IMG/VR virus record: IMGVR_UViG_3300045051_000838 | Coordinates: 1-27,566 of that record | From: a virus | Reading direction: 5' to 3' (one strand) | Length of the DNA: 27,566 bases | Shown here: piece by piece, positions 1 through 27,566 of the stretch | How positions within the stretch are numbered: position 1 is the first letter of the stretch | How the letters are laid out: the number at the start of each line of letters is the position of its first letter | Position numbers and translations under genes: made by a program | Notes under the pieces: generated by a model | The model's input: only the letters and a program-made list of their open reading frames with translations | Told to the model about the DNA's origin: nothing | Database searches by the model: none

Positions 1-579
1 CCCGTTTCCGCTCTCCCAACGGCCAGGCTGATGGTGGCCTGCAACAACAAGCCTCGATTCTCCGATCGCTCCGATGGTATCTGGCGCCGAATGATCGTGA
101 TTCCATGGGACGTCAAAATTCTGGATCACGAGAAGATCCGCAACATGGATAAGGCGTGGTGGTGGGAAAAGTCGGGAGAGCTGCCTGGGATGTTCAACTG
201 GGCCTTGGCCGGTCTGTATCGCCTCACCCAGCAAGCCGAGTTCACTAAGTCGACAGCGGCCGACGCAGCCAAGGACGAATACAAGGACGAAACGAATCCG
301 GTCCGCCAGTTTTTTGATATTGCGATCGAGCCGGATTCCTCGTCATCGATCACAGCAGAAAAATTTTACTGGGCTTATCAGCAGTGGTGCTACCAGTACG
401 GCTACAAGCCCATGTCAGCTTCGGTGTTCGGTCGCGAGATCAGGAGGCACTTTCCGATGACTAGCCGAGTCCGCGCCAAAGACGCTTACGGCATGAGATT
501 TTACCGTTACGAGAACCTGAAGTTCGTCATCTCGAAAGTGAACGGAAAAAATATTTTTGAAAGCGATGGTGAATATTGA
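1..579 (+). CDS. Phage/plasmid primase-helicase, D5 family, C-terminal part (5' end outside window)
   Basis: The reading frame is open from base 1, so the start lies upstream. The visible residues begin PTARLMVACNNKPRFSD, followed by RSDGIWRRMIVIPW. This matches the end of the SF3 helicase core of D5/P4-type primases: the sensor region with the conserved Asn, then the GxWRR arginine finger. Next comes a helical segment (ELPGMFNWALAGLYRL) and NPVRQFF, then a winged-helix-like tail (ITAEKFYWAYQQWC to FYRYENLKF) as in D5 C-termini. The family unwinds and primes phage DNA at the origin, which fits the repeat field immediately downstream. The stop TGA at 577-579 overlaps an ATG at 579. The primase active site cannot be checked because it lies outside the window. 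Confidence 0.85.
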   Translation, partial: PVSALPTARLMVACNNKPRFSDRSDGIWRRMIVIPWDVKILDHEKIRNMDKAWWWEKSGELPGMFNWALAGLYRLTQQAEFTKSTAADAAKDEYKDETNPVRQFFDIAIEPDSSSSITAEKFYWAYQQWCYQYGYKPMSASVFGREIRRHFPMTSRVRAKDAYGMRFYRYENLKFVISKVNGKNIFESDGEY

Positions 580-935
580 TGCCAAAAAAAATTTTAGGGC
601 GCGGCAAATGCGATTTGGGACCTAGCAGGGTCCCAGATAGGGTCCCACCAATTTTCAACAAAAACATTGGTGGGTCCCAGATACCCCAGCAAAATATCAC
701 TTTTGTAAAACATTTAAAACGAGGTCTACAGACCAACAACTGTACGCCCGTAACACCAGTGCACAGAACAGTGAACACGTATTATCGGCGTAGGAAATTG
801 CCGGGGTTGCTGGGGTTGCTAGGACCCAGCCCTGAAAACACAGGAAAAGTTGGGTCCCAGATACCCGATCGATCTAGGACCCAAACGACCATTGCCGCGC
901 CCCAACCGACCAAAATCAGCAAATTTTTTTCTTGA
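579..935 (+). CDS. Doubtful small ORF across the repeat field
   Basis: An ATG at 579 overlaps the primase stop (TGATG), which would allow coupled translation of about 118 residues. The predicted protein is mostly the translation of the GGGTCCC repeats (GPSRVPDRVPP, GSQIPQQ, GLLGLLGP, GSQIPDRS) and resembles no family I recognise. The reading frame may be open only because the repeats lack stops. I consider a non-coding origin-like region more likely. Confidence 0.2.
   Translation: MPKKILGRGKCDLGPSRVPDRVPPIFNKNIGGSQIPQQNITFVKHLKRGLQTNNCTPVTPVHRTVNTYYRRRKLPGLLGLLGPSPENTGKVGSQIPDRSRTQTTIAAPQPTKISKFFS
617..883. repeat. Iteron-like repeat cluster, candidate replication origin
   Basis: The stretch 580-945 holds no convincing gene but is full of short repeats. 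GGGTCCCAGATA occurs at 628-639, 672-683 and 852-863; the last two continue to ACCC. A further GGGTCCCA lies at 640-647. Inverted relatives CTAGGACCCA occur near 819 and 874, and GGGACCTA at 617-624. A perfect 9-bp tandem GGGGTTGCT lies at 803-820. Directly repeated, nearly palindromic sites beside a D5 helicase gene are what a phage or plasmid origin would look like. That the primase/helicase system acts here is inference. Confidence 0.5.
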
Positions 936-945
936 GATTGAAATC

Positions 946-1626
946 ATGGCGACAAAAAAAATTTTTGAGACCCTCAAAGCCAAATCGATGCAACAAACCA
1001 CTAGCGACGGGATTCCCGCCGTTAGCGTTTTGGAGGATCGAGGGGATGGCGATGGTCCGAATGGCAACATTCAGCCTCTCGCGCATCCCGCTTCACCACC
1101 ACCACAGCAGCCTTCGCAGCCACCGTGTTCGTTGTGTTCAGGAAAAAAATTCTGGCGTTCGATCACCGATCCGCCGTCAGCTGAGCCAACTTGGCGATGC
1201 TTGAATTGCTGCGTTCCGCCGAGTCCTCGGTTCGTCGCGGAAATTTTTGAGGTTGGAATTGATCGTCCAGCCGAAAAAAACGCTCCGCTTCCTTCTGGCG
1301 GGATGGTCCAAGGGAAGAGCGGGGCGGCGGCGGATCGCGGGCCCGATCATGAAGTTGTTGTTTCATCGCAACAAGTCGCCTGCGAAGCTCCGGTCTGCTC
1401 GGTCTGCCATTCAACCTGGGCGATCGAGCGCACGACAAAGCTGGTCGATTCAAAATCTCGAGAAGAGACGGTCCAGCAGGTGGCGGTGCGGTGCTGGTCT
1501 TGTTCGTCGGCCATCGAGCTCGAAACATTCCATAGGGCGTGTTCCAAGCGAATTGGCTTCGACGGAGAACGGAAGTTGACGTTGGATGAGATGAAGCAGC
1601 GAGCGAAGCTGATGCGGAGTCAGTAG
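946..1626 (+). CDS. Zinc-ribbon protein with two CxxC pairs, function unknown
   Basis: The start is ATG 946 (MATKKIFETL); the frame is open further upstream but only through the repeats. The protein has about 226 residues. A first metal-site pattern is CSLCSGKKFWRS followed by WRCLNCCVPP, the arrangement of a zinc ribbon in which CxxC-G-x-FW pairs with WRCxxC-PP. A second possible site is CSVCHSTW plus VRCWSCSS. The rest is a proline/glutamine-rich linker. Zinc ribbons of this kind occur in primases and other DNA- or RNA-binding phage proteins, but there is no catalytic domain here. The gene carries several A7-A8 runs (for example 953-960) and a degenerate copy of the dispersed CTGGCGGG element near 1285-1303. 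It lies between the putative origin and small accessory genes. Confidence 0.65.
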   Translation: MATKKIFETLKAKSMQQTTSDGIPAVSVLEDRGDGDGPNGNIQPLAHPASPPPQQPSQPPCSLCSGKKFWRSITDPPSAEPTWRCLNCCVPPSPRFVAEIFEVGIDRPAEKNAPLPSGGMVQGKSGAAADRGPDHEVVVSSQQVACEAPVCSVCHSTWAIERTTKLVDSKSREETVQQVAVRCWSCSSAIELETFHRACSKRIGFDGERKLTLDEMKQRAKLMRSQ

Positions 1627-1665
1627 GGCGACGGAAGAATTTTTGATTAAAGGAAGAAATAGGTT

Positions 1666-1878
1666 ATGGAATCAAGCAAGAACGATAGCGATGCTCAATT
1701 GCTCGATTTGTTGGGGTGGCTGCACGTCCAAAAAAACATTGGATTGGTGGAAGCTAAAAAGTGCGTCATGTTAAACCAGTTCGAAAATGCCCAGAACCAT
1801 TTGTCTTACGTCAAAGCCCTTTATGACGTTGCGGAGTATGTAGAGGCTAAACGCAAACAACTTCATCCGGTCGAATAA
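1666..1878 (+). CDS. Small helical protein, unknown
   Basis: This 70-residue protein starts at ATG 1666, behind a purine-rich AAAGGAAGAAATAGG leader that can serve as ribosome binding site. The sequence looks all-helical (LLDLLGWLHVQKNIGLVEAK, then YVKALYDVAEYVEAKRKQL), soluble and without cysteine motifs. I do not recognise a family. It sits tightly between the zinc-ribbon gene and the alpha-CTD-like gene and is probably cotranscribed with them. Confidence 0.6.
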   Translation: MESSKNDSDAQLLDLLGWLHVQKNIGLVEAKKCVMLNQFENAQNHLSYVKALYDVAEYVEAKRKQLHPVE

Positions 1879-1904
1879 TCGATCAGGGTAACAACAGAAC
1901 CAAG

Positions 1905-1923
1905 CCCCTTTCCCTGGAGGGAT
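1905..1923 (+). repeat. Dispersed CCCTTTCCCTGG repeat, copy acting as ribosome binding site
   Basis: This copy reads CCCCTTTCCCTGGAGGGAT. The core base C of CTGGCGGG is A here, which produces GGAGGG six to eleven bases before ATG 1929. The repeat therefore supplies the Shine-Dalgarno sequence of the next gene. Confidence 0.75.
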
Positions 1924-1928
1924 TTACC

Positions 1929-2879
1929 ATGCAAGCCACAACCACAGCCAAGCCGCCACAAGAGATGTCGCCTCGGGAGAGACGGCAGTACCAAAAGCAG
2001 GTCAAGAAAAAAGCCGAATCCAATCGAATGCGGAAGGATTCAATTCGGAGGAACAAGCAGCTAAGCCTGCTGGATGAGATGAATTCCGAATTAGAGCAGC
2101 AAGAGCGGCAATTGATGTTCCCGGGCTTCGTCGAGACTGATTTGGAAGTGATTGATCAACTTCAGCAGGAGCGATTGTTTAACAAAGGGAGAAAAGCCAA
2201 ACCGAAGGCGAAGCTGCAGACGCCAGAATTGTTTGATGATGTTGATTCAAAATCCGATCCCGACCTTGATCCGGATGCTAATTCCGATGCTGATCCCGAT
2301 GCTGATCCCGATGCTGAATCCAATCAACCCCAAAAGCTCGACCGAATCGAATGGTACGAGCAGGAATGCAAAGCTAAGCTGGCTGATCCGCTGTTCTGGG
2401 CTGACTTCGAAGCGGCAACCCTCACCGTCAAAGTGGAAGTTTTGCATGGGATTGTGTTTCCGCTTGTTCGCGAAAAGTTCAAGTCCCTGGAGATCGACGC
2501 GTTTTGGGAGACGTTGGTTGGCCGAGTTGAATTCGAGCTGCTCGGTGGGTCGGCTCTAATGCAGCCGAACATTGAAAAAGCTTTTGCGGCTATCGAGAGT
2601 TTCGCGAAGGACGTCCGGTCGATGCGACAAGTGGGCGTCGATTCATCGATCTACGAGCTCGGTCTTGGCCCTCGACTCGAAAGCCAGTTGGAAAAGGCTG
2701 ATGTGCATTTTGTCGAGCAGCTGATTGACATGACCGAAGAGCAAGTTGCTGGGATCAAGAATGTCGGCAAGGACAGCATGATCAGGATTAAAAAGCGGCT
2801 GGCGGTGTTTGGGTTGAAGCTGAAGCGGTCGTTGCATGAGGAAATGGGAGAGAAAAGTTCAAAACTCAAATCACGTTGA
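1929..2879 (+). CDS. Protein with RNA polymerase alpha-CTD-like C-terminal domain
   Basis: This 316-residue protein has three parts. Residues 1-80 are very basic and helical (SPRERRQYQKQVKKK and following). Residues about 102-135 are an acidic linker, a DPDA repeat encoded by a 12-bp tandem. Residues about 239-300 look like the helix-hairpin-helix alpha C-terminal domain of bacterial RNA polymerase: SIYELGLGPRLESQLEKAD, VHFVEQLIDMTEEQV, then IKNVGKDSMIRIKKRL. Aligned by eye with E. coli RpoA, R249 falls on R265, N278 on N294, G280 on G296 and S283 on S299, while N268 becomes Ser and K298 becomes Asp. Known alpha-CTDs bind UP elements and activators. A phage copy could redirect host transcription; that role is inference. 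Translation starts just after a GGAGGG provided by a dispersed repeat. Confidence 0.7.
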   Translation: MQATTTAKPPQEMSPRERRQYQKQVKKKAESNRMRKDSIRRNKQLSLLDEMNSELEQQERQLMFPGFVETDLEVIDQLQQERLFNKGRKAKPKAKLQTPELFDDVDSKSDPDLDPDANSDADPDADPDAESNQPQKLDRIEWYEQECKAKLADPLFWADFEAATLTVKVEVLHGIVFPLVREKFKSLEIDAFWETLVGRVEFELLGGSALMQPNIEKAFAAIESFAKDVRSMRQVGVDSSIYELGLGPRLESQLEKADVHFVEQLIDMTEEQVAGIKNVGKDSMIRIKKRLAVFGLKLKRSLHEEMGEKSSKLKSR

Positions 2880-2962
2880 CCCCGGATTTTGAAACTCGCC
2901 AAACTTGCCCGCATCTGCTTCGAGCTGCAAGTTCTGTTTCAATCCAATTCCGTAGGTCAACC

Positions 2963-4153
2963 ATGAAAACCGAATCTGAATCGATCCTCAATCATCCAGG
3001 CTACCTGCTCGCCAAGTCGCCGATCGTCACGGCGAAGCTGCTCACAGCCCTTTATCATCGCACCAAAAATTGTGTGACTCGATGGCGGGCGGCCGATGGT
3101 CCGAATGTCGGCTGGCAAGGCGTGACAGTCAAAGCGATGTCCGATGAGCTCGATATCGGCCTGCGGATGTTGTGTGATGCGGTGGCCGATACGATTGGTG
3201 GCATTACTCGCGACTTCGAGCCAAGCGTTCGTCGACAAATCCTCGCGATTGATCAGCTTGCCTACGCTTATCGCAAGTTCATGCAAGACGCGTCTTTTGA
3301 ATCCCCAACGGCTCCGCCGAGTGGTTCTGACAGTCTGTGGAATGCTTGGGATGCGGTTGAACGATCGTTCAACGCGCTCGATGACATGGCGGGCCTCAAG
3401 CCACCACCACCAGTCCATCATCTGATTGACGTCGAGAAGGTCAGCCCGATGCAGATTGCTCGGATATACGGCTGGATCGACGAAAACGGAGACCCCGATA
3501 CGGCCAAGGTGTTCGAGGAGCGTGACAAGCCTGGCACTCACTTCGATCCCAAAACATGGGTCCATCCGGCGATCAAATCTTCCCAAAAGCTGGTCGATGC
3601 TCAATGGTCCGTGCGAGAGCCTCGCGGCACGTTCTTTCAGGTCATCGAAAAAATTGAGCGGGAGATTGAACATCGTGCCAACGCGTCGAAAGTGCCTTCG
3701 ATCGAAGAATTCGTTGCGGCCGGTGCGCCAGCAGCCCAAATCGCCCGGGTTCATGGAATCGATGTTGCGGAAGCTGAGAGATTGCTTTTCGAAGCTGGTA
3801 AGGGTCCGAAGCGTGAGATTCTGCACCCAGCTAATGAAGCGGTTGCTCATCAGTTGCGGATGGAAGAGTTGGATAAGCGAAAGCAACAGCAGCCCCCGCC
3901 ACAGCAAGTTGCACCACAGGCACAGCCACAGAAACAAGCTCAACCTCAACAGCAACCTCAACAGCAGCAACCTCAGCCAACGAGCAGCCAAGCGGCTCCG
4001 CAAGCGGCGCAACCAAATCAGCCGCAAGCTGATAGCAGCAAACCACCAAGCGAAAATCCAACGAACACAATCGCTCAATCCGCCAAGGAAAAGGCAGCTG
4101 CGATCGTACAGCAGAAGGCCAACGCGCCCGGTGCGGCCGTTGATGATTTCTGA
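2963..4153 (+). CDS. Unknown phage protein with HTH-like segments and glutamine-rich tail
   Basis: ATG 2963 (MKTESESILNHPGYLLAKSP) is preferred; the frame also extends to a TTG overlapping the previous stop. The protein has about 396 residues. The N-terminal 150 residues are helical. Two segments resemble helix-turn-helix units: VSPMQIARIYGWIDENGDPD and later FVAAGAPAAQIARVHGIDVAEAERLLFE. From about residue 310 the protein becomes a low-complexity Gln/Pro/Ala tail (QQQPPPQQ, QPQQQPQQQQPQP), ending in a short helix. I do not recognise a family. Its place directly before the terminase genes suggests DNA binding linked to packaging or late regulation, but this is inference from position and the HTH-like pattern only. 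A long antisense frame over this gene is a shadow of its Gln-rich codons. Confidence 0.6.
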   Translation: MKTESESILNHPGYLLAKSPIVTAKLLTALYHRTKNCVTRWRAADGPNVGWQGVTVKAMSDELDIGLRMLCDAVADTIGGITRDFEPSVRRQILAIDQLAYAYRKFMQDASFESPTAPPSGSDSLWNAWDAVERSFNALDDMAGLKPPPPVHHLIDVEKVSPMQIARIYGWIDENGDPDTAKVFEERDKPGTHFDPKTWVHPAIKSSQKLVDAQWSVREPRGTFFQVIEKIEREIEHRANASKVPSIEEFVAAGAPAAQIARVHGIDVAEAERLLFEAGKGPKREILHPANEAVAHQLRMEELDKRKQQQPPPQQVAPQAQPQKQAQPQQQPQQQQPQPTSSQAAPQAAQPNQPQADSSKPPSENPTNTIAQSAKEKAAAIVQQKANAPGAAVDDF

Positions 4154-4173
4154 TTGATTGGTTGATTGATTGG
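4152..4173. repeat. Short GATT-rich tandem after the stop codon
   Basis: GATTGATTGG occurs twice in a row with a single-base offset directly after the stop codon. It supplies extra TGA stops and fills most of the gap to the terminase small subunit. No hairpin or promoter is evident. Confidence 0.6.
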
Positions 4174-4218
4174 AAAGATTAGTTGCTGGGCGATGCGGAT
4201 GGATTGGTGGAAATCTGT

Positions 4219-5076
4219 ATGGACGGAGTTGTCAACGATAGCGACGTGCAACTGGATGTTGGGTCCGATGCAAATTTCGACATCCAGCTAATACCATCCG
4301 CCGATTCTCCGTATCGTCCCGAGTCTTTCGACTACGTAGAAAACAATCGCAAGCTTCAAGCTGGTTCAAACGGCCGTCCATCATCTGCATTCGCTCAAAA
4401 ACGCAACAACACCCGAGAAGCCCGCAAGTACGAAGAGGCGTACAAGGTTGGCCAGCTGTACCTGCAAGGTTTATCAAAAGTCGAGATCGGCCAGCGGCTT
4501 GGAATGAAGGTTTCGCTGGTCCATAGTCGCGTTCAGTGGATGCGGCTTTACTGGCGAAATGCGGCTCAAAGCAAGGCAATGGAAGTTATCGCCTTCGAGC
4601 TCGCCAAGATCGACCTGATGGAGAAAGAGGCTTGGGAGCAATGGCAGCGAAGCAAAGAAGACGCGGTTGAAGAGATCGAAGAAGAATCCCTTTCCCCTGG
4701 CGGGTCTCCAACTAAACGAAAAGCGAAAAAGCGATCCGGCCGGCTTGGTGATAAGGGCTACTTGGACTTAGCGTTGAAATGCTTGGAGATGCGTCGAAAG
4801 CTGCTCGGCATCGGCGATGAGGACAAAGCCAAGCCTCAGTCCATGCTTTCGCGAGTCGTCGAGATTGTCGTTGATAGCATCGATGATGTTCCAAAGGTGT
4901 TGGATTATGCGGAATTTGAATCGATGGCGGCGGCTGCGAATTTGGAGCAAGCGACTATTGAGCAAGCCAATGTAGATGTCCCACCAGGAGATGAGGGACT
5001 GGTTCCGGTTGCTGAAGTTGTTGCTGATTCTGATTTTGAGCCCGCTCACATCATCGATCATTTGGCGGACGTCTAA
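4219..5076 (+). CDS. terS: Terminase small subunit (putative)
   Basis: I chose ATG 4219 (MDGVVNDSDVQLD); a TTG at 4183 is in the same frame. The protein has about 285 residues. After an acidic N-terminus comes a helix-turn-helix segment (YEEAYKVGQLYLQGLSKVEI, then GQRLGMKVSLVHSRVQWMRL). This is followed by a long helical region (AFELAKIDLMEKEAWEQWQR, SKED) and then GDKGYLDLALKCLEMRRKLLGI. HTH, then an AWExWxRSK helix, then a CLExRxKLLGI helix is the layout of many phage small terminases, which recognise DNA and regulate the ATPase. The gene ends two bases before the large-terminase ATG, supporting the call. A dispersed CCTGGCGGG repeat is inserted between the two helices, encoding LSPGGSP. 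The C-terminal 60 residues are acidic and variable. Confidence 0.7.
   Translation: MDGVVNDSDVQLDVGSDANFDIQLIPSADSPYRPESFDYVENNRKLQAGSNGRPSSAFAQKRNNTREARKYEEAYKVGQLYLQGLSKVEIGQRLGMKVSLVHSRVQWMRLYWRNAAQSKAMEVIAFELAKIDLMEKEAWEQWQRSKEDAVEEIEEESLSPGGSPTKRKAKKRSGRLGDKGYLDLALKCLEMRRKLLGIGDEDKAKPQSMLSRVVEIVVDSIDDVPKVLDYAEFESMAAAANLEQATIEQANVDVPPGDEGLVPVAEVVADSDFEPAHIIDHLADV
4688..4705 (+). repeat. Dispersed CCTGGCGGG repeat inside terS
   Basis: CCCTTTCCCCTGGCGGGT lies in frame in the small-terminase gene and encodes SLSPGGS, in the loop between two predicted helices where an insertion would do little harm. Confidence 0.75.
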
Positions 5077-5078
5077 CT

Positions 5079-7613
5079 ATGCCAACGGTCAGAATTCGCA
5101 CTATTCCAATCAGCCGGACTCAGAAGAAGTTTCGCGAGTCGAAAGCTTGGATGACCGGCTTCTGCGCTGGACGTGGCGCCGGTAAGACTAAGATCGGTGC
5201 GATTCATATTTGTCGAACCGCTCGCAAAGACGATCCGTGCATGTGCATCTCGCCCGATGCCAACATGATCCGGGATACAACTCTGCCGACATTCATCGAG
5301 ACCGTGAAGTTTACCGGCCAGTACATTCGTCACGTCACGACACCAACCCCGCGCGTGCTCTTCTACACGGAAGACGGCGGCGTTTCGGAATTGATGTTCA
5401 AAGGTGCCGAAAAGCCGGACAAGTTACGCGGGCCAAGCAAAGCAATCCTTTGGTTCGACGAAGCGTCCATTATCAGCAAAGAAGCATTCGACTACGGCAT
5501 TGCTGTTTGCCGGCATCGCGGCCGCATGTCGCCGGTCCTTTGCACATTCACCCCTCGCGGCTTCAAGCACTGGACTTTCGAAAGCTTTTACGAGCCGATT
5601 GACGAAAGTATGATCGGCCAGATTGGAAACGATGGATCATCACTTGATGGAATCGAATGGTTCAAAGGTCGGCCGTATCGACCGAAACCCAACACGCATC
5701 TGATTTTCTGCGCGACAAAAGACAATCCGTTCGCCCCTCGCGAGTTTTCCGACATCATCGGAAGCAATTATTCGCAGATGTTGCGAGAGCAAGAACTAGG
5801 CGGCCAGTTCGTTGAGATATCGGGACTCATGTTTCGGCGCGAGTGGTTTCGCATGGTCGACGAATCGCCAAGGAACGCAACGAGAATTCGCTATTGGGAT
5901 AAAGCTTGCCTGATAGCAAGTACGAAAGTTGACACAATCAATGGACCGGTTTCTATCGAGAAAATTAAGAAAGGCGACAAGGTATTAACTCGCGACGGCT
6001 ATCGAAAAGTTGAATGGTCCGGAAAAACCAAGTCAACAAATCAAATCGTGTCTGTTGTTTTTTCCAACGGTTCTGTTGTGACTGGTACACGAGACCATTT
6101 GGTATGGACCAGGAACCGCAATTGGGTAGAACTAGGTTCTCTAAGAGATGGTGATCATGTTTTATCTGGCAATGAGGTTCGTGGCGAATGTCAAGAAAGC
6201 GAAACGAAAAGCTTGAATCGGTTGAGTTCAATGGCTTGCGATACGTTCGAAAGCCAAGGGGGCGATACTTCTACTGCAACCGCTGGAATCCTGAAAAAAA
6301 GCAATACGAATACCGTTCGTTGCACAGAGACATTTGGGAAAGCGTCCACGGGGACATACCCGATGGCCACCATATCCACCACATTGACAAAGACTGGAGC
6401 AATAACGACATATCGAATCTGGAGTGTTTGCCGCCGAAGGAACATTTCAAACTGCACCCAGAATTCAATAAGTCAGGAACTCCTTTCTCAAATCCAGAGC
6501 ATCACAGAAAAGCAATGGAAGCTCTTTCAGATTGGTTCAACCAGAATCGCGACAACGAAAAGTATAAGCAGCAATGCCGCGATCGAGGCTACGCAACATG
6601 GAGTAAGGTTCAAGCCAAGACTTACTGTTGCGAAAAGTGCGGGCAGAAGTTTGAGTCACGTAAAATCGGTACTCAGCCAAGATTTTGCTCAAAGAAGTGC
6701 TTTGCTAAATCAAGGGCACCAAAGCCAGAACGAAAGCGAGAGCTTGTTTGCGAAATATGCAATCGAACCTTTCAGGGATTTAGACGAACTAAAACGTGTT
6801 CAAACGCTTGTCGTCAAAGGTCAAGGAAAGCCAATTCCCGTTTACGATCTAACGGTTGATGATCGTCACGAATTCTTTGCCAATGGTGTGCTGGTTCACA
6901 ATTGCACTCCAGGATCAGGGGCTTACTCTGCCGGCGTGTTGATGGCTCGGGACGATCGAGGAATCTACTACGTCGAGGATGTTGTTCGCGGCCAATGGGG
7001 AGCCCATGAGCGAAATACGGTGATTCTTCAGACTGCTCAGCGCGACGCGTGGAAGTATCGAGGCAACGTAACGATCTACATCGAACAGGAAGGCGCGGGA
7101 TCCGGCAAGGAAGTTACCGATCAATTGATCGTCATGCTGTCCGAATTCCCTGTCTATCGCGATCTGGCGTCCGGGTCGGCTCAAGGCTTCAAGTTGAAAG
7201 GCGGCATTCGATTGCCGGGCGATGCGAAGATCAGGAGAGCTCAACCGTTTTCGGCTCAAGCGGAAGCTGGGAATGTGTGTGTTGTGAACGCTCGCTGGAA
7301 TGGCGATTTTTTAGAAGAGCTTTGCGCCTTTCCCGAGTATCGATTCGTCGACCAAGTAGACGCGGCCAGCGCGTGCATGTTGAAGCTTGCTGCTCAAGCT
7401 CCCGATGGGATCCACGCATCCCAAGATATCGTCAATACCGGCATCGACTTTGGTTTGCTCGGTTCGCTCGGTGGCAACGCTGCGGAACGATATCTCGAAG
7501 AATACTCGCGCGGGGCGAAGCGAAGTTATGACGTCGATCCTCGTGACTTGTTGGGTAACAACGATTCGAACGAAGACGACTATCTCAGTTCGCCTTTACC
7601 CTGGAATCGATGA
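5079..7613 (+). CDS. terL: Terminase large subunit interrupted by an intein
   Basis: The 844-codon frame encodes an ATP-driven DNA packaging motor plus nuclease, split by a 332-residue intein; the spliced protein would be 512 residues, normal for the family. Walker A is GRGAGKT (residues 31-37), Walker B ILWFDEA (123-129), and a coupling-motif-like CTFTPRG follows near residue 155. The RNase H-fold nuclease begins at RYWDKA, with the expected catalytic Asp at 274. Further nuclease signatures follow the intein: VTIYIEQEGAGSGKE and FPEYRFVDQVDAAS. The intein sits two residues after Asp274, at A276/C609, so the unspliced protein should have no assembled nuclease site. The ATG is two bases after the terS stop. 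The stop TGA overlaps an ATG at 7613. Confidence 0.92.
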   Translation: MPTVRIRTIPISRTQKKFRESKAWMTGFCAGRGAGKTKIGAIHICRTARKDDPCMCISPDANMIRDTTLPTFIETVKFTGQYIRHVTTPTPRVLFYTEDGGVSELMFKGAEKPDKLRGPSKAILWFDEASIISKEAFDYGIAVCRHRGRMSPVLCTFTPRGFKHWTFESFYEPIDESMIGQIGNDGSSLDGIEWFKGRPYRPKPNTHLIFCATKDNPFAPREFSDIIGSNYSQMLREQELGGQFVEISGLMFRREWFRMVDESPRNATRIRYWDKACLIASTKVDTINGPVSIEKIKKGDKVLTRDGYRKVEWSGKTKSTNQIVSVVFSNGSVVTGTRDHLVWTRNRNWVELGSLRDGDHVLSGNEVRGECQESETKSLNRLSSMACDTFESQGGDTSTATAGILKKSNTNTVRCTETFGKASTGTYPMATISTTLTKTGAITTYRIWSVCRRRNISNCTQNSISQELLSQIQSITEKQWKLFQIGSTRIATTKSISSNAAIEATQHGVRFKPRLTVAKSAGRSLSHVKSVLSQDFAQRSALLNQGHQSQNESESLFAKYAIEPFRDLDELKRVQTLVVKGQGKPIPVYDLTVDDRHEFFANGVLVHNCTPGSGAYSAGVLMARDDRGIYYVEDVVRGQWGAHERNTVILQTAQRDAWKYRGNVTIYIEQEGAGSGKEVTDQLIVMLSEFPVYRDLASGSAQGFKLKGGIRLPGDAKIRRAQPFSAQAEAGNVCVVNARWNGDFLEELCAFPEYRFVDQVDAASACMLKLAAQAPDGIHASQDIVNTGIDFGLLGSLGGNAAERYLEEYSRGAKRSYDVDPRDLLGNNDSNEDDYLSSPLPWNR
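5907..6902 (+). other. Intein in terminase large subunit, splicing domains only in the terminase frame
   Basis: The intein runs from Cys277 to Asn608 (332 residues) and is followed by Cys609 as C-extein +1. Block A is CLIASTKVDTINGPVSIEKI followed by KKGDKVLT. Block B is TGTRDHLVW with the TxxH pair T337 and H340. Block F is VYDLTVDDRHEFFANG and block G is VLVHN before Cys609, with penultimate His607 and terminal Asn608. These are the residues needed for class 1 protein splicing with a Cys nucleophile. Between about residues 370 and 570 the terminase frame has no endonuclease motif. It reads as a Ser/Thr/Asn-rich, poorly structured stretch because another gene is encoded there in a different frame. 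Base use here is visibly more A/T-rich than the flanking exteins, consistent with horizontal arrival. Confidence 0.92.
6188..6859 (+). CDS. HNH homing endonuclease nested out of frame inside the intein
   Basis: A 223-residue protein is encoded in a different frame from terL (positions 2 mod 3 against 0 mod 3). ATG 6188 lies ten bases after GAGG (6174-6177), a plausible ribosome binding site; the frame is closed upstream by TGA at 6173. Residues 45-80 match HNH enzymes of homing type: SLHRDIWESVHGDIPDG, then HHIHHIDKDWSNND (61-74) and NLECLPPKEHFKLH. Two Cys4 fingers follow: C148xxC151 with C167xxxC171, and C188xxC191 with C204xxxC208. Such fingers help DNA binding in phage homing nucleases. 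It begins where the N-terminal splicing domain ends and runs into the C-terminal one. Expected role: cutting intein-free terminase genes to spread the intein (inference). The third forward frame is closed by TGA at 6214. Confidence 0.88.
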   Translation: MSRKRNEKLESVEFNGLRYVRKPRGRYFYCNRWNPEKKQYEYRSLHRDIWESVHGDIPDGHHIHHIDKDWSNNDISNLECLPPKEHFKLHPEFNKSGTPFSNPEHHRKAMEALSDWFNQNRDNEKYKQQCRDRGYATWSKVQAKTYCCEKCGQKFESRKIGTQPRFCSKKCFAKSRAPKPERKRELVCEICNRTFQGFRRTKTCSNACRQRSRKANSRLRSNG

Positions 7614-7670
7614 TGCGTTATCAAACGATTGCGGCATCAATCGCGGAACGGGGCTTGGCAGTTCTCAATC

Positions 7671-7871
7671 ATGATCGAAATTTTCATCGGCTTACTGCTG
7701 GCAATTACTTCCAAAAAATGGCAAGAACTGTTGGCCATTGCAATCGTCACGTTGATCGTCTGCCGATCGTTCAAGGTTGATTGGGTCGCATCGGGTTTGA
7801 TCAGTGCGATTGTGGCTGCTGTAGCGTTGGTTGTGATGTTGGTGTTTGCCTTGGAAACGGGATTTAGGTGA
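7671..7871 (+). CDS. Small membrane protein with two predicted transmembrane helices
   Basis: ATG 7671 begins MIEIFIGLLLAITSKKW, a 66-residue protein. Two hydrophobic stretches are clear: residues about 1-30 (IFIGLLLAIT and ELLAIAIVTLIV) and about 40-62 (GLISAIVAAVALVVMLVFAL). They are separated by a short polar loop with CRSFKVDW. There is no family signature. It could be a holin-like or other small phage inner-membrane protein; its position right after the terminase does not settle this. No strong ribosome binding site is visible. An overlapping frame (7613-7780) starting at the terminase stop is an alternative. Confidence 0.5.
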   Translation: MIEIFIGLLLAITSKKWQELLAIAIVTLIVCRSFKVDWVASGLISAIVAAVALVVMLVFALETGFR

Positions 7872-7889
7872 AAGAAGCATAGGTGAACT

Positions 7890-8111
7890 ATGTCCATTCG
7901 AGATTATCGATCGGAAAGGGCTATGACGCGAGCATACGAGGCCGGCGCGAAGTCTTTTCGGCTCAACCATCGTGCCGACGATTGCCCTTTTGATCGCTCA
8001 ACCGAGTTCTCATCAAAACTGCGGCAACGTTGGTTTGATGGCTTTTACGAAGAGCGGATTCGCACCGTGCTAAGCCATGTGTTCCGACGACACCGAATGT
8101 CTTTTCCTTGA
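7890..8111 (+). CDS. Ribosome-modulation-factor-like small protein (RMF/CrpP type)
   Basis: This 73-residue basic protein has a good AGGTGA ribosome binding site before ATG 7890. The central pattern AYEAGAKSF, DDCPF, then LRQRWFDGFYEER follows the layout of the RMF/CrpP family: a first helix with AxxxGxxA, a Pro-Phe/Tyr turn after Cys or Asn, then a second helix with W-x-x-G-F/W. RMF binds 16S rRNA during ribosome hibernation; phage and plasmid relatives are diverse and mostly uncharacterised. The assignment is by eye over about 35 residues. It stands alone between the small membrane protein and a repeat copy, in the packaging module. Confidence 0.5.
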   Translation: MSIRDYRSERAMTRAYEAGAKSFRLNHRADDCPFDRSTEFSSKLRQRWFDGFYEERIRTVLSHVFRRHRMSFP

Positions 8112-8116
8112 TTTTG

Positions 8117-8133
8117 CCCGCCAAGGGAAAGGG
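8117..8133 (-). repeat. Dispersed CCCTTTCCC repeat, reverse orientation
   Basis: The + strand reads CCCGCCAAGGGAAAGGG, the reverse complement of CCCTTTCCCTTGGCGGG. Its purine-rich end AAAGGG lies seven bases before a possible GTG start at 8141 and could serve as ribosome binding site. Confidence 0.75.
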
Positions 8134-8140
8134 TTTTGCA

Positions 8141-8557
8141 GTGTCCAAGTTGTCGTACCAGGGCTATTCGCTCGAAAACCGCTTTCGGTATTGGATTGAT
8201 GAAGCCGAACGCCGTGGTCAAAAAAATTTTCCCGCTTGTCCTATTTGTTTGATTCGTCCAGCCAAAAAAATTTCAAAGGCAAAAACACTGCGGCGGAAGC
8301 AACGAAAGCAACCGAAATATCATGTCAATCCTTTCAAAGCTGGCAGCGGCATCCAAGCGTCTTCTCCAATCGGCTGCAGCGGCCCGGCTGGCCGGCGATC
8401 GCGCTCCACTGCTGGGGCAACTGGTCTCCCAGTTCACTCGCGGGAAAGCTCCACCGGTTCAAGGAAAGTCAAAGCGAGAGTTAGAACGCGAGCTTATCAG
8501 CCTGATCAAGCAGTCGGGCGAAAGCATTTCCGCCGACGACGAAAGAAGACTGCTTGA
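8141..8557 (+). CDS. Possible small gene overlapping the KTSC gene
   Basis: GTG 8141 (VSKLSYQGYSLENRFRYW) follows AAAGGG of the repeat. The first 60 residues look like a protein (FRYWIDEAERRGQKNFPACP, then ICLIRPAKK) with a CxxC pair. The remaining part, beyond 8322, overlaps the KTSC-domain gene in another frame and reads as a shadow. Either a short gene with a long overlapping tail or a decayed reading frame is possible. The 8112-8321 gap has no better candidate. Confidence 0.35.
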   Translation: MSKLSYQGYSLENRFRYWIDEAERRGQKNFPACPICLIRPAKKISKAKTLRRKQRKQPKYHVNPFKAGSGIQASSPIGCSGPAGRRSRSTAGATGLPVHSRESSTGSRKVKARVRTRAYQPDQAVGRKHFRRRRKKTA

Positions 8558-9341
8558 CGCGATTCTGAACCAAAGTCGAGCGGCAAATGTAGCGATCGAC
8601 GCTATCGCGCCCTTCCTTCCTGGCGGGGCTCATCCAACTGGACGCGCTCCGACTCGTCAGCAAACTCAATCGGTCTATCCACCAGCTGCAGCTCCATCTG
8701 ATCCAGAGCAAGAGCTTGAATTGCTTGGCCGTGATGCGTCTTACGATCCGCGGCTATGGGAACGCGTCGAGTCGAACCAAGTTCGTGTTGTTTCGTCGAG
8801 CAATGTCTATTCGTACTACTTCGAGCGCGAAAACGTTGGTGCGGATACTGGCATCTTGTTTGTGACGTTTCTCGATTGGGCTCCCGGGATGAAGCAAGGC
8901 GAGCGGTCTGGGCCGGGGCCGACTTATGCCTACTACGATTTCCCGTTTCGCAAATTTGAACAGTTCGAGTCAGCGGCGGATGAGTCGGCCGGAAAAGCTG
9001 TGTGGGATTTCTGTCGCGTCCGTGGCACAATCGCTGACCATCAGCATCGATACCGATTGATCCAGGTCAGCGGCGACTATATTCCTCGAAAAGCAACTCG
9101 CGGCGGGTTTGTCCGTCGAAGTTTGCTGTCTCCCGGCATGTCACCTGGAGCGCGAAGGCGGGTTATGGATCGAGCGATCGAGGCTTATTTGCGGCGGAAT
9201 CCAACGGCAAGAATCAGCGACGTCCAAGGCGGCATGATTCAACGCAGTTCGCTTCCGGAGACTCGATTTAACGCTAGGCCGAACAGGGGCGAGCCGGGTC
9301 GGGGGAATCCAGGGAGAGGAACTCCGAGACGCGGGAATTAG
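8322..9341 (+). CDS. KTSC-domain protein with Gly/Arg-rich tail
   Basis: This 339-residue protein has three parts. The N-terminus (1-110) is helical and basic (SKLAAASKRLLQSAAAARLA). A Pro/Gln linker, containing a dispersed-repeat copy that encodes FLPGGAH, leads to a domain at about 145-250 that fits KTSC: VESNQVRVVSSSNVYSYY, GILFVTFLDW, then YYDFPFRKFEQFESAADE. The usual pattern is an SS-x-I start, a beta-meander with L-x-V-x-F, and a Y-x-Y-x-x-V-P helix. The tail is GEPGRGNPGRGTPRRGN. KTSC domains are small, common in phage and conjugative-element genes, and lack a proven activity. The location between terminase and portal suggests a virion or packaging accessory. Confidence 0.55.
   Translation: MSILSKLAAASKRLLQSAAAARLAGDRAPLLGQLVSQFTRGKAPPVQGKSKRELERELISLIKQSGESISADDERRLLDAILNQSRAANVAIDAIAPFLPGGAHPTGRAPTRQQTQSVYPPAAAPSDPEQELELLGRDASYDPRLWERVESNQVRVVSSSNVYSYYFERENVGADTGILFVTFLDWAPGMKQGERSGPGPTYAYYDFPFRKFEQFESAADESAGKAVWDFCRVRGTIADHQHRYRLIQVSGDYIPRKATRGGFVRRSLLSPGMSPGARRRVMDRAIEAYLRRNPTARISDVQGGMIQRSSLPETRFNARPNRGEPGRGNPGRGTPRRGN
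8610..8628 (+). repeat. Dispersed CCTGGCGGG repeat inside the KTSC gene
   Basis: CCCTTCCTTCCTGGCGGGG lies in frame and encodes PFLPGG, in the proline-rich linker before the KTSC-like domain. Confidence 0.7.
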
Positions 9342-9365
9342 CGATTTAGCGATTTAGCGATTTAG
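9341..9365. repeat. Triple 8-bp repeat that places a stop in all three forward frames
   Basis: GCGATTTA occurs three times in tandem at 9341-9364, followed by GC. Because the period is 8, the TAGs at 9347, 9355 and 9363 fall in three different frames. They follow the KTSC stop TAG at 9339. The 69-bp gap before the portal gene holds nothing else recognisable. Confidence 0.8.
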
Positions 9366-9410
9366 CAACTGGCTATTGAAAACCAACAACCAACTCAAAG
9401 CAGAGCAAAA

Positions 9411-11099
9411 ATGTCCCAAGGTTTCGTTCCAGATTCCGATTTGTTGATCAACGGTCCATTTGCTGGTTCTGTTGGTGATGCGTTCGACGGCGATCCCAAT
9501 TCGCCAGCACGCGTATTCAACCTTGCGGCTCCCGCTCCTGATCTAGCTTCCGGCTGGCCTGGTACCCCACCAAGCTTCAATCAACAAGTCGTCCCGCATA
9601 TCTTTACGGTTGCGGGGCAAGTTGGTTTGGCAGGCCGCGCTTATCTCGCGGCCGACGAAGCGTTGATGCACGATCCCGAGAACGCAGAGCGAATGCGAGC
9701 CGACTGCGGCATCATGGAATCGGTGGAAGCTCGGCAAAAGGCTGTCGCTTTGCTGAACTGGCACCTCGAACCGGAAGATTCGAAAAGCCAAGAGCAAAAA
9801 GATTTGTGTGAGGCACTGAAGAAAATCATCAGCCGAACGCCTCGGTTTGTTGAGATGCGTCGATGGCTGTTGGAAGCGGTTTGGAATGGCCGGTCGGGCG
9901 TTGCGCTGCAGTTCCGCAATCGTGAGATCGGCGGCTTTCGTCGGATCGCGGTTTCGCGATGGGAGCCTCGAAACGGCGATAAGTTTGTCTTCCGATACGA
10001 CGATGGCTCGGGCCGATACGATCCCGATCAGATTGGAATTCGAATTGGTATCGCGGGCGTCAATCTGGATCGGTATCGACGGCAAGGCAAGATTGAGTAC
10101 ACCAGCCAAGGAATGGTGTATTGGTTTGACCAGCACGAACGGAAGCGATTCATCTTGCACAAGCATATGGTCGAAGACGGGCCGTTTGATCAGGTGATGT
10201 TGTCGGGAAGAATCCACGGCGTCGGCATTCGCACTCGCATCTACTGGATGTGGTACCAGATGGTCGAATGTATGCAGCGGGCTCTGGAGTACTTAGACCG
10301 GTCGGCATTTGGCGTCGAGCTGTGGCGGTACCCGGCGAACAATCCGAAGGCGATGAAGGCAACCCAAGAAGCCGCTACAAGGAACGTCGGCGGCGGTCGA
10401 TCGATCGTCCTCGTACCAGTGTGGACTGGTGACAATGCCGACCAATACGGCGTCGAGCATCTTGAGCCGGGGCTAGCTGGCGTCGATGCGTTGCTGGGCG
10501 TCATCAAAGATTTCTATCGCATGACGATGAAGCGATACATCATGGGCCAGACGTTGACTTCGGAAGCGGAAGCGACTGGACTCGGAAGCGGCGTTGCTGA
10601 TGCTCATCTCGCGACGTTTGCGGACATCGTAAGCTACGACGCGCGGAATTTAGAGGAGACGATGACTGAGGATTTCGTTCGTCATCTCCAGGTGTGGAAT
10701 TTCCCGCAATACGCTCGTCACTACATTCGGTTCGTCATCGACACCGAGAGCGACGATGCGAAGGCCAAGATGGAATCCTTCAAGTCCGCTTGGGAGATGG
10801 GGATGGAAATTAAGACAGCTGATGTGGCGGATGCGATTGGCATTTCTGTTCCATCGGCGGATGAAGACAAGTTGTTCAATCCTCAAGTTTGGTCGGCGAT
10901 TCAGCAGGCCAAGGCTGGTGGAGTGGTACCAGGTGGGATGGGGATGGCACCGGGGACGGGGATGGCACCAGGCGGGATGGGGGCAGGGCCAGGGATGGGG
11001 CAAGGTAGTCCAGTGGCAAATCCAGCGGCCAATCAGCAGGCTTCTTTCCCTGGAGGGAACGTTGGTAACTCCGCTAAACCGGAAGTGATTCAAGGCTAG
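9411..11099 (+). CDS. Portal protein, Mu gp29-like (DUF935 type)
   Basis: This 562-residue protein forms the presumed dodecameric portal through which DNA enters the head. Recognition rests on the DUF935 pattern from residue 80 on: MRADCGIMESVEARQKAV, LLNWHLEPED, then MRRWLLEAVWNGRSGVALQF. It continues with WEPRNGDKFVFRYDDGSG, a DRSAFGVELWRYP segment and FYRMTMKRYIMGQTLTSEAE with the typical GQT-T motif. Residues after about 500 are low-complexity Gly/Met/Pro repeats (GGMGMAPGTGMAPGG) and include a dispersed repeat encoding ASFPGGN. The size and its place between terminase and capsid genes fit a portal. ATG 9411 has only a weak ribosome binding site (AGCAGAGC). Confidence 0.8.
   Translation: MSQGFVPDSDLLINGPFAGSVGDAFDGDPNSPARVFNLAAPAPDLASGWPGTPPSFNQQVVPHIFTVAGQVGLAGRAYLAADEALMHDPENAERMRADCGIMESVEARQKAVALLNWHLEPEDSKSQEQKDLCEALKKIISRTPRFVEMRRWLLEAVWNGRSGVALQFRNREIGGFRRIAVSRWEPRNGDKFVFRYDDGSGRYDPDQIGIRIGIAGVNLDRYRRQGKIEYTSQGMVYWFDQHERKRFILHKHMVEDGPFDQVMLSGRIHGVGIRTRIYWMWYQMVECMQRALEYLDRSAFGVELWRYPANNPKAMKATQEAATRNVGGGRSIVLVPVWTGDNADQYGVEHLEPGLAGVDALLGVIKDFYRMTMKRYIMGQTLTSEAEATGLGSGVADAHLATFADIVSYDARNLEETMTEDFVRHLQVWNFPQYARHYIRFVIDTESDDAKAKMESFKSAWEMGMEIKTADVADAIGISVPSADEDKLFNPQVWSAIQQAKAGGVVPGGMGMAPGTGMAPGGMGAGPGMGQGSPVANPAANQQASFPGGNVGNSAKPEVIQG
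11042..11059 (+). repeat. Dispersed repeat in the portal C-terminal tail
   Basis: TTCTTTCCCTGGAGGGAA is the GGAGGG variant of the dispersed element. It is in frame and encodes SFPGGN in the disordered end of the portal protein. Confidence 0.65.
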
Positions 11100-11112
11100 A
11101 AGGAGCGATACC

Positions 11113-11337
11113 TTGGCAGTCCGTAACTACGAAGAAGACGTTCTGAAAATCTGGTACGACAACAAAAACAACGACTCAAAGGTCGTCAAGTTCTATTCTC
11201 GACGGCGATTTGAAGACGGGCAAAAGCTGATCTGCTCACTCCAGCAGCAGGGCTTCATCGTGCGGTCGCAACGCATCAGCAAGCGGGAATTCAACACCTA
11301 CAAGCTTGCGAATCCGGATGTGAGATTGGTTGATTGA
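11113..11337 (+). CDS. Small basic protein, TTG start, unknown
   Basis: This 74-residue protein starts at TTG 11113, chosen because AAGGAG (11100-11105) lies eight bases upstream and there is no ATG in this position. The sequence is MAVRNYEEDVLKIWYDNKNN, then a KVVKFYSRRRFEDGQKLICS helix and LQQQGFIVRSQRISKREF. It looks like a compact alpha/beta fold of about 70 residues; I do not recognise the family. The stop TGA overlaps the ATG of the methyltransferase gene (TGATG), so the two are probably translated together. Confidence 0.65.
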   Translation: MAVRNYEEDVLKIWYDNKNNDSKVVKFYSRRRFEDGQKLICSLQQQGFIVRSQRISKREFNTYKLANPDVRLVD

Positions 11338-11876
11338 TGGGAAACATCATGCAAGAAGTAATAGTTCCTATCGTTAATCAACGAGGCATTGGCGGCCACA
11401 CATCTCCCAATCGTGGAGCAACAGATTCGTGGATCACTCCAAAGAACATTATCGACGCACTGGGGCCATTCGATTTGGATCCATGTCAATGCACTCCCCA
11501 GCCGTGGGCGTGCGCGGAAAACGCATTCACCATCGAACAAGATGGGCTTAGCCAAGATTGGTACGGTCGCGTTTGGCTCAACCCACCATACAGTGAAGTT
11601 TGGAAATGGATGGAAAAGCTTGCGGATCACGATCACGGCACGGCGTTGATTTTCGCAAGAACAGAAACAGAAGGTTTCGTCCAGCAAGTTTGGAAGCGGG
11701 CAACGGCGGTGATGTTTCTTCATGGTCGATTGTTTTTCCATAAGCCGGATGGAACCAGGGCGAAAGGAAACAGTGGCGGACCATCGTGTCTTGTCGCATA
11801 TGGGCACGATGATGCACAACGTTTGAAGTCGTCAGGATTGGCTGGGTCGATCGTTTATTGGGATTCGTCGTGGTAA
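11337..11876 (+). CDS. dam: DNA N6-adenine methyltransferase, phage Dam type
   Basis: This 179-residue protein starts at ATG 11337, overlapping the upstream stop. It matches the short phage Dam family (PF05869-type): DSWITPKNIIDALGPFDLDP carries the D-x-W-x-TP start and the FDLDP AdoMet-binding loop, followed by CQCTP and GLSQDWYGRVWLNPPYSEVW with the NPPY catalytic motif IV. The end is ALIFARTETEGFVQQVW and FLHGRLFFHKPDG. The family modifies adenine in short sites, often GATC, to escape host restriction or regulate packaging; the exact site is not readable from the sequence. GATC occurs very often in this window, so most genes would carry target sites if that is the specificity. It lies between portal and polyvalent-protein genes. 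Confidence 0.85.
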   Translation: MGNIMQEVIVPIVNQRGIGGHTSPNRGATDSWITPKNIIDALGPFDLDPCQCTPQPWACAENAFTIEQDGLSQDWYGRVWLNPPYSEVWKWMEKLADHDHGTALIFARTETEGFVQQVWKRATAVMFLHGRLFFHKPDGTRAKGNSGGPSCLVAYGHDDAQRLKSSGLAGSIVYWDSSW

Positions 11877-11909
11877 CGCAATCTATTGTTGATGCTCAAA
11901 GGTGAAAAA

Positions 11910-14900
11910 ATGGTTCTGCTCGTTGACGATACAACTCGGGAATTCTTCGCAGCTGCTTGGGATCAAGCTTGCGTCGAAGTCGATCGGTACGCTCGATCAA
12001 AAGCGAATCCGCATTCTCCAGCTTTGTTCGACGATGCTGGCAACGCTCGATGGATCACAATTGGCGGCGATGTTGGGGCGGATGGTAAGAAGCACGGCGG
12101 TCATCCGGTGAAGATCACGAAAGATGGCACGATGCTGACAGGCCATTTTGCGGGAAAGAAGGTTGATGAGGCGTTTGGTGGTAAGGCGAGTGAGCCGAGT
12201 GAGCCAACTGAGCCAAGCAAGCCCAGCGAGCATGGATATTTTCGCGGCAACAAAGGCCGCAAGACTGGCCGCAAGCAGACAATGCACGGCGGTGAGTTTG
12301 AAGAGCTGGAAATGCTCGAGGGCGAACACAAAGGCCAAATGAAATGGATCCCGACAAAAGAGCAGGACGATAAAAACGTCCAACAGACTCAACAGCGACA
12401 CGCGGACATGCAAGCGGGTTTTAAGCGGCTGAATGAAGCTCAAGGTCAGCCAACTGAGCCGAACAAGCCAAAAACCGACTGGGGCAAGCGGCTCGATGAT
12501 CTGCAGCAGCGGCGAGATCCGGACGGGATTGAAAAGCCGAAGCCATCGCCAGTAATCGAGCCACCCAAACCAACTTCCAACGAATCCGCCAAACCCGGCG
12601 ACCAACTCGGCCTGTTCGGCGAAGCAACCCAATCACCATCCCCAAAACCCAAAATCGACGGCGATCCAAAAGCCAAGCAAGGGGCGTTGTTCAACACGTC
12701 CGGCGCGGCTGGGCAAATGGATTTGTTTGATGCGGATAAAGCGACTCCAGATGATTTGGTTTGGAAGGGACAGGGACAGCAGCAGGGGCAAGGCGACAAG
12801 CCGAAACAAGAACCCTCTTCTCCTGGCGGGACTCCTGAACAACCTAAGCCAGCATCAGCAAAACCAAAGAAGCCATTCGTCTATCCGAACGGCATGACGC
12901 AATCATTCGACTCCGAAGGTAAACCAGCTGCTATTCCAACCGAACCCAAACCAACCGCCCCCGAGAAAGCAACTCAATCGTTCGATGCGGCAATCAACGC
13001 GGGCGAAACTCCACGGCAAGCGGCTGCAGCGGCAACGAAGGCCATGGATGCCGATTACGAGTTTGCTCGAGCTTCAACCGTTTCGAATGCGGGTGAAGAC
13101 CTGAAGGGATCGGCACGCCATAAGGTGAACGCATGGCGAAGCCTCGAAGACGCGGAAAAGAACGGCACAGCGAAGGAGCTCGTGACTCGCGATCAGCTTT
13201 TGAAGAACGAGCCGCATGATCTGATGATTCATGCGGATCGCAATCCGTTGACGTCACTTGCGATGCACTTTGCTCTACGGTCGTTTCCAGCCAAACCAGG
13301 CACGAAGCTGGCGGCGAACGCAAAGAAAGACCGCGAGCAATTTTTGGAAGCCTATCGAAGCGTCAAGGCGAAAGCGGAAGAACTGGCGAAGGGTACGGAA
13401 GCTGAAGATGCACTTGGAAAGCTTCAGTCTCACGTTTCGGATTTGATCAAGAAGTTCCGGGGTCAAACGTCGAGCGGATCCATGGGGCTGGCTTCTGCGA
13501 CCGACAAGTACAATCAGACAGCGAATGATTTGGTTGGATTTGCAAATTCTCTGGCTAACGGCTGGCGAGCTCCAAAGAATGGTCCGTATGGTCGACTGAA
13601 AGAATTCATGGACGCGGCTAAGGAACGCTACGGCTCTGACGCAGCCTCTCACGAAAACTTGCCCGATCACGTCAAGGACATCATCGAAGGCGCTTCGATG
13701 AATAAGACGTTTGACAAAGAGGCCAAGCAGTCGAATCGGTTCAATCCGGCCGATATGTACGTCAAGATCGCAACGCGTAACGGCGGACGCGATCTAAGCA
13801 GCATTACCAGCGACCCGAACAAAGCTACCAACCACATGATCAAGGAAATGGGGCTTCGCGGGGTCCAGTGGGGCAATAGCGTTACGGACGACGAACGCCA
13901 GCACCATGCAGCGAAAGCGGTTGAAGCATTAACGGATTTGGCGGATGCTCTTGGCCTGCACCCGAAGGATATAGCACTGAACGGCAAACTCGGCCTGGCT
14001 ATCGGTGCGCGCGGTCGCGGTGGAGCGGTCGCACATTACGAACCAGATACGCAAGTCATCAACCTCACGCGAGCGAATGGCGTCGGTTCGCTTGCTCACG
14101 AATGGGGCCATGCGTTCGACCATTCATTGGCGGATTTTGCGCTGAAGAAAGATTCGTCGGAAATGATGTCGGATGTCGCACATCATACGCACCGATTGAC
14201 GAATCCCGAAGGTACATACTCAGCAACAACGGATAGCGGAACGGCCGAAAGGCACATCAAAAACAATAGCGGATGGAAGGTCGAAGAGCTGAAAAATGCT
14301 GAAGTTCGCAAAGCTTTTCAGTCTTTGAAATTAGCTCAAGAAAAGTATCGCGATCGACTACGGGACGAACTCCGGTCGATGATTCGTGACAAGTTTACGA
14401 GCGTCAAAAAGGCAAATGACTACTGGAATTCAGAGCCCGAGATTTTCGCAAGAACATTCGAGCGATACGTTCAACACAAGATCGAGTCGAGCGGCAAGAA
14501 AAATACCTACTTGGCTGGCATCGAAACGAAATCTCACAAAGCTGGCGGTTTATGGCCTACAGACGATGAAGTCAAGGCGATGGCCCCGGCGTTCGACAAG
14601 CTTTTTGCAGAGTTCCGGAAGCAAAAATACGGCTCGGAGGAAGTGGTAAAGTACTCTCAGGCTGAACTGCTCGAAGCGGCTGCGATGCTGATCGGAACTG
14701 GCGATCTGTTTTTTGATGTTGAACGATACCGAAGCGAATGCCGATTTTTCTTGATGCAGTATTCCCAGTGGGCAAATGGTGCGAAAGTGGATCGATACGA
14801 TTGGAACGAATCTCAACATCCGCGACACCCAGCCGGCGCACCTCGCGGCATGGGCGGTGAGTTTGCTGGTCGCGGATCCTCTCTTCCTGGCGGGAATCGA

Positions 14901-16580
14901 ATTGCATCTCAGTCGACATCCCAGTCAACATCCAACCCATCCGGTCCACCCCCAACCCTCAACAGCAAGCAGCGAGAACTGCCCGAGCGTCCTCAAATCA
15001 GCCAAAACCATCCTTTACACTGGCGGCAGATTCCCGATGGTACAGCAATGATCGGCACAATGGACTTTGCTAAGGGGTTGAGAAATCTGATGGCGGAAGC
15101 TCAACGAGCTGCGGGGCCACAAGCGAACGAAGAGACCGTTTGGGCGCGAGTCGACAAGCGGCGATTGCAGGGACTGCTTGACTCGATGAATCGCATGGAC
15201 AAAGAAGCGATGGCTAAGGGCATCAAGCTGCATGAGTACGTGAATGCAAGCGGATTGATTCCGCCGATGATTGCAGAGCGACTGCATGGTGGTAGCAGAT
15301 TTTTTGATCCGACTTTGCTTCGCGGGAAGTTTAATCAGCCTGATGTCGAGAAAACCTCATCGAAAAGCTTTGCCGATCAGATTGGAGCGAACAAGCCGCA
15401 ACCTGAGTCGGAGGCTAAATCAGGAGGCAAGCAGCGATCGCAAGCAGCTACAAGAACAGACGAACCTAAGCCTAAGAAAACTGCGGCAGAATCACGATTG
15501 GATAACCAGCTGACGGACGCGATCCGAAAGCACCTGGGGTCCGACGATGAATCCATGATCGACGAATTCAAACAGTTTCACTCGGAAGCACACAAGCAGC
15601 TGACGGACGAAGCGAACGAAACGAATCGAATGATCCGCGAGATCACAGGAACAGCTAAGAATCTCGGCGAAAGTCGAAGCGGATTCAACGAGCAGGGCCA
15701 GCAAGCGTCTTTGCTTCGCAATCCGATGGAAACAGGAAAGCTGATGAAGAAAGCTCGACAAGGTTTGTTGGATCCCTCCAAGGAGAAGGGTTTCGACGAA
15801 TTGGTCGATTGGGCTGAGCGTCATTACCCGCACTTACTGAAAGGCAACGGCGAACAGGGCTTGGTCGATCTGCTGGCCGGTGGCTTTCGAGTTCCGCCAA
15901 GTCGATTGTCGGATGAGGTGATGGAGCACGCCTCCACTCTGGCGGGACCATCATTTTTCGAGGCATTGGCGAATGGCGGCCAAGCTCCCGTGCCGGATGA
16001 TGGAGTAGACTGGGAGCAAGTCCCGTTTTCGGCGGTGGCGTTCAATCGGATTTGGAATATGGTGGTGGTCGAGCGGTATGGATCTATTCACGAAGCCACC
16101 CTCCGCGAATTCGCTCGCCACCATTCCCAGCCGACTCCAGCCCAACGAGAAGCAGGAAACTACAAGAAGGGCCACATTCGATTCCAGGGCTTGGACATTG
16201 CGATCGAGACGCCGAAGGGCAAGCGTCGACGTCCTGAATGGCCGCCAATGGGCGCGCATTATGGCTACATCAAGCGAACCGAAGGCAAAGACGGCGATCA
16301 TCTTGACGTTTTTGTTGGTCCTGATGAGACAAGCCCGATCGTTTTCATCGTCGATCAAATGAACGCTGACGGCAAGTTCGATGAGCATAAATGTCTGCTG
16401 GGTTTCCGAACGCACAAGCAAGCGATCGAAGCCTACAAAGCTTCGTACTCGGCTGGCTGGAAAGTTGGCCAAGTCAGCGCGATGACGATGGAGCAATTTA
16501 AAAATTGGATCGAAGATGGAGATTTGAAGAAGCCTGCGAGTGTGCAGGTCAACCGCTATGCCATGGCGCGAATGGTGTGA
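11910..16580 (+). CDS. Polyvalent protein: LPD1-like HEWGH domain and inorganic-pyrophosphatase-like domain
   Basis: This 1,556-residue protein starts at ATG 11910, behind AGGTGA. In order: an N-terminal small domain (residues 1-80), a long Pro/Lys/Gln-rich linker, and a helical domain from about 350 (AGEDLKGSARHKVNAWRSLE, LLKNEPHDLM), probably one of the polyvalent-associated LPD modules. Then comes an LPD1-like zincin segment, GLAIGARGRGGAVAHYEP and GSLAHEWGHAFDHSL, with H730, E731 and H734. Near 966 it carries WNESQHPRHPAGAPRG and GGEFA, a motif common in phage head proteins. After another linker, residues 1386-1541 resemble the inorganic-pyrophosphatase-like domain of polyvalent proteins: GDHLDVFVGP, FIVDQMNADGKFDEHK, CLLGFRTHKQAIEAY. 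Polyvalent proteins are thought to be injected with phage DNA to protect it or alter the host. Four dispersed-repeat copies lie in its linkers. Confidence 0.8.
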   Translation: MVLLVDDTTREFFAAAWDQACVEVDRYARSKANPHSPALFDDAGNARWITIGGDVGADGKKHGGHPVKITKDGTMLTGHFAGKKVDEAFGGKASEPSEPTEPSKPSEHGYFRGNKGRKTGRKQTMHGGEFEELEMLEGEHKGQMKWIPTKEQDDKNVQQTQQRHADMQAGFKRLNEAQGQPTEPNKPKTDWGKRLDDLQQRRDPDGIEKPKPSPVIEPPKPTSNESAKPGDQLGLFGEATQSPSPKPKIDGDPKAKQGALFNTSGAAGQMDLFDADKATPDDLVWKGQGQQQGQGDKPKQEPSSPGGTPEQPKPASAKPKKPFVYPNGMTQSFDSEGKPAAIPTEPKPTAPEKATQSFDAAINAGETPRQAAAAATKAMDADYEFARASTVSNAGEDLKGSARHKVNAWRSLEDAEKNGTAKELVTRDQLLKNEPHDLMIHADRNPLTSLAMHFALRSFPAKPGTKLAANAKKDREQFLEAYRSVKAKAEELAKGTEAEDALGKLQSHVSDLIKKFRGQTSSGSMGLASATDKYNQTANDLVGFANSLANGWRAPKNGPYGRLKEFMDAAKERYGSDAASHENLPDHVKDIIEGASMNKTFDKEAKQSNRFNPADMYVKIATRNGGRDLSSITSDPNKATNHMIKEMGLRGVQWGNSVTDDERQHHAAKAVEALTDLADALGLHPKDIALNGKLGLAIGARGRGGAVAHYEPDTQVINLTRANGVGSLAHEWGHAFDHSLADFALKKDSSEMMSDVAHHTHRLTNPEGTYSATTDSGTAERHIKNNSGWKVEELKNAEVRKAFQSLKLAQEKYRDRLRDELRSMIRDKFTSVKKANDYWNSEPEIFARTFERYVQHKIESSGKKNTYLAGIETKSHKAGGLWPTDDEVKAMAPAFDKLFAEFRKQKYGSEEVVKYSQAELLEAAAMLIGTGDLFFDVERYRSECRFFLMQYSQWANGAKVDRYDWNESQHPRHPAGAPRGMGGEFAGRGSSLPGGNRIASQSTSQSTSNPSGPPPTLNSKQRELPERPQISQNHPLHWRQIPDGTAMIGTMDFAKGLRNLMAEAQRAAGPQANEETVWARVDKRRLQGLLDSMNRMDKEAMAKGIKLHEYVNASGLIPPMIAERLHGGSRFFDPTLLRGKFNQPDVEKTSSKSFADQIGANKPQPESEAKSGGKQRSQAATRTDEPKPKKTAAESRLDNQLTDAIRKHLGSDDESMIDEFKQFHSEAHKQLTDEANETNRMIREITGTAKNLGESRSGFNEQGQQASLLRNPMETGKLMKKARQGLLDPSKEKGFDELVDWAERHYPHLLKGNGEQGLVDLLAGGFRVPPSRLSDEVMEHASTLAGPSFFEALANGGQAPVPDDGVDWEQVPFSAVAFNRIWNMVVVERYGSIHEATLREFARHHSQPTPAQREAGNYKKGHIRFQGLDIAIETPKGKRRRPEWPPMGAHYGYIKRTEGKDGDHLDVFVGPDETSPIVFIVDQMNADGKFDEHKCLLGFRTHKQAIEAYKASYSAGWKVGQVSAMTMEQFKNWIEDGDLKKPASVQVNRYAMARMV
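12813..12831 (+). repeat. Dispersed CCTGGCGGG repeat in polyvalent-protein linker
   Basis: CCCTCTTCTCCTGGCGGGA is in frame and encodes PSSPGGT within the long proline-rich linker. Confidence 0.65.
14878..14896 (+). repeat. Dispersed CCTGGCGGG repeat after the GGEFAGRG motif
   Basis: CCTCTCTTCCTGGCGGGAA encodes SSLPGGN directly behind the conserved GGEFAGRG motif, at the start of a linker rich in Ser and Thr. Confidence 0.65.
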
Positions 16581-16650
16581 TAAGAATTTTTTTGAATTCT
16601 CAAACTCGCGTTGACCTTCACTTTCAATATGGCAAATTGACGGACGCAAT

Positions 16651-16662
16651 TGGGCTTGCAGA
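16651..16662 (-). promoter_or_regulatory. Intergenic 12-bp motif TCTGCAAGCCCA, reverse copy
   Basis: The + strand TGGGCTTGCAGA is the exact reverse complement of TCTGCAAGCCCA found at 19334 and 25823. It abuts a degenerate dispersed repeat (CTTTCCCTGGCCGG). The function is unknown; a late-gene control site is one possibility. Confidence 0.45.
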
Positions 16663-16666
16663 CTTT

Positions 16667-16700
16667 CCCTGGCCGGTCGGTTAATTCTGGCCGGTCAGGG
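16667..16700 (+). terminator. Hairpin between polyvalent-protein and decoration-like genes
   Basis: CCCTGGCCGG (16667-16676) can pair with CCGGTCAGGG (16691-16700) through ten positions, one of them G-U in RNA, with a 14-base loop. CTGGCCGGTC is also directly repeated at 16669 and 16687. No U-run follows, so it may be an RNA-processing or attenuating hairpin instead of an intrinsic terminator. Just downstream CGCAATC/CGCAATT is repeated three times (16731-16751). The 207-bp gap 16581-16787 holds no gene. Confidence 0.45.
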
Positions 16701-16787
16701 ATTTCTAGTTCTGCAATCAGCCCTGAACTTCGCAATCCGCAATTCGCAATCCGGTCCAAGTCCCGGCTCAAACCAACGAGAACTGCC

Positions 16788-17165
16788 ATGTCCGTATCAG
16801 CATCGTTTCGTCGCGATTTTCTCGGCCAGATTTCTATCGGTGCCACTGTTACCAAAACGTCTGACGCCAACAACGTCATCGATGATTCGATTGCTGGCAA
16901 CACCACGAATCGCCAAATCCTTTTCGCGATCGACGTGTCGGAACTTCAGGCAATCGTCATCTATTCCGATGCAAATATCACCGTCAAAACGAACAGCTCA
17001 AGCTCGCCGACCGATACGATCAGCATCTTGGCGGGCATTCCGTACATTTGGGTCAAGGACGAATACGAGACCTGCAAGATCACGGCTGACGTGACGGCGT
17101 TGTTTGTGACGAATGCGAATGCTGCAGCTGCATCGCTTAAAGTCATCACGATGTACAACACCTAA
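16788..17165 (+). CDS. Small head protein, probable decoration type
   Basis: I chose ATG 16788 (MSVSASFRRDFLGQISIGAT); the frame runs back into the hairpin region, which is unlikely to be coding. The 125 residues are Thr/Ser/Ala/Val-rich with alternating beta-like stretches: ILFAIDVSELQAIVIYSDAN, ITVKTNSSSSPTDT, ILAGIPYIWVKD and ITADVTALFVTN. There is no helix-forming core or cysteine motif. A small all-beta protein before the protease/scaffold and capsid genes is typical of head decoration or stabilisation proteins, but I cannot assign it to a family. Confidence 0.55.
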   Translation: MSVSASFRRDFLGQISIGATVTKTSDANNVIDDSIAGNTTNRQILFAIDVSELQAIVIYSDANITVKTNSSSSPTDTISILAGIPYIWVKDEYETCKITADVTALFVTNANAAAASLKVITMYNT

Positions 17166-17228
17166 GATTTTTGATCGGTTTAGTCGGTTGATCGGCTAGG
17201 TTTCGTCGCAGTCACGATTGGAGCAGTG

Positions 17229-17408
17229 ATGGCAAGTGATCCGAAAAAAGAAGACCCCAAAGCAGCGGAAGCCGCCAAGCGGCTCGTCAATCGAGTCCAA
17301 AAAGTCTGCCAGGAGTCTGATTACCACGGCGTTATCACTGCCGAAGTACACGTTCGAGCCGGAAAGCCTCATTTTTTCGCAATCAGCGAGAAGCAAACGT
17401 TTAACTGA
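17229..17408 (+). CDS. Small protein, unknown
   Basis: This is a 59-residue protein from ATG 17229 (a GTG directly in front is also possible). The N-terminal half is a charged helix (KKEDPKAAEAAKRLVNRVQK). The second half, GVITAEVHVRAGKPHFFAIS, reads as a short beta-hairpin, loosely like small DUF2292-type proteins with a G-x-I/V-x-V-x-V-x-x-G pattern. It ends ten bases before the protease/scaffold-like gene and is likely cotranscribed. No function can be stated. Confidence 0.55.
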   Translation: MASDPKKEDPKAAEAAKRLVNRVQKVCQESDYHGVITAEVHVRAGKPHFFAISEKQTFN

Positions 17409-17418
17409 GAAACAACCA

Positions 17419-19287
17419 ATGTCCGCCGTACTCGACCAGCCAAATCAATCGCTATCTCGCAGCAATGCGAGCGGTTCGGCTCGCGCATCGTCTATTATGC
17501 CTGGTCCCGGCGAAGACTATCGCTCCTTCGTCTATCGAGCTCACTACGCTTTGATGCCGACAATCCCTGACTCGGATCAGCGAAACCAAGCCGTCTGGAA
17601 CGCATGGGAGCGAGTGAATGGAAATCCACTGCGAGACCACGCGACGGATTACTTTCCGCCAGAGCAATATCGGCATGTGCCGAATGTCTGCTACTTCATG
17701 GAGCATTCGACAACCAGCCGCGACGGCACACCGTTGAACTATGGCTTCAACGAGCTTTGCGACATCATGGACGAAAGCAACGCTCGCACAGACACGAATG
17801 CGTACTCCGCGATCTGCAGCCACCATACCGGCGTCATGAAAGGCCCGAAGCATGAGCCCGAAACGCTCGGCTTTGCCGGTCCGTATAGTCTCGGCATGGT
17901 CGGTCGAGTCAATCCAAAGTGGGCGATTTTTGCAGACGAACATCATTCGCTGAATCATCTCGACACGTTCAACGCTCGTCGCCGGCGATCGGTCGAAGTG
18001 TTGCGGTTTGCCGATGGCCGACGATCGTACTTCGACCCTATCGCGACTTTGGGTAGTGATAGCCCTCGATTGCCGTTACCGGTCAATCGTTATGAGGCCC
18101 GCCAGGGAGATGAGCTTATCGGCGTCGAGCGATATTCGGTCGTTAGTCCGGTCGCTGTCGGTGCCTCGAACACGTTCATTCCCGGTTCAAACAATCGTCG
18201 CGACCAATACGAGATGGATGATTTTGCAATGACCAATCCGAGTGGCATGAACCAAGGTGGCATGAATCAAGGAAGCGACAGCGGAAGCGGATCGAGCGGA
18301 AATTCGACTGGCGGAATGCTGACCGTCGAAGACGTCAAGGCTATCTGCCAGATGATCATGTCGACGCCTCAGATGGAATGGGTTCGCGAGCAGATGGAAA
18401 AGGCTCCTCCAGCTCCTGGGAACGGAAGTGTTGTTCCGTCGAGCGAACCGGGCGCGGGGTCAGTTGATGATTTGTCGATGGGCCATCAGGCCCCAGCTAA
18501 TCCTGCCAATCCAATGGGTCCAGCTGGACCAGCCGCTAGCGGACACCCTTTCCCTGGCGGGCATCCTGGCCAACAAGCTCAACCATCTCATTCACCCGCG
18601 CCGTCGCATCCAGCGTCACCAACGCATTCATCGAATCCAGCAGGCCAGCCAATTCAACATCCAACTCACCAGCCAAGCCCAAGCCAAGTCCGCAACCCCA
18701 ACCCGTATCAACAGTACTCAGCAAAGGATGGAAAAATGTCCGCTCAGAACGGCCAGCAGGCAACCAATCAAGTTACAGTCGAGCAGTACTCCGCATTGGT
18801 CAACGATCATCAAGCTTTGACCGAACAATACTCGGCGTTGAACGATCAGTATTCCGCACTTAACCAAGCTCATCAGCAATTGTTCGTGCAATACGGCGAG
18901 TTAAAGGCTTCGGTGGCGGAGATTCAAAAACGAGCCGTCGACGCGGAACGATCTCAAGCGATCAAGGAACTGTACTCGCAGTACCCACATTTCGTCGTTC
19001 CGGAAGAAGAGTTTGCGAAGTGCTTGTACTCGCAAGGTTCTACGATGGACGAAGCGACCTTCCAAGGCCACATTGCCGACTTGGCGAAGTACGCTCAGCG
19101 ATCGTCGCCAGTCTCGACCATGATTCCTGGCGGAACTTTCGATCTGCCAGCAACGGTCGACAAGTACGCTGCCGAAGTCGCTGCCAAGGTGGTCGATCGT
19201 TACACTCGCGAAATGGAAAAAGGCATTCATCGCAGTTACGAAACCATCGAAGCCGAAATTCGCAAGGAAATGGGGATTGGCGGTTAG
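17419..19287 (+). CDS. Putative prohead protease fused to scaffold
   Basis: The start is ATG 17419 (MSAVLDQPNQSLSRSNASGS); the frame extends upstream but only through another gene. The protein has 622 residues. Residues about 25-260 form a domain with WAIFADEHHSLNHLDTF, RRRRSVEVLRFADG, then YFDPIATLGSDSPRLPLPV. It resembles the protein encoded ahead of the major capsid gene in other phages, taken to be a maturation protease, though I cannot name its catalytic residues. A Gly/Ser/Pro/His linker with a dispersed repeat (HPFPGGH) follows. The C-terminus is a coiled coil with an EQYSAL/NDQYSAL repeat and ends in long helices (DKYAAEVAAKVVDRYTREME), as in scaffolds. Position before the capsid gene supports the call. 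Confidence 0.6.
   Translation: MSAVLDQPNQSLSRSNASGSARASSIMPGPGEDYRSFVYRAHYALMPTIPDSDQRNQAVWNAWERVNGNPLRDHATDYFPPEQYRHVPNVCYFMEHSTTSRDGTPLNYGFNELCDIMDESNARTDTNAYSAICSHHTGVMKGPKHEPETLGFAGPYSLGMVGRVNPKWAIFADEHHSLNHLDTFNARRRRSVEVLRFADGRRSYFDPIATLGSDSPRLPLPVNRYEARQGDELIGVERYSVVSPVAVGASNTFIPGSNNRRDQYEMDDFAMTNPSGMNQGGMNQGSDSGSGSSGNSTGGMLTVEDVKAICQMIMSTPQMEWVREQMEKAPPAPGNGSVVPSSEPGAGSVDDLSMGHQAPANPANPMGPAGPAASGHPFPGGHPGQQAQPSHSPAPSHPASPTHSSNPAGQPIQHPTHQPSPSQVRNPNPYQQYSAKDGKMSAQNGQQATNQVTVEQYSALVNDHQALTEQYSALNDQYSALNQAHQQLFVQYGELKASVAEIQKRAVDAERSQAIKELYSQYPHFVVPEEEFAKCLYSQGSTMDEATFQGHIADLAKYAQRSSPVSTMIPGGTFDLPATVDKYAAEVAAKVVDRYTREMEKGIHRSYETIEAEIRKEMGIGG
18546..18562 (+). repeat. Dispersed CCCTTTCCCTGGCGGG repeat in scaffold linker
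   Basis: This copy, CCCTTTCCCTGGCGGGC, matches the consensus in full. It is in frame, encoding PFPGGH in the proline-rich linker of the protease/scaffold protein. Confidence 0.8.
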
Positions 19288-19333
19288 TATCTAGCTAATT
19301 TCAGTCTTCGTTTTCAGTTCAAAAAAATCGTTG

Positions 19334-19345
19334 TCTGCAAGCCCA
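19334..19345 (+). promoter_or_regulatory. Intergenic 12-bp motif TCTGCAAGCCCA
   Basis: This exact copy lies 48 bases before the ATG of the 19393 gene, in a 105-bp gap that also has TCAAAAAAAT near 19319 and 19386. No clear -10 or -35 box accompanies it. Confidence 0.45.
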
Positions 19346-19392
19346 AGCTACGAATCCACAACATTCAATAGCTCAGATAGCGAGTCAAAAAA

Positions 19393-20121
19393 ATGGTTCT
19401 CCCAGCATTCAAGTCGTCCGGCAACGTGAACCCTTGCCGGTTCGTCGATATCTCTGGTGACTTCACGGTCGATCAGGCGGCGCATGGCCAATTTGCTTTT
19501 GGCGTTTCGTCCGAAGGTTCTCGTACCGCTCCGATTCCTGGAGCATCATCCCTCGCAGCGATCGCAGAAGATCCCTTCCGCGTCTACGGCGAAGGTGAGG
19601 TTTGCGAAATCGAAGCTGGCTTTGCTGGCTTGCTCGCTGGCGATTTTGTTCTGCCTGACTTCAACGGTCGCGCAGTTCCGGCTTTGGATGGCGAAATGCA
19701 CTGTGCTCAGGTATTGCGGGGTCAAGCGACTCTCAATAATCGAGCATTGGTCTACATCAGCCGATGCCGCGGCAAGATCAATCCGAACATGTATCTTGCT
19801 CGCACCAGCAACTACACGGTTGTTCCGGCCACTGACCAAATGGACGTGTTCAGTAACGAAGGTGCATCGGGCACGATCACTTTCAGTTTGCCGGCCGCAA
19901 CGCTCGGCCAAGAGTATCGTTTCCGCGTTGCAGCTGCTCAACAGCTTCGCATCGACCCGAACGGTACCGAAACGATCGCATTGCCTTCGACCGGCGTTCA
20001 GCAAGGTGCAGGCAAGTATCTGTTTGCTTCCGCTCCTGGAGCTGCTGTTTCGATCCGATGCAACGCTTCCGGCACATGGACTGTCATGAGCTTTGTCGGT
20101 AGCTGGAGCATCGAGCCGTAA
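19393..20121 (+). CDS. Head decoration/fibre-type protein
   Basis: This 242-residue protein appears to have two domains. Residues 1-130 (NPCRFVDISGDFTVDQAAHG, QFAFGVSSEGSR, VYGEGEVCEIEAGFAGLLAG) follow the pattern of DUF2190-like capsid decoration proteins: a Gly-rich beta fold with a DxxG-x-x-P strand (PDFNGRAVPALDGE). Residues about 150-242 (GTITFSLPAATLGQEYRFRV, QLRIDPNGTETIALP, ASGTWTVMSFVGSW) look like the beta-rich tip of phage fibres, with an S-W-x-V-x-S-x-x-G-x-W end. It lies between scaffold and capsid genes. A virion surface role, perhaps host attachment from the head, is inferred. Confidence 0.55.
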   Translation: MVLPAFKSSGNVNPCRFVDISGDFTVDQAAHGQFAFGVSSEGSRTAPIPGASSLAAIAEDPFRVYGEGEVCEIEAGFAGLLAGDFVLPDFNGRAVPALDGEMHCAQVLRGQATLNNRALVYISRCRGKINPNMYLARTSNYTVVPATDQMDVFSNEGASGTITFSLPAATLGQEYRFRVAAAQQLRIDPNGTETIALPSTGVQQGAGKYLFASAPGAAVSIRCNASGTWTVMSFVGSWSIEP

Positions 20122-20135
20122 TAGCCAGAACTGAA

Positions 20136-20153
20136 CCCTTTCCCCTGGCGGGA
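20136..20153 (+). repeat. Dispersed CCCTTTCCCCTGGCGGG repeat, intergenic
   Basis: CCCTTTCCCCTGGCGGGA lies 14 bases after the stop of the decoration/fibre gene, in the 156-bp gap before the major capsid gene. The rest of the gap has a CAAGCCCGCAATTCAAG stretch resembling the other intergenic motif, and then the capsid ribosome binding site. Confidence 0.8.
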
Positions 20154-20277
20154 TAGCTGACGAACAGTCTCCTGCCAGGTCGCCAAGACAAGTTTCCAAG
20201 CCCGCAATTCAAGAATCAACAAGTAACTTAAGCGATTACCGGAAGCCCCGGCATTGCGATTTGATCGGAGAAATCAA

Positions 20278-21324
20278 ATGGCTGCCGGACCAACAACCGC
20301 TGTCGGACAAAGCAATACCTTCATCCCCAATGCAGCGGCAACGGGACGTATGCAGGTTGAATTTTCGCGCAACCCGAACGATTTCGGTTTGCCCAACTAC
20401 GTTCAGATTCGCAAGGTAACGAAGGACGTCGGTTACTACTTGCGAATCGATCAACGCAACTGCTCACGAATCGTGGGCGGAAACATCGACGAATTCGTTT
20501 GGCCGGATGGTGCCGATCGACCCGTGTTGAACAACAACGGGCTCGAGTTTGCGTTTCACGACTATCGCACGGTCCGACGCAACTTCGGTCAACAGATTGG
20601 CGATAAGGCTCGCAACCAAGCCGAATTCGACCTCGAAGGCGCACAAGAGCGAACTCAGGCTCAGAAGGCTATGACGGTTCGAACGAAGGTTGTGCATTCG
20701 GCGCTTGGCACCGATGCCAACTGGGACTCGGACCACATCAAGGACGTTGCGACCAGTGGTATCGGTGGTCAATGGTCAGCTGCTTTGTCGACTGCTCCTT
20801 ACATCAAGAAGTCGCTCAACTTCGCGCAGAAGAAGATTGCACTGGATACCGGGGCCGTTGTGAAGAAGAAGGACTTGATCCTTGTGATCAACCCGACGAC
20901 TGCGTTGCTGATTTCCGAGACCCAGGAAATCATCGACCACATCAAGCAGTCGCCTGACGCGTACTCGCAGATTCAGGGAACTGGCAAGTGGAGTGAATAC
21001 GGCTTGCCAAACACGCTCTACGGCTTCCCGATCGTTGTCGAAGATGCGGTCATCACCACAACGCCTCGTGGTGCATCGACTCAAACCAGCTCGTTTGTGA
21101 TGCCTGACGGTGTTGCTTACTTGCTGAGCCGACCAGGCGGATTGGTCAGCAAGGGCGGCGGCCCAAGTTTCTCGACGGTGACATTGTTCGCCTACGAGGA
21201 AATGACGGTCGAGTCGAACCAAGACAAGCAGAATCGCCGACTGACTCAAAACGTTGTCGACGATATCGCTGTTGGTTTGACCGCTCCGGTCGCTGGTATG
21301 AAGCTGACGAACTTGTACTCGTAA
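20278..21324 (+). CDS. Major capsid protein (putative)
   Basis: The start is ATG 20278 (MAAGPTTAVGQSNTFIPNAA), preceded by CGGAG eight bases upstream; an earlier in-frame start at 20254 lacks this. The 348-residue protein has the make-up of an HK97-type shell protein: an N-terminal arm, VGYYLRIDQRNCSRIVGG, a helical stretch with DLEGAQERTQAQKAMTVRTK, a spine-like PYIKKSLNFAQKKIALDTG, and the P-domain end LILVINPTTALLISETQE followed by TLYGFPIVVEDAVITTTPRG. The strands after that (MPDGVAYLLSRPGGLV, FSTVTLFAYEEMTVES) close the fold. It is encoded after protease/scaffold and decoration genes and before a gp36-like connector, as expected. Confidence 0.8.
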   Translation: MAAGPTTAVGQSNTFIPNAAATGRMQVEFSRNPNDFGLPNYVQIRKVTKDVGYYLRIDQRNCSRIVGGNIDEFVWPDGADRPVLNNNGLEFAFHDYRTVRRNFGQQIGDKARNQAEFDLEGAQERTQAQKAMTVRTKVVHSALGTDANWDSDHIKDVATSGIGGQWSAALSTAPYIKKSLNFAQKKIALDTGAVVKKKDLILVINPTTALLISETQEIIDHIKQSPDAYSQIQGTGKWSEYGLPNTLYGFPIVVEDAVITTTPRGASTQTSSFVMPDGVAYLLSRPGGLVSKGGGPSFSTVTLFAYEEMTVESNQDKQNRRLTQNVVDDIAVGLTAPVAGMKLTNLYS

Positions 21325-21369
21325 GCTGAATAGCCTTGGTTCGTTTGGTTTTGGTTTCGAAATTGGTTT

Positions 21370-21386
21370 CCCGCCAGGGAAAGAGG
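21370..21386 (-). repeat. Dispersed repeat, reverse copy giving a ribosome binding site
   Basis: The + strand CCCGCCAGGGAAAGAGG is the reverse complement of CCTCTTTCCCTGGCGGG. Its end AAAGAGGA lies seven to nine bases before ATG 21395 and is the best ribosome binding site for the connector gene. Confidence 0.75.
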
Positions 21387-21394
21387 ACTGACAA

Positions 21395-21904
21395 ATGGCT
21401 GCTCGCGCAACTGGTGCTGAACTCGTCGCGCGATACGACATTCGGTTGATCGGTGATTTTGCGACGGATGAGGGCGAGCCCCTTGATCCAGCTGCAGTTC
21501 CGACGCATCCGAACGTCATCGTCGCGCTCGAAGACGCTACCGGCGAATTCGAAGCGGCCGTGTTGTCTGGTGATCGCTACACGTTGGCGCAGCTCGACTC
21601 CCTGGCGGGCAACACTCGCAATCATATGGTCCGCATCATCTGCAGCATTGCCATGTGCTGCTTGTTTGATCGTCGACCAGAAATCGAATCCGAGACCACG
21701 AAAGCAATTCGCGAGCGAGCCGACAAGTTCATCAAGGCGCTGAACAACGGCGACAACATTCTTGGCATCGCGGAAATCGTCGAGGCCGGAACAATCAAAG
21801 ACGTCCATATCTCAGCGGTGGAGGTTGACAATCGTAACTTGCTCCCCAGCCGCATGAATCGATACTTTCCAGGTACTGAACAACGAACTCCACGTTCGTA
21901 TTAA
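21395..21904 (+). CDS. Head-tail connector, Mu gp36-like (DUF1320)
   Basis: This 169-residue protein is preceded by AGAGGA. It follows the DUF1320 pattern: ELVARYDIRLIGDFATDEG, VIVALEDATGEFEAAVLSGD, then RYTLAQLDSLAGNTRNHMVR and CCLFDRRP. In this family a helical protein follows the capsid gene and bridges head and tail. A dispersed-repeat core (CTCCCTGGCGGGC, 21598-21610) encodes SLAGN in the loop before the second long helix. The C-terminal 60 residues are less conserved in type (VEAGTIKDVHISAVEVDNRN). Confidence 0.75.
   Translation: MAARATGAELVARYDIRLIGDFATDEGEPLDPAAVPTHPNVIVALEDATGEFEAAVLSGDRYTLAQLDSLAGNTRNHMVRIICSIAMCCLFDRRPEIESETTKAIRERADKFIKALNNGDNILGIAEIVEAGTIKDVHISAVEVDNRNLLPSRMNRYFPGTEQRTPRSY
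21598..21610 (+). repeat. Dispersed CCCTGGCGGG core within the connector gene
   Basis: CTCCCTGGCGGGC encodes SLAG at a turn between helices. Only the core is present, without the CCCTTT arm, so this copy may be coincidence. Confidence 0.45.
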
Positions 21905-21919
21905 TGAGCGAGAGCAAAC

Positions 21920-22489
21920 ATGCCAGTAGCAGCAGCTAACGACTATATCCAAGTGCCCGGTTTGGTTCACATCCTCGCGGCTTACCCTTCCAACTACACG
22001 TCGCTTTTCAAGATCGGCGAATCGCTCGACGGTGTGATGGTCCGCAAGATTCCGATCTACGGCGAAGTCAAAGGCGATCGATATGGCGGCGAAGCTGGCC
22101 CGCCCATCGAAAAGCAGTTCTTCGGCGAGCGATGCGAATTCGAATTGAACATGAGCCGATGGAGCCCGACCGAAATCGCCAAGCTAGAACGGCTTGGTGG
22201 ATTGTTGACTGATCCAGGTGTTATCCCGTTGTCGGTGGTCGGCGCGTTGATGCTTCGCGATCGAGCGATTCGCATTTTGCTTTATTGCTTCCGCGATCCA
22301 ACTTTGTCAATCAACATGCCGTGCTGCTTGTGGTCCGCTCCGAAGGAAGATGCCAAAGGCACGAAATACGCATCTTGCCGACTGGGTATGGAAGCCCATC
22401 GAGCCCCAGAAGGTTACTGGGCAAGTGCAAAGGCTGGCGTTGTTTATGACGTCGACACCGATGGCGTCCCAAGCCCATACAACCCATAG
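21920..22489 (+). CDS. Structural protein, possibly tail tube or neck
   Basis: This 189-residue protein starts 15 bases after the connector stop; GAGAGC gives a weak ribosome binding site. The sequence (YIQVPGLVHILAAYPSNYTS, GESLDGVMVRKIPIYGEV, GPPIEKQFFGERCEFELNMS, RWSPTEIAKLERLGGLL) has a beta-barrel feel. G-P-P-I-x-x-Q-F-F-G-E, then an ELxMSxW strand, is the pattern seen near the N-terminus of tail-tube-like proteins. In gene order a tube, neck or minor capsid protein would follow the connector. I cannot assign a family. Confidence 0.4.
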   Translation: MPVAAANDYIQVPGLVHILAAYPSNYTSLFKIGESLDGVMVRKIPIYGEVKGDRYGGEAGPPIEKQFFGERCEFELNMSRWSPTEIAKLERLGGLLTDPGVIPLSVVGALMLRDRAIRILLYCFRDPTLSINMPCCLWSAPKEDAKGTKYASCRLGMEAHRAPEGYWASAKAGVVYDVDTDGVPSPYNP

Positions 22490-22519
22490 CAAATCACCCG
22501 CACGTAGCGGAAAGAAAAG

Positions 22520-22532
22520 TCGCAAGCCCATT
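22520..22532 (+). promoter_or_regulatory. Partial copy of the intergenic GCAAGCCCA motif
   Basis: TCGCAAGCCCATT is close to TCTGCAAGCCCATT at 25823. It lies about 41 bases before the ATG of the secreted protein gene at 22573, in an 83-bp gap with no other recognisable element. Confidence 0.35.
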
Positions 22533-22572
22533 GCAAGACTGTTTCAATCCTACTTACGAAAAGCGGTGCTCT

Positions 22573-23346
22573 ATGAAAAAGCCAAGTCTTTATTGGCTCG
22601 CGTTGTCTTTTGTCAAGGTCGCGATGCTGACCTGTATCATCTCGATCGTCTTGCAATCGAATCTGGCGAAGGCTCAAACGGCTGTCATCGAAGGCCCGAA
22701 GGAAGCGGCCGTTGGCAAGCTGATCATGCTCAGCCTCGAGCAATCGGACTGCACTCATTGGCTATGGTTCTTGCCGCCTGATGCTCAGTTCCTCGAAGCC
22801 GACCGGCAAATTGCTTTGACCTTCTCCTCTGGCGGGACAAAAGAAATCAAGCTGGCCGTCAGCAACTCGAAAGGCATCGCCGGCGCAAACTGGAAGATCG
22901 AAGTCGATGGTCCGCCTCCTGGTCCAAATCCTGGCCCCGGTCCGAACCCCAATCCCAATCCGAATCCAAATCCCAACCCTCAACCTGAACCACCCAAGCC
23001 CGAGCCACCAAAGCCGGATCCAGTTGTCAACGTCGAAGGTGCTTGGCTTCTCTTCCTCGAAGAGACCGAAGATCGAACGCCTGAGATTGCAGCCCTTCGA
23101 GCTGACTTAGCTTTTTGGGACCAGTTCACAGCCCGGGGCGTCCGCTTCCGCGCTTACGACATTTCGAGCGACGATGCCAAGCGAAACAACTACCCGCAGC
23201 AAATCGCAGACATCGGCGCTCCTGCGCTTCTGATCATCGCTCCCGACCCCGCCAACCCTGGCAAGACCAAAGTATTGGGCAAGAGCAAGCTGCCGATGCC
23301 CAAGGACGACATATCATCTTTTGTCAAGAAAGTGACGGGTAAGTAA
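22573..23346 (+). CDS. Secreted protein: signal peptide, PKD-like domain, Asn-Pro linker, thioredoxin-like C-domain
   Basis: ATG 22573 (MKKPSLYWLALSFVKVAMLT) begins a Sec signal peptide with a hydrophobic core (MLTCIISIVLQS) and a cleavage site LAKA/QT; the protein has 257 residues. The mature part starts with a PKD- or Ig-like domain (AVIEGPKEAAVGKLIMLSLE, WLWFLPPDAQFLE, GTKEIKLAVSNSKGIAG). Next is a rigid linker of Pro-Asn and Pro-Glu/Lys repeats (PNPNPNPNPNPQ). The C-terminal 100 residues (EGAWLLFLEETEDRTPEIAA, FRAYDISSDDA, IADIGAPALLIIAPDP) resemble a thioredoxin fold but lack a CxxC, so redox activity is unlikely. Signal peptides are unusual in a phage structural region. The gene ends two bases before the peptidase gene. 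Confidence 0.6.
   Translation: MKKPSLYWLALSFVKVAMLTCIISIVLQSNLAKAQTAVIEGPKEAAVGKLIMLSLEQSDCTHWLWFLPPDAQFLEADRQIALTFSSGGTKEIKLAVSNSKGIAGANWKIEVDGPPPGPNPGPGPNPNPNPNPNPNPQPEPPKPEPPKPDPVVNVEGAWLLFLEETEDRTPEIAALRADLAFWDQFTARGVRFRAYDISSDDAKRNNYPQQIADIGAPALLIIAPDPANPGKTKVLGKSKLPMPKDDISSFVKKVTGK
22820..22837 (+). repeat. Degenerate dispersed repeat in the PKD-like domain
   Basis: CCTTCTCCTCTGGCGGGA encodes TFSSGGT, in a loop of the PKD-like domain; the core has CTCTGGCGGG. Confidence 0.45.
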
Positions 23347-23348
23347 TC

Positions 23349-24179
23349 ATGGCAGTGTTTATCGAATTAGATGGCCAACAATACTTCCTTGGTCTTAACG
23401 CTCCCGAGCAACGTCCCGTTTCGACGCGTCCGTTTTCTGTCGCATTTCCGATCCCCAGTCCCAGCGAACTGATCAAGCTTGCCGAAGATCCGCAGCGTCC
23501 GAACCTGCGAGAGCGATGGGCTGGCCGCGATTGGATTGGCAACCAGAATCCGCTTTCATCCTGCAACGGTTACGCGAACAAGCATCGAGCCGAGCGTTGT
23601 CGAGCGCTTCGCGGATTGAAGCATGTGAAGCTTTCTGGTGAAGGCATCTACGCACTGATGAACGGTGGCCGAGATCAAGGTTCGATCTTGTCCGATGGCG
23701 AACGGCTGTCGGTCGAAGTTGGCTTCGCTCCCGAATCCCTGGTGCCGGTTCGTCGGTTCTTCACGGAACGAACTTTGCCGCAAGCAGCTCGAGCCGAGAT
23801 GCACCGATTCCGTATTGACGAGACTTATCACGTCGATACCGAACAGGAATTGATCTGGGCATTGCTGAACGGCTTCCAGGCTGTTGTCGCGGTTCATGCG
23901 AACAACTCGTACATGCGATTGGATCGCGAAGGTGTTCGTGGCGCGTCGAATGGCGTCGGTAATCATGCCGTAGCGGTTCAAGACGTCCGCTACAACCGTC
24001 GCACTAGCGAGTGGGAATTCGATGAAGTTGGCTCATGGGACATCACGAACGGCGACGGTGGCTACGCCTGGTTGACATGGCGAAAGCACTTGCAGCGGCC
24101 AAACCAGATGCACCGATTCAACGTGGCTCGAACGACTCACGACGATCCCGAAGACGTCAATCCACCGGCTGTGAATTAG
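23349..24179 (+). CDS. Papain-like cysteine peptidase
   Basis: This 276-residue protein has no signal peptide. GNQNPLSSCNGYA fits the papain family (C1) active-site helix: Gln66 is followed exactly six residues later by Cys72, as Q19 and C25 in papain. The His motif is GVGNHAVAVQDVRY with His206. The segment that should carry the catalytic Asn is VGSWDITNGDGGYAWLTW: it aligns with K-N-S-W-G and W-G-x-N-G-Y of papain, so Gly228 stands where Asn is expected, and Asn234 is nearby. The Cys-His pair is intact, so activity is possible but unproven. The gene is tightly linked (two bases) to the secreted protein before it and precedes another secreted protein. Role could be virion protein maturation, envelope damage or host-protein cleavage. 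Confidence 0.7.
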   Translation: MAVFIELDGQQYFLGLNAPEQRPVSTRPFSVAFPIPSPSELIKLAEDPQRPNLRERWAGRDWIGNQNPLSSCNGYANKHRAERCRALRGLKHVKLSGEGIYALMNGGRDQGSILSDGERLSVEVGFAPESLVPVRRFFTERTLPQAARAEMHRFRIDETYHVDTEQELIWALLNGFQAVVAVHANNSYMRLDREGVRGASNGVGNHAVAVQDVRYNRRTSEWEFDEVGSWDITNGDGGYAWLTWRKHLQRPNQMHRFNVARTTHDDPEDVNPPAVN

Positions 24180-24213
24180 TCAGCCAAAAGCAACCGCGAA
24201 AGCGAAACCCAAA

Positions 24214-24232
24214 CCCTTTTCCCTGGCGGGAA
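24214..24232 (+). repeat. Dispersed CCCTTTTCCCTGGCGGG repeat, intergenic
   Basis: CCCTTTTCCCTGGCGGGAA occupies the middle of the 98-bp gap between the peptidase and the next secreted protein gene; ATG 24278 has its own CTGGAG site. Confidence 0.75.
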
Positions 24233-24277
24233 CGGGGCAATTTGAATCAGCAATATTCCTCTCACTGGAGAAACAAA

Positions 24278-25051
24278 ATGGCGTTCCCAACTAAAGACCC
24301 TCGCTGGGTCATCGCGGCATTGATCATGATCGTCGCGACTTCGTTTGGCTTTCTAGGCTCAGGTCCATCAAATACGACTGCCGTTGCTCATGCTCAGATG
24401 CAAGACAATGACGCTAGCCGGTTTTCGATGGTACGTGGCTTGATTGCGAATCATGAAAAGCTGATCGACAAGCAAGAAGCTCGCGTTGCCGACCTCGAAA
24501 AAGTTTTGACGCAAGCCAAGAAAGATTTAGCGAACTACCAAAATCGAACGCGATTCTGGCGTCAGATTTTGTCGACGTGGGAATTGCAAACGCAGCGGCA
24601 AGATCGAGGGATGTTGTGTGTTGTTGACGAGCCGACGAAATCGCAACCAGTCCGGCGCGTCGTTCGAAAGATCGTCGGATATGACACTATTTGTCGCGGC
24701 AATTATTGTGAGCGAGTTCCGCGATACGAAGACGTCGAAATTGTCGAACAGCCAACAGTTGAGCTATCTTCCGACCAACCTCCCGCATGTGACGATCCGA
24801 GCGTTGCAACGACTTCGATTGTTCGCGGTTCGAGCAGTTCTGATAGCCCACCCGGCTGCCCCTGCGAAGTCTGTGAATGCGAGAACTGCATCTACGATCA
24901 AGAATCGATGACAAGTTTCCTAGCAGGTGAGAGTCCCGCCAAGGTGAAGGGTTTCCGTCCGGTCCGTTCGTTTCTTGAGTCGCGGCCATTGCGATCGTTT
25001 CTGCAAGCTCGCCCGGTCCGCTCGTTCCTTGGCCGATTGTTTGGCCGGTAA
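24278..25051 (+). CDS. Secreted or membrane-anchored coiled-coil protein with RPxRSFL repeats
   Basis: ATG 24278 (MAFPTKDPRWVIAALIMIVA) follows CTGGAG and begins a signal sequence ending AVAHA/QM. The 257-residue protein then has a coiled coil (about 50-95; LIDKQEARVADLEKVLTQAK), a region with GYDTICRGNYCERVP, and a Cys-rich cluster, CPCEVCECENC. The end is a basic tandem repeat: RPVRSFLESRPLRSFLQ then ARPVRSFLGRLFGR, three copies of RPxRSFL. No enzyme motif is visible. A signal plus coiled coil is the outline of a spanin-like or envelope protein, but the Cys cluster and basic repeats have no parallel that I know. A reverse dispersed-repeat copy (24934-24951) lies just before the RPxRSFL repeats. 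Confidence 0.6.
   Translation: MAFPTKDPRWVIAALIMIVATSFGFLGSGPSNTTAVAHAQMQDNDASRFSMVRGLIANHEKLIDKQEARVADLEKVLTQAKKDLANYQNRTRFWRQILSTWELQTQRQDRGMLCVVDEPTKSQPVRRVVRKIVGYDTICRGNYCERVPRYEDVEIVEQPTVELSSDQPPACDDPSVATTSIVRGSSSSDSPPGCPCEVCECENCIYDQESMTSFLAGESPAKVKGFRPVRSFLESRPLRSFLQARPVRSFLGRLFGR
24934..24951 (-). repeat. Dispersed repeat, reverse copy within the RPxRSFL gene
   Basis: TCCCGCCAAGGTGAAGGG is the reverse complement of CCCTTCACCTTGGCGGGA. It encodes SPAKVKG at the linker before the terminal basic repeats. Confidence 0.5.
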
Positions 25052-25069
25052 TCAATTTCGTTCTGAGTC

Positions 25070-25098
25070 TTCCTGTTTGATTTTCCTGTTTGATTTTT
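25070..25098. repeat. 13-bp tandem in the gap after the RPxRSFL gene
   Basis: TTCCTGTTTGATT occurs at 25070-25082 and again from 25083, continuing TTT. The 106-bp gap 25052-25157 is T-rich; no other recognisable element occurs except the AGGTGA ribosome binding site (25149-25154). Confidence 0.6.
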
Positions 25099-25157
25099 GT
25101 TCTGTTTAGTCCCAGTGTTTTTGTCCAGTCGATCTGGCGAAAGAAAGTAGGTGATCT

Positions 25158-25799
25158 GTGTCTACTGAATCTACCCAAGAGGCGATTCTAAAGTTGGAAG
25201 CGGCTTTCGCTGAAGCGTTTCCCGCTCCAGAAGCAATGGTAGCTACTGGTGGCGTGTTTGGTGGCCGTGGCGATTCCGCTCCACGTCCCCGGCCGGCTCC
25301 GCAGCCAGCTCCAACTCCATCCCCCGAGAACCCATTCCCATTCGATCCGTTTGGGCTTATCTCGGGATTCATGCAACGAGCTGGTCAGCTGCTTTTCCAG
25401 TTCAGCCTTAACGGCCTGCTGCCACCAAAGGCGGAAGTGTTGCGGATTGTTGGCGTGGCTTACGACAACTTTGTTGCGGCTACGGACATTCCGTATCTTC
25501 CCGAGTTTGTCGAAGTGCGAATCGAACGAGCGATTAAGCCCTACGTGCTCAATTTGGTTGGCGGTTTGTATGACTCGCTGGCGAATCGACTCGCACCAGT
25601 CCCAACACCGGCGCCGATTCCTGCACCAACACCGGCACCCGCGCCAACTCCGGCTCCTCGGTTGATGGCGGACTCTCCAGTCGAATTCGTAAACGTTGCA
25701 ACTGAGCCGTTCCCGCCAGTGGGATTGGTTTCGGATGAATCGGCTCCAACTGAATCCGCTCCGTCCGAATCCGCTCCAAGCGACCCCGATCCAAGTTAG
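25158..25799 (+). CDS. Proline-rich protein, unknown
   Basis: This 213-residue protein starts at GTG 25158 behind AGGTGA. The N-terminus is a short acidic helix (ILKLEAAFAEAFPAPEAM), followed by a Pro-rich segment (RPRPAPQPAPTPSPENPF). A central helical domain (LISGFMQRAGQLLFQFSLNG, PPKAEVLRIVGVAYDNFVAA, YVLNLVGGLYDSLANRL) spans about 75-155. The C-terminus is low-complexity Pro/Ala (TPAPIPAPTPAPAPTPAP) and Ser/Glu/Pro repeats (SAPTESAPSESAPSDPDP). No family recognised. Its central hydrophobic helices might be membrane-active or mediate assembly. Confidence 0.55.
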   Translation: MSTESTQEAILKLEAAFAEAFPAPEAMVATGGVFGGRGDSAPRPRPAPQPAPTPSPENPFPFDPFGLISGFMQRAGQLLFQFSLNGLLPPKAEVLRIVGVAYDNFVAATDIPYLPEFVEVRIERAIKPYVLNLVGGLYDSLANRLAPVPTPAPIPAPTPAPAPTPAPRLMADSPVEFVNVATEPFPPVGLVSDESAPTESAPSESAPSDPDPS

Positions 25800-25822
25800 G
25801 TGCCTTGGATCGATCGCGGAAA

Positions 25823-25834
25823 TCTGCAAGCCCA
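25823..25834 (+). promoter_or_regulatory. Intergenic 12-bp motif TCTGCAAGCCCA
   Basis: This exact copy lies 88 bases before ATG 25922, in the 122-bp gap after the proline-rich gene and before a dispersed repeat. Confidence 0.45.
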
Positions 25835-25896
25835 TTTGCTTTTGATCCACCATCCAAGCAACTCAACAGCCAAGCAATCCAACAGCCGACAGCCAA

Positions 25897-25914
25897 CCCC
25901 TTTCCCTGGCGGGC
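25897..25914 (+). repeat. Dispersed CCCTTTCCCTGGCGGG repeat, intergenic
   Basis: CCCCTTTCCCTGGCGGGC is a full match to the consensus and ends eight bases before ATG 25922. GGCGGG may act as a weak ribosome binding site. Confidence 0.8.
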
Positions 25915-25921
25915 AATTCCT

Positions 25922-26281
25922 ATGCAAGATCCAATCACAACCGGCCAAATTCCTCAGCCGACATCAGCCCCTGCAACGGTGGCTGATTTGCTTTGGTGGA
26001 TTGTGTTGTCTGGAACAAGCGGTTTCGCAACGCTTGTTACGATCATGAGCAAGAAGATTCTTAGCGACAAAGAAGAGTCGATTAAGAAGCTCGAAGCAAA
26101 AATTGAAAAGCTCGAAGGGATGATTGTTGCTTGCGAGCAAAAGCACAAAGAAACTGACAAGCTTTTGGATGAAGCCATTAATCAAAAAGTTCGACTTGAA
26201 ATGAAGATCGAAGGCCTGCAAGAGCGAATCGATGCACTGCAGCGCAGAATGCCGACCGAAGGAGGCAACCGCAGTGATTGA
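25922..26281 (+). CDS. Membrane protein with coiled coil, holin-like candidate
   Basis: The start is ATG 25922 (MQDPITTGQIPQPTSAPATV); the frame also extends through the repeat but that part is unlikely to be coding. The protein has 119 residues. One transmembrane helix (VADLLWWIVLSGTSGFATLV) is followed by a strong, charged coiled coil (KKILSDKEESIKKLEAKIEK and KVRLEMKIEGLQERIDALQR). Single-span proteins with a cytoplasmic coiled coil occur among phage holin and spanin candidates, but no family match is visible. The stop overlaps the start of the next gene by eight bases, implying coupled translation. Confidence 0.6.
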   Translation: MQDPITTGQIPQPTSAPATVADLLWWIVLSGTSGFATLVTIMSKKILSDKEESIKKLEAKIEKLEGMIVACEQKHKETDKLLDEAINQKVRLEMKIEGLQERIDALQRRMPTEGGNRSD

Positions 26282-26552
26282 TACACTCCGAAAAGTTTGC
26301 TCAGGGCCAAACTGCAACGATCAACGTGCAATGAATTGTGCAATAGCGTTCGTCGTTTGTATCCCGCTTGTCCTCGCTATTGCTCGGTTCTCAATGGTGA
26401 CTTGGGCGCGTGTCGACAATGTGGTAAACACCATCAACCGCATTGACAACAACGTCGAAAAGATCAATTTGACCACCAAGAAGATCGAAGGTGTGGTCGA
26501 GCTGAAGTTCAATCCCGATGAAGCAAGGTTAGTTCAGGAGGCGCTACGGTGA
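26274..26552 (+). CDS. Small single-span membrane protein
   Basis: I chose GTG 26274 because GGAGG (26261-26265) lies eight bases upstream; an earlier in-frame start at 26232 would overlap the previous gene more. The 92-residue protein has an N-terminal Cys pair (CSGPNC), a transmembrane helix (AIAFVVCIPLVLAIARFSMV), then a coiled-coil-like part (RVDNVVNTINRIDNNVEKIN) and an amphipathic tail. It overlaps the 25922 gene by eight bases and the next gene by four, so the three form one translational unit. The pairing of two small single-span proteins would suit a lysis or membrane module, but that is inference from topology. Confidence 0.6.
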   Translation: MIDTLRKVCSGPNCNDQRAMNCAIAFVVCIPLVLAIARFSMVTWARVDNVVNTINRIDNNVEKINLTTKKIEGVVELKFNPDEARLVQEALR

Positions 26553-26746
26553 GCAATCCATTAGTTCAGGCTGTTACGAATGCGGCTGTTAATCTTTCCA
26601 GTGCAATCGACGCATATGATGCCGCAAATCCACAGCCACCATTTACGGCTGAAGGCTGTCGCGAATTGGAGCGGGTGATTACGAAGCTTCAGGGCCTGTT
26701 TCGCGACAAGTGCCCAATTGTTCAACCACCTAACAACGGATCGTAG
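26549..26746 (+). CDS. Small protein, unknown
   Basis: This 65-residue protein starts at GTG 26549, overlapping the previous stop (GTGA), with CAGGAG seven bases upstream. The sequence MSNPLVQAVTNAAVNLSSAI, then EGCRELERVITKLQGLF, reads as two soluble helices. No family recognised. Confidence 0.6.
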   Translation: MSNPLVQAVTNAAVNLSSAIDAYDAANPQPPFTAEGCRELERVITKLQGLFRDKCPIVQPPNNGS

Positions 26747-26752
26747 GCCATT

Positions 26753-27340
26753 ATGCTTCAACCACTCATCCAAAACATCCCTAACTGGCAAGCGCTGACC
26801 AACAACGAGATTCTCTCGGTTCTCAATTCTCCATCCGAAGAGATTGAGAATTCGGAATTGCAGTCTTACGCTGGCGTCCAGTTGGTGCTTGGCATTGAGA
26901 AGACGGCCAAGCTAAAGCTGACGTTAGAGCGTACGTTGGCTGCTCTCGGTCAAATGCCGCAAAGCAGTGAAACGGATCGCCAGATTGCATTCTTAAACAT
27001 GCTTCACTGGGGACTGAGTAACACTAAAGTCAACTTCGCTGATCGTGATGTACGATCTGCTTTCGAAGCTTTCCGTCCTGTTCTTGAATCGATCGACATT
27101 CCCGTTGATCGGTTGTTGTCGATCGGCATTCAGCGAGTCTCCCCCTACGTCAAAGCTGGTGGCGTTGGCCTTGTGACGATTGAGCAAGTTAATGTTGCTG
27201 TTTGCTCTCTCAAGCTTGAAGCATGGAAGCAGCAACGCAAGCAGAAGGGAGCGACCGAGTACAACGATTTCATTGACGCAGTGGATCGGTATGACGGGAA
27301 CGGGCCTGAGCCTGATATTGCAGCATTCAACGTGGGGTAA
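26753..27340 (+). CDS. Unknown, helical protein
   Basis: This 195-residue protein from ATG 26753 is encoded six bases after the previous stop; there is no clear ribosome binding site, so it may be coupled. The sequence is helical and soluble (EEIENSELQSYAGVQLVLGI, EKTAKLKLTLERTLAALGQM, RDVRSAFEAFRPVLESIDIP). No motif allows an assignment. Confidence 0.6.
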   Translation: MLQPLIQNIPNWQALTNNEILSVLNSPSEEIENSELQSYAGVQLVLGIEKTAKLKLTLERTLAALGQMPQSSETDRQIAFLNMLHWGLSNTKVNFADRDVRSAFEAFRPVLESIDIPVDRLLSIGIQRVSPYVKAGGVGLVTIEQVNVAVCSLKLEAWKQQRKQKGATEYNDFIDAVDRYDGNGPEPDIAAFNVG

Positions 27341-27346
27341 TTGATT

Positions 27347-27566
27347 ATGGGAAGAGTTACAAAAGTAGAAACAACTCGGTTTGGTCGCTTGCTAAGCAAA
27401 CTAACGTTTGGGCTGTGGAGTCCATCGGTCACGTTTTCGCGGGCTTTTGACGCGAACCGCGGAGACTTTCTTCATATCGGGCCGGGTGTTAATTGCACGA
27501 TCAATGCTCCTGTCATTGGTCCGGGTAGTTCCGCAATGGAAGCCGTGCGATCTGGTAATTGGTCTG
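27347..27566 (+). CDS. Unknown protein, 3' end outside the window
   Basis: ATG 27347 begins MGRVTKVETTRFGRLLSKLT and continues (FGLWSPSVTFSRAFDANRGD, FLHIGPGVNCTINAPVIGPG) without a stop to the end of the window, giving 73 visible residues. It starts six bases after the upstream gene. The Gly-rich, beta-type sequence would suit a tail or fibre protein, but too little is present for a call. Confidence 0.55.
   Translation, partial: MGRVTKVETTRFGRLLSKLTFGLWSPSVTFSRAFDANRGDFLHIGPGVNCTINAPVIGPGSSAMEAVRSGNWS

Follow-up and report, generated by a model that had tools for sequence, protein, structure and literature searches.

The terminase gene (terL) of the virus record IMGVR_UViG_3300045051_000838, analysed as one stretch of 27,566 nucleotides (hereafter the window), raises the question whether an intein can carry its homing endonuclease as a second gene, written in another frame of the same DNA. 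In textbook large inteins the endonuclease is fused to the splicing domain. The reading that we prefer, with a probability of roughly 0.8, is that of a mobile intein in TerL with a homing endonuclease encoded by a gene of its own that overlaps it; the splicing of the protein, the synthesis of the HNH protein, homing and the evolutionary direction are inferred in this reading.

The intein in the terminase gene

The TerL gene and its insert are composed as follows (positions in the window; residues of the TerL product unless stated otherwise):

5079-7613, + strand: TerL gene with intein, 844 aa, one open frame (frame 0)
5079-5906, + strand: N-extein of TerL
5907-6902, + strand: intein, 332 aa, C277 to N608, at the first nuclease (RNase H) motif of TerL
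5907-6176, + strand: N-terminal splicing half with Cys277 of block A, Hint fold predicted for intein residues 1-90
6087-6098, + strand: block B, T337-x-x-H340, the His (His64 of the intein) being invariant in an alignment of 46 rows
6207-6803, + strand: in-frame filler, intein residues about 101-299, predicted to be unstructured
6804-6902, + strand: C-terminal splicing half, blocks F and G, H607-N608, then C609
6903-7613, + strand: C-extein of TerL

The ORF is matched by Pfam Terminase_6N and Terminase_6C, and its insert by Pfam Intein_splicing (6.8e-9) and by NCBIfam intein_Cterm TIGR01443 (6.4e-8). Once joined, the exteins match intein-less TerL proteins without a break, for instance that of Pseudomonas phage PHB09, where the junction RIRYWDKA/CTPGSGA (slash at the insertion point) aligns residue by residue to RVRAWDISGSVPSE. 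Therefore, the intein is truly inserted, at a site whose empty form can be recognised. This empty site rests on distant TerL proteins, since the scans used found no close TerL relative of the window in IMG/VR, neither with nor without an intein. The key residues C277, T337/H340, H607/N608 and the +1 residue C609 are all present. The insert thereby has what defines a class 1 intein of the Hint type, namely a nucleophile at position 1, block B and a terminal HN followed by C, and it also lies in frame at a conserved host motif that is empty in relatives. Judged by its sequence, the presence of a complete intein in the ORF 5079-7613 is confirmed, protein splicing itself being inferred.

AlphaFold2 was run on the intein of the window together with 45 relatives, and rows from phage records were left out of the structure alignments. 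The pLDDT was 92-98 for intein residues 1-90 and 79-98 for residues 300-333, and mostly below 50 in the filler, which amounts to a confident prediction of a Hint fold with an unstructured filler. The top fold match of the intein in Foldseek is the gp41-1 intein, with the MchDnaB intein also matched, and gp41-1 (6qaz, E 1e-16) is the nearest solved splicing domain in a profile search of the PDB as well.

Elsewhere in the window, a DNA methyltransferase gene (11334-11876) is followed by a gene (11886-16580) for a polyvalent protein of 1564 aa, which matches endolysin, DarB-like and minor head profiles.

The HNH gene and its relatives

The second gene and the elements around its start are located as follows:

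6173-6175, + strand: TGA closing the HNH frame 12 nt before the HNH ATG
6174-6177, + strand: GAGG, possible ribosome-binding site of the HNH gene, ending 10 nt before the ATG
6188-6859, + strand: HNH endonuclease gene, 223 aa, in the +2 frame relative to TerL, with its own ATG
6320-6445, + strand: HNH motif region, residues 45-86, as defined by the HNH alignment
6629-6700, + strand: first Cys4 zinc finger (C148, C151, C167, C171)
6749-6811, + strand: second Cys4 zinc finger (C188, C191, C204, C208)

The end of this gene is co-encoded by the first 56 nt of the C-terminal splicing half. Its product matches HNH_3 (3.1e-15) and, over residues 10-217, PHROG 15471 'HNH endonuclease' (2.3e-31). In the HNH alignment, H46, H64, H65 and H86 of the motif are invariant and D67, N73 and N77 nearly so, and both Cys4 fingers are invariant in an alignment of 43 rows. 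The HNH motif with flanking DNA-binding zinc fingers is what characterises an HNH homing endonuclease. The AlphaFold2 model of the product has a mean pLDDT of 90.5, and the nearest PDB fold is I-HmuI, a weak match; a search of the HNH profile against the PDB by sequence found no homing endonuclease. A sequence-only reading of this locus had named the intein blocks, their residues and a 223-aa HNH protein in a different frame, and all of these are present as described.

The canonical large inteins of mycobacteriophage TerL (PMC5050341) resemble that of the window in having the endonuclease between blocks B and F and in being inserted at the active centre of TerL, whereas the endonuclease of the window lies in another frame and would be a separate protein. 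Since HNH genes are common in phage introns, one could also think of a group I intron with an HNH ORF, which is removed from the RNA. This is virtually ruled out, as no Rfam intron match was obtained even at E 10, the intein blocks are intact and the frame is open across the insert.

Relatives were sought in IMG/VR and GTDB, and among isolate phages by tblastn. Most of the loci are metagenome contigs. Since the scans used pattern prefilters and only the best 80 loci were kept, the numbers of relatives given here are samples and not a census. With a single HNH sequence as query, one weak locus was obtained in viruses and none in genomes; with four HNH sequences, the scan of viral contigs gave the best 80 loci. 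Among the distinct HNH loci listed, 64 of 90 lie within a stop-free ORF of the host frame and 26 do not. The same layout, with an in-frame TerL intein and the HNH at +2, was detected by tblastn in the isolates Tetrasphaera phage TJE1 and Acinetobacter phage Highwayman, whose public records annotate only terL at this locus. Further loci were found on genome contigs of Omnitrophota, Bacteroidota, Nitrospirota, Patescibacteria and a Thermoplasmatales archaeon. The splicing domain was found among isolate phages only in TJE1, Highwayman, a Rhodobacteraceae phage, Vibrio phage 1.265.O and vir335. Residue 1 is a Cys in all 75 listed host ORFs with an intact intein N-terminus, and the block B His as well as an Asn followed by Cys or Ser at the C-junction are nearly universal among them.

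Inteins found through the HNH and inteins found through the splicing domain were pooled and thinned to less than 90% identity, which left 119 among the loci listed. The HNH is present in 111 and absent in 8 of these, and its offset is +2 in 111/111, with no case in frame and none at +1. Because nested loci had been defined via the open host frame, there was a risk of circularity, which was removed by a repetition of the test on loci found by the N-terminal splicing half alone. In this second sample of 55 inteins, 47 possess an HNH, always at +2 (47/47), and 8 do not. The HNH-less inteins comprise five mini-inteins of 121-138 aa and three with an opposite-strand nuclease. Weak partial in-frame matches to the HNH motif in L121-L124, L129, L130, L134 and L135 were set aside, and the intein blocks of these loci are unexamined. 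One TerL ORF (L056) contains two inteins with the HNH at +2 in both.

A separate observation concerns a 1402-aa ORF (L115, which equals L116) that has no TerL match in Pfam and contains a LAGLIDADG domain in frame. Its second intein carries an out-of-frame HNH. The match coordinates and scores of L115 and L116 are identical in two genomes that are assigned to different phyla.

The out-of-frame HNH is the regular layout throughout a large family of TerL inteins and not a lone oddity. The decoupling of the HNH from the intein frame, which had been read from the window alone, is real and conserved: the in-frame fusion in close relatives that would have spoken against it occurs in 0/111, and the search for related terminases with the same offset was successful and extended to isolates. 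A sequencing or assembly frameshift, or two compensating indels that displaced an in-frame endonuclease, had to be considered as well, since the window is an IMG/VR virus record, for which an assembly error is possible a priori. Such an artefact is for all practical purposes excluded, because independent phages share the layout, TJE1 and Highwayman being sequenced isolates.

The open host frame and the start of the HNH gene

Taken by itself, the HNH gene of the window is only slightly unusual in its open host frame, with a probability of 0.07 if the codons of the full HNH are shuffled within the gene and of 0.11-0.15 under other shuffle variants. The case for a frame that is kept open therefore rests on the family. 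In the 99 intact non-redundant HNH genes there is not a single stop in the host frame, whereas synonymous shuffling leads to an expectation of 190 (within-gene) to 476 (GC-matched). The corresponding expectations are 113.6 and 297.6 for the 59 genes found through the HNH (set 1), and 76.7 and 178.0 for the 40 genes found through the splicing domain (set 2), with 0 stops in either set. Stops in the third frame are about as numerous as expected (683 vs 645 in set 2), and in free-standing HNHs the corresponding frame contains 7.6 stops per gene, 7.2 being expected. The lack of stops where so many are expected indicates that the host frame is kept open, and this implies its translation. No offset except +2 is seen because the remaining frame would contain about 20 stops in each gene.

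The substitutions in eight close pairs (194, 170 and 373 at codon positions 1, 2 and 3) point to ordinary purifying selection on the HNH. The identity of the filler peptides is no higher than that of the same frame of free-standing HNHs, and for this reason no sequence constraint of its own is seen for the filler. The pattern of HNH and filler identity in nested copies is likewise the same as in free-standing copies.

The HNH start codon is ATG in 99 of 111 copies, GTG in 9 and TTG in 1 (ATG or GTG in 108/109), and its median distance from the intein start is 266 nt (quartiles 257-275). In 94 of 109 copies a stop closes the HNH frame no more than 60 nt before the start codon, and the median distance of the stop from the start is 12 nt. 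Hardly any space remains for a frameshift into the HNH frame, which argues for internal initiation. A strong SD-like core is present in 28 of 64 relatives, compared to about 10.5 expected, and is missing in 36; the SD of the window HNH is weak and far (10 nt).

The constant offset of +2 (= -1) would also fit a conserved shift, so that the HNH might be reached via programmed ribosomal frameshifting and fused to the N-terminal intein half. We consider this very improbable. The HNH frame is interrupted just ahead of the start, in the window by the TGA at 6173-6175, nearly all copies have a start codon, SD-like cores are in excess, and free-standing HNH relatives start at the same residue. The constancy of the offset is moreover explained by the stops in the other frame. 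Internal initiation, as already proposed from the window alone, is well supported by the start codon and the closed upstream frame, but synthesis of the HNH protein has not been shown.

Proposed gain, loss and splitting of the endonuclease gene

In many phages a free-standing HNH adjoins an intein-less terL. The free-standing HNHs beside terL in Lactobacillus phage CL2, Pseudomonas phage PAE1, Sphaerotilus phage SN1 and Acinetobacter phage BP10 represent the same HNH and zinc-finger protein as in the window over the whole length, but they lie outside an intein and have stops in both alternative frames. Among the inteins listed, 12/111 contain a broken HNH with internal stops, while the host frame is still open. 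The intein of L158 and L159 has 138 aa and no HNH, that of L165 has 329 aa, and the phages are about 96-98% identical; here the HNH has apparently been lost in frame, with its last bases left behind. The archaeal virus vir335 (L250) possesses a 132-aa intein without HNH and L028 one of 345 aa, with flanks that are 98.7-99.5% identical. From these comparisons, both pairs are to be seen as containing natural alleles that have lost the HNH or are empty. Its presence in some alleles and absence from others agrees with homing, for which cleavage and copying are inferred.

There is also a split form, TerL-IntN, stop, HNH and IntC-TerL, which was seen in L065 and L092; in L080, L083 and L086 only the IntN side, with the HNH after it, is clear. 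The intein of the window is not split, as its halves are joined within the one open frame 5079-7613. The free-standing, nested, HNH-less and split states would fit a course of gene entry, nested life, and loss or splitting. In the HNH tree the nested state needs nine changes and the deep branches are unresolved; the tree gives neither the direction nor the number of events and cannot decide between a single and several origins. The distances of HNH and splicing domain are only moderately correlated (Mantel r 0.43), and therefore new pairings of intein and HNH may have arisen on more than one occasion.

The activity of the window's own HNH copy is unproven and is the least certain step, since it lies on a long branch of the HNH tree and shares only about 35% identity with its closest relatives. 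Decayed HNHs being common in the family, the copy in the window might be an inactive remnant that is no longer expressed, and the intein a mere passenger. This is unlikely, though not to be dismissed, as the HNH ORF is of full length and retains all those residues of the HNH motif and the zinc fingers that are invariant in the family.

Nuclease-like ORFs of 246-373 aa were also observed in the intein loops of MuF-like minor head genes, on the strand opposite to the host gene and codon-aligned in 5/5:

L162, 1683-2456, - strand: nuclease ORF, Pfam DUF559/MTES_1575/Vsr, Cys-rich fingers
L196, 1361-2191, - strand: nuclease ORF, Pfam DUF559/MTES_1575/Vsr, Cys-rich fingers
L200, 1021-1866, - strand: nuclease ORF, Pfam DUF559/MTES_1575/Vsr, Cys-rich fingers
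L228, 2824-3945, host gene on the - strand: nuclease-like ORF, recognised by eye
L251 (Vibrio phage 1.265.O), 3139-3879, - strand: nuclease-like ORF, recognised by eye

It is conceivable that the overlap is real and that the HNH serves DNA packaging rather than homing. Many free-standing HNH relatives directly adjoin terL, and such a role, as proposed for the HNH proteins next to the terminase in HK97 and GVE2, is reported for terminase-linked HNH proteins (PMC10448857, PMC5304195). PMC10448857 discusses homing genes beside terL and collaborative homing, too. A packaging role nevertheless appears quite unlikely to us, given that near-identical phages retain the intein without the HNH, that broken copies occur, that the HNH of L115 resides in an ORF without Pfam TerL identity and that the equivalent inteins in MuF-like genes carry zinc-finger nucleases.

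For the mobile intein with a separate overlapping endonuclease gene, the following mechanism can be proposed. Translation of terL from its own start would continue in frame across the entire insert, the two intein halves would fold as a Hint domain, the disordered loop of roughly 200 residues, which would be nothing but the wrong-frame reading of the HNH gene, would be looped out, and the intein would splice itself out of TerL. The HNH protein would be produced from the same mRNA by internal initiation at the ATG at 6188 and, as a homing endonuclease, would cut intein-free terL, whereupon repair would copy intein and HNH together. The arrangement may have originated when a free-standing HNH gene of the kind that neighbours terL in many phages, complete with start and stop, was inserted into a mini-intein at its loop, and later selection would demand only a stop-free host frame. 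The HNH gene is thus best read as a passenger in the intein loop, where any stop-free sequence would be tolerated by the intein.

The ShiLan domain, for which an HNH lies out of frame within a phage methylase that has no splicing domain, is the closest published precedent (PMC11855218). It resembles the window in that the HNH lies in another frame, the host frame is open and the start codon is its own. Unlike the window HNH, which is located within a complete Hint domain in TerL, it lacks a splicing domain and is believed to remain part of the methylase. The same paper cites a 2025 preprint for overlapping reading frames in actinobacteriophages, which may describe related inteins. The earlier statement that no described intein with this arrangement is known holds in so far as ShiLan lacks a splicing domain and we found no description of an intein layout with an out-of-frame HNH in the literature searched, but the out-of-frame HNH in a phage gene as such is published. 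Priority is uncertain, since the 2025 preprint on actinobacteriophage inteins of 'non-canonical architecture' was outside our comparison.

We consider it fairly probable that intein loops generally serve as places where free-standing endonuclease genes can settle, in whichever register is free of stops, as for the HNH at +2 in TerL and the opposite-strand Vsr/DUF559 ORFs in MuF-like genes, that both genes would be selected separately, and that stops arising in the host frame would lead to natural split inteins. Split inteins of 'fractured genes' (gp41-1, NrdJ-1) have reportedly been described by Dassa et al. in 2009, a study cited in PMC10448857. They include the solved splicing domain nearest to that of the window, gp41-1, and likewise have an endonuclease gene between the intein halves, whereas the halves in the window are still joined by an open frame and five relatives are split.

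The layout suggests how endonuclease genes enter and leave inteins. Since free-standing, nested and split forms of one endonuclease occur at one locus, the origin of split inteins becomes testable, including those of the gp41-1 type that are used in protein engineering. Gene callers hide such nested endonucleases, as in the TJE1 and Highwayman records. Across this family of TerL inteins, which extends over phages and over contigs from several bacterial phyla and archaea, separate genes sharing the same DNA are the rule.
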